Source: a virus. From it: a DNA stretch of 43,690 nt. The notes below the pieces were generated by a model. The model had not been told where the DNA came from. It was given only the letters and a program-made list of their open reading frames with translations, and made no database searches. Positions 1-43,690 of this stretch are shown in pieces. Location: the IMG/VR virus record IMGVR_UViG_3300028045_000033, positions 1-43,690 of that record. One strand, written 5' to 3'. How positions within the stretch are numbered: position 1 is the first letter of the stretch; each line of letters starts with the position of its first letter. Made by a program: the position numbers and the translations under genes.

Positions 1-138
1 AGGAGACATTATGAACCTATCAAACAATCAACCAACCGAGTTCACAGTATCACGCAACATAGCACTAAGCAAGGTTAATAATAAACTTGAAACACTTATG
101 TCAGCATTATCATGTAACCTCGACTTTGAGACTATATC
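1..138. repeat. Terminal direct repeat, left copy
   Basis: Bases 1-126 match 43554-43679 exactly. The match then continues after a single missing T in the right copy (TTT here, TT there). This shows that the two ends of the window join into one circular or terminally redundant molecule. The repeat covers the ribosome binding site and first part of the first gene, not a packaging gene, which favours a circular assembly overlap over a biological terminal repeat. Confidence 0.95.
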
Positions 139-220
139 AGATCTTAAAGCTGAGTTACAAGATGTTGAGAACGAAAAAGCCTTGATTGAATCTGATAGCG
201 AAACATTTAACCAACAATAA
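11..220 (+). CDS. Small early hypothetical protein
   Basis: A 69-residue protein with an acidic, charged, probably alpha-helical C-terminal half (residues about 24-62, rich in Glu, Asp, Lys and Leu, heptad-like). It has an AAGGAG ribosome site (completed by the sequence at 43552-43558) and is the first gene behind the promoter at 43507-43535, so it heads the early operon. A second, frameshifted and truncated copy is at the right end of the window. I do not recognise the family and give no function. Confidence 0.75.
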   Translation: MNLSNNQPTEFTVSRNIALSKVNNKLETLMSALSCNLDFETISDLKAELQDVENEKALIESDSETFNQQ

Positions 221-230
221 GGAGATAACA

Positions 231-530
231 ATGAAAGCTAAATATCAATTTTGTATAGAAGTTATAATTGAGGGTGATACTGAGCAAGAAATACAAGAAA
301 CATTCGATGCTCTCAACCACGATGACTTACAAAACGAGCTACAAGAAAAAAACATAGTGGATTACCAGTTTCTTGAGGTTCTTGAAATTGATACCACCGA
401 TAAAGATGACCCAAAACCTAAAGATTGGTGTTATCGTGATATTAACACATTTGGTGTAGAGGAAAGCGAAGACAAATACTCTATTGAACATCCTGCAACC
501 GATTGGATTAAATCATATAAATGGGGTTGA
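231..530 (+). CDS. Acidic hypothetical protein
   Basis: A 99-residue, strongly acidic protein. The ATG at 231 is chosen because AAGGAG lies eight bases upstream; an in-frame GTG/TTG extension into the preceding gene has no ribosome site. The N-terminal segment (KYQFCIEVIIEGDTEQE) looks like a beta strand, turn and helix, a pattern common in small phage proteins, and Trp and Tyr cluster near the C-terminus. No family recognised. It is co-transcribed with the genes on both sides. Confidence 0.75.
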   Translation: MKAKYQFCIEVIIEGDTEQEIQETFDALNHDDLQNELQEKNIVDYQFLEVLEIDTTDKDDPKPKDWCYRDINTFGVEESEDKYSIEHPATDWIKSYKWG

Positions 531-532
531 TC

Positions 533-658
533 ATGGCATACAAAAAATCATACCAAAAAGAAATAATTAAAAACTACGAACTACGTAAAGAATTACAACG
601 CTTGCAAGATATCATTACAAAGTTGGTATCCTGTGGCAAAGGAGATAACAATGAATAA
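533..658 (+). CDS. 41-residue helical protein, copy 1 of a duplicated gene
   Basis: Reads MAYKKSYQKEIIKNYELRK and then ELQRLQDIITKLVSCGKGDNNE: basic N-terminus, amphipathic central helix with leucine spacing that suggests dimerisation, one Cys. Its stop overlaps the start of the next gene, whose ribosome site lies within its last codons. The second copy at 943-1068 differs at only four residues. The reading frame is preserved in both copies and most changes are conservative, which supports real coding. Function unknown. Confidence 0.6.
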   Translation: MAYKKSYQKEIIKNYELRKELQRLQDIITKLVSCGKGDNNE

Positions 659-660
659 TA
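533..660 (+). repeat. 128-bp direct repeat, copy A
   Basis: This segment and 943-1070 are identical at 122 of 128 positions. Each copy contains a complete 41-codon gene plus the ribosome site and first codons of the next gene. The intervening gene (651-941) is therefore bounded by the repeat. Confidence 0.95.
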
Positions 661-941
661 TAAAATGGTATAAAGATTGTCTAATAAATGCCAAAGCATA
701 CGAAAAAAGATTAAGGGATGCTTTAAATATTGAAGTGGATAAGTTAAATAGAGTTGCATACGAAAATGATTTTTCTGAGTTTCAAATAATGTGTGCTGAA
801 AAAGAAGGAAAAGAATATTATTCGGATAAATACAAAAGAAAATTATTCGAAGCAAAGTTTGTTAACAAGTATAAAAAGTACCTATACTTTTTCATAGTAT
901 GGGTACTTTTTATAGTGTTAATAACCCATCTAGGGAAATAA
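651..941 (+). CDS. Membrane-anchored hypothetical protein
   Basis: A 96-residue protein: a charged, helical N-terminal domain (residues 1-70, with many Lys, Glu and Tyr) and one hydrophobic C-terminal segment (about residues 77-93, KYLYFFIVWVLFIVLIT) that should span the inner membrane as a tail anchor. ATG 651 is chosen over an in-frame GTG at 633 because GGAG lies six to nine bases upstream. The gene sits between the two copies of the 128-bp repeat, so it looks like an inserted or deletable unit. Early expression and membrane location would fit host takeover or exclusion, but this is inference. Confidence 0.7.
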   Translation: MNNIKWYKDCLINAKAYEKRLRDALNIEVDKLNRVAYENDFSEFQIMCAEKEGKEYYSDKYKRKLFEAKFVNKYKKYLYFFIVWVLFIVLITHLGK

Positions 942-942
942 C

Positions 943-1068
943 ATGGGTTACAAAAAATCATACCAAAAAGAAGTGATTAAAAACTACGAACTACGTAAAG
1001 AATTACAACGCTTGCAAGATATCATTACAAAGCTGGTATCCTGTGGCAAAGGAGATAACGATGAATAA
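943..1068 (+). CDS. 41-residue helical protein, copy 2 of a duplicated gene
   Basis: Same protein as the 533-658 gene with changes Ala2 to Gly, Ile11 to Val and Asn40 to Asp; the start ATG overlaps nothing and follows the preceding stop by two bases. It ends seven bases into the next gene. Presence of two nearly identical copies 410 bp apart marks a recent duplication. Confidence 0.6.
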   Translation: MGYKKSYQKEVIKNYELRKELQRLQDIITKLVSCGKGDNDE

Positions 1069-1070
1069 TA
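943..1070 (+). repeat. 128-bp direct repeat, copy B
   Basis: Second copy of the segment at 533-660 (122 of 128 identical). Recombination between the copies would remove exactly 410 bp, deleting the membrane-protein gene and one copy of the small gene without disturbing any other reading frame. Confidence 0.95.
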
Positions 1071-1255
1071 AACTAGAAACAGTGTGTTGTGTATGCAACA
1101 AAGTAAGACTCGCAAACGGCACTTGGAAACATAAATACTATAGCAAATGGTATATGGCTAAAATATGGCTCAGTCATGGCTACTGTCCAGAATGCTATAT
1201 ACCAGCAATGCAAAAAATACATGAGTGGGCAAAGTCACTTAAGGAGCAATCATGA
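1061..1255 (+). CDS. Small zinc-binding protein
   Basis: A 64-residue protein with Cys pairs CCVC (about residues 8-11) and CPEC (about residues 46-49), separated by an aromatic, basic segment. This is a zinc-ribbon or treble-clef-like arrangement, probably binding nucleic acid or protein. ATG 1061 has GGAG seven bases upstream; an in-frame GTG at 1043 has no such site. It overlaps the next gene by four bases (ATGA). No specific family recognised. Confidence 0.7.
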   Translation: MNNKLETVCCVCNKVRLANGTWKHKYYSKWYMAKIWLSHGYCPECYIPAMQKIHEWAKSLKEQS

Positions 1256-1524
1256 CAACATTTAACAATGCATGCCTATTTTTAACGGACTTTTTGTTTA
1301 AGACCCTTACAAATTTCCAGCGATTTGTATTAATATCACTTGTTTGTGGCATAGTACTATCTGCTATAGCCATCGGTATGAGCAAAGGTGTTGTCCGTAT
1401 CGACAATGACACGATGTTGGAACCAGTGGTGTTGACAACGGAAACAAAGATACATTACGGATTAATGGCAGTATGTATTGTATTGGTATTAGCAACGTTT
1501 GTGTATCTGCTTACAGGGGGATGA
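1252..1524 (+). CDS. Two-span membrane protein
   Basis: 90 residues with two clear hydrophobic helices (about residues 24-43 and 70-88) separated by a polar loop. The size and topology resemble small holin-like or exclusion proteins, but its place in the early operon, far from the lysis cassette, makes a lysis role unlikely. It starts inside the stop of the previous gene (ATGA) with AAGGAG upstream. Function unknown. Confidence 0.7.
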   Translation: MTTFNNACLFLTDFLFKTLTNFQRFVLISLVCGIVLSAIAIGMSKGVVRIDNDTMLEPVVLTTETKIHYGLMAVCIVLVLATFVYLLTGG

Positions 1525-1526
1525 GT

Positions 1527-1769
1527 ATGTTTTTTGAAGATAAACAAAGATTGATGGAAAGTATAAAAATAATGAAGGGTGATGTATGTGCATATAATCA
1601 GCATGAAATAGGTATGATGTGTGATTGCAAATATAGAAAGAATGAATATAAGCATACACCATTCTCAGAATCTTTTTCGGGTTGTTGTGAGTTAACAAAT
1701 GTATATATATTACTTCGGAATATGAGTGATAGTGAGTATGAAACTATATTAAAAAGGGACTCAAAATGA
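1527..1769 (+). CDS. Cys-rich hypothetical protein
   Basis: 80 residues beginning MFFEDKQRL with six Cys, including a CDC and a CC pair, which may bind a metal. ATG 1527 lies six bases after AGGGGG; the in-frame ATG at 1521 is possible (it overlaps the previous stop) but would leave no spacing. It overlaps the next start by four bases. No family recognised. Confidence 0.6.
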   Translation: MFFEDKQRLMESIKIMKGDVCAYNQHEIGMMCDCKYRKNEYKHTPFSESFSGCCELTNVYILLRNMSDSEYETILKRDSK

Positions 1770-2368
1770 AACTAACTAAACAATGGCTTAAAAAACATGA
1801 TGCATGTAGTGAGGGGTATGACTGGTATCTTCAGCAAAAGGAAACCGACCTTATAAAAATATTGAAGATGCTATTAAAACAAAAACACTTTGATTGGGGA
1901 AACTGGCTCATAACAAAGAAGTTCGACAGAGTGCAAAGAATAAAATATGCCGTTTACTCAGCTAAACAAGTCCTACATATATTCGAGAAAAAATACCCAG
2001 ATGATAAAAGACCACGTAATGCTAGTAACGCAGCCATTAGATGTATTAAAAACAATACTAATAAAAACAGGTTTGATGCTAGGGATGCTGGGGCTGATGC
2101 TGGGTCTGCTGCTTGGTATGATGCTGGGTCTGGTGCTGGGTATGCCGCTTGGTCTGCTGGGTATGCTGCTAGGTCTGCTACTGGGTCTGCTACTGGGTCT
2201 GCTTTGCTTGTTTCTTTGTCTGCTAGGTCTGCTAGGTCTGCTGGGTCTGCTTTGTCTGCTGCTAGGTATGCTGGGGCTGTTAGGTCTGCTATTGAATTTA
2301 AAATACTTAAACACGGCATATCACTACTACAGAGAGCAACCAACAATAAAACCAATACAAGGGGATGA
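1766..2368 (+). CDS. Imm5-like phage protein with an Ala/Gly/Ser repeat tail
   Basis: 200 residues. The first 95 (WLKKHDACSEGYDW ... KHFDWGNWLI ... AKQVLHIFEKKYPDDKRPR) match my memory of a widespread phage family related to the Imm5 putative-immunity proteins, usually followed by an Ala-rich helical repeat and a closing KIL-type segment, which is also present here (EFKILKHGISLL). Residues about 106-176 are a low-complexity run of Ala, Gly, Ser, Tyr, Arg and Trp codons built from the near-repeats GCTGGGTCT and GCTGGGTAT. The family's biochemical role is unknown. The start overlaps the previous gene (ATGA). The repeat stays open in several frames, but only this frame is flanked by conserved sequence. 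Confidence 0.7.
   Translation: MKLTKQWLKKHDACSEGYDWYLQQKETDLIKILKMLLKQKHFDWGNWLITKKFDRVQRIKYAVYSAKQVLHIFEKKYPDDKRPRNASNAAIRCIKNNTNKNRFDARDAGADAGSAAWYDAGSGAGYAAWSAGYAARSATGSATGSALLVSLSARSARSAGSALSAARYAGAVRSAIEFKILKHGISLLQRATNNKTNTRG
2075..2295 (+). repeat. Simple-sequence repeat tract within the Imm5-like gene
   Basis: About 220 bp made of degenerate triplet combinations GCT, GGG, TCT, TAT and AGG in repeating nine- and six-base blocks, distinctly richer in G and T than its surroundings. It has no stop in two forward and two reverse frames. Such tracts expand and contract by slippage or unequal recombination. Confidence 0.85.
2326..2364 (+). repeat. 39-bp exact direct repeat, copy A
   Basis: Identical over 39 bases to 2632-2670. 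This copy covers the last codons of the Imm5-like gene and ends in the GGGG ribosome site of the next gene. The gene at 2371-2628 lies between the two copies. Confidence 0.97.
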
Positions 2369-2370
2369 AG

Positions 2371-2628
2371 ATGGACGTACTTGGATCTAAATATGTAAGA
2401 ACCAGAAAAAAACATCAATGTATGGGCTGTCTAAGGGTATTTGAAAAAGGACATAAAATGCATGTAGCCGTTTGTGTGGATGACCGCATTATGAGAACTT
2501 ATTTGTGTAGAACATGTGACATATTAATAAAAACTGATAAAGATGAAATATTTGTGGATCCGTGTGAAGGTTATTATCATGAAGGTTGTACGCGTGAATA
2601 TTTAATTGACAAAGGTATTATCAAATGA
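2371..2628 (+). CDS. Small zinc-binding protein, repeat-flanked
   Basis: 85 residues beginning MDVLGSKYVRTRKKHQC. Cys pairs CMGC (about 17-20) and CRTC (about 47-50), plus further Cys and His toward the C-terminus (CEGYYHEGC), suggest one or two zinc sites, as in small phage zinc-ribbon proteins. ATG 2371 follows GGGGA by five bases; ATG 2365 is in frame but too close to the ribosome site. The gene is bracketed by an exact 39-bp repeat, so it may be a mobile or disposable unit. Confidence 0.65.
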   Translation: MDVLGSKYVRTRKKHQCMGCLRVFEKGHKMHVAVCVDDRIMRTYLCRTCDILIKTDKDEIFVDPCEGYYHEGCTREYLIDKGIIK

Positions 2629-2631
2629 CAG

Positions 2632-2670
2632 ACTACAGAGAGCAACCAACAATAAAACCAATACAAGGGG
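2632..2670 (+). repeat. 39-bp exact direct repeat, copy B
   Basis: Second copy of 2326-2364. Here it lies between genes and supplies the AAGGGGG ribosome site of the next gene. In this copy the repeat is read by no convincing gene, which is why the start of that gene is placed after it. Confidence 0.97.
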
Positions 2671-2675
2671 GACTC

Positions 2676-2843
2676 ATGCCTGATATAGCTAAATGCAACG
2701 GCCATAAATGCCAGTCAAAACATACGTGCTACCGTTACGTAGAGAAAGACAGTTTACAACAATGGTACTTCAAACCGCGTGTTGATGGTGATAAGTGCGA
2801 GTATTATATAAAAGTCAAGATACTTGACAAGGATGACAAATGA
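2676..2843 (+). CDS. Conserved small Cys-rich phage protein
   Basis: 55 residues starting MPDIAKCNGHKCQSKHTCYRY and ending with CEYYIKVKILDKDDK. From memory this pattern (MxDIAxCxGxxCxxxxxCYRY, then WQ/WY, then CEYF) is a very common small phage protein of unknown function, probably zinc-binding. The ATG at 2676 is preferred over ATG 2625 because family members begin here and because AAGGGGG lies five bases upstream; the upstream extension is just the translated 39-bp repeat. Overlaps the next gene by four bases. Confidence 0.7.
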   Translation: MPDIAKCNGHKCQSKHTCYRYVEKDSLQQWYFKPRVDGDKCEYYIKVKILDKDDK

Positions 2844-3052
2844 AAAAACTATACTGCGAAAAATGTCGTGAGCAAATCGGGGAAATATCCAAGGGTCGCA
2901 TACGTAGAGATACTATACTCATATGCCGTGATTGTCAGGATGCCGATGAACTTGAACGATCAGCCGATAACATCAACGATGCTGTTGGTAATATTAAAGG
3001 TATGGGTGGTTTTGAAAACATATTCAATGATATTTTAAGCGGTAAGGCTTGA
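2840..3052 (+). CDS. Small zinc-ribbon protein
   Basis: 70 residues. CEKC (6-9) and CRDC (29-32) form a compact zinc ribbon with a basic hairpin between (KGRIRRDT), followed by an acidic helix and a Gly-rich end. Likely a nucleic-acid- or polymerase-contacting adaptor, but the partner is unknown. Last gene of the first operon: a new promoter begins within its final codons. Confidence 0.65.
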   Translation: MKKLYCEKCREQIGEISKGRIRRDTILICRDCQDADELERSADNINDAVGNIKGMGGFENIFNDILSGKA

Positions 3053-3077
3053 CTTTAACGAGAAAATGTGTTATAGT
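3049..3077 (+). promoter_or_regulatory. Sigma-70-type promoter for the replication operon
   Basis: TTGACT at 3049-3054 and TATAGT at 3072-3077, separated by exactly 17 bp. Predicted start near 3084, about 80 bases before the initiator gene. The -35 box overlaps the stop of the preceding gene. Confidence 0.85.
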
Positions 3078-3086
3078 ATGTATAGA

Positions 3087-3157
3087 CCTATTAAGTAGGG
3101 AGTGCTGATCGTGATCGGCTCCCATTCTTCTTACTGGGTTGCAAATAGCTTAATAGG
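3087..3157 (+). promoter_or_regulatory. Structured mRNA leader that can hide the ribosome site
   Basis: CCTATTAAG (3087-3095) is the exact reverse complement of CTTAATAGG (3149-3157), a closing stem of nine pairs plus a U-G pair. Inside it is a second hairpin, GGGAG (3098-3102) with CTCCC (3119-3123). The 3' strand of the closing stem contains most of the AGGAG ribosome site (3155-3159) for the ATG at 3166. With the stem formed, translation should be reduced. The layout is riboswitch- or thermosensor-like, but it matches no class I know. Confidence 0.55.
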
Positions 3158-3165
3158 AGTAAGCA

Positions 3166-3966
3166 ATGAGACAAGAATTAGAAATAGTTGATCTTAGGGA
3201 AAAGTACTTTAAGGTTAGCAATCAGATATTCGAGGAGAAATTAGATATATACGAAATTGGTGTATATTCTGTTTTGTGCAGATTCGCAAATAATGACAGC
3301 TCGGAATCTTTTCCAAGTATAACTAGAATACAAGAAATGTTAAAAGTTAGCAGACCGAAAATAGTAAAGACACTAAAATCATTAACTGAAAAAGGAATAA
3401 TTCATAAAAAATCTGGTAATAAAGGTTATTCAAACAGATACTATTTAATGTCACTACCTAGTAAACGAGAGTTACTAGTTAATGAGATTAACCAACCTAG
3501 TAAACCACAGTTACCACAGGTAGTTAATGAGGTTAACTCTATAAAGACTAATAATAAAAAGACTAATAATAAAGACTATACAAAAGAGAATAATATTCTA
3601 TTAGCAAATAAAGAGTTTAACTTTATAGTTGCATGGAAAGAATGGGTAGCATATAGATTATCATTAAAAAAGAAGATGACTGAAATAACTATAAATAAAC
3701 AATTAAAGATGTTATCTAAACAACCAAATGCAGTAGATGTAATTAACCAGTCAATTGAAAAGGGTTGGTCTGGTTTATTTCCTATAAAAGAGTTTAATAA
3801 TTATACACCCAAACCGCGTGAACACGACGCACGATTTAAAATACTAGGTCTACAACCTAACCAATACAACGATGCTTATGCCACAATCAAAAAGCATCAT
3901 CTACAGCCTAACCAGCTACAATCATCACTAAAGCCGTTAATGAAACGGGAGGGGTATATAAAATGA
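3166..3966 (+). CDS. Winged-helix replication initiator (O/DnaD-like)
   Basis: 266 residues. The N-terminal 90 residues are a helix-turn-helix of the phage replisome-organiser type (YEIGVYSVLCRFAN, then FPSITRIQEMLKVSRPKIVKTLKSLTEKGIIHKK). A Lys/Asn-rich linker (about 105-145) coincides with the repeat-rich, origin-like DNA. The C-terminal domain (AWKEWVAYRLSLKKKMT ... IKEFNNY) resembles the tail of phage replication proteins that recruit helicase. Its own promoter and structured leader lie upstream and the helicase gene downstream, supporting a role in origin binding and helicase loading. Start has AGGAG six bases upstream. Confidence 0.75.
   Translation: MRQELEIVDLREKYFKVSNQIFEEKLDIYEIGVYSVLCRFANNDSSESFPSITRIQEMLKVSRPKIVKTLKSLTEKGIIHKKSGNKGYSNRYYLMSLPSKRELLVNEINQPSKPQLPQVVNEVNSIKTNNKKTNNKDYTKENNILLANKEFNFIVAWKEWVAYRLSLKKKMTEITINKQLKMLSKQPNAVDVINQSIEKGWSGLFPIKEFNNYTPKPREHDARFKILGLQPNQYNDAYATIKKHHLQPNQLQSSLKPLMKREGYIK
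3478..3600. other. Candidate replication origin inside the initiator gene
   Basis: Two 15-bp dyads, GTTAATGAGATTAAC (3478-3492) and GTTAATGAGGTTAAC (3523-3537), lie 45 bp apart and are followed by two direct copies of AAGACTAATAATAAA and an AT-rich stretch to about 3600. Iteron-like repeats plus an AT-rich tract in the linker-coding part of the initiator gene is the lambda O arrangement. Sequence alone cannot prove origin use. Confidence 0.5.
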
Positions 3967-3998
3967 GTGAATGGATAAGCGTTAAGGATAGATTGCCA
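3963..3998 (+). repeat. 36-bp direct repeat at the start of DUF551 copy 1
   Basis: Matches 4277-4312 at 35 of 36 bases; the only difference is a silent C/T. The proteins diverge strongly after this segment, so the identity of the first 36 bases is more than expected from ancient paralogy and suggests recent gene conversion or recombination. Confidence 0.9.
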
Positions 3999-4163
3999 GA
4001 AAAAATGCCTTATAGATGGGAAATGGTTATTGTTCATAAAGAAAACGGTGTCATTATGGAAGCTATGTATAACACAAGGGTAGGTGAGTTTATGAAAGAT
4101 TTTAATTCATTATCTTGTAAAGTTACCCACTGGCAACCATTACCACCTCCACCAAAGGATTAA
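3963..4163 (+). CDS. DUF551 protein, copy 1
   Basis: 66 residues beginning MSEWISVKDRLPE and ending THWQPLPPPPKD, the signature ends of the DUF551 family, small phage and prophage proteins of unknown function. The middle (MVIVHKENGVIMEAMYNT) is the usual beta core. It overlaps the initiator gene by four bases with GGGAGGGG upstream. A second copy follows at 4277. Confidence 0.85.
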   Translation: MSEWISVKDRLPEKMPYRWEMVIVHKENGVIMEAMYNTRVGEFMKDFNSLSCKVTHWQPLPPPPKD

Positions 4164-4166
4164 GTT

Positions 4167-4280
4167 ATGAAGACTCTTTATGAGGAATTAAAAGAATTAA
4201 ATAAGGCAGTTGAAGATTTAAAAAATGCTTTTAGAAAAGAAATCAACAAAATATTAAAAGTTTTTGGATTTAAGTTATGA
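4167..4280 (+). CDS. 37-residue amphipathic helical protein
   Basis: Reads MKTLYEELKELNKAVEDLKN and continues AFRKEINKILKVFGFKL: a single amphipathic helix with hydrophobic residues in heptad spacing, probably a small coiled coil. It lies between the two DUF551 copies, follows AAGGAT, and its stop overlaps the next start. The sequence before its start (GGATTAAGTTATGA) is nearly repeated at its end, so the gene may have been inserted by a short duplication. Function unknown. Confidence 0.55.
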   Translation: MKTLYEELKELNKAVEDLKNAFRKEINKILKVFGFKL

Positions 4281-4480
4281 GTGAATGGATAAGTGTTAAG
4301 GATAGATTGCCAACAAATATTAAAGATGTTTTATTTTATACAGATTCAAGCTTATGTATCGAAACGGGATGGTTCGACTGTGATGACACTTTTAATTGGT
4401 TCACACATGATGACGTATATTTACAGTCGTGTGTAACCCATTGGCAACCACTACCAAAACCACCAAAGGACACACCATGA
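4277..4480 (+). CDS. DUF551 protein, copy 2
   Basis: 67 residues with the family ends MSEWISVKDRLP and THWQPLPKPPKD. The central part differs from copy 1 (VLFYTDSSLCIETGWFDC). Overlaps both neighbours by four bases. Function of the family is unknown. Confidence 0.85.
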   Translation: MSEWISVKDRLPTNIKDVLFYTDSSLCIETGWFDCDDTFNWFTHDDVYLQSCVTHWQPLPKPPKDTP

Positions 4481-5745
4481 GTCTTGACATACAGGAAATA
4501 GCCCTATTTAACATAATCAAAAAGAAGCGGTTTGAATACCTACAACCCGAACTTATCAAATACTTTACTGACATCAATAAAAAGGTGTACGAAGTTGCAT
4601 TTGAACTATGTTACCGTCGAGTAGAGATAAATGAGTCAACGATAAAAAATTGCATCAACCTCCAAAACTGGAACGATACTATCAAAAAACTAACACTTGA
4701 GCAGGCTCATAATATAAGCCGTATGGATATAATGGCTGGTACAATCAACATACCGCGTGTGTTAGAGGAGACATACTTTAATAAAAAGATGTCACAAATG
4801 TTGACCGCTTTTAGTGACAAAAAACATACGCTTGAGATCAAAAAAAAAGCCGTTATGGATATGGCAGAAACTATACTAAGTGCCGAAAAGGTCAACGATA
4901 TCCAGTACTATAAAGACATCATTACTGATATGCATGAAGCTAACAAGAAAGGTGAAAAGCCAGATTCTTACAAACGGATTATCAAGCTTGAGGATGCCAA
5001 TCTACACAAGTTATACGGTGACTTTATCTATCCTCAATACTATGGATTAGTAGCTAAATCGGGATTTTTTAAGACAACGCTACTGTTAAACCTAATACAC
5101 CACCTTGATGAGATTGGTAAGCGGTCATGTTTTTTATCATTAGAAGATACACACGAGATGATAGCAATTAAAATACTAGCTCTTAAAACGGGCATGGATA
5201 AAGATTTGATTGTCAGACAGAAATATAATAATGTTAAGTTCGATCAGGCCATTGAGGAAGCTACAAAAAACATTATTATCATGGATAAAATGCGTAACAC
5301 TAAAGAGATATACAATGATATAACAAACCTTTGTAAAACCAATGATATTGACTTCGCAGCACTCGACTACGTACAGATTATAGACCGCGATAAGGGCAAT
5401 AGCGAATACGAGACGCTAAAAGATTTTTCCAACACCTGGCTAAAATTAACAAAAGAGAATAAAATACCCATGATGCAATTGAGCCAGGTAGACAAAGCGA
5501 ACGCCCTTTCTAGCGGATTCCTTGAGTTAGGTGTCGAAAAAGGCTGTGGGGACTTCTCCAACGTTCTCAGGCATAATATAAGCCTGAACGAACCACCAAA
5601 CGGAGACATGTATGGTGTCGATGGGCAAACCAAAATCATAGCGTATTTAAACAAAGTTACATTTGGAAATAAGTGTAAAAAAGAGGTTGTATTTGAACCA
5701 AAATGTGGTAGAATATTATACGTAGGAGACTATAATGAATCTTGA
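4477..5745 (+). CDS. DnaB-like replicative helicase
   Basis: 422 residues. An N-terminal domain (about 1-110) is followed by a RecA-like domain: Walker A region YGLVAKSGFFKTTLLLNL (189-206), SLEDTHEMIAIKIL after strand 2, Walker B region DIDFAALDYVQII, and MMQLSQVDKANA, the usual LSQxxR position. It should unwind DNA at the phage fork after loading by the upstream initiator. Odd: the residue before the P-loop Lys199 is Phe198 rather than Gly, and the conserved basic residue after LSQ is Lys. ATG 4477 starts in the stop of DUF551 copy 2; the longer in-frame start lies inside that gene and lacks a ribosome site. Confidence 0.85.
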   Translation: MSLDIQEIALFNIIKKKRFEYLQPELIKYFTDINKKVYEVAFELCYRRVEINESTIKNCINLQNWNDTIKKLTLEQAHNISRMDIMAGTINIPRVLEETYFNKKMSQMLTAFSDKKHTLEIKKKAVMDMAETILSAEKVNDIQYYKDIITDMHEANKKGEKPDSYKRIIKLEDANLHKLYGDFIYPQYYGLVAKSGFFKTTLLLNLIHHLDEIGKRSCFLSLEDTHEMIAIKILALKTGMDKDLIVRQKYNNVKFDQAIEEATKNIIIMDKMRNTKEIYNDITNLCKTNDIDFAALDYVQIIDRDKGNSEYETLKDFSNTWLKLTKENKIPMMQLSQVDKANALSSGFLELGVEKGCGDFSNVLRHNISLNEPPNGDMYGVDGQTKIIAYLNKVTFGNKCKKEVVFEPKCGRILYVGDYNES

Positions 5746-6013
5746 GCAAATGAAAGACAAGTATACTGAGCTTATAACAGCCAATGATAAACACGAAACC
5801 GATATGATAGACAAGATATCGTTAAAACACGGCATGCGGTTAACCATCCACTATGTCATAAGCCTTGGTAATTATCTGGATTATCTCAGCGGAATGGGTA
5901 TTGACGATGACGGATACTTCCTAGCAAAGCATAACGAAGCATATAATATATCGACCGACTGCCAGAATAGAAGTAATGATATTTGGGATACATTGAGCGG
6001 GGTGGTGGTATGA
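5735..6013 (+). CDS. Hypothetical protein between helicase and methyltransferase
   Basis: 92 residues, helical and acidic, with no recognisable motif; the C-terminal part (FLAKHNEAYNISTDCQNRSNDIWD) is rich in Asn and Asp. AGGAG lies upstream within the end of the helicase gene, and the last codons GGGGTGGTGG supply the ribosome site for the methyltransferase. The tight coupling suggests co-expression with replication genes only. Confidence 0.7.
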   Translation: MNLEQMKDKYTELITANDKHETDMIDKISLKHGMRLTIHYVISLGNYLDYLSGMGIDDDGYFLAKHNEAYNISTDCQNRSNDIWDTLSGVVV

Positions 6014-6900
6014 TTAAACAACTTGATCTATTTGCCGGTGTTGGCGCGTTCGCACTAGCTGGAGAACGGCATGGTGTTAAAAGCGTTATGTCCGTAGAAA
6101 TAGATAAATACGCATGTAAAGTATTAAGACACAATTTCCCAAATATGGAGGTATATAATAATGACATCAGAGAACTTAGAACAGATTACGTTTCAGAACA
6201 TCATGGAAAAATCGACATCATCACAAGCGGATTCCCATGTACATCTTACAGCATCGCAGGAAAACGAAAAGGATTTGACGACCCTCGAACAGGTGATTTA
6301 TTCGATCAAACGCTCCGCTTTATTCACGCTCTCAAACCTAAAATATTCATCCTTGAAAATGTTAAAGGGCTTCTTAATCACGAAAAGGGGAAAACCTTCG
6401 GTGCAATGCTCACTCGAATGGGGGAATTGGGGTGTTATGATGTCCAATGGCAAGTACTCAACAGCAAAGATTTCGGAGTCCCGCAAAACAGGGAAAGGGT
6501 GTATATTGTCGGAAGTCTTAGAGGAGAATGTTTCAGAAAAATATTTCCTATCAGAAAAAACAATGAAAAATATAAAGTTCAAAGAAGCTCTAAAAAAACA
6601 TCGTTAGAGTGGGTAGCTGATTTTAGAAATGATGAAGGATTACGTATAAAAAAGGATCTTGTTTCATATACCCTTTTAGCACAAGCAAGACAAGACGGGA
6701 CAGCAGGACAAAATATAATAAAAATAAAGGCAAAATCTATGATACGTAGACTTATCCCTTTAGAATGTCAACGGCTACAAGCATTCCCGGACACTTGGTA
6801 TGATGGCCTTGAAATGTCAGACAGCCAAAAATATAAACAAATGGGTAATAGTATTACAGTGTCAGTTTTAGAAGAAATATATAAAAGGATTGAATTATGA
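6010..6900 (+). CDS. DNA (cytosine-5) methyltransferase
   Basis: 296 residues with ordered C5-methyltransferase motifs: I DLFAGVGAF (6-14), IV FPCTSYS with catalytic Cys77, VI ENV (116-118), VIII QNRERVYIV (159-167) and X QMGNSI (277-282). The segment between VIII and X (about 175-265) is the target-recognition region and is short, so the recognition site is probably simple. Motif IV reads PCTSYS rather than the common PCQxFS. No restriction endonuclease is adjacent; the likely role is to protect phage DNA from host restriction or mark it. ATG 6010 overlaps the previous stop and follows GGGGTGG. Confidence 0.92.
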   Translation: MIKQLDLFAGVGAFALAGERHGVKSVMSVEIDKYACKVLRHNFPNMEVYNNDIRELRTDYVSEHHGKIDIITSGFPCTSYSIAGKRKGFDDPRTGDLFDQTLRFIHALKPKIFILENVKGLLNHEKGKTFGAMLTRMGELGCYDVQWQVLNSKDFGVPQNRERVYIVGSLRGECFRKIFPIRKNNEKYKVQRSSKKTSLEWVADFRNDEGLRIKKDLVSYTLLAQARQDGTAGQNIIKIKAKSMIRRLIPLECQRLQAFPDTWYDGLEMSDSQKYKQMGNSITVSVLEEIYKRIEL

Positions 6901-7271
6901 AAGTCTGTACCAAATGCCTAAAAGATAATACCGAAGTAAAGTTTTATGACAACTGTTCTAAATGTGTCGAGTGTCAAAAGTCATCAGTTAAGAAATATCT
7001 AAAAAATAAAAAACAACTGTATGTATGCAAAAACTGCTTAAAGGTTGTACACAGCAAAGACATGGATGGTAGCAGAAATTGTCCACAATGTGCGTCGTTG
7101 TTTGATGCCATATCCGAAAGAGTTTTGAAAAATGAGCAATATCGCAACATGCCAAAAGAAGACCGAGTCGAGCAAACGGAACGGTGTAAGCGGTATGGCA
7201 AAATGAAAGATGGTGATAAAAAATATATCAAGTACCTAGAAGATGAGCAAGCTAAGAAGGATAAATTATGA
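6897..7271 (+). CDS. Cys-rich zinc-binding protein
   Basis: 124 residues with CTKC, CSKCVEC, CKNC and CPQC pairs (residues about 4-64), enough for two zinc-ribbon sites, then a charged helical tail (KEDRVEQTERCKRYGKMKDG). The pattern resembles small zinc-ribbon proteins that bind nucleic acid. Overlaps both the methyltransferase and RtcB by four bases (ATGA), so it may be translated in a fixed ratio with RtcB. No family named. Confidence 0.65.
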   Translation: MKVCTKCLKDNTEVKFYDNCSKCVECQKSSVKKYLKNKKQLYVCKNCLKVVHSKDMDGSRNCPQCASLFDAISERVLKNEQYRNMPKEDRVEQTERCKRYGKMKDGDKKYIKYLEDEQAKKDKL

Positions 7272-8419
7272 AAATTATAAATACTGAAAAATTACCAATT
7301 AAAATGTGGTTAGAAGAAATTGAAGACGGTGCTTTGAATCAAGCAAAAAACTTAGCTAACTTACCATTTACATTCAAATGGGTGTCAATAATGCCAGATA
7401 GTCATCAGGGTTATGGTATGCCTATTGGAGGAGTATTAGCAACTAAAAATGTAGTTATTCCAAATGCGGTCGGAGTTGATATTGGTTGTGGCATGTGTGC
7501 TGTTAGAACAAATATAGATAATTTAGAAATAAATGATTTAAAATCAATAATGAATGGTATTAGAAAAAATATACCTGTTGGTTTCAATCATCAAAAAGAA
7601 CCTATGCAATGGGATTATTTCAATAACGCACCTGATACTTATATTATACAACATGAATTAGAAAACTCAAAATATCAATTAGGGACACTTGGAGGAGGTA
7701 ATCATTTTATTGAAATACAAAAAGGGTCTGATGGTTTTATATGGATAATGATACATTCAGGATCAAGAAATTTTGGTTTTAAAGTAGCAAAAGAGTATCA
7801 TGAAAAAGCCAAAAAACTTTGTGAGAAATGGTACTCAGATTTACCAAATAGTGATCTTTCATTCTTACCTATAGGAACTAAAGAAGCAGAAAATTATTTT
7901 AATTCTATGATCTTTGCTTTAGAGTTTGCCAAAGAAAATAGATTTAGAATGGTGGAGGAAGTAAAGAAATGTTTTCATTTAATTAGTGATGGCATATCGT
8001 TTGACGATACAATTAATATTCATCATAATTATGCTAGATTTGAAAATCATTATGGTTCAAATGTCATGGTTCATAGGAAAGGTGCGACATCAGCTAAAGT
8101 TGGAGAATTAGGCATTATACCCGGATCACAAGGAACTAAGAGTTATATTGTAAAAGGGAAAGGTAATAAGGAATCATTTATGTCATGTTCTCACGGCGCT
8201 GGTCGTAAAATGGGTCGAAAGGAGGCTCAAAGGAAGTTATGTCTTAAGGATGAACAAAAAATACTTGATGACCAAAATATTTTACATTCAATAAGAGGTA
8301 CTACTGATCTTGATGAGGCAAGTGGAGCATATAAAGATATATCAGAAGTTATGAATAATCAATCAGAGTTAGTAGATATTGTCACAGAACTAACACCATT
8401 AGCTGTTATAAAAGGATAA
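7268..8419 (+). CDS. rtcB: RtcB-type RNA ligase
   Basis: 383 residues, close to the size of bacterial RtcB. Visible signatures: MPDSHQGYGMPIGGV, GVDIGCGM with metal ligands Asp71 and Cys74, LGTLGGGNHFIE, IHSGSRNFG, HHNYA, VHRKGAT, GSQGTKSY and SCSHGAGR with His309, the residue that becomes guanylated in the family. RtcB joins 2',3'-cyclic-phosphate or 3'-phosphate ends to 5'-hydroxyl ends using GTP and manganese. In a phage the plausible job is repair of tRNA or mRNA cut by host anticodon nucleases or toxins. No archease or RtcA gene is nearby. Confidence 0.95.
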   Translation: MKIINTEKLPIKMWLEEIEDGALNQAKNLANLPFTFKWVSIMPDSHQGYGMPIGGVLATKNVVIPNAVGVDIGCGMCAVRTNIDNLEINDLKSIMNGIRKNIPVGFNHQKEPMQWDYFNNAPDTYIIQHELENSKYQLGTLGGGNHFIEIQKGSDGFIWIMIHSGSRNFGFKVAKEYHEKAKKLCEKWYSDLPNSDLSFLPIGTKEAENYFNSMIFALEFAKENRFRMVEEVKKCFHLISDGISFDDTINIHHNYARFENHYGSNVMVHRKGATSAKVGELGIIPGSQGTKSYIVKGKGNKESFMSCSHGAGRKMGRKEAQRKLCLKDEQKILDDQNILHSIRGTTDLDEASGAYKDISEVMNNQSELVDIVTELTPLAVIKG

Positions 8420-8422
8420 ATT

Positions 8423-8608
8423 ATGAAAATATGCAAATGTAATGCTAAAATGGAGTATGTAGGATGGTTCAATAATAACGGCCGTTACTGGTGTCCTGAG
8501 TGCGGTAGATATACACAGAGTTATGTGTGTGAGCCTGATGTCTGGAAAACACCAAAGATTGTGTCAGAAAACAAGGCACTAACCAAAACAGGGGGTAATG
8601 ATGTATAA
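8423..8608 (+). CDS. Small zinc-ribbon protein
   Basis: 61 residues with CKC near the start and CPEC (about 25-28) following an aromatic WFNNNGRYW segment: a minimal zinc ribbon like those common in phage genomes. Starts three bases after RtcB with AAAGGA upstream and overlaps the nuclease gene by eight bases. Possibly an accessory to RtcB or the nuclease by position, which is inference. Confidence 0.65.
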   Translation: MKICKCNAKMEYVGWFNNNGRYWCPECGRYTQSYVCEPDVWKTPKIVSENKALTKTGGNDV

Positions 8609-8948
8609 TTTCAACAATGAGGATGAGTTTCAAGCCGAAGTCAACGCAGACCTCAGAAAACTTGGTATACCATTCAGACACAGATACAAATCCAAAGGAC
8701 GCAAAGGGCAAGCATTAAACACGTTCGTAATTAATGGTGTTAAAATGGCATGGTTAGACAATGCAATATACCTACCCAATGGTAGATGCATATACGTAGA
8801 GCTTAAACACGGCAACGGCAAATTATCGGATGAGCAAACCAATTTTATACAGCATTTCAAGATGCTTGGTTATAGTTGTTACGTTGCTAACAAGTGGACA
8901 CAATGGGGGTTTATAAAGCGAGTTGAGGGGATAGGTGAGAACAATTGA
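8601..8948 (+). CDS. VRR-NUC nuclease
   Basis: 115 residues, typical of stand-alone phage VRR-NUC proteins. Active-site pattern: Asp53 in AWLDNAIY, Glu67-x-Lys69 in YVELKHGNGKLS, and Gln in SDEQTNFI, followed by GYSCYVAN and a Trp-rich end. This is the PD-(D/E)XK fold, proposed to act on branched or flapped DNA in replication and recombination. ATG 8601 is preferred over 8598 because GGGGG ends five bases upstream of it. Confidence 0.85.
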   Translation: MYNFNNEDEFQAEVNADLRKLGIPFRHRYKSKGRKGQALNTFVINGVKMAWLDNAIYLPNGRCIYVELKHGNGKLSDEQTNFIQHFKMLGYSCYVANKWTQWGFIKRVEGIGENN

Positions 8949-9171
8949 TAAGAGTTATTTATTTATAGATGCATGCCTTAATGAATGGCAATCGGTTGAT
9001 GATTTAATGTTTATACTTCAATCAAGCTCTAAAACAGCGTGGAGATATATAAACACATTTAGGCTTATGTGCAAAACATTTGAAATAACTAAGTATATTC
9101 TTGAGGAAAGATATGAGTCTCAAGGGTATAGAGAAGGAACAATTATACAAGTGAGGATATTAATAAAATGA
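8935..9171 (+). CDS. Small winged-helix-like DNA-binding protein
   Basis: 78 residues starting at GTG 8935, with GAGGGG four bases upstream. Residues about 18-45 (SVDDLMFILQSSSKTAWRYINTFRLM) look like a helix-turn-helix: helix, turn, recognition helix. The rest is basic beta structure. It could regulate local genes or act in replication. No family is recognised and the assignment rests on the pattern only. Confidence 0.5.
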   Translation: MRTIDKSYLFIDACLNEWQSVDDLMFILQSSSKTAWRYINTFRLMCKTFEITKYILEERYESQGYREGTIIQVRILIK

Positions 9172-9467
9172 ATCAACAGGACACTAGACTATACGTATTT
9201 AAACGAGATAAATGGCGTTGCCGTCGATGTGGGAAACAATTATCAAGTGGACAACCACAACTAGCACATGTGATAAAACAAAGTAAATACAATGTACGGA
9301 AGTACGGAAAGGAAATTATACACCACCACGAAAACCTAAGAGCAGTCGAGAGTTTGAAATGCAATAGCTATTTCGATCTTGGGTGTAAGGATGAGCTTAT
9401 AAAAGAGCATGTAGAAAAGATAAAAAAAATTATCGAATCTGAAAAAAAACTTGACTTTCTTGTATAA
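9168..9467 (+). CDS. HNH endonuclease
   Basis: 99 residues. WRCRRCGKQL gives the first zinc Cys pair, QLAHVIKQSKYNVRKYG holds the His of the beta-beta-alpha metal fold, and IHHHENLRAVESLKCNSYFDLGC holds the second His, Asn and closing Cys. The arrangement matches small stand-alone phage HNH proteins. Its placement in the replication block rather than beside terminase suggests a DNA-processing or homing role instead of the packaging-associated HNH. ATGA overlap with the previous gene. Confidence 0.85.
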   Translation: MNQQDTRLYVFKRDKWRCRRCGKQLSSGQPQLAHVIKQSKYNVRKYGKEIIHHHENLRAVESLKCNSYFDLGCKDELIKEHVEKIKKIIESEKKLDFLV

Positions 9468-9479
9468 ATAATGTATAAT
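9451..9479 (+). promoter_or_regulatory. Sigma-70-type promoter directly at the RHH gene
   Basis: TTGACT at 9451-9456 and TATAAT at 9474-9479 with a 17-bp spacer; the -35 box lies in the end of the HNH gene. The expected transcription start (9485-9488) falls on the ATG at 9486, so the mRNA should be leaderless. TGTATAA occurs twice around the -10 (9461-9467 and 9473-9479 offset), a possible regulatory repeat. Confidence 0.85.
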
Positions 9480-9485
9480 AACACT

Positions 9486-9614
9486 ATGAAGATACGACGC
9501 AATATATCAGTTAATAAAGACCTTTGGGAACGGGCATTGAAAAAGGCCAAAGAGCTAGATAGATCACTATCGTCATTGATTAGTGAGTACCTTAGAAAGC
9601 TAATCAAGAAGTGA
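9486..9614 (+). CDS. Ribbon-helix-helix regulator, probably from a leaderless mRNA
   Basis: 42 residues: a short basic beta strand (KIRRNISV), then NKDLWERALKKAKELD, a turn RS, and LSSLISEYLRKLIKK. This is the Arc/CopG ribbon-helix-helix plan at minimal length: dimers bind DNA with the antiparallel strand. No Shine-Dalgarno lies upstream, and the promoter places the mRNA start at the ATG itself. It heads the operon that runs to about 12298 and is a candidate autoregulator. Confidence 0.75.
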   Translation: MKIRRNISVNKDLWERALKKAKELDRSLSSLISEYLRKLIKK

Positions 9615-9638
9615 ACTATACAGATTAAAGGAGATACT

Positions 9639-10049
9639 ATGAAACTAGACGCAGATTTTAGACCAGACAGAAAGAACCCTGTTTATGTAGAAGTTAAAAC
9701 CTATAATGATGAATGGGAAAAACGCATTTTATTGTTCGTCAATAAAGATGGAAGTTGTCTTTGTGTCGTGGCTGGGAGTGATGGTAGGTATCTAAGTGGT
9801 GATAACTTTACTACCTATCTTTGGAATAAGGATGGATGGAGACCACTACCAAAACCATCTCCACTAGATAAATGGATAAAAACGGACTGGGTAGAAAGTA
9901 AAAGTAACCCAAATAAAAAATTAATGATAACAGGTATTGATTATCAATCTGAATTTTTGTTTGTGAATGGTACATGCTGGAATATTAAAAATATAGAGGA
10001 ATACTACACCCCCTGTGAATCTCCAATAGGCACGAATTGTACAGAGTAA
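9639..10049 (+). CDS. Hypothetical phage protein
   Basis: 136 residues beginning MKLDADFRPDRKNPVYVEVK, with AAAGGAGA upstream. An N-terminal half rich in beta strands and aromatic residues ends WRPLPKPSPLDKW, similar in style to the WQPLPxPP ending of DUF551 proteins. A C-terminal half (KSNPNKKLMITGIDYQSEFLFVNG) looks like an SH3-type barrel. No function can be assigned. Confidence 0.7.
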   Translation: MKLDADFRPDRKNPVYVEVKTYNDEWEKRILLFVNKDGSCLCVVAGSDGRYLSGDNFTTYLWNKDGWRPLPKPSPLDKWIKTDWVESKSNPNKKLMITGIDYQSEFLFVNGTCWNIKNIEEYYTPCESPIGTNCTE

Positions 10050-10124
10050 TGGGACGGGGACAGACTAACAATATTTACATCCTGAGCATGATGTCAAACT
10101 GCTCAATTTTGGAGGACACAACCA
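10050..10124 (+). terminator. Inverted repeat in a short gap, weak terminator-like
   Basis: A 75-bp gap. TGAGCA (10083-10088) pairs with TGCTCA (10100-10105) around an 11-base loop, followed by AATTTT. The stem is short and the T run is only four, so it may be a weak terminator or attenuator, or a structure that spaces translation of the next gene, whose GGAGG site lies just beyond. Confidence 0.3.
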
Positions 10125-10346
10125 ATGATTAAAACAACTATACAGCGTAAAGACAATGACGATAACAAAATAACATATCCTTGCCTTATGGAGAGTGATT
10201 TGGTCATAGTTCTTTTTAAAGAAAAAGGAAAAGGTATGGTTATGAATAGTAATGATATTTTTCATAGTAAAGGTGATTACTATTGTTGTTGGGATATGTC
10301 AAAATTCAAACCCTTCCACGGCACCATAACATTACATCAGGAGTAG
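10125..10346 (+). CDS. Paralogous small phage protein, copy 1
   Basis: 73 residues. YPCLMESDLVIVLFKEKGKGMVM followed by CWDMSKFKPFHGTITLHQ aligns well with the protein at 40399-40638 (FPCLMISDGGMIVLFEERGHGMVV ... CWGMSNFKPFYGEVTLSQ). The repeated pattern suggests a compact beta protein. Both copies sit near the head of an operon that also carries an RHH gene. Function unknown. Confidence 0.7.
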   Translation: MIKTTIQRKDNDDNKITYPCLMESDLVIVLFKEKGKGMVMNSNDIFHSKGDYYCCWDMSKFKPFHGTITLHQE

Positions 10347-10349
10347 TAA

Positions 10350-10628
10350 ATGATAACCAATGAAATTTTGAAGCATTATGAAGATGGTGGTAAGATACGT
10401 AAATGTATTTGGGATGATGATCTTTATATTGATAAGTATGGTGGCGGTATGGCTGGTGATATCATAGAAGACTGGGTAGATCAATTAGATGATGAATGGG
10501 AAATATACAGAGAACTACCTAAAAGCGATCTACAAAAGAAACTCGACAGAGCCAAAAGCGGTAATTTCAACGAGATATTAGATGTATTAACCGATATTCT
10601 TAACGCTATTGAGGAACTACAGAAATGA
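10350..10628 (+). CDS. Acidic hypothetical protein
   Basis: 92 residues, acidic, with a Gly-rich stretch (YGGGMAGD) and a helical C-terminus (LQKKLDRAKSGNFNEILDVLTDILNAIEEL) that may form a coiled coil. The N-terminal ITNEILKHYEDGGKIRKCIWDDDLYI is reminiscent of phage proteins with a WxxxxYI core. No function assigned. Confidence 0.65.
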   Translation: MITNEILKHYEDGGKIRKCIWDDDLYIDKYGGGMAGDIIEDWVDQLDDEWEIYRELPKSDLQKKLDRAKSGNFNEILDVLTDILNAIEELQK

Positions 10629-10825
10629 AAGAAAAGTTTTATAAATGTAATATAAAAGACTGTGAATCATACAATAAAAAATCGGATAATAATTGTGAAG
10701 TAAACTATCACGCTGAAAGCTGTAATGACTTCATCGAAGTTGCTTTAAAAGAGCTTTATACATGGCGTAAAGAGTTCCCAGAAATGGCCAAGCATATTAA
10801 GGAAGTGGTGAAACTAAATGGGTAG
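10625..10825 (+). CDS. Small Cys-containing hypothetical protein
   Basis: 66 residues with four Cys in the first half (YKCNIKDCESY and CEVNYHAESC), possibly a single zinc site, then a helical basic tail. It overlaps both neighbours, the exonuclease by eight bases. No family recognised. Confidence 0.6.
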   Translation: MKEKFYKCNIKDCESYNKKSDNNCEVNYHAESCNDFIEVALKELYTWRKEFPEMAKHIKEVVKLNG

Positions 10826-11765
10826 AAGGCAAAAATACGCTTCAAATATAATGGAGTATGTTAAAATCAGACTAGAAACAATAAATAATAAATCACAAAT
10901 AGCACGAGAGATAAAGAAAGCGTTTAAATTAGAAGATGACATTGAACTGATAAGAAGAAATATTAGCCATTACGCTCTAAATAACGGCATACAGGCACGT
11001 ACAGCCAGTATAAAACGATTATTCTTTGACATAGAAACATCATACTATATCGGGTGGTTTTGGCAACCACACTGGAAAACGCGTATCGGAGCACATCAAA
11101 TCATTGAACCAAAGAAAATAATCTGTATATGCTATAAGTGGCAAGATGAAGACACAGTACATCATGTCAAATGGGATGCTAAGCAAGACGATGCAAAGTT
11201 GCTAAAAAAGTTTGTCAAAGTACTTGGTGAAGCTGATGAAATAGTTGGCCATAATATTGACAAATTTGATATAAAAGAGTTTAGAACACGTTGTATATCG
11301 GCTGGAGTACTAATGTTTCCTAAATACAGGACACTCGATACATGCACTAAAGCAAGAAAGTACTTTAATTTCCCGTCTAATAGATTGGACGATATCGGTA
11401 ATTTTCTAAACGTAGGCCGAAAAATAGACGTTGACCACTCACTATGGGATAAAATAATACAAAACAAGTGTAAGAAATCACTGCACAAAATGATTAAATA
11501 CTGTGAGCAAGATGTATTATTGACTGAGGAAGTCTTTACTGCACTAATGCCATACATAGACCATAACACAAACCATGCTGTAAAACTCGGTAAGGATAAA
11601 TGGTATTGTCCGGAGTGTGCTAGTGGTAAAGTTGAGCTATCACATACCGATACAACGAAGATGGGATACATTAAACGACACATGAAATGCAACGAATGTA
11701 AAAAGTTCTTTCATATTAGCAATAGAACGTATCTACGATATTTAAGAGAAACATACGAGGGGTAA
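10818..11765 (+). CDS. DnaQ-like 3'-5' exonuclease with C-terminal zinc ribbon
   Basis: 315 residues. An N-terminal helical segment (1-65) resembles a DNA-binding helix-turn-helix (KSQIAREIKKAF). The RNase-H-fold exonuclease follows: ExoI FFDIETS (Asp71, Glu73), ExoII GHNIDKFD (Asp151) and ExoIII YCEQD (Tyr228, Asp232). The end carries CPEC and CNEC pairs, a zinc ribbon. The order resembles the proofreading domain of family B polymerases, here alone. With no phage polymerase gene in the window, it may proofread or trim ends for the host replisome or act in recombination. Confidence 0.85.
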   Translation: MGRRQKYASNIMEYVKIRLETINNKSQIAREIKKAFKLEDDIELIRRNISHYALNNGIQARTASIKRLFFDIETSYYIGWFWQPHWKTRIGAHQIIEPKKIICICYKWQDEDTVHHVKWDAKQDDAKLLKKFVKVLGEADEIVGHNIDKFDIKEFRTRCISAGVLMFPKYRTLDTCTKARKYFNFPSNRLDDIGNFLNVGRKIDVDHSLWDKIIQNKCKKSLHKMIKYCEQDVLLTEEVFTALMPYIDHNTNHAVKLGKDKWYCPECASGKVELSHTDTTKMGYIKRHMKCNECKKFFHISNRTYLRYLRETYEG

Positions 11766-11768
11766 ACA

Positions 11769-12029
11769 ATGGCAATAACAACAATAGACACAAGCTATAA
11801 AAATGGGTGTACAATATGCAACCAAGAAATAGACATTGATGGTGAGGAGTTAGAACAAACAAAAATTGTTTGCGAAATTAGCGACGATCTTACAATGATA
11901 AAAAAGGGTAACTATGCAGAGTTATATTATCTTAAAGATGTTTTGTGTGTTGTTTGGGACGCACTGGGAATATATAACAATAAGCATGAAAAGTATAGGT
12001 TAGAGATAAACATAGAGGAGAACAAATGA
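11769..12029 (+). CDS. Hypothetical protein
   Basis: 86 residues with CTIC near the start and an acidic, beta-rich body (LKDVLCVVWDALGIYNNKHEKYRLEINIEE). The ending resembles small phage proteins of unknown function that contain a WDALG helix. RBS GAGGGG upstream. It overlaps the HEXXH gene by four bases. Confidence 0.6.
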   Translation: MAITTIDTSYKNGCTICNQEIDIDGEELEQTKIVCEISDDLTMIKKGNYAELYYLKDVLCVVWDALGIYNNKHEKYRLEINIEENK

Positions 12030-12298
12030 AAATACCAAAGAAAATTAGAATCATAGGCAAAACATACGATATCAAAATAGTTGATCCTGTAGACATCTAT
12101 CAGAACGATGGCAATATACAATATAACATTAGTGAAATAAGGGTAAAAAAGAGTCAATCCAGAGAGTGTCAAGAGCAAACATTCTTACATGAGATAACAC
12201 ACGCCATGATGGATACATTGGGTATCGACATGGGAGAACGTGACATTGACTGTGTAGCCAGTGTCCTACAGCAAATTATACCTCAAATAGAGGACTGA
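12026..12298 (+). CDS. HEXXH metallopeptidase-like protein
   Basis: 90 residues: a beta-rich N-terminus (IPKKIRIIGKTYDIKIVD) and a helix carrying HEITH (55-59), the gluzincin zinc motif, followed by MMDTLGI and an Asp/Glu region. It resembles small phage proteins related to ImmA/IrrE or SprT-type peptidases. If active it would cleave a host or phage protein in the cytoplasm; the substrate is unknown. Last gene before the structured leader of the surface-modification operon. Confidence 0.65.
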   Translation: MKIPKKIRIIGKTYDIKIVDPVDIYQNDGNIQYNISEIRVKKSQSRECQEQTFLHEITHAMMDTLGIDMGERDIDCVASVLQQIIPQIED

Positions 12299-12340
12299 GT
12301 TGGAAAAAGTTTATATTCAAAAGTTTCTCCAAGGTGAAGC

Positions 12341-12377
12341 GATCACGGGCATTTCCTCCCCTATGTTGTCCGTGGTC
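12341..12377 (+). promoter_or_regulatory. mRNA hairpin with an anti-Shine-Dalgarno loop
   Basis: GATCACGGGCA (12341-12351) pairs with TGTCCGTGGTC (12367-12377), eleven pairs including two G-U. The 15-base loop contains CCTCCCCT (12355-12362), complementary to the AGGGG ribosome sites at 12393-12397 and 12424-12428. A competing stem, ATCACG (12342-12347) with CGTGAT (12377-12382), is also possible. This suggests control of the glycosyltransferase operon by loop-ribosome-site pairing. No function is proven. Confidence 0.5.
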
Positions 12378-12388
12378 GTGATTTAAAA

Positions 12389-12448
12389 AAACAGGGGTGT
12401 ATTATGATAAAAACAATAGAAAACAGGGGTATATTTTGACAACAATAG
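12389..12448 (+). repeat. Tandem duplication of a translation start region
   Basis: 12389-12419 (31 bases) and 12421-12448 (28 bases) are near-identical tandem copies beginning AAACAGGGGT and ending AACAATAG. The first copy has an ATG and opens an 11-codon frame; the second has a TTG that opens the glycosyltransferase. The two starts are 32 bases apart and in different frames. Confidence 0.85.
12404..12439 (+). CDS. 11-codon leader peptide
   Basis: ATG 12404 follows AGGGG by six bases and encodes MIKTIENRGIF. Its TGA (12437-12439) overlaps the TTG start (12436) of the glycosyltransferase, so ribosomes that finish the leader could restart there. It arises from the tandem duplication and may be only a by-product, but the coupling geometry is good. 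Confidence 0.4.
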   Translation: MIKTIENRGIF

Positions 12449-13245
12449 GACTTAAGGGGGCGTCAGGACTTGGTGACACTATACTGGCATATCCGATAGT
12501 AAAATACTATGCTGATAGATATGACGTTGTTTATTATATGACTGACTATCCAGAGCTATATGAGACACTTAGAAACGTTGTATGTAGTAAACACGAAAAA
12601 GTAAATTATATTAACATAAGAGGTGGTATAAAACATCCTGTGAATATACGTTTCACCTACTGTGGTAGAAAATACACCGAGGGTACAAGCCAATTTCAAG
12701 ATACATGCATGTCAGCGGGGGTACCAAAGACGCTTGAATGTAAAATAGATTGGACTATAAAAAACAAACAAAATGACTACAGGAATGATAAACCTGTATG
12801 CGTGTTATCTGCACCTTATGAACCATTCGGTAGGGAGGACCAGTGGGGAAAATTACTAAGAATCAATAATGATGTAATGGACGCTATCGTAGAATCATAT
12901 AAGGATAGGGTTGATTTTGTGCAGATAGGTAATAAATATACCCTTTATAAAGTTCCAAATGTGAAACATGATCTTGTAAACAAAACAAGTGTATCAGATT
13001 TAATGGATATAGTATCTACGTGTGATATAGGGTTATCCCAAATAGGTAATCTATTGCCTATGTGCGAGGCATTAGGGAAAAAGAGTTTTACAATATTCAG
13101 TAAAAAAGCTTTAATGTGTGATAATAAGTTTCTAAACTCAATAACACCAGATAAGGTTGTACATGATAGATCAAAGAATTGTAGTATAATAGACGATGAC
13201 ATAGATAACGCAGTAAGGAAATTCGGTGAAACAATTAATTTATAG
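12436..13245 (+). CDS. GT9/heptosyltransferase-like glycosyltransferase
   Basis: 269 residues from TTG 12436. The N-terminus (GLKGASGLGDTILAYPIVKYYAD) is the Gly-rich start of a GT-B fold as in ADP-heptose LPS heptosyltransferases. A C-terminal segment (DIGLSQIGNLLPMCEALGKKSFTIFSK) fits the donor-binding region where GT9 enzymes place the alternating Gly/His motif. Alternative in-frame GTG 12397 is less likely because AGGGG lies six bases before the TTG. The likely role is modification of a host surface glycan or virion glycan together with the next genes. Confidence 0.65.
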   Translation: MTTIGLKGASGLGDTILAYPIVKYYADRYDVVYYMTDYPELYETLRNVVCSKHEKVNYINIRGGIKHPVNIRFTYCGRKYTEGTSQFQDTCMSAGVPKTLECKIDWTIKNKQNDYRNDKPVCVLSAPYEPFGREDQWGKLLRINNDVMDAIVESYKDRVDFVQIGNKYTLYKVPNVKHDLVNKTSVSDLMDIVSTCDIGLSQIGNLLPMCEALGKKSFTIFSKKALMCDNKFLNSITPDKVVHDRSKNCSIIDDDIDNAVRKFGETINL

Positions 13246-13939
13246 TGATGTAGTAAAACGATTCAATGGCCGTCGTGTAGTTATAATCGGATCTGCTCCG
13301 AGTGGTAAAGACTATAATACATGTGATAATATAGAATCATATGATGATATAGTCAGGGTTAACAACTATAAAACAAAGGGTGTAAGTAAACGCGGTATAC
13401 CATACGATTATTCAAAAAGTTTAGGTGTTAGGACTGATTATCATTACTCATTTTATGGTGGTTCTATACGTAAAACGCAAGATGATCTATATAGGGATGG
13501 TATAAAAGCGCATCTATGTAAATGTCCTAATGATGAATGTCATGTCACTGACTGGCATATTAAAGTTAACCAGAGGCAAGGTGGGGACTTTAGGCCGATA
13601 TATAGACGGCGAGAAAAGTTTTGGTTTAAGCCTGTTTATATCCCCGAAAAGGGGCATTATATGCAACTATTTAACCTATTGAAAAAGCATGTACCTAGTA
13701 CCGGATTCGCGTGTATTTGGGAGATGATACAATGTAAGCCAAAAGAGCTATATATCACAGGGTTTGACTTCATGAAGACACCTGTGCATAATGTAGACGA
13801 ACCGTGGTTAAAGGGGCGTGCAGATGATCCTATTGGACACGATTGGAACGCGGAAGCGGAACTATTTAAAAAATGGGCGTTTAAGTATGATTTTATTAAA
13901 ATGGACCCAGTATTACGACGGAGGGTAGGACTCAAATGA
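13226..13939 (+). CDS. GT29 sialyltransferase-like protein
   Basis: 237 residues from GTG 13226 (AAGGAA five bases upstream). Three GT29 sialylmotifs can be seen: L-like, RRVVIIGSAPSGKDY to YDDIVRVNNYKT (16-50); S-like, PSTGFACIW to ELYITGFDF (157-182); VS, His205-x4-Glu210. GT29 enzymes transfer sialic acid from CMP-sialic acid. No sialic acid synthesis genes are present, so a donor would come from the host, or the enzyme uses another sugar nucleotide. GT42-like folds share parts of this pattern and are the main alternative. It overlaps the GT9-like gene by 20 bases. Confidence 0.7.
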   Translation: MKQLIYSDVVKRFNGRRVVIIGSAPSGKDYNTCDNIESYDDIVRVNNYKTKGVSKRGIPYDYSKSLGVRTDYHYSFYGGSIRKTQDDLYRDGIKAHLCKCPNDECHVTDWHIKVNQRQGGDFRPIYRRREKFWFKPVYIPEKGHYMQLFNLLKKHVPSTGFACIWEMIQCKPKELYITGFDFMKTPVHNVDEPWLKGRADDPIGHDWNAEAELFKKWAFKYDFIKMDPVLRRRVGLK

Positions 13940-14499
13940 TTAATAGATTTAAGAAGGAAATAGTCAGTAAAATGGTACTCAAAAATAAGATTGATAATAT
14001 CAAAGAACACAAAGATTTGCTGTTTAAGTATAAAGGCTGTGTTTATCCGGATTACATAAGGCGCGGTAATGCAATAAAGTATATACTGCCATATGCTAAA
14101 TACTTTCTAAATGGTGATATCTTGGATATAGGCGGTACAAAAGAATGGCACTACCCCGAATCGGAGTATATTAATATCAATAAAGGTGATGGATACCACG
14201 CCATGAAATTGCCCAATAAAAAGTATGATGGTATAATCAGCTCTCATTGTTTGGAGCATCTCAAAAGTCCATTTTATTCATTAAAATACTGGACAAATAG
14301 ACTTGTAAGAGGTGGGTGTTTGTTTTTGTACCTACCACATGAAAACATGCGGTACTGGTCCTGTGATAACCCACTTCATTTGCATGTGTTTACACCTGAG
14401 ATAATAAAGTGTTGGTTAGAGGATTTAGGATATAAAAACATAATAACAAGTGGTCAGGATTTATACTATTCATTTAGTGTTATAGGGTGGAAAAAATGA
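13936..14499 (+). CDS. Class I SAM-dependent methyltransferase
   Basis: 187 residues. A basic N-terminal region precedes GDILDIGGTKEWHYPESEYI (motif I), then YDGIISSHCLEHLKSPFYSLKYW (motif IV region with the SHxLEH pattern) and LVRGGCLFLYLPHE. This is the Methyltransf_11-like family often acting on small molecules or sugars. Within a glycosyltransferase operon it may methylate a transferred sugar; target unproven. ATGA overlap with the sialyltransferase-like gene. Confidence 0.75.
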   Translation: MINRFKKEIVSKMVLKNKIDNIKEHKDLLFKYKGCVYPDYIRRGNAIKYILPYAKYFLNGDILDIGGTKEWHYPESEYININKGDGYHAMKLPNKKYDGIISSHCLEHLKSPFYSLKYWTNRLVRGGCLFLYLPHENMRYWSCDNPLHLHVFTPEIIKCWLEDLGYKNIITSGQDLYYSFSVIGWKK

Positions 14500-14681
14500 A
14501 AGAGCATGTGGATATAAGTAAAACACTAGATAAAATAGGTATCCCTATATACAAAGCTAGATGCGAACAATTGACAAAGAAAAATTTAGAGTTAGTTGGT
14601 TATGTTAAAGACTTATTAAAAGAAATAAAAAGTATTAAAAAACAGTTGATAGATCAAGGTTGTGGGGTTAATTACGTATGA
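14496..14681 (+). CDS. Small coiled-coil protein
   Basis: 61 residues, mostly one amphipathic helix (YKARCEQLTKKNLELVGYVKDLLKE), likely a coiled coil. ATG 14496 follows AGGGTGG by five bases and overlaps the methyltransferase stop. The in-frame GTG at 14487 is too close to that site. No family recognised. Confidence 0.55.
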   Translation: MKEHVDISKTLDKIGIPIYKARCEQLTKKNLELVGYVKDLLKEIKSIKKQLIDQGCGVNYV

Positions 14682-14857
14682 AAATAGTTATACAAGGCAA
14701 AGTAGAAATTCAAGAAAATGAAAGTGGATATTGTCCAAGCTCTGTACTAATACATGAAGATTATATATATGATATTTTTGATAAACACTTTGACTATGAT
14801 GAAAAATCAGATAAAAAAGTGTTTAGAATTACCATAGAGGAAATTGAGAATGATTAA
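14678..14857 (+). CDS. Small acidic hypothetical protein
   Basis: 59 residues, MKIVIQGKVEIQENESGYCP ... YDYDEKSDKKVFRITIEEIEND by pattern; beta-rich with an acidic end. It overlaps the previous stop and the next start by four and eight bases. The ribosome site is weak (GGGG at 14664-14667). Function unknown. Confidence 0.5.
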   Translation: MKIVIQGKVEIQENESGYCPSSVLIHEDYIYDIFDKHFDYDEKSDKKVFRITIEEIEND

Positions 14858-15005
14858 ATACTATGAAATATTCAAAAACAGTATAAATATACACTGGAAA
14901 ATGTTAGACAATAAGGTAAAGTATGATTTAATGGCGTTAGGGTTAATAAAATATCACAATAGTAAGGTATATATTTTTGGTAAAGAGGTGTTAGGGTATG
15001 ATTAA
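14850..15005 (+). CDS. Small hypothetical protein
   Basis: 51 residues (MIKYYEIFKNSINIHWKMLD, then a basic, hydrophobic continuation ending FGKEVLGYD). Coding is supported by head-to-tail overlaps with both neighbours and a GAG site upstream. It is too short to classify. Confidence 0.5.
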   Translation: MIKYYEIFKNSINIHWKMLDNKVKYDLMALGLIKYHNSKVYIFGKEVLGYD

Positions 15006-15240
15006 TTTTATTAAATATTTCTTATGGCAACGTAAAAAGAAACAGCGTGTTACATATCCCAAAGGATACAAAGTAATATACATGCCAAATAGCATATCAT
15101 CTGACATGTTCGGGGCTGTATTAGCGTTACAAAAAAAGCTTAAAGACGATAAGGGTATATACTACACAGCGGATGAATGTTATAATTTATTCAAAGCTTA
15201 TAACAATGATTTTAATAAAATTAGGGGAGTAGTAAATTGA
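14998..15240 (+). CDS. Hypothetical protein of the surface-modification operon
   Basis: 80 residues with a basic N-terminus (FLWQRKKKQR) and a mixed alpha/beta body (GYKVIYMPNSISSDMFGAVLA). No catalytic motif is visible. It overlaps the neighbouring gene before it by eight bases and the methyltransferase after it by four. Confidence 0.55.
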   Translation: MINFIKYFLWQRKKKQRVTYPKGYKVIYMPNSISSDMFGAVLALQKKLKDDKGIYYTADECYNLFKAYNNDFNKIRGVVN

Positions 15241-15863
15241 AACTAATACAAAAAGATGGCTATCTAAAAGCAGAAAACTATAAAACGATTGAATATAACG
15301 ATGACTATTTTACTCACTTATTGAGTAAATACGAATGTAATAAACAATCTGAAATGAATAACGAAATAAATAGTATCAGAACCAAGCTTGTAAACGAGTA
15401 TTGCGCGCTACAATCTATCCTTGATTATGGGTGTGGTACTGGTAATTTTATCAAGTATCATGATCTATCTGGGTATTGTTATACTTATGGATATGAGTTA
15501 ATACCGCAAACTGTCAAATGGTTAAAAAAAGAAGGTAAATATATAGACCCATATAATTTTATACCAGGTTGGATGAAAGGTGTTTGCATGTGGGATGTAT
15601 TGGAGCATATACCAGACCATAACAAGATATTTAATGAAATTGAAATGGGTATGTATCTATTTGTGTCGATACCAATATTCAAAGATTTAGATAAAATTAA
15701 GGAATCAAAGCATTATATTCCTAATGAGCATCTATGGTATTTTACACTACAGGGTTTTACTGATTATATGCGAACTCATGAGTTTGTTAGATTGTCAGTG
15801 GATAACGCTGAAGAGGTGGCGGGGCGTGAAGATATTAAAACATTTGTATTTATAAAACAATAA
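15237..15863 (+). CDS. Class I SAM-dependent methyltransferase, second copy
   Basis: 208 residues from TTG 15237 (AGGGGAG upstream; TTGA overlap with the previous stop). Motif I is ILDYGCGTGNFIKYH, the acidic strand region follows as YTYGYELI, and motif IV is MWDVLEHIPDHNKI with MGMYLFVSIPIF after it. The C-terminus (HLWYFTLQGFTDYM) matches Methyltransf_23/UbiG-like sugar or lipid methyltransferases. Different from the 13936 enzyme, so two methylations or two substrates are likely. Confidence 0.78.
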   Translation: MKLIQKDGYLKAENYKTIEYNDDYFTHLLSKYECNKQSEMNNEINSIRTKLVNEYCALQSILDYGCGTGNFIKYHDLSGYCYTYGYELIPQTVKWLKKEGKYIDPYNFIPGWMKGVCMWDVLEHIPDHNKIFNEIEMGMYLFVSIPIFKDLDKIKESKHYIPNEHLWYFTLQGFTDYMRTHEFVRLSVDNAEEVAGREDIKTFVFIKQ

Positions 15864-15874
15864 GGAGTCATAGA

Positions 15875-16174
15875 ATGGCAAAAGCAAAAACAGAACAAAC
15901 AGAACAAAAGCAAGTTAAAAAAGCACAGAAATTAACAATAGACGTTAAAACAAAGATAGTCAATGAAAAGAAGATTATCATTAGGGAGGAGAATATTATA
16001 GTCGGTAAATGCGAATATGTATGCGAGTATAATAAACTACCAACAAACATACTAATGAATATTGACGCGTTAAAGCATGCAACATTATCGGGTATGGTAA
16101 AAGATGGTAAATTAGCAGATTGTAACATCATTGTTGATAATAGCATTGATGATAGCCAAATAATATTCACATGA
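15875..16174 (+). CDS. Lys-rich hypothetical protein
   Basis: 99 residues with a highly charged, Lys/Gln/Glu-rich N-terminal 30 and a beta-rich remainder containing two Cys (GKCEYVCEYN). AAGGAG upstream. No family recognised. It overlaps the lipoprotein gene by four bases. Confidence 0.6.
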   Translation: MAKAKTEQTEQKQVKKAQKLTIDVKTKIVNEKKIIIREENIIVGKCEYVCEYNKLPTNILMNIDALKHATLSGMVKDGKLADCNIIVDNSIDDSQIIFT

Positions 16175-16404
16175 AACTATTTAAGTATATATTACTATTA
16201 CTGTTAATAAGTGGATGCTGTAACCACCAACGTATCAAGCGTAAAAAAGTATGGTATTATGTTGAAGGGGTAAAGGAGAACCACCCATTCAATGAAATAA
16301 GCTACCGAGGGCATAGATACATCGTTGTACGTGATAACGGCTATTTTTCGGACGGTACCACATTAATACATGCCGAACACTGTAAATGTCAATCTAGTAA
16401 ATAA
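16171..16404 (+). CDS. Small lipoprotein
   Basis: 77 residues. KLFKYILLLLLISGCC has a basic start, a hydrophobic core and the lipobox ISGC with Cys16 as the lipidation site. The mature part is about 60 residues, basic, with two more Cys near the end (HCKCQ). Exposed on an envelope membrane it could block superinfection, as small phage lipoproteins such as T5 Llp do, or act in the envelope with the glycan genes before it. It is not near the lysis genes, so an outer-membrane spanin is less likely. Confidence 0.7.
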   Translation: MKLFKYILLLLLISGCCNHQRIKRKKVWYYVEGVKENHPFNEISYRGHRYIVVRDNGYFSDGTTLIHAEHCKCQSSK

Positions 16405-16405
16405 C

Positions 16406-16434
16406 TTGACATTATAGTAAAAAGGTAATATAAT
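16406..16434 (+). promoter_or_regulatory. Consensus sigma-70 promoter
   Basis: TTGACA (16406-16411), 17 bp, TATAAT (16429-16434): a perfect consensus, with the -35 starting two bases after the lipoprotein stop. It drives the short genes and terminase region. Confidence 0.92.
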
Positions 16435-16448
16435 ATAGGTGTACGAAA

Positions 16449-16488
16449 GAGGGGAGCGTAGTAATAACGGATTTACTGACGCTCCCTC
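16449..16488 (+). promoter_or_regulatory. Strong hairpin at the 5' end of the terminase-operon mRNA
   Basis: GGGAGCGT (16452-16459) pairs with ACGCTCCC (16479-16486), then AGTAA (16460-16464) with TTACT (16473-16477) after one bulged G, around an eight-base loop; two further pairs extend the base past a bulge. It begins about ten bases after the predicted mRNA start and has no T run, so it is not a classical terminator. A similar GGGAG/CTCCC hairpin follows the promoter at 3049. Confidence 0.65.
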
Positions 16489-16511
16489 ATATCTGTAGAA
16501 CGGATGACAAT

Positions 16512-16691
16512 ATGAGAAAAATAACATTTTCTAATTTAGAAGATTACACAACACAACTACACCAGCATAAAATAATATCATTATCAAATGAAGAGTTTAA
16601 ATATGCCTGTGATACATGCATAGTACGTCGATCAACTGATAATAAATATTATATAGGTGATGTCCTTATCGTACATGTAGATAACGGATAA
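16512..16691 (+). CDS. Small hypothetical protein
   Basis: 59 residues (MRKITFSNLEDYTTQLHQHK, then a segment with CDTC, ending YIGDVLIVHVDNG). The ribosome site is poor (ACGGATGAC), so translation may depend on the upstream hairpin or be weak. First gene after the consensus promoter. No family recognised. Confidence 0.5.
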   Translation: MRKITFSNLEDYTTQLHQHKIISLSNEEFKYACDTCIVRRSTDNKYYIGDVLIVHVDNG

Positions 16692-16701
16692 CCAATGAAA
16701 T

Positions 16702-16899
16702 ATGACAGTAAATGAATTAATCACACAATTACAAAGCTTACACCCATCCTATTCAGGCATAGAAGTTAAGATTTTATATGATGGTGCCGTTAGAGCTAAT
16801 TTAGATAACTTATACGTTTCTAATGTTGGTGATCTGGTAGTAAGTGACAATACAGAACATGCTATATGGAAAGATGATGAACCGATGGAGACGATATGA
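16702..16899 (+). CDS. Conserved small phage protein
   Basis: 65 residues: TVNELITQLQSLHPSYSGIE followed by VKILYDGAVRANLDNLYVSNVGDLVVSD. The pattern TVxELIxxLxxL and a beta-rich core with VxVxxDG is familiar from many phage and prophage small proteins of unknown function. It overlaps the next start by four bases. Confidence 0.65.
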   Translation: MTVNELITQLQSLHPSYSGIEVKILYDGAVRANLDNLYVSNVGDLVVSDNTEHAIWKDDEPMETI

Positions 16900-17081
16900 C
16901 ATACAAGTTTGCCTGTAACAAATGCCATAAAGTTTTCATAATTAAAGAGAGTATGAGACGTATTGAGCAACTACGTCCATTATGTAAGATATGCGATACA
17001 CCACTAAATAGAGTATATACACCAGCTCCGGTACATTATAAGGGGACTGGGTTTTATACAACTGATTACAAGGGGAAGTGA
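16896..17081 (+). CDS. FmdB-like zinc-ribbon protein
   Basis: 61 residues: CNKC (8-11) and CKIC (32-35) form a zinc ribbon, followed by PAPVHYKGTGFYTTDYKGK, the hallmark C-terminal segment of FmdB-family putative regulatory proteins (P, then GxGFYxTD). In phages such proteins often precede terminase genes, as here. The molecular role is unknown. Confidence 0.75.
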   Translation: MTYKFACNKCHKVFIIKESMRRIEQLRPLCKICDTPLNRVYTPAPVHYKGTGFYTTDYKGK

Positions 17082-17260
17082 TGAAAGAGCATATGGAAAA
17101 ACTTGAAGCACTTGTTCCAGAGTTTGAAGAGGAAATGGGTATTGTTGACATGGACTTAAGTAACCACTCCTATCTATACAGGTATATCATATGGTTAGAG
17201 GATAACTTGATACATGAGCGTGCAATGAGAGATATGGACTCAGTACCAGATAATTGGTGA
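17081..17260 (+). CDS. Acidic hypothetical protein
   Basis: 59 residues, acidic and helical (MKEHMEKLEALVPEFEEEMG; later LYRYIIWLEDNLIHERAMRD). ATG 17081 follows AGGGG by five bases and overlaps the previous stop (TGATG). Function unknown. Confidence 0.6.
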   Translation: MKEHMEKLEALVPEFEEEMGIVDMDLSNHSYLYRYIIWLEDNLIHERAMRDMDSVPDNW

Positions 17261-17272
17261 AAGGTGTAAATG

Positions 17273-17317
17273 ATGGCTGATATAAGTGAAAAGCATAAAG
17301 GTAAGAAATGGCGGTAA
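17273..17317 (+). CDS. 14-codon peptide upstream of the GIY-YIG gene
   Basis: MADISEKHKGKKWR with AAGGTG seven bases upstream. The SEKHKGKKW segment looks like the core of a NUMOD3 DNA-binding repeat, which normally accompanies GIY-YIG homing nucleases, but NUMOD3 usually lies after the catalytic domain. It overlaps the nuclease start by ten bases. It could be a leader, a leftover fragment or chance. Confidence 0.25.
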   Translation: MADISEKHKGKKWR

Positions 17318-17682
17318 AGACTGAAGAGTTAATTTCTGGTATAGTTTCAAGGCTAGAAAAGCAACTAATATCAGGTAAATTATCAACTAAGTTCAGCCCA
17401 GTTATATACCTAATAAAAAATACTAAAACAAATAAATCATATATAGGCCGTACTCGTCAAGAGTTTTTTAAAAGATGGCTACAGCACTTTAGGGATATGG
17501 ATGAAATAAAATTTCACAAAGAGATAACAAAAGACAACATATGTGATTGGTCATTTAGAATATTGTGTATTATGGATTGTAGTGTTACTGATAAAGAGAT
17601 GTCTAAAAAAGAACAACATTATATTAAAAAGTATGATTCCATAACTAATGGGTATAATGATCGTAATGAAACTAAAGCGTGA
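17308..17682 (+). CDS. GIY-YIG endonuclease
   Basis: 124 residues. PVIYLIKNTKTNKSYIGRTRQEFFKRWLQH carries the GIY and YIG elements and the Arg, with a Glu in the final helix (MSKKEQHYIKKYDSITNGYNDRNE). There is no extended C-terminal DNA-binding region, so this is a minimal nuclease, perhaps a reduced homing enzyme. Its position directly before the small terminase gene is a frequent site for mobile or packaging-associated nucleases. RBS AAAGGTAAG. Confidence 0.85.
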   Translation: MAVKTEELISGIVSRLEKQLISGKLSTKFSPVIYLIKNTKTNKSYIGRTRQEFFKRWLQHFRDMDEIKFHKEITKDNICDWSFRILCIMDCSVTDKEMSKKEQHYIKKYDSITNGYNDRNETKA

Positions 17683-17694
17683 GGTAAACGTGGT

Positions 17695-18012
17695 ATGGCT
17701 AACAATGAGAATCTAAAACCATTTAAGAAGGGCGAAAAGAGGGCAGTAGAGTGTGGTAAAAAATCAAAGCGTGGTGTATCGCTTAAAACAGCACTAAAAA
17801 AAATGTTTAAAGAACAAAACGATATGAGTGGCGATCTGTCGGAGGAAAACTTCGTAAAAGCATGTACTTTAGCTGGGATGAAGGGCAACGCTGGTATGGC
17901 AAAAATAATATTTGAATACATAGATGGCAAAGTTAAGCAAGAAATAGAACTAGAAGCTAACGTAACAAGCGAACTAACATTTCAGGAAGTAGCCGAGCTG
18001 GACGATGAATAA
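17695..18012 (+). CDS. terS: Terminase small subunit
   Basis: 105 residues. NLKPFKKGEKRAVECGKKSKRG resembles the N-terminus of phage small terminases of the DUF5681-like type, followed by helices with MFKEQNDM and an acidic tail. It overlaps the large terminase by eight bases, which is the strongest evidence. It would recognise the packaging site on phage DNA and load the motor. The short size leaves little room for a large oligomerisation domain. Confidence 0.7.
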   Translation: MANNENLKPFKKGEKRAVECGKKSKRGVSLKTALKKMFKEQNDMSGDLSEENFVKACTLAGMKGNAGMAKIIFEYIDGKVKQEIELEANVTSELTFQEVAELDDE

Positions 18013-19285
18013 GTCTGTTTCTACATGGTGCCGAATATTTAACCCACTTTTAAAACTAGGTAAATACCGCTATAAGGTCATGCATGGTGGCCGTGCTGGT
18101 ATGAAGACGGAGCATTGTGGGCTGGCTCTTCTTAAGATAGCATCTAAATGCAAATGCCGTATACTATGCACACGCGAAGTCCAGAACAGTATTGAAGATA
18201 GTGTATACCAGACATTAGTTGATATAATTGACCTACACAACTTAAACTTCCATGTAACAAAAAATAAGATTACCCATAGGAAGACAGGTAGTCAATTTTC
18301 ATTCAAGGGGCTACAGCAACAGACTATTAATAGTGTCAAATCCTTTGCTAAGGCCGATATATGTTGGATTGAGGAAGCGCAATCTATAAGTGAGAAATCA
18401 TGGGATGTGCTAATAAATACCATAAGACAGCCTAATAGTGAAATATGGGTAACATTTAATCCTGACTTAGAAGATGACTATGTTTATAAGACGTGTGTAA
18501 CTGAAAAATTACATGATGCATGGATATTACAGGTTAATTATAACAAAAACCCGTGGTTTAGAGATAGGCCACTATATAAAGAAATGCTCAGTTGTAAAAA
18601 GAATCATCCTATGAAGTATAGGCATATATGGCTTGGTGAACCGATTAGTAATTATGAAGCTAATGTATACCGCTTTGATAGACAGGTGAACATCGTTGAA
18701 CATGATATCAAATATAATGAGGGATTCGAGACATACGTATCATGGGACTTTGGAACGGCAGACGATACGGCAATTATCTTCTATCAGCTTATACCAACAC
18801 CTGAAAGCGATATAGGGTATGAGATACATATATTCGATGAGTATGTGAATAACAACGAAGACGATCAGCACTACAGAGATGTGGTAGACAGCAAAAACTA
18901 TCTTATTGACCGTCATTACTGCGATCCTGCTGGTAGTGGTAGACAATCGGATCTGACATCATGGATTGATAAGCTTAAAAAGAATCCTAGGACGGGGACT
19001 ATAGATTGGCATTTTGAATACAGCAACTTTTACAGGTCGAAGACTAAGGCGAGTATAGACATAGCAAACGATATAATACCGTGGGTAAGGTATAATCAGC
19101 ATCAATGTCCACACTTCCATAAAATGGCTTTTCACTGGCAGTTTAGAACAGACAAAGACGATAAAATAGTACTACCACCTAAACCAAACCATGATGAGTT
19201 TTCACACATGGGTACATCGTTCTATTATTTTGCCGTGAACAGATTCCCTCCAAAGGGTAAAGCGAAGATAAGAGTATTAAAATAA
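18005..19285 (+). CDS. terL: Terminase large subunit (PBSX-like)
   Basis: 426 residues. ATPase half: Walker A region MHGGRAGMKT (26-35), Walker B ADICWIEEAQSIS, and coupling motif WVTFNPD. Nuclease half: SWDFGTADDTA, YCDPAGSG and HDEFSH supply the three acidic clusters of the RNase-H-like fold. It packages DNA into the prohead and cuts the concatemer. Odd: the residue before Lys34 is Met33 where Gly is usual. The family alone does not settle headful versus site-specific packaging. Confidence 0.93.
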   Translation: MNKSVSTWCRIFNPLLKLGKYRYKVMHGGRAGMKTEHCGLALLKIASKCKCRILCTREVQNSIEDSVYQTLVDIIDLHNLNFHVTKNKITHRKTGSQFSFKGLQQQTINSVKSFAKADICWIEEAQSISEKSWDVLINTIRQPNSEIWVTFNPDLEDDYVYKTCVTEKLHDAWILQVNYNKNPWFRDRPLYKEMLSCKKNHPMKYRHIWLGEPISNYEANVYRFDRQVNIVEHDIKYNEGFETYVSWDFGTADDTAIIFYQLIPTPESDIGYEIHIFDEYVNNNEDDQHYRDVVDSKNYLIDRHYCDPAGSGRQSDLTSWIDKLKKNPRTGTIDWHFEYSNFYRSKTKASIDIANDIIPWVRYNQHQCPHFHKMAFHWQFRTDKDDKIVLPPKPNHDEFSHMGTSFYYFAVNRFPPKGKAKIRVLK

Positions 19286-19286
19286 T

Positions 19287-19315
19287 TTGACAATTGACGC
19301 TAATAGTAGTATAAT
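19287..19315 (+). promoter_or_regulatory. Consensus sigma-70 promoter for the portal operon
   Basis: TTGACA (19287-19292), 17 bp, TATAAT (19310-19315). An overlapping TTGACG at 19294 is spaced 10 bp and is ignored. The promoter begins two bases after the terminase stop codon. Confidence 0.9.
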
Positions 19316-19329
19316 TAAATTACAAAATA

Positions 19330-19352
19330 GTACATCGGTAGAACTGATTTAC
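19330..19352 (+). promoter_or_regulatory. Leader hairpin before the portal gene
   Basis: ATCGG (19334-19338) pairs with CTGAT (19344-19348) around the loop TAGAA, and GTA (19330-19332) pairs with TAC (19350-19352) beyond one mismatch. The start of the AAGGAG ribosome site lies only a few bases beyond. Moderate stability only. Confidence 0.4.
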
Positions 19353-19368
19353 ATTAAGGAGACAAAAA

Positions 19369-20940
19369 TTGTCTAATAATGATATTTCAGCCAGAATACG
19401 AACCGGATCTAAACTAAACATCAAATACGCTGTACAAAACTTAATCGATATATACAAAGATAACTGGGATTATATCATTGATAGTGAGTTACAGGATCAA
19501 GTCGACCAAGAAACATACGACAAATACTATTGGTTAATAACTAAAGAGTTAAACATACTTAAACGAGTTACTAACGACCTATCTTTAATCTATAAAGAAC
19601 CACCAGAACGCAAGGCAATTATACCAACCCAAAATGAAGGTGATACAACCCAGAGTGAAGGTGAACCAAAAGAGGTTGTAGATAAGAACTATGATGCTAG
19701 CCAAAAGGATGTGTCAAAAGACTTAGTATTACAGAACATCAATAAATACACCAACCTCGTTAATCACACACTACTGAAAGTCACATATCGTGATGGCAAA
19801 TTAGACTATGACCAAATCAACTTCAATAATGCTGAGATATTCAGTAGCAAAAACGATTGGATGCGTGTTGTAGCAGTAAAGCACTATTTCGGGTATAAGT
19901 TTCCAGGTGAACAGCAACACACCAATAAGACATCGTTAAAACTGGCAGATGGTGAAGGGCTTGCGGTTGGTACAGTGCAGAACTACACAGAGTCTAAAAT
20001 ATGGGTTATTGAAGATATCAACTCCGCTGGTATTATTGAAAATGATGAGTATGAATCTCTACAGGGTGGTTATATATACACTGTCAAGACTGTTGGTGAC
20101 CGTGAAGTTATATTAAGCAAAGAGGAGATAGTATACAAAGATACCGACGGTAATGCAATACTTCCATTTGTCCTATATAATAAATCATATCCAGTCGATA
20201 ACATACTGGACTTCACTAGTGGTAATGATCTGCGTGACCTCAATATAAACGTAGCTATTATGATGATATGGATTAACTCACTTGTTAAATATCAGTCATT
20301 TAAGCAACTTGTATTCAACACCGACATGCCAGATAACATTACAGATATGAAGCTTGGTCCGGCTGATGCTATTGTTAATCCTACGCGTGAGGGTAACGGC
20401 AACGTACAGGTATTAGACCTACAGGCCAAAGTCATGGAGTTGTATGATCTTGTTAAGAATCGTATTATGACAACCCTATCCGGATATGGTGTATCCCCTG
20501 ATAACTTCAGTATGAGTGCTAGCCCTACAAGCGGATTTGCTCTGATGATTAGTAATATGGGTAAACTAGAAAGCAGACAGGCTCAATTACCAACGTACGC
20601 AATGGGTGAAAAGAAGATATTTGAAATAGAGCGTATCATATGGAACTATCACAAGACTGATAAAAAGATTAATGAGAATGCAGAACTTCAGGTTGATTTC
20701 ATAGAACCAGAGTTTCCACAAACCCCCGAAGAGGAGACCAAGGAAGCTGAGTTTGAACTAATGCACAATCTTACTACAGAGATTGATCTACTAATGAAAA
20801 AGAATCCAGATCTTACAGAGGAGCAAGCCAAAGCCAAATGGCTAAGCAATAAAGCTGTAAATGATACTACAGACCAAGCCGAAGAGGAGTTTACACAACC
20901 TGGTGGACAACCAAAGGAACCTGTAACAGATAATGAGTAA
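19369..20940 (+). CDS. Portal protein
   Basis: 523 residues from TTG 19369, with AAGGAG seven bases upstream. Position right after terminase, length, and segments typical of SPP1 gp6-like portals: IYKDNWDYII and IYKEPPERKAI near the start, LDFTSGNDLRDLNI and MIWINSLVKYQSFKQLV in the clip/wing region, and a Gln/Glu-rich C-terminus. It forms the dodecameric ring at the capsid vertex. The TTG start may lower portal yield relative to capsid. Confidence 0.85.
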   Translation: MSNNDISARIRTGSKLNIKYAVQNLIDIYKDNWDYIIDSELQDQVDQETYDKYYWLITKELNILKRVTNDLSLIYKEPPERKAIIPTQNEGDTTQSEGEPKEVVDKNYDASQKDVSKDLVLQNINKYTNLVNHTLLKVTYRDGKLDYDQINFNNAEIFSSKNDWMRVVAVKHYFGYKFPGEQQHTNKTSLKLADGEGLAVGTVQNYTESKIWVIEDINSAGIIENDEYESLQGGYIYTVKTVGDREVILSKEEIVYKDTDGNAILPFVLYNKSYPVDNILDFTSGNDLRDLNINVAIMMIWINSLVKYQSFKQLVFNTDMPDNITDMKLGPADAIVNPTREGNGNVQVLDLQAKVMELYDLVKNRIMTTLSGYGVSPDNFSMSASPTSGFALMISNMGKLESRQAQLPTYAMGEKKIFEIERIIWNYHKTDKKINENAELQVDFIEPEFPQTPEEETKEAEFELMHNLTTEIDLLMKKNPDLTEEQAKAKWLSNKAVNDTTDQAEEEFTQPGGQPKEPVTDNE

Positions 20941-21253
20941 CATAGCAGAGCAAGACATTAAACAAACGAGACGGACTGAAGATAAGGCCGTAAATAGTGC
21001 TGATGATATGATGTCTATATTTGCCCTTAATATTGGTCAACTACTTAAAAAGGGAGATGCTGATATAACACTAATTAAGCATGAAGTAGAGAATGCCTTA
21101 AATGAAGCGGGGTTTGATGAAACTATAAACGGTGTTACTAATCAAGATTATCAGGAATTAATCAACCAAAGTCATACGTTATATACAAAGATAACAGGTG
21201 ATAAAAACATAGTGATAACAGATGAAGAAGTTAACGGACCAGAGAACACTTGA
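20933..21253 (+). CDS. Hypothetical protein between portal and MuF-like gene
   Basis: 106 residues, acidic, helical. Starts within the portal stop (ATGAGTAA). No motif recognised; its place suggests a small head-assembly or ejected protein. It overlaps the next gene by 32 bases if that gene starts at 21222. Confidence 0.6.
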   Translation: MSNIAEQDIKQTRRTEDKAVNSADDMMSIFALNIGQLLKKGDADITLIKHEVENALNEAGFDETINGVTNQDYQELINQSHTLYTKITGDKNIVITDEEVNGPENT

Positions 21254-21737
21254 CAAGGGTAAGTTTCAAACTATGAAAGATACTATAGTTTCGAGATTTA
21301 CACAGCTTGTATATAATACGCGTCAGGGTGTAGTACCGCCAAAGGTTGCTAAATCATCACTAATAAACGAGATACGCAAGACTAAAAATAATCTCAAAAC
21401 TGAAATAGGTACAAGGATTAATGGGTTTAAGCAGTTAGCCCGTAATGAGTACGCCAGAGTATTAGGTATCGAAAAGTTTCAATATGTTGGTCCCATAGAT
21501 GCAAAGACACGTGATTTTTGTAAGCATCATACAGGTGAGGTCAAAACTAAAGCCGAATGGGATAGTTTAGATAACGGCCAAAAGAATCCAGTAAGCGTAT
21601 ATCGTGGTGGTTATAATTGCCGTCATTCATTGGTGGGTGTAAGGGATATTGCTAGTGATATATTAGAAGCGGCAGCGGTTGCAACTATCGCAAAGGCTGT
21701 TATATCCGAAAAAGAAGAGACTCAAGATGTCATTTAA
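21222..21737 (+). CDS. MuF/SPP1 gp7-like head morphogenesis protein
   Basis: 171 residues. The C-terminal half carries the family signature: YVGPIDAKTRDFCKHHTGEV, EWDSLDNGQ and GGYNCRHSLVGV, where NCRH and the upstream Cys/His residues are conserved. Such minor capsid proteins bind the portal and may be ejected. The start is uncertain: ATG 21222 lacks a strong ribosome site and ATG 21273 is the alternative. Confidence 0.78.
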   Translation: MKKLTDQRTLDKGKFQTMKDTIVSRFTQLVYNTRQGVVPPKVAKSSLINEIRKTKNNLKTEIGTRINGFKQLARNEYARVLGIEKFQYVGPIDAKTRDFCKHHTGEVKTKAEWDSLDNGQKNPVSVYRGGYNCRHSLVGVRDIASDILEAAAVATIAKAVISEKEETQDVI

Positions 21738-22155
21738 AATTAAAATAAAGACTATGGAAATTGAAAAGCGTATTAAAGCGTTACGTAAGTTTGATACTGT
21801 AGTACTTAATTCGGCAAAGAGAGCAAAGAAGCTTATAACACAAAACTGGGATAAGGGCAAAGGCGCAGACGGTAATAAAATGCCAAAGCTAACTGCAAAA
21901 TATAGAGAATATAAATCAAAGAAGGGACGTAAACCAATCAGGGATTTATTATTTATGTCAACTATGAGAGCTTCCTTAATGGCAATACGTAAAAAGGTTA
22001 ATTATTATGTATTGACTTTTATTGGTGGTGGTGAAACTGATAAGGCATTAGGAAACGTCAAACATGCACCAAATATGATGCTCCCTATATCTGATAAAAT
22101 AAATCAAAGGGTACAGCGGTTTGCATTTGATTTGTATAATAAAATAAAGGGTTAA
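21727..22155 (+). CDS. HK97 gp10-like/virion morphogenesis protein
   Basis: 142 residues. NWDKGKGADGNKMPKLTAKYREYKSKKGRKPIRDLLFMSTMRASL is the signature segment of gp10-like or phage virion morphogenesis (tail completion) proteins: W, GKG, YxxxK, DL, TG-like, M. The N-terminus is a basic helix. It starts inside the end of the MuF-like gene. It likely acts at the head-tail joint. Confidence 0.65.
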   Translation: MSFKIKIKTMEIEKRIKALRKFDTVVLNSAKRAKKLITQNWDKGKGADGNKMPKLTAKYREYKSKKGRKPIRDLLFMSTMRASLMAIRKKVNYYVLTFIGGGETDKALGNVKHAPNMMLPISDKINQRVQRFAFDLYNKIKG

Positions 22156-22157
22156 TT

Positions 22158-22328
22158 ATGAAAGTAGTAAAAGTATTAGGTAGTGAACGAGTATATTTAA
22201 TGGATGACGGTAGCAAGATACCATTTGGAGAGCTTGGAAAAACTAGGCCAGTGGTAGGAAAACCAGTATTCGAAAAGCCTAAAAAGAAGCGTAAATATAA
22301 ACGCAAGAAAAAGGTAATTGAGGAATAG
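22158..22328 (+). CDS. Small basic protein
   Basis: 56 residues (MKVVKVLGSERVYLMDDGSK, ending with a Lys/Arg-rich KPKKKRKYKRKKK segment and VIEE). The basic tail may bind DNA or the capsid interior. It starts three bases after the previous stop and ends three bases before the next gene. Not recognised. Confidence 0.6.
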   Translation: MKVVKVLGSERVYLMDDGSKIPFGELGKTRPVVGKPVFEKPKKKRKYKRKKKVIEE

Positions 22329-22330
22329 TC

Positions 22331-23833
22331 ATGGCGTTAGGTGGTCCTGTACATGTAGCTAATCCGGCTAATAACCCAGTTAATACAAGAACACTTGATA
22401 GTAGTGGTAATCCGTATACCGATAGTAACGCTTTACCAATTAAAATAATTGGTAGTAGTGGTAATACAGCTGACGTCAACACTGAAGGGCAAATTCATGT
22501 TGTACAACGTGGTAAAGTAGATGTAAATAATAGTACAGCGGTTACATTATCGGCTGGCGGTGTATTTACGGGTTCATGGGTTGAAACATTAGATTATGCA
22601 GTTATCACAGTCTTAGTATATAGCAATGTTATAAGTAAAACAGACGGATTAGAAGTACAATTTTCATCAGATGGAACGAATGAGGATGGCTGTGATTTGT
22701 TTACAATTGCAGCTGAAACGGGTAAAACATTTTCATTTCAACCACAAGGTCAATATTATCGGATTAAATATACCAACGGTAGTACAATACAAGCTGAGTT
22801 TAGATTACAGTCAATCATAAAGAAGTCATATGTTAAGCCGTCAAGCCATAGAATACAAGATGAAATTAGTAGTCAGGACGATGCTGAACTAGTAAAATCC
22901 GCAATAACAGGGGAAGACCCTACTGGTACATGGAGAAACGTTAATACTACTCAGGACGGTGATTTATCAATATCCGACAATAGTAGTGGTTTATCAATAG
23001 CACAAGGACTAGTAACCGATACAACATTTATACATAAGTTTGGTAATGCACCTAATTTTGATTCTGCGGATAACGAAGTTACGGTTTGGGATGGTGCTAG
23101 TGATGGAGCATCATATGAAGCTATGAACTATACATGGTCAACGACTGCGGATATAGACAGTCTATCGTCAAGTAGTGCATCAGATACCCTTATAGATATT
23201 GAGATACAAGGACTTGATAGTAATTATAACGAAGTAATACAAACAATAACCCTTAATGGTCAAAGTAGAGTAGCATTGACTACTAATTTAATAAGAGTTT
23301 ACAGACTTACTAATATAGGTATGATTTCACTTGCGGGAGAATGTTTTTGTTATGTAGATGGTACTTTATCAGGTGGTGTACCAACAGATACAAGTACAAT
23401 TCGTGCTATTATATCGCAAGGCATAACAGCAAGTAATAATCAAACATTAATGTCAATATATACCGTACCCAGTGGATTACAGGGTTTTATGCGTGACTGG
23501 TACGCAACTATAGCAGGGGCAAATAAAACAAGTAACTACATGATAAGATTATACGCAAGACCATTTAATAGTGTTTTTCAATTAAAACATATTTCATCCA
23601 TAGGAGATCAAGGTACATCAGCATTTAAGCATAACTATATAGAGCCTGAAATATATGACGAAAAAACAGATTTAATGATGACGGTAGCAGCAACCGCGGC
23701 GGGTGTTACAGGTGCTGCATTTAGTTCAGGATTTGATTTAGTGTTAAAAACTCCGATAGCTATAACAGGCAATATATTACAAGAAAGTGGATTTCGTATA
23801 CTTCAAGAAAATGGAGACAGATTATTAAGATAG
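22331..23833 (+). CDS. Large virion surface protein
   Basis: 500 residues, low in Cys and rich in Ser, Thr, Asp and Gly, with extended beta character. DVNTEGQIHVVQRGKVDVNNSTAVTLSAGG to VFTGSWVETLDYAVITVLVYSN resembles beta-sandwich domains of phage decoration or fibre proteins, and the end NILQESGFRILQENGDRLLR resembles short terminal repeats found in fibres. It lies between neck genes and two further adhesin-like proteins, so a head fibre or vertex/collar spike is possible; a tail location is less supported by gene order. Confidence 0.6.
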   Translation: MALGGPVHVANPANNPVNTRTLDSSGNPYTDSNALPIKIIGSSGNTADVNTEGQIHVVQRGKVDVNNSTAVTLSAGGVFTGSWVETLDYAVITVLVYSNVISKTDGLEVQFSSDGTNEDGCDLFTIAAETGKTFSFQPQGQYYRIKYTNGSTIQAEFRLQSIIKKSYVKPSSHRIQDEISSQDDAELVKSAITGEDPTGTWRNVNTTQDGDLSISDNSSGLSIAQGLVTDTTFIHKFGNAPNFDSADNEVTVWDGASDGASYEAMNYTWSTTADIDSLSSSSASDTLIDIEIQGLDSNYNEVIQTITLNGQSRVALTTNLIRVYRLTNIGMISLAGECFCYVDGTLSGGVPTDTSTIRAIISQGITASNNQTLMSIYTVPSGLQGFMRDWYATIAGANKTSNYMIRLYARPFNSVFQLKHISSIGDQGTSAFKHNYIEPEIYDEKTDLMMTVAATAAGVTGAAFSSGFDLVLKTPIAITGNILQESGFRILQENGDRLLR

Positions 23834-23842
23834 GATAAAACA

Positions 23843-24634
23843 ATGGCAGATGCAAAAATTACTCAATTAAATGAATTAGCGGCTACCCCTGATTCATCAG
23901 ATGTTATAGCTATAGTGGATGACCCCGCAGGAACTCCCGAAACTAAGAAAATAACTTATGCTAACCTCGGTATTTCTTTGAATACTACACATAGAAGTTC
24001 GGACGGTACAGACCATGCAAATGTTGTATTAAATGATACTCACAGGGGTTCAGATGGTTCAGACCATACATTTATAGACCAAGATATAACAATTGGTGCA
24101 AGCCCAACTCTTGACGGTGCTAATATTACTGGAGTAGTAAGTGCAATAACATACTTCTTTCAGGCGGATATGTTTGAAAACCCTAACAATGCGGATTGGA
24201 CGGTTAATTCATTAGCCGGAGCATTGGCAGATACTAATAATGCAGCATTAATAGTAAGGCAAATGGCAGATGCTACAGAGAGTGGTTTTGGATTTACTGT
24301 TTATGTACCTACTGGAGCAACTAATATAGTTTTTGACATAGTTTCAAGGTCAGAGGATGGTACTAGTGGTAATGCTCTACCGAAATTATATGTAAGGGAA
24401 ATATCAGATAATGCAGCTGTAGAGTCATGGAGTGCGGGTACTAATTTAACAGCGGTTGCAATGCCAGCAAACGAAAACTTTCAATTTGATACCCAAAGTA
24501 TAGCACTTAGTACACTAGGCATGACGGCGGGTAATATATCACAATTTGAGTTTACGCGTGATGGTGCAAACGGTAGTGATACTCTAAACGGTGCGATATG
24601 GACACTATTAAGCATAAGGGTAAGATTTACATAA
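23843..24634 (+). CDS. Fibre-like protein
   Basis: 263 residues. The first 45 (ITQLNELAATPDSSDVIAIVDDPAGTPETKKITYANLG) match the widespread N-terminal attachment module of phage fibres and structural proteins. A repeat HRSSDGTDHANVVLNDTHRGSDGSDH follows, then a beta-sandwich C-terminal domain. It would assemble on the virion surface, perhaps with the neighbour at 22331. Confidence 0.65.
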   Translation: MADAKITQLNELAATPDSSDVIAIVDDPAGTPETKKITYANLGISLNTTHRSSDGTDHANVVLNDTHRGSDGSDHTFIDQDITIGASPTLDGANITGVVSAITYFFQADMFENPNNADWTVNSLAGALADTNNAALIVRQMADATESGFGFTVYVPTGATNIVFDIVSRSEDGTSGNALPKLYVREISDNAAVESWSAGTNLTAVAMPANENFQFDTQSIALSTLGMTAGNISQFEFTRDGANGSDTLNGAIWTLLSIRVRFT

Positions 24635-25288
24635 ATGGCTTCAATAACAATGGCTTCTACAAGTCGGTTAAGGGTTGAAAGTGCAATCGGTACTACATCA
24701 TCAGGTACGACTATTTGTTTATGGGTTATACCTTCGGCCTTATCCACTAGTACAAACCTAAGAATGTGGTTGATGTCAAATAAGTGTGTAGGATCAAATA
24801 CGAATACATCTGGAGATATAAGAGTTATTGACCTAGGTGGGACAGTGTTTCAAACCGTTACTGATTCGTCAACACTAACAATAGGTACACCAACATTTAT
24901 ATCATTAAGCATAAGCGGTTCAACAGTAACTTTAGGAGTAAACGGGGTTAATGTTGATTCGGATTCGGTTACAACTTTAGTATCAGATACGGGTTTTCAT
25001 ATTGGTGAAACTACAAACGCATTACCAGGAGAATACGGGAGTATTAGAGTTTTTAATAGAGAATTATCACAGGTAGAAATTAACACAATATATACCACAC
25101 AAGGCAGAGACGGAATTGTAGAAGATCAAGTATATAGGGTTGATGGTACCGAAGTATCACAGGGTGATACTATATCAACTAACACATTAAAAAATATAAT
25201 GGATACATCAGATTCACTAGTAGTATCTAATACTATAGTAGGTGGTAACGGACTTATCCCAGTAGGGTATAGAAGGAGAATAGCATAA
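24635..25288 (+). CDS. LamG/ConA-like lectin-fold protein
   Basis: 217 residues. SLSISGSTVTLGVNGVNVDSDSV and FHIGETTNALPGEYGSIRVFNRELSQVEINTIY match the beta-jelly-roll and closing helix segment of laminin-G-like domains. Probably binds glycans. A related protein is at 37857. AAGGGTAAG upstream at long spacing and direct abutment to the previous stop suggest coupled translation. Confidence 0.7.
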   Translation: MASITMASTSRLRVESAIGTTSSGTTICLWVIPSALSTSTNLRMWLMSNKCVGSNTNTSGDIRVIDLGGTVFQTVTDSSTLTIGTPTFISLSISGSTVTLGVNGVNVDSDSVTTLVSDTGFHIGETTNALPGEYGSIRVFNRELSQVEINTIYTTQGRDGIVEDQVYRVDGTEVSQGDTISTNTLKNIMDTSDSLVVSNTIVGGNGLIPVGYRRRIA

Positions 25289-25581
25289 TGCCAGTCTTAG
25301 CAAAAAATAATGTAACAAAAAATTATAATAATTGGAGAATTAAAGAGTTTATAGTTCTTTATGATGAATATAAAATTAAAATAGTATATGGTATTAGTGC
25401 TAACTTAGGTAATAAATATGAATACCAAAGTATATCTAGAACAACAATAGAAGGTGAAGACTTTGCAAAAATAGCATTTTCGATATGTTCGGGTGAATTA
25501 AGCTTAAAAGATAATATTAAAAAAGCATTATATCAATACCTTATTGATAAAGGATTGATTGACAACAATAAAATAGATTAA
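25288..25581 (+). CDS. Hypothetical protein
   Basis: 97 residues, basic, with a beta-strand core (EFIVLYDEYKIKIVYGISAN) and helical end. It starts on the last base of the lectin-like gene with AAGGAGAA upstream. Function not recognised. Confidence 0.6.
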   Translation: MPVLAKNNVTKNYNNWRIKEFIVLYDEYKIKIVYGISANLGNKYEYQSISRTTIEGEDFAKIAFSICSGELSLKDNIKKALYQYLIDKGLIDNNKID

Positions 25582-25584
25582 ATT

Positions 25585-26157
25585 ATGAGAAACATCAAAA
25601 CATTACGCGATATAGGCAAGGATAGAAACTGTCTTATTATTGGCGGTGGTCATAGTGTCAATAATCTTGAACTATCCGCAATACCGCGCAATATGTATGT
25701 TATCGTTACTAATAACCACATGTTACCACATGCTAATATGATAGTTTATTACGATAAGGATATGAGAGACTATTTTAATAAGACCAAGATAATGCCGAAT
25801 CAGCTATTAGTGGGATTTAAACACAGCGATAAAATAGACCATACAAGTAATAATTGTACTCACTATTTCAACTATGAAAGCATGGTATTTGGTGATAGTG
25901 GGTTTCATGCCTTACAGTTTGCCGATCAGGTATTTGGGTTTAACAATATCTATTTGTCTGGTTATGACTATTCGGTTAAGGGCGATAGTTACCATTATAA
26001 CGAGGATAAAAGCAATAAGACAAAGCAAGACAGATTTATAACATGGAGTATAGGGAAGGTCCTCAATCAATACAATGATATTGAGTGGAAAAACAACATA
26101 TTTAACTGTAATCGTAACAGCGCATTAGACATCTTTAAATATGGGTTACCCTATTGA
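25585..26157 (+). CDS. Sialyltransferase/DUF115-like glycosyltransferase
   Basis: 190 residues. NCLIIGGGHSVNNLELSAIP opens a Rossmann-like nucleotide-sugar fold; VIVTNNHMLPHANMIVYYDKDM follows; the second half has DSGFHALQFADQVFGFNNIYLSGYDY and HYNEDKS. The SGFHAL to GYDY segment parallels PSTGFACI to TGFDF in the GT29-like protein at 13226, so the two may share a fold. Alternatives are MptE/DUF115-like proteins. Its location among fibre genes suggests it may act on a virion protein. Confidence 0.55.
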   Translation: MRNIKTLRDIGKDRNCLIIGGGHSVNNLELSAIPRNMYVIVTNNHMLPHANMIVYYDKDMRDYFNKTKIMPNQLLVGFKHSDKIDHTSNNCTHYFNYESMVFGDSGFHALQFADQVFGFNNIYLSGYDYSVKGDSYHYNEDKSNKTKQDRFITWSIGKVLNQYNDIEWKNNIFNCNRNSALDIFKYGLPY

Positions 26158-26182
26158 CTTTATGTGTGTATGGTATTATAAT
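26154..26182 (+). promoter_or_regulatory. Sigma-70 promoter for scaffold and capsid genes
   Basis: TTGACT (26154-26159), 17 bp, TATAAT (26177-26182). It overlaps the stop of the preceding gene and lies about 50 bases before the scaffold gene. Its last bases are part of a long palindrome. Confidence 0.88.
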
Positions 26183-26216
26183 TAAGTTAACGTTAACTTA
26201 ATATAAGTTAATTAAC
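26181..26216. promoter_or_regulatory. 22-bp perfect palindrome and overlapping dyads at the capsid promoter start site
   Basis: Half-site ATTAAGTTAAC (26181-26191) is followed directly by its reverse complement (26192-26202). Overlapping it are AACTTA-ATA-TAAGTT (26195-26209) and the 10-bp palindrome GTTAATTAAC (26207-26216). The predicted mRNA start, about 26189, lies inside. As DNA it is an operator candidate; as RNA, TTAACTTA (26193-26200) and TAAGTTAA (26204-26211) form a 5' stem-loop before the AAGGAGGG ribosome site. Confidence 0.65.
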
Positions 26217-26230
26217 AAAGGAGGGCATGA

Positions 26231-26842
26231 ATGCCAGAAGAAACACCAATAGTAGAAACTGTTGAAAGTGCAGAGACAAAACAAGAACACCCTGGGTTAT
26301 CACATTTACCCGAGGAAGATCAAAAACTGATTATTGCATTACGTCAAGAATCAGCGGATAAACGCATCAAAGCAAAGGAAGCATTAAAAGAGCTTGAAAC
26401 ACTAAAAGAAGAAAAACGATTAGCAGATGAAAAGAAAATGGAAGAGGACGGAAAACTAAAGGAATTACTTGATGCAAAGGTAGAGGAATTAAAACAACTC
26501 TCACCACTAAAAGAAGAACACGATTCTATGAAGGATTATTTTACATCCAAATTAGAAGAAAAAATCAAAGATTTACCAGAGGTCCAAAAAGAGCTAGTAA
26601 TGTCTAATGATAAATTAAATGTAGCTCAAAAACTAGATTGGACTGAAAAACTATTAAACGAGGTTAACGGATTGAAGCCAACGCCCGACAGTGTACGCCC
26701 TGGCGGTGATGCACCAGATGAAAACATTGATATGAAAGACTATTTAGGCAAGGAAAATCAACATAAATTGGTGAACCTATCTAAAACAAATAGACCTTTA
26801 TATGATGCGATTATCAAAGAGAAAAACAAACTAAACATATAA
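26231..26842 (+). CDS. Capsid scaffolding protein
   Basis: 203 residues, Glu/Lys-rich and almost entirely helical from residue 30 to 140 (KRIKAKEALKELETLKEEKR and similar), with a more ordered C-terminus (DMKDYLGKENQHKLVNLSKTNRPLYD). It sits immediately before the major capsid gene, the standard place for SPP1/P22-type scaffolds that organise the prohead and then leave. Excellent ribosome site AAGGAGGG. Confidence 0.85.
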   Translation: MPEETPIVETVESAETKQEHPGLSHLPEEDQKLIIALRQESADKRIKAKEALKELETLKEEKRLADEKKMEEDGKLKELLDAKVEELKQLSPLKEEHDSMKDYFTSKLEEKIKDLPEVQKELVMSNDKLNVAQKLDWTEKLLNEVNGLKPTPDSVRPGGDAPDENIDMKDYLGKENQHKLVNLSKTNRPLYDAIIKEKNKLNI

Positions 26843-26854
26843 AGGAGATAGATT

Positions 26855-27862
26855 ATGTCTATTAAATATTCAAATTTTATCGACCCTGAAGTATTGGAAG
26901 GTATTGTCGGTGCTGATTTTCAGAACGAAGCCAAACTTATTACTTCAGGTGTTGTCAAAAAAGGCGGTACACCAAGTGAAGGTTCACAAATAGAGTGGAT
27001 TAAAGAAACATTATTCCAAACGGATGATACTGGTCAAACTGTAGGTGTTGACACCGAAATTGATCTTAAAAACAAGACTCAAACATCATATGCAATGCCT
27101 ATCGTATGGCGTGCTGATGGTGCTGAACTTGATGATATTAGCGAAGAAATTATGGCCAAACGTGGTGGTACTGATCTTGCTATTGAAGGTGCAACTACTG
27201 AGCTAGCCGGAGCTATTACAACTAAAGCAGGGCAGATGGTTGATACTGTAGGTATTAAGATTATAGATGGTTCTGCAAAATGGATTATCACTGATACTAA
27301 TAACTACAATAACGCTAATGGTAGCCAAGCCAATTTAGTCGACCTAGAACAAACTCGTTCACTACGTGGTGAAAAGGGTGTCAATTTTGAGGGTGGTTTC
27401 ATGATTATGCGTGGTGTTATGTATCACAAATTAGCGTCACTTGGTCTAGTTGCTGCAACTTCAAATACTATGGGTAACATGGCACAGGATGAAATTGTTC
27501 GTAGTGGTGTAGTTGGTTCTCTTTTGGGAATGAACATTCTACCTACTGACAAAATTGCCCTTGAAGCTGGTGGTACTGACCATCTAATCCACTTTATTGA
27601 GCGTGGTGCGCTTAATATGAAATTAAGTGGTGCACCTTCTATTGACCCAGTTATTAGAGCTACTCGGTCATTTAAAGATTCGATCAAATTCAAAGTTTCT
27701 TTGGGTGGTATTGTAAAAGGTCTATCATGGTCAGCTTCTAAAGTTAACCCTGCAACCATAACTAATACCGTCCTAGCAACTGGCACGAACTACGAACAAG
27801 CTGCAACGAACATTAAAAACGTTCCTATGGCTGTTGTACGTTTTGACGCGCCTACTTTCTAA
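26855..27862 (+). CDS. Major capsid protein
   Basis: 335 residues. Gene order (scaffold, capsid, small decoration protein, connectors), AAAGGAGA ribosome site and size support this. Features consistent with HK97-fold coats of the P22/SPP1-related group: FIDPEVLEGIVGADFQNEAKL at the N-terminus, SGVVKKGGTPSEGSQIEW, FMIMRGVMYHKLASLG and NILPTDKIAL. Base composition is slightly richer in G+C than neighbours, as expected for a highly translated gene. Confidence 0.88.
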   Translation: MSIKYSNFIDPEVLEGIVGADFQNEAKLITSGVVKKGGTPSEGSQIEWIKETLFQTDDTGQTVGVDTEIDLKNKTQTSYAMPIVWRADGAELDDISEEIMAKRGGTDLAIEGATTELAGAITTKAGQMVDTVGIKIIDGSAKWIITDTNNYNNANGSQANLVDLEQTRSLRGEKGVNFEGGFMIMRGVMYHKLASLGLVAATSNTMGNMAQDEIVRSGVVGSLLGMNILPTDKIALEAGGTDHLIHFIERGALNMKLSGAPSIDPVIRATRSFKDSIKFKVSLGGIVKGLSWSASKVNPATITNTVLATGTNYEQAATNIKNVPMAVVRFDAPTF

Positions 27863-27873
27863 GGAGTTATAAC

Positions 27874-28230
27874 ATGAGTGCAAATAATAGAATAGGTTAT
27901 TTACAAAAGGTTATTGCTTACACCGATACTACATCTGTTGATGTTGGTTTCTTACCCCCTAATTCTTACGTCACTGGCGTTAAAGTATTGGTAACAACTG
28001 ACTTCACCGATGGTGTTCTCGATGTTGGTAAAACTGGGACCGCTGCATATTACGCCGATGACGTTTCTTTAAATGGGACTGGTTCTAAATCAGTAACATC
28101 TACAAGCGCATGGGGTAACGTAGAATCCACAGCCGATCAAACAACTATCACAGCCATTGTGGTTGCTACTGGTACCGGACTTGCTGCCGGATCTGCCAAA
28201 CTAGTTGTTGAATACGCGTATATAGATTAA
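27874..28230 (+). CDS. Capsid decoration or minor head protein
   Basis: 118 residues, small, beta-rich, Gly/Thr/Ser-rich, almost no charged clusters (NSYVTGVKVLVTTDFTDGVLDVG). It is preceded by AAGGAG and follows the capsid gene directly, the common position of head decoration proteins. The family was not recognised by name. Confidence 0.65.
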   Translation: MSANNRIGYLQKVIAYTDTTSVDVGFLPPNSYVTGVKVLVTTDFTDGVLDVGKTGTAAYYADDVSLNGTGSKSVTSTSAWGNVESTADQTTITAIVVATGTGLAAGSAKLVVEYAYID

Positions 28231-28412
28231 TGAGTCATAAAGCCCTATCAGCTGATGAGTTGTACAAGTCCTATAGGGCTTATGAAAAACAAATCGATAA
28301 ACAGGTTAAAGCGGGGGAGATTAGCAATAATCAAGCCCGTTTATACCTGAATAAAGCGCGGAAAAGTTACAAAGATCAAAATTACAATAAATATTTGAGT
28401 AGACTTAAATGA
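28230..28412 (+). CDS. Small basic helical protein
   Basis: 60 residues (SHKALSADELYKSYRAYEKQ then helical to the end), basic with many Tyr and Lys. Starts on the last base of the previous stop. Possibly a small head protein; unrecognised. Confidence 0.55.
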   Translation: MSHKALSADELYKSYRAYEKQIDKQVKAGEISNNQARLYLNKARKSYKDQNYNKYLSRLK

Positions 28413-29311
28413 GAATAGAAATAGAACAGAGTCAAGATTATACCTTTAGTTGGTCTTTTTACGACAGGAATATACAAGAAATCCCAGTAGAGGGAACCAT
28501 AGTAGTATATCAAAATAGTGGTACTGAGCTTGTAAGTGAAACGGCTATTTCAATTGAAACTGACGGTGAAATGAGATATACGCTACAGTCTGCAAATACT
28601 GGGACTATAGCATGTAACTACAAAATAGAGCTACAATATAAAGTCGATGATACTGTTAGTAGATTGTTTTATTTATTCGACATCGTTGCTACACCAATTA
28701 AAAACAACGTACGAGATGAAGACTTATTTAAGTATGTTGGTGAATTAAGAAGCAAGTACAAGCCATACGTAAAGGAAACATCTTCACTTGGTACGAGTTC
28801 TTCATTTATAAGTAAAGAAATAGAACCATTAAATATCAATTTTAAAGGCGGATACGTTGATATTTATATCGATGATACAACCGTACACAGTGCAGAGGTT
28901 ATAACATGGGAACCTCAACTATACAGGATTACATTTAAACCACAATATACCGATAGTATTGCATCGGGTGTACGTTTTAGGATAAGACCTAGTTACCAGG
29001 ACTTTATTGATGAGGCATATGATAATATTGTATGCCGTGATATCCGTAATAAGGTAGGTCTAAAAGCAAGGTATATTGACACCACTATTACAAGAAATCT
29101 AACTGTTTATAAATCACTTGAAATTATATGTTTCTCCAATGTAGAGGAGGAAGGTGATAAGTGGTATATGCGAGCTAATAAGTTTGGGCAAGACTATAAG
29201 GATGAGTTACAGAGATTACTTGAACCTGTAGATGCAGACGATGACGGTAATATCTCAGATGAAGAAAACGAGAATAGACCAAGCTCAATGAATAGGAGTA
29301 TCCGAAGATGA
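28409..29311 (+). CDS. Head-tail connector protein with an EF-hand-like loop
   Basis: 300 residues in three parts: an N-terminal beta domain (1-110, YTFSWSFYDRNIQEIPVEGT) resembling domains of baseplate/neck proteins; a beta segment (130-190); and a helical adaptor-like part (FIDEAYDNIVCRDIRNKVGLK to GQDYKDELQRLLEP) similar in style to gp6-type head completion proteins. Residues 275-286 (DADDDGNISDEE) fit a canonical calcium-binding EF-hand loop: acidic at 1, 3, 5 and 12, Gly at 6, Ile at 8. The position between capsid and tail genes supports a joining role. Confidence 0.65.
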   Translation: MRIEIEQSQDYTFSWSFYDRNIQEIPVEGTIVVYQNSGTELVSETAISIETDGEMRYTLQSANTGTIACNYKIELQYKVDDTVSRLFYLFDIVATPIKNNVRDEDLFKYVGELRSKYKPYVKETSSLGTSSSFISKEIEPLNINFKGGYVDIYIDDTTVHSAEVITWEPQLYRITFKPQYTDSIASGVRFRIRPSYQDFIDEAYDNIVCRDIRNKVGLKARYIDTTITRNLTVYKSLEIICFSNVEEEGDKWYMRANKFGQDYKDELQRLLEPVDADDDGNISDEENENRPSSMNRSIRR

Positions 29312-29691
29312 TAGCATCTGATATCTACGACCTAGTTCAATACATTACAAGCGAGGTTAAAATTAACACCACGTTTGGCAATCCTGATCTTGGTGCCGAT
29401 GAATTACCACATTGTAAAATTATGATGACAGATGATTTTGAAATACATAATCAAAACACTAAAACATTAACATTGGATTTACCTTTAGAGCTTCGTATTG
29501 TTGTTTCTGAAGGTGAAGAACTAAAAGCACTTGAAGTGTTTGAAAGGTTGCTATTGAAAGTCAACCAGTTTAAAGATCATACGGGTAGCAAGTTAGAAGG
29601 AACGGGTACCCCTGAATATGTAGAAGATACTAAAACTTTCGAGATTAGTACACTTTACACAATAAAACCATTAATACAAGATACACAATAA
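29308..29691 (+). CDS. Tail terminator/tail completion protein
   Basis: 127 residues: MIASDIYDLVQYITSEVKIN, then a beta-rich body (LPLELRIVVSEGEELKALEVFERLL) and FEISTLYTIKPLI. The size, alpha/beta order and place directly before the tail tube gene fit tail terminators (gpU/gp17-like) that cap the tube for joining to the head. No signature residue is diagnostic. Confidence 0.65.
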   Translation: MIASDIYDLVQYITSEVKINTTFGNPDLGADELPHCKIMMTDDFEIHNQNTKTLTLDLPLELRIVVSEGEELKALEVFERLLLKVNQFKDHTGSKLEGTGTPEYVEDTKTFEISTLYTIKPLIQDTQ

Positions 29692-29701
29692 GGAGCTAAT
29701 C

Positions 29702-30550
29702 ATGGCATTAACATATTACACTGGGCTTTCGGACGTTGACATAGCAAAAGAGGTCATCGCAAAGGCACCAGATTTATACATACAAAAAAGAGAATACGCG
29801 GGTACCGGAGTATACGCGGTTGATAGTACAGGCGGTGGTACTTCAATACTAACCCCTGCAACAAATCCAAGTTGGACCATAAATGAGTTCGCTTCCACTG
29901 TAGCTGATAACCTACTGATTACCGATGACAATGGAAAGGTTGCAACTGGTAAAATCATATATAATGATGATGGTAGTATCGCATTTGATGAAAGTGCAAT
30001 GGTACTTGAAGAGGATGGAACCACAGCACCAACATTAACGGCTGGTAGTTCTTACACATTTAAGGTATATACACCGTCAAGTGATGCGGGCAATACATAC
30101 GGTCCTTTCTTCGGCCTTGTAGAGGGTGCAGAGCTTAATATTACAGATACTTTCATGAAGTTTAAGTATTCAACTCCTAAAAAGCTACTTTTCAAGGATC
30201 TTGAAGAGCGTGAAGGCCAAATCACAGGCGGACAAGTTAATTTCAGCGGTACCGATGTTGCCAAAACTATTTTCGGTGCTGTAGAATATGGTAGTCAAAC
30301 AGGACAAACTTCACTTGCTGTTGGTAGCGAGCCTGATACTGATGTCTTCTATAGACCTACATTCGTCGGTGAAGATAGATCTAATAGATCATGGATCGTA
30401 CGCCTTAGGGAAGTACAATTTGAAATTACTGGTAATCAGTTTGGTAAAGCTGAAAGCGGTCACTTTATGGCACCTTTTACAGCCGACCTTATCAGTGATA
30501 CTCTATATCCTACAAACGCGGATTTAATGCAGATTGTAAGAGTAGATTAA
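29702..30550 (+). CDS. Major tail tube protein
   Basis: 282 residues, beta-rich, AAGGAG upstream, placed before the chaperones and tape measure. Segments typical of tube proteins: ELNITDTFMKFKYSTPKKLLFKDLEEREGQITGGQVNFSG and SWIVRLREVQFEITGNQFGKAES described here by position (about 137-176 and 228-250). Forms stacked rings around the tape measure. Confidence 0.75.
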   Translation: MALTYYTGLSDVDIAKEVIAKAPDLYIQKREYAGTGVYAVDSTGGGTSILTPATNPSWTINEFASTVADNLLITDDNGKVATGKIIYNDDGSIAFDESAMVLEEDGTTAPTLTAGSSYTFKVYTPSSDAGNTYGPFFGLVEGAELNITDTFMKFKYSTPKKLLFKDLEEREGQITGGQVNFSGTDVAKTIFGAVEYGSQTGQTSLAVGSEPDTDVFYRPTFVGEDRSNRSWIVRLREVQFEITGNQFGKAESGHFMAPFTADLISDTLYPTNADLMQIVRVD

Positions 30551-31188
30551 TGATAACCCTTAGTATAACACATCTAATCATATTAGGAGTTATACTATTG
30601 TATATACTCTTTAAAAACAGAGAGTATAAAAGTAAAATAGCTAGCCCCGAACGTATCTATGTTGATACATCAGGGGTTAGTGTTAACCCTCCAAATTTTA
30701 TTGAAGTATTAAAGAATAAGACTATCAATTTTGATATTGGTACACACGCTATAAAAATAACACATATAACACCAAGTGACGGCTTTACGAGTGTTAATCT
30801 TATAGCATCATTATTTAGTAAGTTTTCTGATTTAATGGAAAAGATACCAGAAAATAAAATTGAAAGGATTAAAAACAACCTATTAAAAGCAGGCATTTAT
30901 AAACAAATAGTCTACGAAATATATAATCTTTCAAAGAGTTTTACGAGTGGTAATGGTGGTTATAGACGCGCCTTAATTGATTATTCCAAAACACATGAAG
31001 AGGAAATATTTTTAATAGTTGACCAAATATTCGATTATTGGATGTATATAAAAAAGCTGGTAGCCCTCCTGTCGAAGGGGGGCAGCAAACGGATGATACT
31101 TGGAGAGGGGTGTACTTGGAACTCTTACGAAACGGATATGACTGGAAATCGTATAATAAAGCCCCGCTTCGGATTATCTATGAATTAA
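30550..31188 (+). CDS. Tail assembly chaperone, unshifted (G) product
   Basis: 212 residues. Helical core (EVLKNKTINFDIGTHAIKI, LIASLFSKFSDLMEKIPENK, and HEEEIFLIVDQIFDYWMYIKK) fits tail chaperones located between tube and tape measure. It begins with a strong hydrophobic segment (residues 3-21, TLSITHLIILGVILLYILF), unusual for this role. After the slip site the 0 frame continues for 43 more codons, longer than usual. It overlaps the tube gene stop (TAATGA). Confidence 0.7.
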   Translation: MITLSITHLIILGVILLYILFKNREYKSKIASPERIYVDTSGVSVNPPNFIEVLKNKTINFDIGTHAIKITHITPSDGFTSVNLIASLFSKFSDLMEKIPENKIERIKNNLLKAGIYKQIVYEIYNLSKSFTSGNGGYRRALIDYSKTHEEEIFLIVDQIFDYWMYIKKLVALLSKGGSKRMILGEGCTWNSYETDMTGNRIIKPRFGLSMN

Positions 31189-31241
31189 TAGAGCAAATTA
31201 ATGTCGAGAAACTAAAGAAGTATAAACATGGCAAAAGATAA
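30550..31241 (+). CDS. Tail assembly chaperone, -1 frameshift (GT) fusion
   Basis: Predicted fusion of 230 residues: 169 codons in the first frame, then a -1 slip at A AAA AAG (31050-31056) into the overlapping frame that reads AGSPPVEGGQQTDDTWRGVY and ends with a Lys/Arg-rich helix at 31241. The second frame has an internal ATG (31038) but no ribosome site. A few percent of such fusion is characteristic of lambda G/GT-type systems, where the fusion recruits tube protein to the tape measure. Confidence 0.85.
31050..31083 (+). promoter_or_regulatory. Programmed -1 ribosomal frameshift signal
   Basis: The heptamer A AAA AAG is in the correct phase (codons ATA AAA AAG). After six bases a stem follows: GCCCTCC (31063-31069) with GGGGGGC (31077-31083), seven pairs including one G-U, loop of seven. 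Slip site, spacer and stem all match the textbook arrangement. Confidence 0.92.
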
Positions 31242-33408
31242 AATAGAGATACAAGTACTAGCCAAGGGCGTAAAGGAAGCTCAAGCCGAAATTGATAAAC
31301 TCAAAAAGAAACTTGAAGATACAACCAAAAAAAACGAGGGATTTGCTAGAGTATTTAAAGCGTCATGGTTAAAAATTGCGGGTGTTGTCACCGCTGGTGG
31401 TATTGCTATATCAAAGGCTATTAATATAGCAACAGGCGCTGCGAAGTTTAATCAATCAGTACAGGCAATGGAAACACAATTTGGTGTATCTTCTAAGCGA
31501 ATATTAAAAGAGTTAAAAAGAGTATCTAAAGGTACTATTTCAAATGCTGATATTATAAGCTCTGCAAATAAAGCTATGGCGTTAAATGTTACTAAAGACA
31601 TTGATGAAATGGCAAACCTTATGGAAGTTGCAAGGGTACGCGGTCAGGCTATGGGGCTTGATACCACACAGGCGTTTAATGATATTGTAACTGGTATCGG
31701 TCGTGGATCTCCTTTAATTTTAGATAACCTCGGTATAATCACCAAGGGGTGGGCTGAAGAAGCAAAGGCAGCTGGCAAGGCTATGGATGCTCAGTTCATA
31801 CTTAATAAGGTTCTTGCAGACGGTGCAAAAATACTGGAAAAAACTGGTGATGTTGCGTTGACTGATGCTGAAAAGTTCCAAAAGGTAACAAGTTCATTTA
31901 AAAATATGGCTGTTAGTCTTGGAAGTAAATTACTACCAGTTGTATCGGTTGTATCTGGTAGTATAGCGGATTTATTTAAAGAGGAAGACGATCTATTAAC
32001 TACTACAAAGAACCTTATAAGTGCAACCGATGAATATAGAAGGGTATCAAGTGAGTTAGACTCAGCAAATAAAAAGCTAACACAGAGCGAACGCAGTAAA
32101 AGAATTGAACGGCAATTAGAATTAAAATCTCAGTATGTAAACTTTATCAACAATATTAATAAACAGTACAGAGAGTCATTATCACTAGTACCTAATCTAG
32201 AAAAAGAGATATCCAAACTTAAAGATAAACGAGATGAAAACAATGAAACACTCGAAAAGCAAAAACAATTACTTGACGTTTTAGGTACTAATAGCGGAGC
32301 GTATCGAACTGTACAGGCTCAGGTTACTGATACATTAAGTAAACAAAATAAAATACTAACTCAATTAGATGAAAAGGAAAATCTGTTATCAGATACCACA
32401 AAAAATCTAACAGAGTCTAAACGTCAACTAGCAATAGGGTTACGAGATGGTAAAATTGAAATTGAAGATATACTAAAGTTATCTCCTGACTTAGCAAATG
32501 AGATAATAAACCTATCTGAAACAATAAAGGATAACACTGGAAAGGTTGATAAAAATACTAATTCTGTAGTCAAAAACAAAGAAGCATCTGAGGCACTTAA
32601 AAAAGCACGGCAAGAATTAATCATAGAAGCCATTAAAATGGGTATAGCTGAAAAGGATTTGACAGACTTAACGCTTGAACAAATACAAAAAAGAATAGAA
32701 GCTTTTCAGCAAGAAAAAGAAATAAAAGAAGCTCTTTTACAGGCTGGTTTTGATAGTGCTAAAACAATAAACGATGAAATATTTAGAAGACTACAAGAAT
32801 CAAGGGCATTAGACTTTGAAAACGCTAACGAATATACGCAACAATTAAAAGCATTAGATGAAGAGGAATCCGCAAGAAAACGGGCTGATAAAGAAGCTGA
32901 ATTAGAACAGGCCATTGCAAACGGTGATGAAGAGCTAGCCAATGAAATAAGACTAGAACTACAACGCGAAGACCTAAAGAAGAAAGAAGCCGAGCGTGAA
33001 AAGAAACTAAAAACAGAACAATTTAAAGCAGATCGAAAAGCCAAGTTTATACAGGCCCTTATTAATACCGCCCTTGCTGTAACTGCATTTTTAGCAAAGG
33101 GAGACCTTGCGGGGGCAACCGCTGCGGGTATTGCTGGCGGTGTAGAGTCTGCTATTATTATGTCACAACCAGTGCCGAAGTTTAGACAGGGTACGGATTT
33201 TTCACCTGGTGGTACTGCGCTTGTCGGTGAAGCTGGTCCCGAACTTGTAAACATTCCACAAGGTTCACAAGTAACACCTAATAATGTAAGTAATACAGAA
33301 AATATTGATAATAGAAATACAGTTATAAATGTATCAAGCCCAAACGCTATTGAGTTTGTAAACGAGCTACAACAAACGTATGGTATTGATGTATTTGGGG
33401 GCGGATAA
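31228..33408 (+). CDS. Tape measure protein
   Basis: 726 residues. Coiled-coil start (EAQAEIDKLKKKLEDTTKK), a hydrophobic segment about 48-72, the conserved TMP-like region (ANKAMALNVTKDIDEMANLM and LILDNLGIITKGWAEEA), a long charged helical middle, a hydrophobic segment near 615-650 (ALINTALAVTAFLAKGDLAG) and a C-terminus with ALVGEAGPELVNIPQGSQV. This last motif is a hallmark of tape measures. Length suggests a tail of roughly 110 nm using the usual 0.15 nm per residue. It starts inside the end of the frameshift product. Confidence 0.93.
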   Translation: MAKDKIEIQVLAKGVKEAQAEIDKLKKKLEDTTKKNEGFARVFKASWLKIAGVVTAGGIAISKAINIATGAAKFNQSVQAMETQFGVSSKRILKELKRVSKGTISNADIISSANKAMALNVTKDIDEMANLMEVARVRGQAMGLDTTQAFNDIVTGIGRGSPLILDNLGIITKGWAEEAKAAGKAMDAQFILNKVLADGAKILEKTGDVALTDAEKFQKVTSSFKNMAVSLGSKLLPVVSVVSGSIADLFKEEDDLLTTTKNLISATDEYRRVSSELDSANKKLTQSERSKRIERQLELKSQYVNFINNINKQYRESLSLVPNLEKEISKLKDKRDENNETLEKQKQLLDVLGTNSGAYRTVQAQVTDTLSKQNKILTQLDEKENLLSDTTKNLTESKRQLAIGLRDGKIEIEDILKLSPDLANEIINLSETIKDNTGKVDKNTNSVVKNKEASEALKKARQELIIEAIKMGIAEKDLTDLTLEQIQKRIEAFQQEKEIKEALLQAGFDSAKTINDEIFRRLQESRALDFENANEYTQQLKALDEEESARKRADKEAELEQAIANGDEELANEIRLELQREDLKKKEAEREKKLKTEQFKADRKAKFIQALINTALAVTAFLAKGDLAGATAAGIAGGVESAIIMSQPVPKFRQGTDFSPGGTALVGEAGPELVNIPQGSQVTPNNVSNTENIDNRNTVINVSSPNAIEFVNELQQTYGIDVFGGG

Positions 33409-33776
33409 TGGCTATAATATCAGATGGAACTACAAGCGTTGATTTGGGCCTTTGTGCTGAGTTAATAGACCCTATATTAGAAAAATCTAGTAAACGTACA
33501 GCGGGCGGTAATACACGCAGTATTACGAGTGGTGAAAGATTAGTATTTTCGGTTAAAGGACGTGTCACACCCACTATTCTTCGTTCGGCGTTTGACCTAT
33601 TAAAAAACGGGGCTAGTAATTACTTTTATACCCCAAATGATGCATCCGAATGGGAGGATCTTTATGATTCTAGTAACTTCCCCCTAAACTGCAATATAAC
33701 TGGTCTAAAGAGAGAATGGGATAATAGAAACTATTACTATATTATGTTTAATGTGGAGTCAGTATCATATGTCTAG
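33408..33776 (+). CDS. Distal tail-type protein
   Basis: 122 residues, beta-rich. It starts at the tape measure stop and precedes the large Tal-like gene, the position of small distal tail or tip proteins. Segments: ISDGTTSVDLGLCAELIDP and RVTPTILRSAFDLLKNGASN. Assigned from order and composition. Confidence 0.55.
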   Translation: MAIISDGTTSVDLGLCAELIDPILEKSSKRTAGGNTRSITSGERLVFSVKGRVTPTILRSAFDLLKNGASNYFYTPNDASEWEDLYDSSNFPLNCNITGLKREWDNRNYYYIMFNVESVSYV

Positions 33777-35832
33777 AGAGGCCAGCACATCTGCAAGAAC
33801 AGAGGAAATAGTCAATAACCTCATAAGCCCAAACATACAAGCTGAGGTGTACCTTGAGGTGTATGATAATGGATCATGGCAAGTCATAGAAGATATCGAC
33901 ATAGAGCGTGGTATCGATTGGACCGAGAGTGGTAAAAAGCTAAAGTTTAGTAATTTTGCGCTAACGCCTTTACCTGGTACTATATCGTTTTCGGTATACA
34001 ATGAAAATGGTAAATATTTCCCTGGTAGTGGGACCACTAGTGAAAACCTATTTGATATTGATACAAAAGTAAGATTAAAAGCTGGCTATATACTCGACGA
34101 TGGTAGCACGTCAAGCGAAAGCCTAAATCTAAACGATATCGCTGGTGAAACAATAAAATCGTTTTTCTTTGGTACTGAGCATAGTGGAGGGACTGTAATA
34201 TTAGATTCTGACAATGTGAGTGGTGCAACACATTTCGCGCCTGAGTTTTTACCCCTGTATGATAGTGTTAATTATGGTAGTACAACATACACCCCTGACG
34301 CTTACACAGTCCAAACATATGATACTAATGTTATCGGGTTGGAATCCTTTGATAAAATAACCGTAACCGCTAATAATACCGCTGGTAAAATATATTATAG
34401 GACCTTTGACGATCCTAACTTAATAAGCACTAGTAATTTCACATCATGGATTTATGGTGCCGATACTATAGACGGTACTCAAGAAATAGACTTTACTGAT
34501 ATTGACAATGAAAGGTTTATACAAGTTGCTGTTTTATATGACGGTATTACATGGAGTAGTAATTATATTATATCTGATATTACAGTATATACTATTTCTA
34601 AGTTTGAAGTATTATATACATCTGTTTATTACCTTGATAACCCTTCGTTTACTGACCCAAAAGCTCCTATTATGCCGATGATATCATGTAAAGGCCGTGA
34701 TACGTACCGAAAAGCCATAGGGATTGATATAAAATATAGTGATGTTAACGGATTATTTATTGATGATATTATAAAGTCTATATGTGATAAAGTGGGCATT
34801 GCTTACACAGCTACGAGTATTGCTGATCTATCATCATTTGGTGCGCGTACCACATTGACTGTTGGTAATACAGATGTTGTAAAAGCTGAGAATCTATTAG
34901 ATCAATGTATGCAAGTTATCAATACTACAGGGTATGTAATGTATACCGAGTATGATAGTGATACTGATGATAATGTTTTATACGTACAACCAAGGCCAGA
35001 GATTGACGATACCACAGGTGTATTTAATTATCTTAATTATGAGAACATCGGAAGTGTTGCAAAGAATAGTGGTAAAATATTACAGAGAATAACCGCGATA
35101 ACAGATAATAATACAACCGATGAAGAGGTCCAACTTGATGTTGAAGCTATAAGCTCAACTGGTAGTAAGTCACTCACATGGTCTGGCAATGCTGCATATA
35201 AACGATTAACGGTTGATAAACCAGATGATATTACAGTAAGTAATCTATCTGTTAATCCTACAAGTATATCGTTTGATGTTGATAGTGTTACTGGCACTGT
35301 TACAGTCACAGCCTATGGTAATAAGTGGTCTAGTACTAACCCCAAATATGAAGGGGAGGGTATGAACTGGGATAATATGGCTAACCTAAACGGAACCACT
35401 GCACGACTTGAAAACCCCCTGTTTATATCTGATGCTGAATGCAAAAGTGTGTCAGATAGCTTTGTTAATCAATTCGGCACTCCTGTGTTTGAAGCTAAAA
35501 ATTTAAAATGGCCTTATTTAAACCTAATAACTGAATTGAATGATGCTCAAATGATGTGGAGGCGTTTTGTAGGTGGTTCAAGTGCAGACCAGATCTATAT
35601 TGTAACAAAGATAAAGCATCACTTTGACAAAAACAAAACACCTAATCATTATACACAGTTTGACCTTGATGACAGTGGATTTGCTTATTCGGATTTAGGG
35701 GACTTTATATATGATGACATAATGGATTATGATAAAGGTTTTGTGTATGATATGGGTATTAGTACCCCACTAAGTACTAACGATGAAATAGACAATGCAA
35801 CAACTGAGATACACAATGTTGATTGCGCATAG
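33769..35832 (+). CDS. Tail-tip (Tal-like) protein
   Basis: 687 residues from ATG 33769; the first methionine at 33751 lies within the preceding gene. N-terminal part AEVYLEVYDNGSWQVIEDIDIERGI and RLKAGYILDDG resembles hub/Tal domains of siphovirus tail tips; a central domain (DIKYSDVNGLFIDDIIKSICDKVG) recalls T4 gp27-like helical-beta modules; the C-terminus has repeats of Asp and Tyr. It would form the hub around which fibres attach. Confidence 0.65.
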   Translation: MSREASTSARTEEIVNNLISPNIQAEVYLEVYDNGSWQVIEDIDIERGIDWTESGKKLKFSNFALTPLPGTISFSVYNENGKYFPGSGTTSENLFDIDTKVRLKAGYILDDGSTSSESLNLNDIAGETIKSFFFGTEHSGGTVILDSDNVSGATHFAPEFLPLYDSVNYGSTTYTPDAYTVQTYDTNVIGLESFDKITVTANNTAGKIYYRTFDDPNLISTSNFTSWIYGADTIDGTQEIDFTDIDNERFIQVAVLYDGITWSSNYIISDITVYTISKFEVLYTSVYYLDNPSFTDPKAPIMPMISCKGRDTYRKAIGIDIKYSDVNGLFIDDIIKSICDKVGIAYTATSIADLSSFGARTTLTVGNTDVVKAENLLDQCMQVINTTGYVMYTEYDSDTDDNVLYVQPRPEIDDTTGVFNYLNYENIGSVAKNSGKILQRITAITDNNTTDEEVQLDVEAISSTGSKSLTWSGNAAYKRLTVDKPDDITVSNLSVNPTSISFDVDSVTGTVTVTAYGNKWSSTNPKYEGEGMNWDNMANLNGTTARLENPLFISDAECKSVSDSFVNQFGTPVFEAKNLKWPYLNLITELNDAQMMWRRFVGGSSADQIYIVTKIKHHFDKNKTPNHYTQFDLDDSGFAYSDLGDFIYDDIMDYDKGFVYDMGISTPLSTNDEIDNATTEIHNVDCA

Positions 35833-35844
35833 GAGAATAACAAC

Positions 35845-37098
35845 ATGGCTGATAAATTAACTAGTGCGGATATATCTGAAGTAACCCGTCAAAGTGATGT
35901 AACGAGCTTACAACATAGAACTAATTACACCAACTTAAAGAATAAAATAAATGAATTAATTGACGATCTGGCAGCCGTTGCAATTGGTACCACAAACGCT
36001 GAAACAACCGCAGCACGTCCATATCATACCAACCTAAAAGAACGTTTAGATAGTATTGGTAGTGGTCAATTACCATATGTAAAAGACGGTGGGGAAGTAA
36101 CACAGCAGGGTACACCAGATATGACAGTAGCTATTGCAGCTGGTGAAGCTAAAATTAACGGTATAGATGTTAAATGGAGTGCTGTAAATAGTGGTACAAT
36201 AACCGCCCCTGTAATATCCACAGGTGGTATTACCACACGTTATGATGTTGTAGTAGCTAATACAGACAGTACTATTACAGTTGTTACAGGTTCCGAAAGT
36301 GAAAACGCTGTATTACCCTCTATAGCTAGCACGCAAAGACCATTGGCGGTTATAAAACTAAATAGTGAAGTAACCACTATTACAACCTCAATTATAGAGG
36401 ATGCACGTTGTCAAGGTTGCGCATATTGCTTTGAAGGTAGAGTCAAATATAATTGGAAACTACAGGATGCTATTGATGATCTTACATCTGGTACTATATG
36501 GGTAGGAAAGGGCAACTATAGAGAGGATTTGACCTACGCAAGCGACCATACAATAAACTTTGAATCAGGTGCAGACATCTATGATAGTACAGGAACCGCA
36601 GCACCACCGAGAGACGTAGACTTGTCAGCACTTAATAATACTATACTTAAATATAATATAGGTATTAATGTTGCTCAATCATATAGACACGATGGTGAAA
36701 TTATATTTTTTGATAAGGTAGATGCTAGAAGTAATGTCGATATAGATGGAAGCTTGGATATGTCATCAGGTGATGGTATACAGACAGATAATGTATATCT
36801 AAAAACAAAAATTGTTGAAATTGGAGCTTGGGATATGGACGCAACTAGTAGTCTAAATGTTGCTCATGGATTAACACAAACAAAAATAAGAGGATTGCAA
36901 GTTTTAATATATGAAGATGATGGTACTAGGATACTACAAATAGATAGAGCCGACAGCTCCGGTGTTTCTAGTGGTAGAGCGCAAATTACAAGTACTAATA
37001 TTGAATTATTTAGGATTTCTGGTGGTGCATTTGATAATACAGATTACAATAGTACTGGCATTAATAGAGGTTATATCGTTATAACCTATGAAGCATAA
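35845..37098 (+). CDS. Tail fibre/receptor-binding candidate
   Basis: 417 residues. The N-terminus MADKLTSADISEVTRQSDVT and helical NLKNKINELIDDLAA fit a trimeric attachment module; the middle has Thr/Ser/Ala-rich beta repeats (GDGSMTVAIAAGEAKI-type phage segment), a CQGCAYC motif with three Cys at about 193-198, and the C-terminus a beta domain (IRGLQVLIYEDDGTRILQIDRA). Located after the Tal-like gene, as expected for receptor-binding proteins. The Cys cluster is unusual in a fibre. Confidence 0.65.
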   Translation: MADKLTSADISEVTRQSDVTSLQHRTNYTNLKNKINELIDDLAAVAIGTTNAETTAARPYHTNLKERLDSIGSGQLPYVKDGGEVTQQGTPDMTVAIAAGEAKINGIDVKWSAVNSGTITAPVISTGGITTRYDVVVANTDSTITVVTGSESENAVLPSIASTQRPLAVIKLNSEVTTITTSIIEDARCQGCAYCFEGRVKYNWKLQDAIDDLTSGTIWVGKGNYREDLTYASDHTINFESGADIYDSTGTAAPPRDVDLSALNNTILKYNIGINVAQSYRHDGEIIFFDKVDARSNVDIDGSLDMSSGDGIQTDNVYLKTKIVEIGAWDMDATSSLNVAHGLTQTKIRGLQVLIYEDDGTRILQIDRADSSGVSSGRAQITSTNIELFRISGGAFDNTDYNSTGINRGYIVITYEA

Positions 37099-37109
37099 GG
37101 AGTTAAATA

Positions 37110-37667
37110 ATGGCAATATTACCAACTAGAGACAGTAGCGACACTAATAGCGCAGCGGATATAAACACACTAAGTGAAGAGGCGGTCAATAAAACTGAAG
37201 CTCAAACGGTAAACGGTGTTAAAACCTTCGGGAGTTTCCCAGTTACACCGAGTTCAGCACCTACGACAGACTATCAAGTTGCAAATAAAAAGTATGTTGA
37301 TGACAATGGTGGTGGTGGCGGTGGTTCGACTGGAATAACATTTTATTTCAAAGGTAATGCATATGTTGGAACAAAGCAGGCACAAGTATTAATGCCAGCA
37401 AGTGCAACAATTAGCAAGGTTATAGCATACGCAGACACCGCACCAACAGGCGCAGACATGCAAATCGATGTAAATAAAAACGGAACTACAATATTTACAA
37501 CACAATCAAAGCGTCCAATAATCGCAGCTGGTACAAATACAGATGATAGTGATACACCAGATGTTACAGCACTTACACAGGACGATATAGTTAGTATAGA
37601 CGTTGACCAAGTAGGAAGCACTGTAGTCGGTGGTGATGATTTAATGGTAACAGTAGTATTTTCATAA
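37110..37667 (+). CDS. Short fibre with poly-Gly hinge
   Basis: 185 residues in two parts: a fibre shaft segment (AVNKTEAQTVNGVKTFGSFP and TTDYQVANKKYVDDN, common in tail fibres), then a poly-Gly hinge (about 68-74) and a beta-sandwich tip (STGITFYFKGNAYVGTKQAQ). The hinge followed by a compact tip is like exchangeable adhesin domains. AAGGAG upstream. Confidence 0.7.
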   Translation: MAILPTRDSSDTNSAADINTLSEEAVNKTEAQTVNGVKTFGSFPVTPSSAPTTDYQVANKKYVDDNGGGGGGSTGITFYFKGNAYVGTKQAQVLMPASATISKVIAYADTAPTGADMQIDVNKNGTTIFTTQSKRPIIAAGTNTDDSDTPDVTALTQDDIVSIDVDQVGSTVVGGDDLMVTVVFS

Positions 37668-37686
37668 CATAATAAGGAGATAAATT

Positions 37687-37857
37687 ATGGCATTAACAAC
37701 CGCAGAAATAGCAAAAGTAAAAAAGATAATTAAAAAACAAGACGATAGCGAGACTGTAGATGAAATAAATAGAATTGCATACGAAGAAATAGCAATACTG
37801 CGAGATCAGATAAAAGCTATAGATGATAAGAGAATACAAGATATAAAAAACCTATAA
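37687..37857 (+). CDS. Small helical protein in the fibre cluster
   Basis: 56 residues (MALTTAEIAKVKKIIKKQDD then helical to KRIQDIKNL), charged, possibly a fibre-assembly helper or fibre shaft coiled coil. AAGGAG lies nine bases upstream. It overlaps the following gene by one base. Confidence 0.6.
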   Translation: MALTTAEIAKVKKIIKKQDDSETVDEINRIAYEEIAILRDQIKAIDDKRIQDIKNL

Positions 37858-38582
37858 TGAAACCACCAGTAGTTGCCAATAGATTAGGCTCTTTATCACA
37901 AGTCAATAATAGCGTTATTGGTGTTAATGGTGCTATTGATGGTACAGTCACTTACTCAAGCGTCAAGTTTGATAATGGTGCTGATACAGGAACGGTGAGA
38001 AATAACCGAGTGGTATTTCTAGAAACATCAGGCACACTATTACCTAATACAGATCAATATACTGTAGAGTATTGGTGTCAACCAACATGGGCATGTACTG
38101 ATTCAGTGGCACAGGATGGAGTTCAGCACCTACTATGGGGGTTGCATACTGATACATCAGACTCTACAGACTGGGAACACATAAACATATTTAATGGTTC
38201 TTCGTATTGGTATTCAAAAACGCCATCAGGTACAGAACTTAATCCAAGACTCGACACAATAAGTGGTTTAACGTGGACAGCTAGTGAAATCTTTCACATT
38301 GCTTGGGTAGTTGATAAGAATGGTATAGGTGGTGGTAGTGATACACTAAGAGTATATAAAAATGGTACTTCCATATTTAACTATACAGGTTCACGCACAA
38401 CGGGTGCAAGTAGCACAATTAAATCATTTGTATTGGGTTCATATGATAATTTTACGGCTGGTGCAAGTGCTGGTGCCAAGACCGTATTTGATAATGTTAG
38501 ATTATACGACTATGCAAAGACCGACTTTTCGGATAGATTTAATGAGCGTGGTGGATTTAATGACCATCAAATAATATTATAG
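37857..38582 (+). CDS. LamG/ConA-like lectin-fold fibre protein
   Basis: 241 residues. FLETSGTLLPNTDQYTVEYW and WVVDKNGIGGGSDTLRVYKNG to KTVFDNVRLYDYAKTDFSDRF follow the jelly-roll order of laminin-G-like domains (strand, loop, RVYKNG hairpin, DNVRLY strand). Related in type to the 24635 protein. Probably a carbohydrate-binding receptor-recognition protein at the tail end. Confidence 0.75.
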   Translation: MKPPVVANRLGSLSQVNNSVIGVNGAIDGTVTYSSVKFDNGADTGTVRNNRVVFLETSGTLLPNTDQYTVEYWCQPTWACTDSVAQDGVQHLLWGLHTDTSDSTDWEHINIFNGSSYWYSKTPSGTELNPRLDTISGLTWTASEIFHIAWVVDKNGIGGGSDTLRVYKNGTSIFNYTGSRTTGASSTIKSFVLGSYDNFTAGASAGAKTVFDNVRLYDYAKTDFSDRFNERGGFNDHQIIL

Positions 38583-38590
38583 GAGCTAAC

Positions 38591-38821
38591 ATGAAAGCAG
38601 ATGAACGCCGTGAAAATTGTAAATCATACCAAGACAAAGTCGATAGGCTTGTAAAACAAATAGATGGTAATGGGAAACCAGGGTTGATTGACGATACAAC
38701 ACAAATCAAAGTTAAGCAGGGTAAAATTGATACTAAAATCAATATACTTACATGGCTTCAAAGCATCACGGCTGTTGCTATGGTATCCGGAGCTATTAAA
38801 ATAATATTCTTTGTGTCATGA
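38591..38821 (+). CDS. Single-span membrane protein of the lysis cassette
   Basis: 76 residues: helical N-terminal domain (KADERRENCKSYQDKVDRLV) and one C-terminal hydrophobic helix (about 57-76, SITAVAMVSGAIKIIFFV). This resembles small phage XhlA-like or hemolysin-type lysis accessories. It overlaps the endolysin start by four bases. Confidence 0.6.
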   Translation: MKADERRENCKSYQDKVDRLVKQIDGNGKPGLIDDTTQIKVKQGKIDTKINILTWLQSITAVAMVSGAIKIIFFVS

Positions 38822-39234
38822 CACATATCGAATACAAGTCAGATCGCGAACGCCTGAACATGGAATCGGGCAATGTCAAACAGAAGCTTGTCAACATCCT
38901 AAAACTGGGGATTGAGTGGGCATCTATAGAATACCCAAACTATGAAACGTTTACCATTACCGGAGTACACCGCACACAAAAAGAGCAAGACGATATATAT
39001 GGTAATAACAAAGATAAAAAACTGGCTGCAAAGTACAAGCGTAAACCGTGGCCATCAGTGCATATGTATTGGAGGGGTCTTGATATTCGTACCAAAGACA
39101 TGCCCCGTGGGATGGCTAAGAGATTAACGGAGTTCTTTAATATGATACGCTATGACAAGAAACGACCTAAAAAGAAGACAGCTATATTACATAATGTCGG
39201 TAAGGGTAACCATATTCACCTACAAATTGTATGA
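38818..39234 (+). CDS. Peptidase M15-like endolysin
   Basis: 138 residues. TITGVHRTQKEQDDIYG, then WPSVHMYWRGLDIRT with Ser80-x-His82-x6-Asp89, and GNHIHLQIV with His132-x-His134. The SxHxxxxxxD and HxH pattern is that of M15 D-Ala-D-Ala/L-Ala-D-Glu peptidases, which cut the cross-links of peptidoglycan. No export signal, so release depends on a holin. It overlaps the genes on each side by four bases. Confidence 0.88.
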   Translation: MTHIEYKSDRERLNMESGNVKQKLVNILKLGIEWASIEYPNYETFTITGVHRTQKEQDDIYGNNKDKKLAAKYKRKPWPSVHMYWRGLDIRTKDMPRGMAKRLTEFFNMIRYDKKRPKKKTAILHNVGKGNHIHLQIV

Positions 39235-39590
39235 AGATTCCTAAAATAACAACATTATTTCTACTCGTAGCTACAGGTATTGTAGTTATCTTCGATATAG
39301 TTGTATTAATCGCCGGAGGTTATGAAGCTACTATATCATATCAAGTATTCTGTTCATCCTGGAATATCCCATTTATACCGTTTGCATGTGGTACACTCAT
39401 GAGTCATTTTTTTGCACCCGATTTTTTTAGCAAGAAAATACCGCGTTTACGCTATGCCATCTGGATAACTATTTCAGCGTTTTTTTTATTTATATCAATT
39501 AAATTTTATCCTTTACATATACACCCATTTGTGGTATTATTACTTGGTATGATTAACGGTTGCCTGTGGGCACAGCGTAAGGAGATTTAA
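39231..39590 (+). CDS. Multi-span membrane protein (holin candidate)
   Basis: 119 residues with about three or four hydrophobic helices (8-29, 45-62, 73-93, 98-113) and a basic C-terminus (WAQRKEI). Position directly after the endolysin supports a holin or holin partner role. I cannot separate it from the two smaller membrane proteins that follow. Confidence 0.6.
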   Translation: MKIPKITTLFLLVATGIVVIFDIVVLIAGGYEATISYQVFCSSWNIPFIPFACGTLMSHFFAPDFFSKKIPRLRYAIWITISAFFLFISIKFYPLHIHPFVVLLLGMINGCLWAQRKEI

Positions 39591-39591
39591 T

Positions 39592-39675
39592 ATGGTTGAA
39601 GCAATACAAACAATCGTAATACTAGCAATAGCAATAGGAGTTATAATATGGGTACTATCATTAAGACCACTGTAA
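39592..39675 (+). CDS. 27-residue single-span membrane peptide
   Basis: MVEAIQTIVILAIAIGVIIW then VLSLRPL: one membrane helix with almost no soluble part. AAGGAG lies upstream and the reading frame overlaps the next gene by 28 bases. Holin-region mini proteins of this type exist in many phages; this may regulate holin timing. Low information. Confidence 0.5.
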   Translation: MVEAIQTIVILAIAIGVIIWVLSLRPL

Positions 39676-39869
39676 AAGACAAAGTAAAAGAAAGTAGCAC
39701 ACTTGCCGTGGTAATCTTTGCTATGGCATTTCTAACCGTTAACGCTGTACTGCAATTTATCGGTGTTAAAGTCGATTATATGGGTTCGCTTGTGGATAAA
39801 TCATTCTACATATTCATGATCTATATCGGTGGTAATAAGGCCAAAGATGCTATAAAAGGCAAAAAGTGA
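39648..39869 (+). CDS. Holin-like protein
   Basis: 73 residues with two hydrophobic helices (about 18-37 and 50-63) and a positively charged tail (NKAKDAIKGKK). Small size, two spans and charged C-terminus match class II holins. TAGGAG seven bases upstream. Confidence 0.65.
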   Translation: MGTIIKTTVKDKVKESSTLAVVIFAMAFLTVNAVLQFIGVKVDYMGSLVDKSFYIFMIYIGGNKAKDAIKGKK

Positions 39870-40033
39870 AAGTGTTGGCAATCATCAAGTGCATAATTGT
39901 CGGTTTATTGTGTATGGTGGCTGGTTATTTATATCGGCTATCATTAAACCGTAAAATCAAGAAGAAAATTAAAAAGGTGCCAAATGTCAAAATTGATATT
40001 AACGATAGTAATAAGTATAACTTGTTTGATTAG
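39866..40033 (+). CDS. Small inner-membrane protein overlapping the spanin-like gene
   Basis: 55 residues from GTG 39866 with AAAGG six bases upstream. One membrane helix at the N-terminus (AIIKCIIVGLLCMVAGYLY) and a basic C-terminal tail. Its last 50 bases overlap the next gene in a different frame. Nested arrangements like this are typical of Rz/Rz1 spanin pairs, but the tail is short for an inner-membrane spanin. Confidence 0.5.
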   Translation: MKVLAIIKCIIVGLLCMVAGYLYRLSLNRKIKKKIKKVPNVKIDINDSNKYNLFD

Positions 40034-40331
40034 CCAGTACGATACGGAACTATTTTTACTTAAACCGCAGTATAATATATATCAAATAGACGGGCAAGAA
40101 ATGTTTTGTTTCGATTACTCGAACATGAAAATATTAGTTGCTAAACATTCAGTAATCACTAATATATTTTTGCCGTCAGATGACTGTATTTTTTCAAACA
40201 TGCAATCTCAAATTGAGATATTAGAAGCTGAAAACCAAAAGCAAGAACTATACAACAAACTCAAAACATATGGCATTATCGGGATCGGTATATATGCCAT
40301 AATCACCACCACAATTATTTTAATAAAATAA
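39984..40331 (+). CDS. Spanin-like periplasmic protein with two membrane segments
   Basis: 115 residues. N-terminal hydrophobic segment (3-18, with Cys14 but Thr at the -1 position, so a poor lipobox), a periplasmic middle with two Cys and a coiled-coil stretch (NMQSQIEILEAENQKQELYNK), and a C-terminal membrane helix (about 95-114). A unimolecular spanin such as T1 gp11 has lipid at one end and a membrane helix at the other; this is a plausible but unproven member. It is the last lysis gene. Confidence 0.5.
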   Translation: MSKLILTIVISITCLISQYDTELFLLKPQYNIYQIDGQEMFCFDYSNMKILVAKHSVITNIFLPSDDCIFSNMQSQIEILEAENQKQELYNKLKTYGIIGIGIYAIITTTIILIK

Positions 40332-40340
40332 AAAAAACAT

Positions 40341-40369
40341 TTGACTTTTCCCTACTTATGTAGTACAAT
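40341..40369 (+). promoter_or_regulatory. Sigma-70 promoter of the recombination operon
   Basis: TTGACT (40341-40346), 17 bp, TACAAT (40364-40369), directly after the lysis genes. Aligns without gaps over 52 bp with the promoter at 43507, 37 positions identical. Confidence 0.9.
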
Positions 40370-40379
40370 TAGAGTACAT
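40357..40379. promoter_or_regulatory. Operator candidate A (shared inverted repeat over the -10)
   Basis: ATGTA (40358-40362) and TACAT (40375-40379) form an inverted repeat with a 12-bp spacer that includes the -10 box. The same ATGTA-N12-TACAT, in the same place, occurs at 43524-43545. Confidence 0.75.
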
Positions 40380-40398
40380 TAAAAACAAGGAGTAAGGG

Positions 40399-40638
40399 AT
40401 GATTGAATCAACAATAAAGACAAATAGTGAAAACCAAGATATTGATTTTCCATGTCTCATGATAAGTGATGGCGGGATGATAGTTTTATTTGAAGAACGT
40501 GGTCATGGCATGGTTGTGACAGGTGATAGTCACCGGCCTATAGGAGATATAGGTAAATGCTGGGGTATGAGCAATTTTAAGCCATTTTACGGGGAAGTTA
40601 CGCTTAGTCAGAAAAGGGGTAATTATGTCAGAAGTTAA
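40399..40638 (+). CDS. Paralogous small phage protein, copy 2
   Basis: 79 residues. FPCLMISDGGMIVLFEERGHGMVV and CWGMSNFKPFYGEVTLSQ match the 10125 protein. AAGGAGTAAGGG upstream. First gene of the operon and next to an RHH gene, so it may be part of a regulatory pair. It overlaps that gene by 14 bases. Function unknown. Confidence 0.7.
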   Translation: MIESTIKTNSENQDIDFPCLMISDGGMIVLFEERGHGMVVTGDSHRPIGDIGKCWGMSNFKPFYGEVTLSQKRGNYVRS

Positions 40639-40762
40639 AAGCATACGAGGTATTGATAACAGTATCTTTGAACGTTTCAAGCGTAAAGCTAAAAAAGAAG
40701 GTTGGATTATCGGCATACTATTTAATAAGCTGATGAAAGACTATATCGGGGGTAGAAAATGA
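40625..40762 (+). CDS. Ribbon-helix-helix-like regulator
   Basis: 45 residues: VKSIRGID (beta strand), NSIFERFKRKAKKEGW (helix A), turn, IIGILFNKLMKDYI (helix B). This is the Arc/MetJ plan, shorter than most. It lies in the operon driven by the promoter with the shared operator and is the best candidate to bind that operator. Overlaps both neighbours. Confidence 0.65.
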   Translation: MSEVKSIRGIDNSIFERFKRKAKKEGWIIGILFNKLMKDYIGGRK

Positions 40763-41124
40763 AACCACAAACTATAAAAATTGATAACGTAGAATATGTA
40801 AGAAAAGACGCACAAAAAGAGCAAGGTGCTAAAGTTGACGGTATGGAATGCGTTATGATACGTACATACTCAGCAGGGGTACACTTTGGATACTTAAAAC
40901 GTAGAGATGGAAAAGAAGTAGAACTAGTAAATGCTAAACGTGTATTTTACTGGGATGGAGCGTGTTCATTATCACAATTAGCTGTAGACGGTTCGCAAAA
41001 GTCTGAAAACTGCAAAATATCTATTGCTGTAGATAGTATTATTCTAACTGAAACAATCGAAATAATACCAATGACTCAAGACTCAATTACGAATCTTTAT
41101 GGGATACAGGAATGGAAAAAATAA
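40759..41124 (+). CDS. DUF6948-like phage protein
   Basis: 121 residues. Signature VMIRTYSAGVHFGYLKRRDGKEVELVNA, then WYW-like FYWDGACSLSQLAVDGS, and IILTETIEIIPMTQDS with a C-terminal WKK. This fits a common phage protein family (DUF6948) of unknown function. In many phages a Gly-Ser-Tyr-Asp repeat gene follows, as it does here. Confidence 0.75.
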   Translation: MKPQTIKIDNVEYVRKDAQKEQGAKVDGMECVMIRTYSAGVHFGYLKRRDGKEVELVNAKRVFYWDGACSLSQLAVDGSQKSENCKISIAVDSIILTETIEIIPMTQDSITNLYGIQEWKK

Positions 41125-41339
41125 ACTGGTCTGGATCTGGAGATGGATCTGGATATGGAGATGGATCTGGATATGGATCTGGATCTGGATATGGAGATGG
41201 AGATGGATATGGAGATGGATCTGGAACTGGATATGGATCTGGATATGGATCTGGAGATGGATATGGATATGGAGATGGATCTGGAACTGGATATGGATCT
41301 GGATATGGATCTGGATATGGATATGGATATGGGTCATGA
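41112..41339 (+). CDS. Gly-Ser/Tyr/Asp repeat protein
   Basis: 75 residues, MEKINWSGSGDGSGYGDGSG and on in the same style: alternating Gly with Ser, Tyr, Asp or Thr nearly to the end. It overlaps the DUF6948 gene by 13 bases. Coding in this frame is preferred because two-residue repeats of this exact type follow DUF6948 genes elsewhere; the other open frames give Trp-Ile or Asp-Met/Leu alternation, which is implausible. Intrinsically disordered, with aromatic Tyr spaced between Gly: a condensate-prone composition. No function known. Confidence 0.65.
   Translation: MEKINWSGSGDGSGYGDGSGYGSGSGYGDGDGYGDGSGTGYGSGYGSGDGYGYGDGSGTGYGSGYGSGYGYGYGS
41130..41336 (+). repeat. Hexanucleotide GGATCT/GGATAT/GGAGAT repeat array
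   Basis: About 207 bp of GGAxxT hexamers with three main variants at bases four and five. The array has no stop codon in any forward frame and at least one reverse frame. A longer-range pattern GGATCTGGAACTGGATATGG recurs at about 41218 and 41278, so part of the tract was duplicated. Confidence 0.95.
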
Positions 41340-41366
41340 GAACAAAATAAACAAAGGAGTTAAATT

Positions 41367-41555
41367 ATGAAACAAGCAGCAACAGAAAATGTGTCTAATA
41401 TCATCACAATACGCAAGATGGTTCAAGATGAAGACGGTAATAAACGTTACAAGATTAAAAACATATACACCGATAAAAACAATAACACGCTATTTGAACA
41501 CGTTATTTATAGCGAGTCCGAAGAGTTAGAGGAGATCGTCGATGACTACGTGTAA
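41367..41555 (+). CDS. Hypothetical protein
   Basis: 62 residues, beta-rich N-terminus with TIRKMVQDEDGNKRYKIKN and an acidic C-terminus (SESEELEEIVDDYV). AAAGGAGTT upstream. Overlaps the following gene by 14 bases. Not recognised. Confidence 0.6.
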   Translation: MKQAATENVSNIITIRKMVQDEDGNKRYKIKNIYTDKNNNTLFEHVIYSESEELEEIVDDYV

Positions 41556-41727
41556 CAAACAGAGGGAGACCGTTAATAATGGCCTAAACTATATCATTGC
41601 AGAGATGAAAAAGCGTGATGAACGAATGAAGGCGTTTAAGAAAAACCACTGGAAACAACACCTGACATTTCAGGATCGTGTTAGGATGCTAGAGGATTTT
41701 TACAACATACGGAGACAATGTAGATGA
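41542..41727 (+). CDS. Basic helical hypothetical protein
   Basis: 61 residues, mostly helical and basic (EMKKRDERMKAFKKNHWKQHL). GGAG nine bases upstream. Overlaps the annealing-protein gene by four bases. Function not recognised; nucleic-acid binding is possible given composition and context. Confidence 0.6.
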   Translation: MTTCNKQRETVNNGLNYIIAEMKKRDERMKAFKKNHWKQHLTFQDRVRMLEDFYNIRRQCR

Positions 41728-42239
41728 AAACAATTAAATTGCAGGGTCGTGAATATGTTAAGGTAATTGACCGACTAAAGTACTTTAATGAAAATCATAA
41801 AGACGGTACGATAAACACAAAGTATGAAATCGTAGGAAATAATGTAGTCTTTACCGCTGAAATTTATATTAACGGTGAGCTACAAACTACTGGACACGCT
41901 TTAAAGAGTATTGCCAAAGAGTTTGAACTTGAAAAATGTGAAACTCGTGCAATCGGTAGAGCATTAGGTATATTTGGTATAGGTGCGGATAATAGTATAT
42001 CAACCTATGACGAGGTGAAAGAAGCAATAAGTCAAGATATACCACAGAATACGCAAACAAAAGAAGACCAAGAAAAAGCAAGGAAAACACTAATAGACAA
42101 AGCTAAAAAAGCATACAAAACAGTTAAAGACCCAAACGACACCATCAAAGAGTGGAGATCTCAAATCGAGATACTCGAAAATGTTGACATCGTCAAGGGT
42201 ATGCAATCAATACAAAAACTAATACAGGGGCAAAAATGA
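41724..42239 (+). CDS. Rad52/Sak-like single-strand annealing protein
   Basis: 171 residues. LQGREYVKVIDRLKYFNENH, TAEIYINGELQTTGHALK and ELEKCETRAIGRALGIFGIG followed by ISTYDEVKEAI are the signature positions of phage annealing proteins of the Rad52/Erf type: N-terminal KxYxxVxxR and the ETxAxGRALxxLG motif. A Lys-rich linker and a helical C-terminus follow. It anneals complementary single strands for replication-linked recombination, consistent with SSB two genes downstream and with the repeat-bounded genes elsewhere in this genome. Confidence 0.72.
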   Translation: MKTIKLQGREYVKVIDRLKYFNENHKDGTINTKYEIVGNNVVFTAEIYINGELQTTGHALKSIAKEFELEKCETRAIGRALGIFGIGADNSISTYDEVKEAISQDIPQNTQTKEDQEKARKTLIDKAKKAYKTVKDPNDTIKEWRSQIEILENVDIVKGMQSIQKLIQGQK

Positions 42240-42433
42240 AACATCTTACACCTATAAAAGCAATAAGGCAAAAATGTTTAGATTGTTGCTGTGATTCTGC
42301 GAAAGAAGTTAAAGAGTGCAATATACCTAATTGCTCTCTTTATAAGTTTAGGATGGGTAAGAATCCAAATATAGACAGAAGTTCAAAAAAGGGCTTAGTA
42401 CCTAGTCAATTTTTGTCTAAAACAGCCGATTAA
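42236..42433 (+). CDS. Conserved Cys-rich phage protein
   Basis: 65 residues: AIRQKCLDCCCDSAKEVKEC, then NCSLYKFRMGKNP. The pattern IRxKCLDCCxxxxxEVxxC...CxLYxxRxGxNP is common to phage and prophage proteins of unknown function, almost certainly zinc-binding. ATGA overlap with the annealing protein gene. Confidence 0.75.
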   Translation: MKHLTPIKAIRQKCLDCCCDSAKEVKECNIPNCSLYKFRMGKNPNIDRSSKKGLVPSQFLSKTAD

Positions 42434-42454
42434 AACAACAAAGGAGAAAATATA

Positions 42455-42871
42455 ATGTCATACGATATCAATAATATTACAATAATAGGACGATTAGTCA
42501 GAGACCCAGAGTCAACATATACAAAATCAAATAAGCACTACTGTCGGTTTTCAATAGCAGTTAACGAGGGTAAAGACCAAGTATCATTTTTTGATGTAAC
42601 AGCATGGGAAAAAACAGCGGATTCTATATCCCAGTACATGAAAAAGGGTAGTCAAATTGCTATTAGCGGAAAACTTAGACAAGATAGATGGCAAGATCAA
42701 CATGGGCAACCCAAAAGCCGTATATCTATCAATGCAAACTCTGTGCAATTTCTTGGTGGTAATCCACAAACACAACAGAATCCAAGCCAACAAATGACAG
42801 GGCAACAGAATACAGCACAACAAAACTATAACCAAGCCCAAAGTATAGACTTTGACAATATAACTGGCTAA
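42455..42871 (+). CDS. ssb: Single-stranded DNA-binding protein
   Basis: 138 residues. NITIIGRLVRDPESTYTKSN, FSIAVNEGKDQVSFFDVTAW and YMKKGSQIAISGKLRQDRW form the OB fold; a Gln/Asn-rich disordered linker (about 104-130) and an acidic tail (IDFDNITG) follow. The tail replaces the host DDDIPF ending, which may change partner binding. It coats single strands during replication and recombination. AAAGGAG upstream. Confidence 0.93.
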   Translation: MSYDINNITIIGRLVRDPESTYTKSNKHYCRFSIAVNEGKDQVSFFDVTAWEKTADSISQYMKKGSQIAISGKLRQDRWQDQHGQPKSRISINANSVQFLGGNPQTQQNPSQQMTGQQNTAQQNYNQAQSIDFDNITG

Positions 42872-42872
42872 T

Positions 42873-42998
42873 ATGCATATTGAATGTCAGCAATGTAAAT
42901 ACCATAGTCATGAATCTAGCAAGCATCCGTGTTGCACATGCCTTGCTAATTTTATGGCTACTGGTAAATTGACGGAGTATAAAGATAAAAATGGATGA
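42873..42998 (+). CDS. 41-residue zinc-binding protein
   Basis: MHIECQQCKYHSHESSKHPC then CTCLANFMATGKLTEYKDKNG: CQQC or CxxC at 5-8 and CCTC at 20-23 with His residues, an evident zinc site. No Shine-Dalgarno; its start is one base after the SSB stop, so coupled translation is likely. Overlaps the next gene by eight bases. Confidence 0.55.
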   Translation: MHIECQQCKYHSHESSKHPCCTCLANFMATGKLTEYKDKNG

Positions 42999-43440
42999 TC
43001 TTACAAATCTGTTTATAAAAAAAATATCTACCCTCGAAGATACTATATCTAAGGGGGCGGATATCACCGCGATAAAAGACGAGGTTATAAAGCTACGTAA
43101 CTGGCTTGCATCAGATAGATTTATTCAGCAACATAAAACATGCCAAGCGTTTTTAACATATTTATGGAGACACGATGGCCGATATAAGGCTAGGAGGGGT
43201 TTTGTATCATTTATCAAGTGTAAGCTCGGCTTTGCTGATATAAACGTCACAGAAGCCACTATAGACGGTCAGAAAGTGCGATTTGAAAAGTATCTACCTT
43301 GGTCGCTATCATACGGTAGTTGCTCCCAAAAGAAACACCAACGATTCTTGAATGATCTGAAACAATACGCACTTGATAAATACCATGTAGATTTCGACGG
43401 TTGGTTAAACGAATATTCAGCATTCCCAGAGCTTGTATAG
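42991..43440 (+). CDS. Hypothetical protein at the end of the recombination operon
   Basis: 149 residues, mixed helix and strand with an aromatic, basic core (FLTYLWRHDGRYKARRGFVS) and Cys133-like residues absent at the end. No recognised family. It overlaps the small zinc gene and ends 113 bases before the right terminal repeat. Confidence 0.65.
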   Translation: MDDLTNLFIKKISTLEDTISKGADITAIKDEVIKLRNWLASDRFIQQHKTCQAFLTYLWRHDGRYKARRGFVSFIKCKLGFADINVTEATIDGQKVRFEKYLPWSLSYGSCSQKKHQRFLNDLKQYALDKYHVDFDGWLNEYSAFPELV

Positions 43441-43506
43441 CAAGTATCGTGCCAAATGTATATAATGCTAACAATATTTTTTTTATAATTTTTTGTTAAT
43501 ATTTGT
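43441..43506. other. AT-rich gap with an inverted repeat
   Basis: 66 bp almost without G or C after 43470. TAACAA (43469-43474) and TTGTTA (43493-43498) bracket an uninterrupted T/A run. It could end the preceding operon weakly or ease promoter melting. No gene is visible. Confidence 0.35.
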
Positions 43507-43535
43507 TTGACTTATTACCTAATATGTATTACAAT
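43507..43535 (+). promoter_or_regulatory. Sigma-70 promoter of the early operon
   Basis: TTGACT (43507-43512), 17 bp, TACAAT (43530-43535), just before the terminal repeat, so in the circular genome it drives the gene at 11. Aligns without gaps with the promoter at 40341. Confidence 0.9.
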
Positions 43536-43546
43536 AATAATACATA
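43523..43546. promoter_or_regulatory. Operator candidate B (shared inverted repeat over the -10)
   Basis: TATGTATT (43523-43530) pairs with AATACATA (43539-43546), eight bases per arm with eight between. The core ATGTA-N12-TACAT is identical in arrangement to 40358-40379. The repeat covers the -10 box, so a bound protein should block RNA polymerase. Confidence 0.78.
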
Positions 43547-43553
43547 ACAATTA

Positions 43554-43690
43554 AGGAGACATTATGAACCTATCAAACAATCAACCAACCGAGTTCACAG
43601 TATCACGCAACATAGCACTAAGCAAGGTTAATAATAAACTTGAAACACTTATGTCAGCATTATCATGTAACCTCGACTTGAGACTATATC
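43554..43690. repeat. Terminal direct repeat, right copy
   Basis: 137 bases matching 1-138, exact over the first 126, then one T short (TT at 43678-43679 where the left copy has TTT). The partial gene in this copy is therefore frameshifted. Confidence 0.95.
43564..43690 (+). pseudogene. Partial, frameshifted second copy of the first gene
   Basis: Starts with the same ATG and codons as the gene at 11, but a missing T after codon 38 shifts the frame, and the window ends soon after. The change is in a T run at the very end of the sequence and is most simply a read or assembly error, not a biological pseudogene. Confidence 0.7.

Follow-up and report, generated by a model that had tools for sequence, protein, structure and literature searches.

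Translation of a phage replication initiator appears, on balance, to be controlled by a conserved cis-acting leader at positions 3084-3165, which is modelled to adopt two mutually exclusive folds. The window, the whole stretch analysed, is the IMG/VR virus record IMGVR_UViG_3300028045_000033, with 43,690 bases. The computed results are a stem over the ribosome site (P1), compensatory changes of this stem in one relative and two folds of near-equal energy. A preliminary description had called the region a riboswitch-like leader before the initiator; the leader covering the ribosome site stands, while the temperature sensing proposed with it does not agree with the modelled exposure of that site, as can be seen below. 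To our knowledge, the control of initiator synthesis is understood in detail for few phages.

The gene behind the leader (3166-3966, plus strand) encodes a protein of 266 aa with HTH_36 and DnaD_N domain matches and the PHROG match phrog_678, 'replication initiation O-like', and is followed downstream by a DnaB-like helicase at 4429. Thus, its previous designation as replication initiator is right. Two interleaved, origin-like direct-repeat pairs are located inside this gene, at 3456-3537, namely ACCTAGTAAACNANAGTTAC at a spacing of 39 and TAGTTAATGAGRTTAAC at a spacing of 45. Two small neighbouring genes, both matching phrog_924, lie around a 113-nt gap (3963-4163 and 4277-4480). The gene run that contains the leader encodes, further upstream, a 200-aa protein (1766-2368) matching Imm5_like (Pfam) and phrog_38757, and the early region carries a phage-borne RtcB RNA ligase (7268-8419, Pfam E 8e-114). 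Regarding the record as a whole, its first 30 bases recur at 43554, 137 bases before the end (1-30 vs 43554-43690), and a terminal-repeat check found no exact end-to-end overlap; consequently, the record may be close to circular or have an imperfect end repeat. Hairpins are also predicted elsewhere in the window: a near-perfect 19-bp hairpin, ATAAAAAGTACCTATACTT...AGTATGGGTACTTTTTAT, at 869-914 in the end region of ORF 633-941, and a strong one of 13 pairs at 12338-12382, near the gap between a gene end at 12298 and a gene start at 12397, which is not a tRNA.

The 113-nt gap between the gene end at 3052 and the initiator start at 3166 contains a promoter, an inverted repeat, a GC-rich hairpin and the AGGAG ribosome site, all on the plus strand. 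The promoter is of the sigma-70 type (TTGACT-17-TATAGT, 3049-3077) with a TG before the -10 element, forming an extended -10, and its predicted RNA start is at about 3084-3085. The arms 3087-3095 (CCTATTAAG) and 3149-3157 (CTTAATAGG), 53 nt apart, are a perfect 9-bp inverted repeat, being P1 in the RNA. The 5' arm, acting as the putative sequesterer (CCUAUUAAG), begins a few bases past the predicted start, and the 3' arm (CUUAAUAGG) covers A3155-G3156-G3157 of AGGAG (3155-3159, read from the sequence), which ends 6 nt before the ATG at 3166. P1 encloses a GC-rich hairpin, P2 (GGGAGUGCUGAUCGUGAUCGGCUCCC, 3098-3123), paired as GGGA-GU-GCUGAU/AUCGGC-UCCC. The closing stem, the second hairpin inside it, the cover over AGG and the closeness of the 5' arm to the mRNA start had all been pointed out in the preliminary description, and every one of its coordinates holds. 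Sequestration of the ribosome site in a stem, by which translational riboswitches are recognized, is therefore found here through complementarity and the predicted fold of P1. Behind P2 there is a linker strand at 3130-3140 (CUUACUGGGUU), whose first six bases (3130-3135) have a possible pseudoknot partner, AGUAAG, at 3158-3163; positions 3161-3165 can alternatively close the hairpin GCUUA-AUAGGAG-UAAGC, with the ribosome site in its loop.

Taken by itself, the stem in the window is weak. The fold has a z of -0.8 to -2.2 against shuffles depending on the ends chosen (-1.0 for 3080-3200 and -2.2 for the tight stretch). A 9-bp Watson-Crick stem arises in 8/1000 shuffles of the 91-nt stretch, and a stem of at least 9 on the ribosome-site arm in 1.0% of them. 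As the window has some 60 genes against which this chance of about 1% is to be read, the stem would not stand alone, and the case is made by the comparison with a relative.

Close relatives of the initiator were absent from the viral_contigs, genome_contigs and phages collections, and none were found through the gene upstream of the leader or through the helicase. A terminase search gave four related contigs, and the most complete relative, IMGVR_UViG_3300028840_001832 (41.9 kb), has a terminase 55% identical to that of the window. A terminase profile search of genome_contigs had no match; the terminase shares 30-44% identity with those of uncultured aquifer phages and of Bdellovibrio and Nitratiruptor phages, which is too distant to name a host. 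In the first 6.9 kb of the relative (L006), a leader at L006:561-655 sits directly before the relative's own initiator, with the order TGATATAATTAGTTA-CCAAATTAGTAT-(GC hairpin)-linker-ATATTAATTTGG-AGAAACAATCAAAAAATG. Its promoter has an extended -10 TATAAT with TG (L006:561-566), and its P1 of 12 bp has a 5' arm placed where the RNA is predicted to start and a 3' arm whose last bases are the GG of GGAG. This GGAG lies 13 nt before the ATG, a spacing above the usual. The fold is far from chance, with a z of -4.2 to -4.6 and 0/200 shuffles equalling it. Thus, both leaders share the extended -10, P1 on the ribosome site, a GC-rich hairpin (different from P2 of the window) and a similar linker, where 13/17 bases of the window segment 3131-3147 (UUACUGGGUUGCAAAUA) are the same in the relative (UUACUUGUUUGGAAAUA). 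Meanwhile, the two initiators cannot be aligned (BLASTP E=36), and their Pfam domains differ, being Phage_rep_org_N in the relative and HTH_36/DnaD_N in the window. The same layout thus stands before dissimilar initiators in two distantly related phages, and the claim of a conserved leader, with two sequences behind it, is provisional.

When both leaders are aligned, P1 keeps 9/9 pairs: three have both partners exchanged, two of them from U-A to A-U and the other from A-U to U-A, a fourth goes from G-C to G-U and none is broken. When the partner columns are shifted by 1 to 3, just 12-56% of the cells are still paired. This covariation is thin, being equalled in 72/500 column shuffles, about the best that two rows allow. 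Compensatory changes, the mark of a conserved structured RNA, are therefore seen in one relative only; the preliminary description had named a stem without such changes as the outcome speaking against it, and the opposite is observed, with three of the nine pairs compensated. The likeness of the linkers also exceeds chance, the best ungapped match having a p of about 0.0006 against shuffles. Searched over all IMG/VR, the pair pattern gave 40 matches, among which only the relative itself has a P1 exceeding 6 bp. When 1.95 Mb of strand were scanned with a descriptor, three sites appeared, both leaders and one other, an apparent specificity that is inflated, as the descriptor was defined once both leaders were known. 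By sequence alone, the relative's leader ranks about 95 of 40,444 windows in a 1.8-Mb scan, which is not exceptional and would not have led to it; thus, it is structure together with position that carries the case. Comparison of the leader DNA with phages and plasmids by blastn gave just short chance pieces. The descriptor and a covariance model found no third leader in 20 related records and 12 stretches of cultured or aquifer phages, an absence that says little, as the related contigs are mostly fragments.

The element is switch-like due to a predicted alternative fold between the 5' arm and the linker, which was absent from the preliminary description. In the window, 3085-3095 (3085-3090 and 3092-3095) would pair with 3130-3140, as GACCUA-U-UAAG with CUUA-C-UGGGUU around P2, forming 6 bp, a 1x1 mismatch and 4 bp, and permitting the GCUUA-AUAGGAG-UAAGC hairpin, whose loop exposes the ribosome site. 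The relative repeats this geometry with CCAAAU-U-AGUA and UACU-U-GUUUGG. The calculated energies of the P1 and competing folds are -22.8 vs -22.6 kcal/mol in the window, equal within error, and -23.9 vs -26.0 kcal/mol in the relative by direct evaluation. In growing-chain folding, the competing fold is predicted first in both leaders, before the ribosome-site arm emerges; once it is out, P1 wins in the window but not in the relative without help. A pseudoknot is also possible, CUUACU:AGUAAG in the window and UUGUUU:AAACAA in the relative, matched by 5% and 9% of shuffles, respectively, and the competing helix is matched by 2.9% and 16% of linker shuffles in the two leaders. The registers of the competing helices differ by two bases on each strand, so that they are not homologous column by column, and the pseudoknot is off-register as well. 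In addition, the predicted open fold of the relative leaves its ribosome site able to pair with the early coding sequence. Together, these energies and this geometry suggest two states.

As P1 hides the ribosome site, the P1 fold should be the OFF state, perhaps reinforced by the short pseudoknot between the linker and the bases past the ribosome site, which could also give the relative the help that its P1 state needs. In the ON state, the 5' arm would be taken up by the linker in the helix stacked around P2, freeing the ribosome-site arm. This ON fold would form first during transcription, so that newly made RNA would be open to translation until a later refolding, brought about by a ligand, by protein binding or simply by the passage of time, would close it; the initiator would then be produced in a burst from new transcripts. 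Our statements on the occurrence of these folds in vivo, on the direction in which they act and on a trigger, its existence as well as its nature, are inferred from the models. A bolder and rather unlikely proposal is that the leader represents a phage riboswitch or timer RNA of a class not described before, a module placed before unrelated initiators, setting the start of replication by sensing a metabolite or protein of the infection state. If the leader is kept while the initiator is exchanged, the control element, and not the protein, would be the stable part, and the small set of phage-carried RNA switches would be enlarged.

Other explanations of the same stem have to be weighed. Without any switching, P1 could act as a static damper that keeps translation low, or as a 5'-end stability element that guards this end against ribonuclease. 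This reading, to which we give a minor share of our belief, agrees with the position of P1, which in both phages begins only a few bases from the predicted RNA start, and with a covariation that falls in P1 while the competing helix is weakly supported; however, a pure damper does not need a linker likeness beyond chance, and the near-equal energies of the window folds and the shared competing geometry also argue against it. A protein could instead block or free the ribosome site, either the initiator itself or another phage or host protein, a precedent being T4 gp32 and gp43, replication proteins with established autogenous translational control by leader structures (PMC3014915). Such an operator is improbable: with a leader that is retained before differing initiators, autogenous control is disfavoured, as two non-aligning proteins of different Pfam families would have to read one RNA, and a different protein as binder would be the trigger of the two-state explanation. 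Temperature is disfavoured as a signal, since the GGAG exposure modelled for the window leader (nearest-neighbour model) falls from 0.94 at 15 C to 0.55 at 65 C, the reverse of an RNA thermometer. An upstream ORF noticed by eye in the window leader (GTG near 3101-3111) was dropped, as no counterpart is read in the relative.

Chance pairing in an ordinary intergenic spacer of both phages would suit the unremarkable window fold (z about -1 to -2) and the number of cases, two only, but it is quite improbable when the relative's fold is far outside its shuffles, three changes are compensated, the element takes the same place in both phages and these make up two of the three descriptor sites in 1.95 Mb. 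Transcription attenuation, with P2 and the U-rich linker as a weak intrinsic terminator, is very improbable: the P2 of the relative is called terminator-like and AUUCUUCUU follows the P2 of the window, yet the U run is interrupted, the window hairpin is not called as a terminator and the conserved P1 on the ribosome site would be left without a role. Hardly any credit goes to a DNA element, an operator or origin misread as RNA; it would fit the adjoining promoter and initiator and the origin-typical repeats within the initiator gene, but further copies of the arms in the window do not exceed chance, the arms covary as partners with no fixed site, and the G-U pair suits RNA. The two-state leader is thus the reading preferred here.

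Regarding known systems, the whole window has no family at the gathering score in Rfam 15. In a permissive search (E up to 10), the best match of the window leader is Clostridium-PBP, with 17.3 bits vs a gathering score of 94.4, and the relative's leader likewise stays far below the gathering score; the previous statement that no riboswitch class matches is thereby borne out for both leaders. A full-text literature search for phage riboswitches, with subscription journals thinly covered, found no report of this leader. Translational riboswitches of the SAM-II and preQ1-II type sequester the ribosome site, and the leader resembles them in being short, with the ribosome site in a stem, a possible pseudoknot and a predicted, weakly supported competing fold; however, it precedes a phage replication gene instead of a metabolic gene, and no such family is among the Rfam matches with E up to 10. 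The initiator leaders of IncI/IncL/M type plasmids are controlled by a pseudoknot and antisense RNA. The proposed setting of initiator translation by leader RNA folding is similar, but no leader peptide is seen in both phages; a search for antisense promoters at both phage leaders gave none beyond chance numbers. Melnitz-like phages carry a glutamine riboswitch (PMC9004378), a switch-like RNA on a phage as the candidate described here, differing in that it is of a known class, while the present leader matches none. The T4 proteins gp32 and gp43 regulate the translation of their own genes by means of structured leader RNA, which for gp32 is a pseudoknot located 67 nt upstream of the start codon, ahead of an unstructured ribosome site (PMC3014915). 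The leader is like these operators in placing an RNA structure at the gene of a phage replication protein, with control being predicted here; unlike that of gene 32, its P1 covers the ribosome site, and the same layout stands before two dissimilar initiators.

What the first reader, a model, noticed from the sequence alone, without database searches (positions are those of the whole stretch)
13226..13939. Phage gene with the three sialyltransferase (GT29) motifs
The sequence shows an L-like motif (GSAPSG ... YDDIVRVNNY), an S-like motif (PSTG ... ITGFDF) and His205-x4-Glu210, all in family order. GT29 is best known from animals and some plants and protists; a phage member is unusual. No sialic acid synthesis genes are present, so the phage would use a host donor or the enzyme has another donor.
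Basis: partly seen in the sequence, partly recalled or inferred. Interest (0 to 1): 0.72.

Follow-up and report, generated by a model that had tools for sequence, protein, structure and literature searches.

The report
Phage sialyltransferase-like gene in glycan cassette
This phage carries a gene for a sialyltransferase-type enzyme, related to enzymes best known from animals, and it belongs to a conserved set of sugar-adding and methyl-adding genes shared by dozens of uncultured phages, often lying among the genes that build the virus particle.

Summary
In detail: window 13226-13939 encodes a 237-aa protein with L-, S- and VS-like sialyltransferase motifs. Single-sequence searches find almost nothing, but pattern scans of IMG/VR found its own subfamily (42 further viral sequences, 30-44% identical) and a broader phage GT29 group. 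Most of the subfamily hits only Pfam GT29, mostly just below the cut-off; a GT29-group profile built without it finds it at E 2e-21; AlphaFold2 (pLDDT 94.6) and Foldseek return GT29 and GT42 sialyltransferases first, DUF115/MptE fold weaker. It is a GT29-like subfamily, not a textbook member: it misses Pfam's cut-off, has Ser for the L-motif Asn, and lacks the animal disulfide. A phage GT29 is not itself unprecedented. More interesting is the context: the gene overlaps a GT9-fold gene and a methyltransferase gene, and this cassette, usually with a DUF115-like gene, recurs in about 50 uncultured phage contigs, in many between head and tail genes. In two phages a GT29 relative is fused or adjacent to a CMP-sugar synthetase, with NeuB nearby. 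Best reading: a CMP-sugar (nonulosonate or Kdo) transferase using host donors to build a methylated glycan, probably on virion proteins; donor and acceptor are inferred.

The parts
13226..13939 (+). GT29-like glycosyltransferase gene (237 aa), the finding
13277..13366 (+). L-motif-like region, residues 18-47 (VVIIGSAPSG...YDDIVRVNN); Ser23 stands where GT29 has Asn
13694..13771 (+). S-motif-like region, residues 157-182 (PSTG...ITGFDF)
13787..13807 (+). possible motif-III equivalent, residues 188-194 (HNVDEPW); H188, N189, W194 invariant in 43 (partly selected when the subfamily was picked)
13838..13855 (+). VS-motif-like region, His205-x4-Glu210 (putative general base and partner), invariant in 43
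12397..13245 (+). GT9-fold (heptosyltransferase-like) gene, overlaps the GT29-like gene by 20 nt; immediately upstream of it in 41 of 44 loci
13936..14499 (+). class I SAM methyltransferase (Methyltransf_23, at the cut-off), overlaps the GT29-like stop by 4 nt; homologues in 31 fetched loci
15237..15863 (+). second methyltransferase (phrog_6564, 1.6e-40); homologues in 40 fetched loci
25585..26157 (+). DUF115/GT42-like sialyltransferase-fold gene, homologue of the gene usually at position -2 in relatives; in the window it lies in the structural region

Best explanation
The protein is a sialyltransferase-fold glycosyltransferase of a phage GT29-like subfamily. It most likely takes a 2-keto-3-deoxy sugar (a nonulosonic acid, or Kdo) from a host-made CMP donor, with His205 as general base, and adds it to an acceptor started or extended by the GT9-like enzyme next to it; the methyltransferases then cap the glycan. 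The acceptor is most likely one of the phage's own virion proteins. Shown: ORF, homology, predicted fold, conserved catalytic-type residues, conserved cassette, its frequent position among head and tail genes, and linkage of broader-group GT29 relatives to NeuB and CMP-sugar synthetase. Inferred: donor, acceptor, order of steps, virion target.
For: GT29 homology: 30 of 43 subfamily members match PF00777 and none matches DUF115 or GT42 models; hhalign to the phage GT29 group, prob 99.8, pairwise E 1e-27; that group hits solved GT29 at 1e-14 and GT42 only at 0.07. Fold: AF2 pLDDT 94.6, pTM 0.92; Foldseek PDB top hits are sialyltransferases (2wnb 3e-6, CstII 2e-5). Cassette: overlapping genes, recurrence and order, GT9 adjacency 41/44 and GT9/GT29 distance correlation r 0.68, 0 of 2000 permutations; GT9 fold. 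Position: portal (PF04860) in 20 of 27 records searched, 26 of them cassette records plus the window; gene order head-cassette-tail (labels partly by eye). CMP donor: CTP_transf_3::GT29 fusion with NeuB in the same cluster (L173), and contiguous GT29, CMP-synthetase, NeuB in L174. Precedents: Maf (PF01973/DUF115) enzymes O-glycosylate flagellin Ser/Thr with nonulosonic acids and can use Neu5Ac or Kdo (PMC11339370); phages glycosylate their virions (cited in PMC12363180).
Against: The protein itself matches no Pfam model and the relatives scored one by one gave 17-22.6 bits or nothing against a cut-off of 23. Ser replaces the Asn of the GT29 L motif, which from published GT29 structures (my knowledge) contacts CMP. 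TM-scores to GT29, GT42 and the MptE-type structure 8sd5 are all about 0.5, so fold alone does not choose. In the window the cassette lies upstream of the terminase, not between head and tail genes, and no collagen-like protein is encoded. NeuB and CMP-synthetase linkage is seen only in the broader group, not in this subfamily. No virion glycan has been measured.
Confidence: 0.55

Rival explanations
1. Same enzyme class, but the cassette alters the host's surface glycan (LPS core, capsule or O-antigen) during infection or lysogeny, masking receptors against superinfection.
For: GT9 enzymes are best known from LPS core heptose addition (one search matches WaaF and WaaC); an insertion among virion genes can also be a moron locus; the Paracoccus homologue lies next to a GT8-like gene on a bacterial plasmid.
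Against: Recurrent placement among head and tail genes fits late expression with virion proteins better than early or lysogenic expression; no membrane-anchored partner such as a flippase was noticed in the cassette (not searched systematically).
Confidence: 0.25
2. The protein is a DUF115/MptE-like fold member (pterin kinase-like or Maf-like), not GT29-related.
For: Foldseek matches 8sd5 with TMq 0.51; the DUF115-like neighbour profile aligns at prob 86.
Against: GT29 profile comparison far stronger (prob 99.8, E 1e-27 against 5e-6); PF00777 and not PF01973 matches the subfamily; His-x4-Glu conserved.
Confidence: 0.05
3. A sialyltransferase-fold enzyme that has switched to a non-CMP donor (for example ADP- or UDP-sugar), or a non-catalytic partner of the GT9 enzyme.
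For: Loss of the L-motif Asn throughout the subfamily and absence of donor-synthesis genes.
Against: H205 and E210 strictly conserved, and R44 and N46 conserved in nearly all covered sequences; GT42 and GT29 relatives all use CMP donors as far as known to me.
Confidence: 0.12
4. The cassette modifies phage DNA bases (glycosylated and methylated nucleotides).
For: Phage DNA glycosyltransferases exist (general knowledge); the window has a DNA methyltransferase at 5983-6900.
Against: GT9 and GT29/GT42 enzymes are not known to me as DNA glycosyltransferases; the cassette methyltransferase at 13936 matches general SAM models (Methyltransf_23/11), not DNA methyltransferases.
Confidence: 0.03

Closest known systems
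CAZy GT29 sialyltransferases (pig ST3Gal1 2wnb, ST8SiaIII, ST6GalNAc2)
   Same: Fold, order of L-, S- and VS-like motifs, PSTG and GF of the S motif, His-x4-Glu
   Different: About 11-21% identity in structural alignment; Ser for L-motif Asn; no L/S disulfide; no N-terminal membrane anchor visible in the sequence; below the Pfam cut-off
Phage and giant-virus proteins annotated glycosyltransferase family 29 (A0A6J5NLG3 uncultured Caudovirales phage; Mimiviridae ChoanoV1)
   Same: Sialyltransferase fold
   Different: Only 14-22% identity in the structural alignments; their gene context was not examined here
GT42 bacterial sialyltransferases (Campylobacter CstI, CstII)
   Same: Fold, GxGP-type first motif
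   Different: Profile similarity to GT42 much weaker than to GT29; no subfamily member matched a GT42 Pfam model
Maf / DUF115 (PF01973) flagellin glycosyltransferases
   Same: Related fold; protein O-glycosylation with CMP-nonulosonates as a working model (PMC11339370); a DUF115-like gene accompanies the cassette
   Different: Sequence profile closer to GT29; single-domain; no flagellin context
GT9 heptosyltransferases (WaaF, WaaC, TibC)
   Same: Fold of the overlapping upstream gene
   Different: Only about 11% identity; donor unknown; Pfam GT9 matched by 1 of 35 members, weakly
Mycobacteriophage virion glycosylation (Che8, Corndog, Myrna)
   Same: Phage-encoded glycosyltransferases acting on virion proteins (PMC12363180)
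   Different: Sequence or fold relationship between those enzymes and this cassette was not tested

Membership tests
GT29 | Match to PF00777 above curated cut-off (23 bits) | tested here: not met
   No match for this protein; 5 of 9 relatives scored one by one gave 17.2-22.6 bits and 4 none; best subfamily E-value 1.7e-6
GT29 | L motif (G-N-S/G ... D ... R-x-N) | tested here: inconclusive
   Gly22, Asp40, Arg44, Asn46 present; Ser replaces Asn in 35 of 36 covered sequences, Gly in one
GT29 | S motif (PSTG ... GF) | tested here: met
   Residues 157-182, aligned with ST3Gal1 through the group profile
GT29 | Motif III (His/Tyr-Tyr region) | tested here: inconclusive
   HNVDEPW at 188-194 is conserved in the subfamily but is not the canonical motif
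GT29 | VS motif His-x4-Glu | tested here: met
   H205 and E210 invariant in 43 sequences
GT29 | GT29 fold | tested here: met
   AF2 model with PDB top hit 2wnb, E 3e-6, prob 1.00; TM about 0.5
GT29 | Cys pair linking L and S motifs (animal enzymes) | tested here: not met
   The L-motif Cys of ST3Gal1 (RRCAVVGNS) is replaced by Val (RRVVIIGSA), read
GT29 | CMP-sialic acid donor | not testable with these tools
   No assay; indirect: NeuB and CMP-synthetase linkage in relatives
GT42 | Match to GT42 profile or structures above GT29 | tested here: not met
   No GT42 Pfam match; GT42 structures score below GT29 in profile searches, though Foldseek E-values are close
DUF115 / MptE-like (PF01973) | Match to PF01973 | tested here: not met
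   None of 43 members; hhalign much weaker than to GT29 (against 60)

The most novel reading that the evidence does not exclude
A previously undescribed, widespread phage virion-glycosylation system: a DUF115-like, a GT9-like and a GT29-like enzyme plus one to four methyltransferases, inserted among the structural genes of many uncultured phages, borrows host LPS-core donors (ADP-heptose and CMP-Kdo) or nonulosonates to coat the virion, for instance a collagen-like protein, with methylated glycans.
Probability: 0.3. Interest if true: 0.8.

Novelty: new variant of a known kind. Interest (0 to 1): 0.58.

Why it matters
Sialyltransferase-type enzymes are usually discussed in animals and pathogens. 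Here a divergent branch is widespread in environmental phages as part of a conserved multi-enzyme cassette; tblastn with two members of the branch gave no match in cultured-phage records. If it decorates virions, it extends phage particle glycosylation beyond the described mycobacteriophages and gives a concrete gene set to test. NeuB-linked relatives suggest that some phages make their own sialic-acid-like donors.

Tried and rejected
Single-sequence searches (Pfam, PHROGs, INPHARED tblastn, IMG/VR back-translated peptides) found no relative; the one PDB phmmer hit below 0.001, a xylanase at 8e-4, was not supported by profile or fold searches and was taken as chance. The genome contigs pattern had a wrong, out-of-frame spacing and found nothing useful; distribution in bacterial chromosomes and prophages is therefore untested. 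DUF115, GT42 and DNA-modification readings were considered and ranked lower. The collagen-like protein as acceptor is not general, since the window has none. The subfamily profile alone barely reaches PDB GT29 (E 0.3); the link to GT29 rests on the group profile, hhalign and fold.

Full report
Observation. The ORF at 13226-13939 (+) translates without a stop to 237 aa and carries the three motifs as described. Alone it matches nothing in Pfam, PHROGs, cultured phages or close IMG/VR sequences; a Paracoccus plasmid protein gave a weak tblastn hit (27.5%, E 6e-3) and shares all three motif regions.

Relatives. A back-translated S-motif pattern (PSTG, 19 residues, GFDF) found a broad set of viral GT29-like proteins; 19 of 22 members of alignment A2 match PF00777, best 2.4e-22, and its profile finds solved GT29 enzymes first (2wnb, 4e-17). 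The pattern with the window's own spacing found its subfamily: 42 further non-redundant sequences, 30-44% identical to the window protein. 30 of 43 subfamily members match PF00777 (best 1.7e-6) and none matches DUF115 or GT42; in a sample of nine, five scored 17-22.6 bits, below the cut-off of 23, and four nothing.

Statistical tests. An HMM of 18 phage GT29-like proteins without the window protein scores it 72 bits (E 2.3e-21), against at most 9 bits for other window ORFs and 500 shuffles; a leave-one-out subfamily HMM gives E 3.6e-74. hhalign of subfamily against GT29 group: prob 99.8, E 1e-27; against the DUF115-like neighbour family: prob 86, E 5e-6.

Structure. AF2 on the 43-sequence alignment gives pLDDT 94.6, pTM 0.92. 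Foldseek top PDB matches are GT29 ST3Gal1 (3e-6), GT42 CstII (2e-5), ST6GalNAc2 and ST8SiaIII; the MptE-type structure 8sd5 comes at 4e-3. TM-scores near 0.5 mean fold alone does not separate these families. BFVD returns viral proteins named GT29, including one from an uncultured Caudovirales phage.

Residues. H205, E210, P157, T159, G160, G179-F182, H188, N189 and W194 are invariant in 43 sequences; PSTG and GFDF were selected by the search, and H188/N189/W194 partly by the subfamily filter, but H205 and E210 were not. Ser23 replaces the L-motif Asn in nearly all.

Cassette. In the window the GT29-like gene overlaps the upstream gene by 20 nt and the downstream methyltransferase by 4 nt. The upstream protein has the GT9 heptosyltransferase fold (AF2 pLDDT 90; Foldseek 3tov 5.5e-9, 1psw, TibC). 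Homologues of these neighbours recur next to the subfamily in about 50 viral contigs, in the order DUF115-like, GT9-like, GT29-like, methyltransferases. GT9 lies immediately upstream in 41 of 44 loci, and GT9 and GT29 distances correlate (r 0.68, 0 of 2000 permutations). Of 27 records searched (26 subfamily records and the window), 20 have a Pfam portal and 18 have collagen repeats; at least 13 loci show head-type genes upstream and tail-type genes downstream (labels from representatives read by eye). The window keeps a DUF115-like gene (PHROG 4603, alpha-2,3-sialyltransferase, 1.5e-11) away from the cassette at 25585-26157, and its cassette sits upstream of the terminase.

Donor. The window and the searched subfamily records lack CTP_transf_3 (42 records); NeuB is absent from the window and the subset searched. 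In the broader group, L173 has a cytidylyltransferase::GT29 fusion, a DUF115-like gene directly upstream and NeuB in one cluster near a tape-measure gene, and L174 has contiguous GT29, CMP-synthetase (just below the Pfam cut-off) and NeuB genes. This supports CMP-nonulosonate use in the group and, by extension, a CMP sugar here. CMP-Kdo and ADP-heptose are standard Gram-negative donors (general knowledge), which would explain why the phage needs no donor genes; the host is unknown.

Novelty. Phage sialyltransferase-like genes have been annotated before (BFVD; TayeBlu phage, PMC12772287). tblastn with two subfamily members found nothing in 50,697 phage records at E 1e-2 and 1e-3, and paper searches turned up no title or abstract describing the cassette (open-licence library only).

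Verdict. Real, well-supported sialyltransferase-fold enzyme; new subfamily near GT29; function in glycan building likely, virion target plausible but untested.

Noticed in passing
25585-26157 (+): Second sialyltransferase-fold gene (DUF115/GT42-like, PHROG 4603) in the structural region of the window.
   Followed up: partly
7268-8419 (+): RtcB-type tRNA splicing ligase (phrog_1075, 1e-122) in a 44-kb phage record.
   Followed up: no
12026-12298 (+): Small protein with HEITH motif and a weak Peptidase_M78 (IrrE/ImmA-like) match, directly upstream of the cassette.
   Followed up: no
17308-17682 (+): ORF resembling a GIY-YIG endonuclease (by eye), upstream of the small-terminase-like ORF.
   Followed up: no
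24635-25288 and 37857-38582 (+): Two ORFs resembling LamG/concanavalin-like domains (by eye), possible virion surface proteins.
   Followed up: no
L010:7399-9366, L027:5958-7973: Phage proteins with an N-terminal MptE/DUF115-like domain, an unidentified middle region and a C-terminal GT29 domain in one chain.
   Followed up: partly
L173:6757-14598, L174:6949-9022: Phage gene clusters with NeuB, CMP-sugar synthetase and GT29; one has a cytidylyltransferase::GT29 fusion.
   Followed up: yes
L086, L073, L052 and others: Collagen-like (Gly-X-Y) proteins near the portal in many cassette phages.
   Followed up: partly
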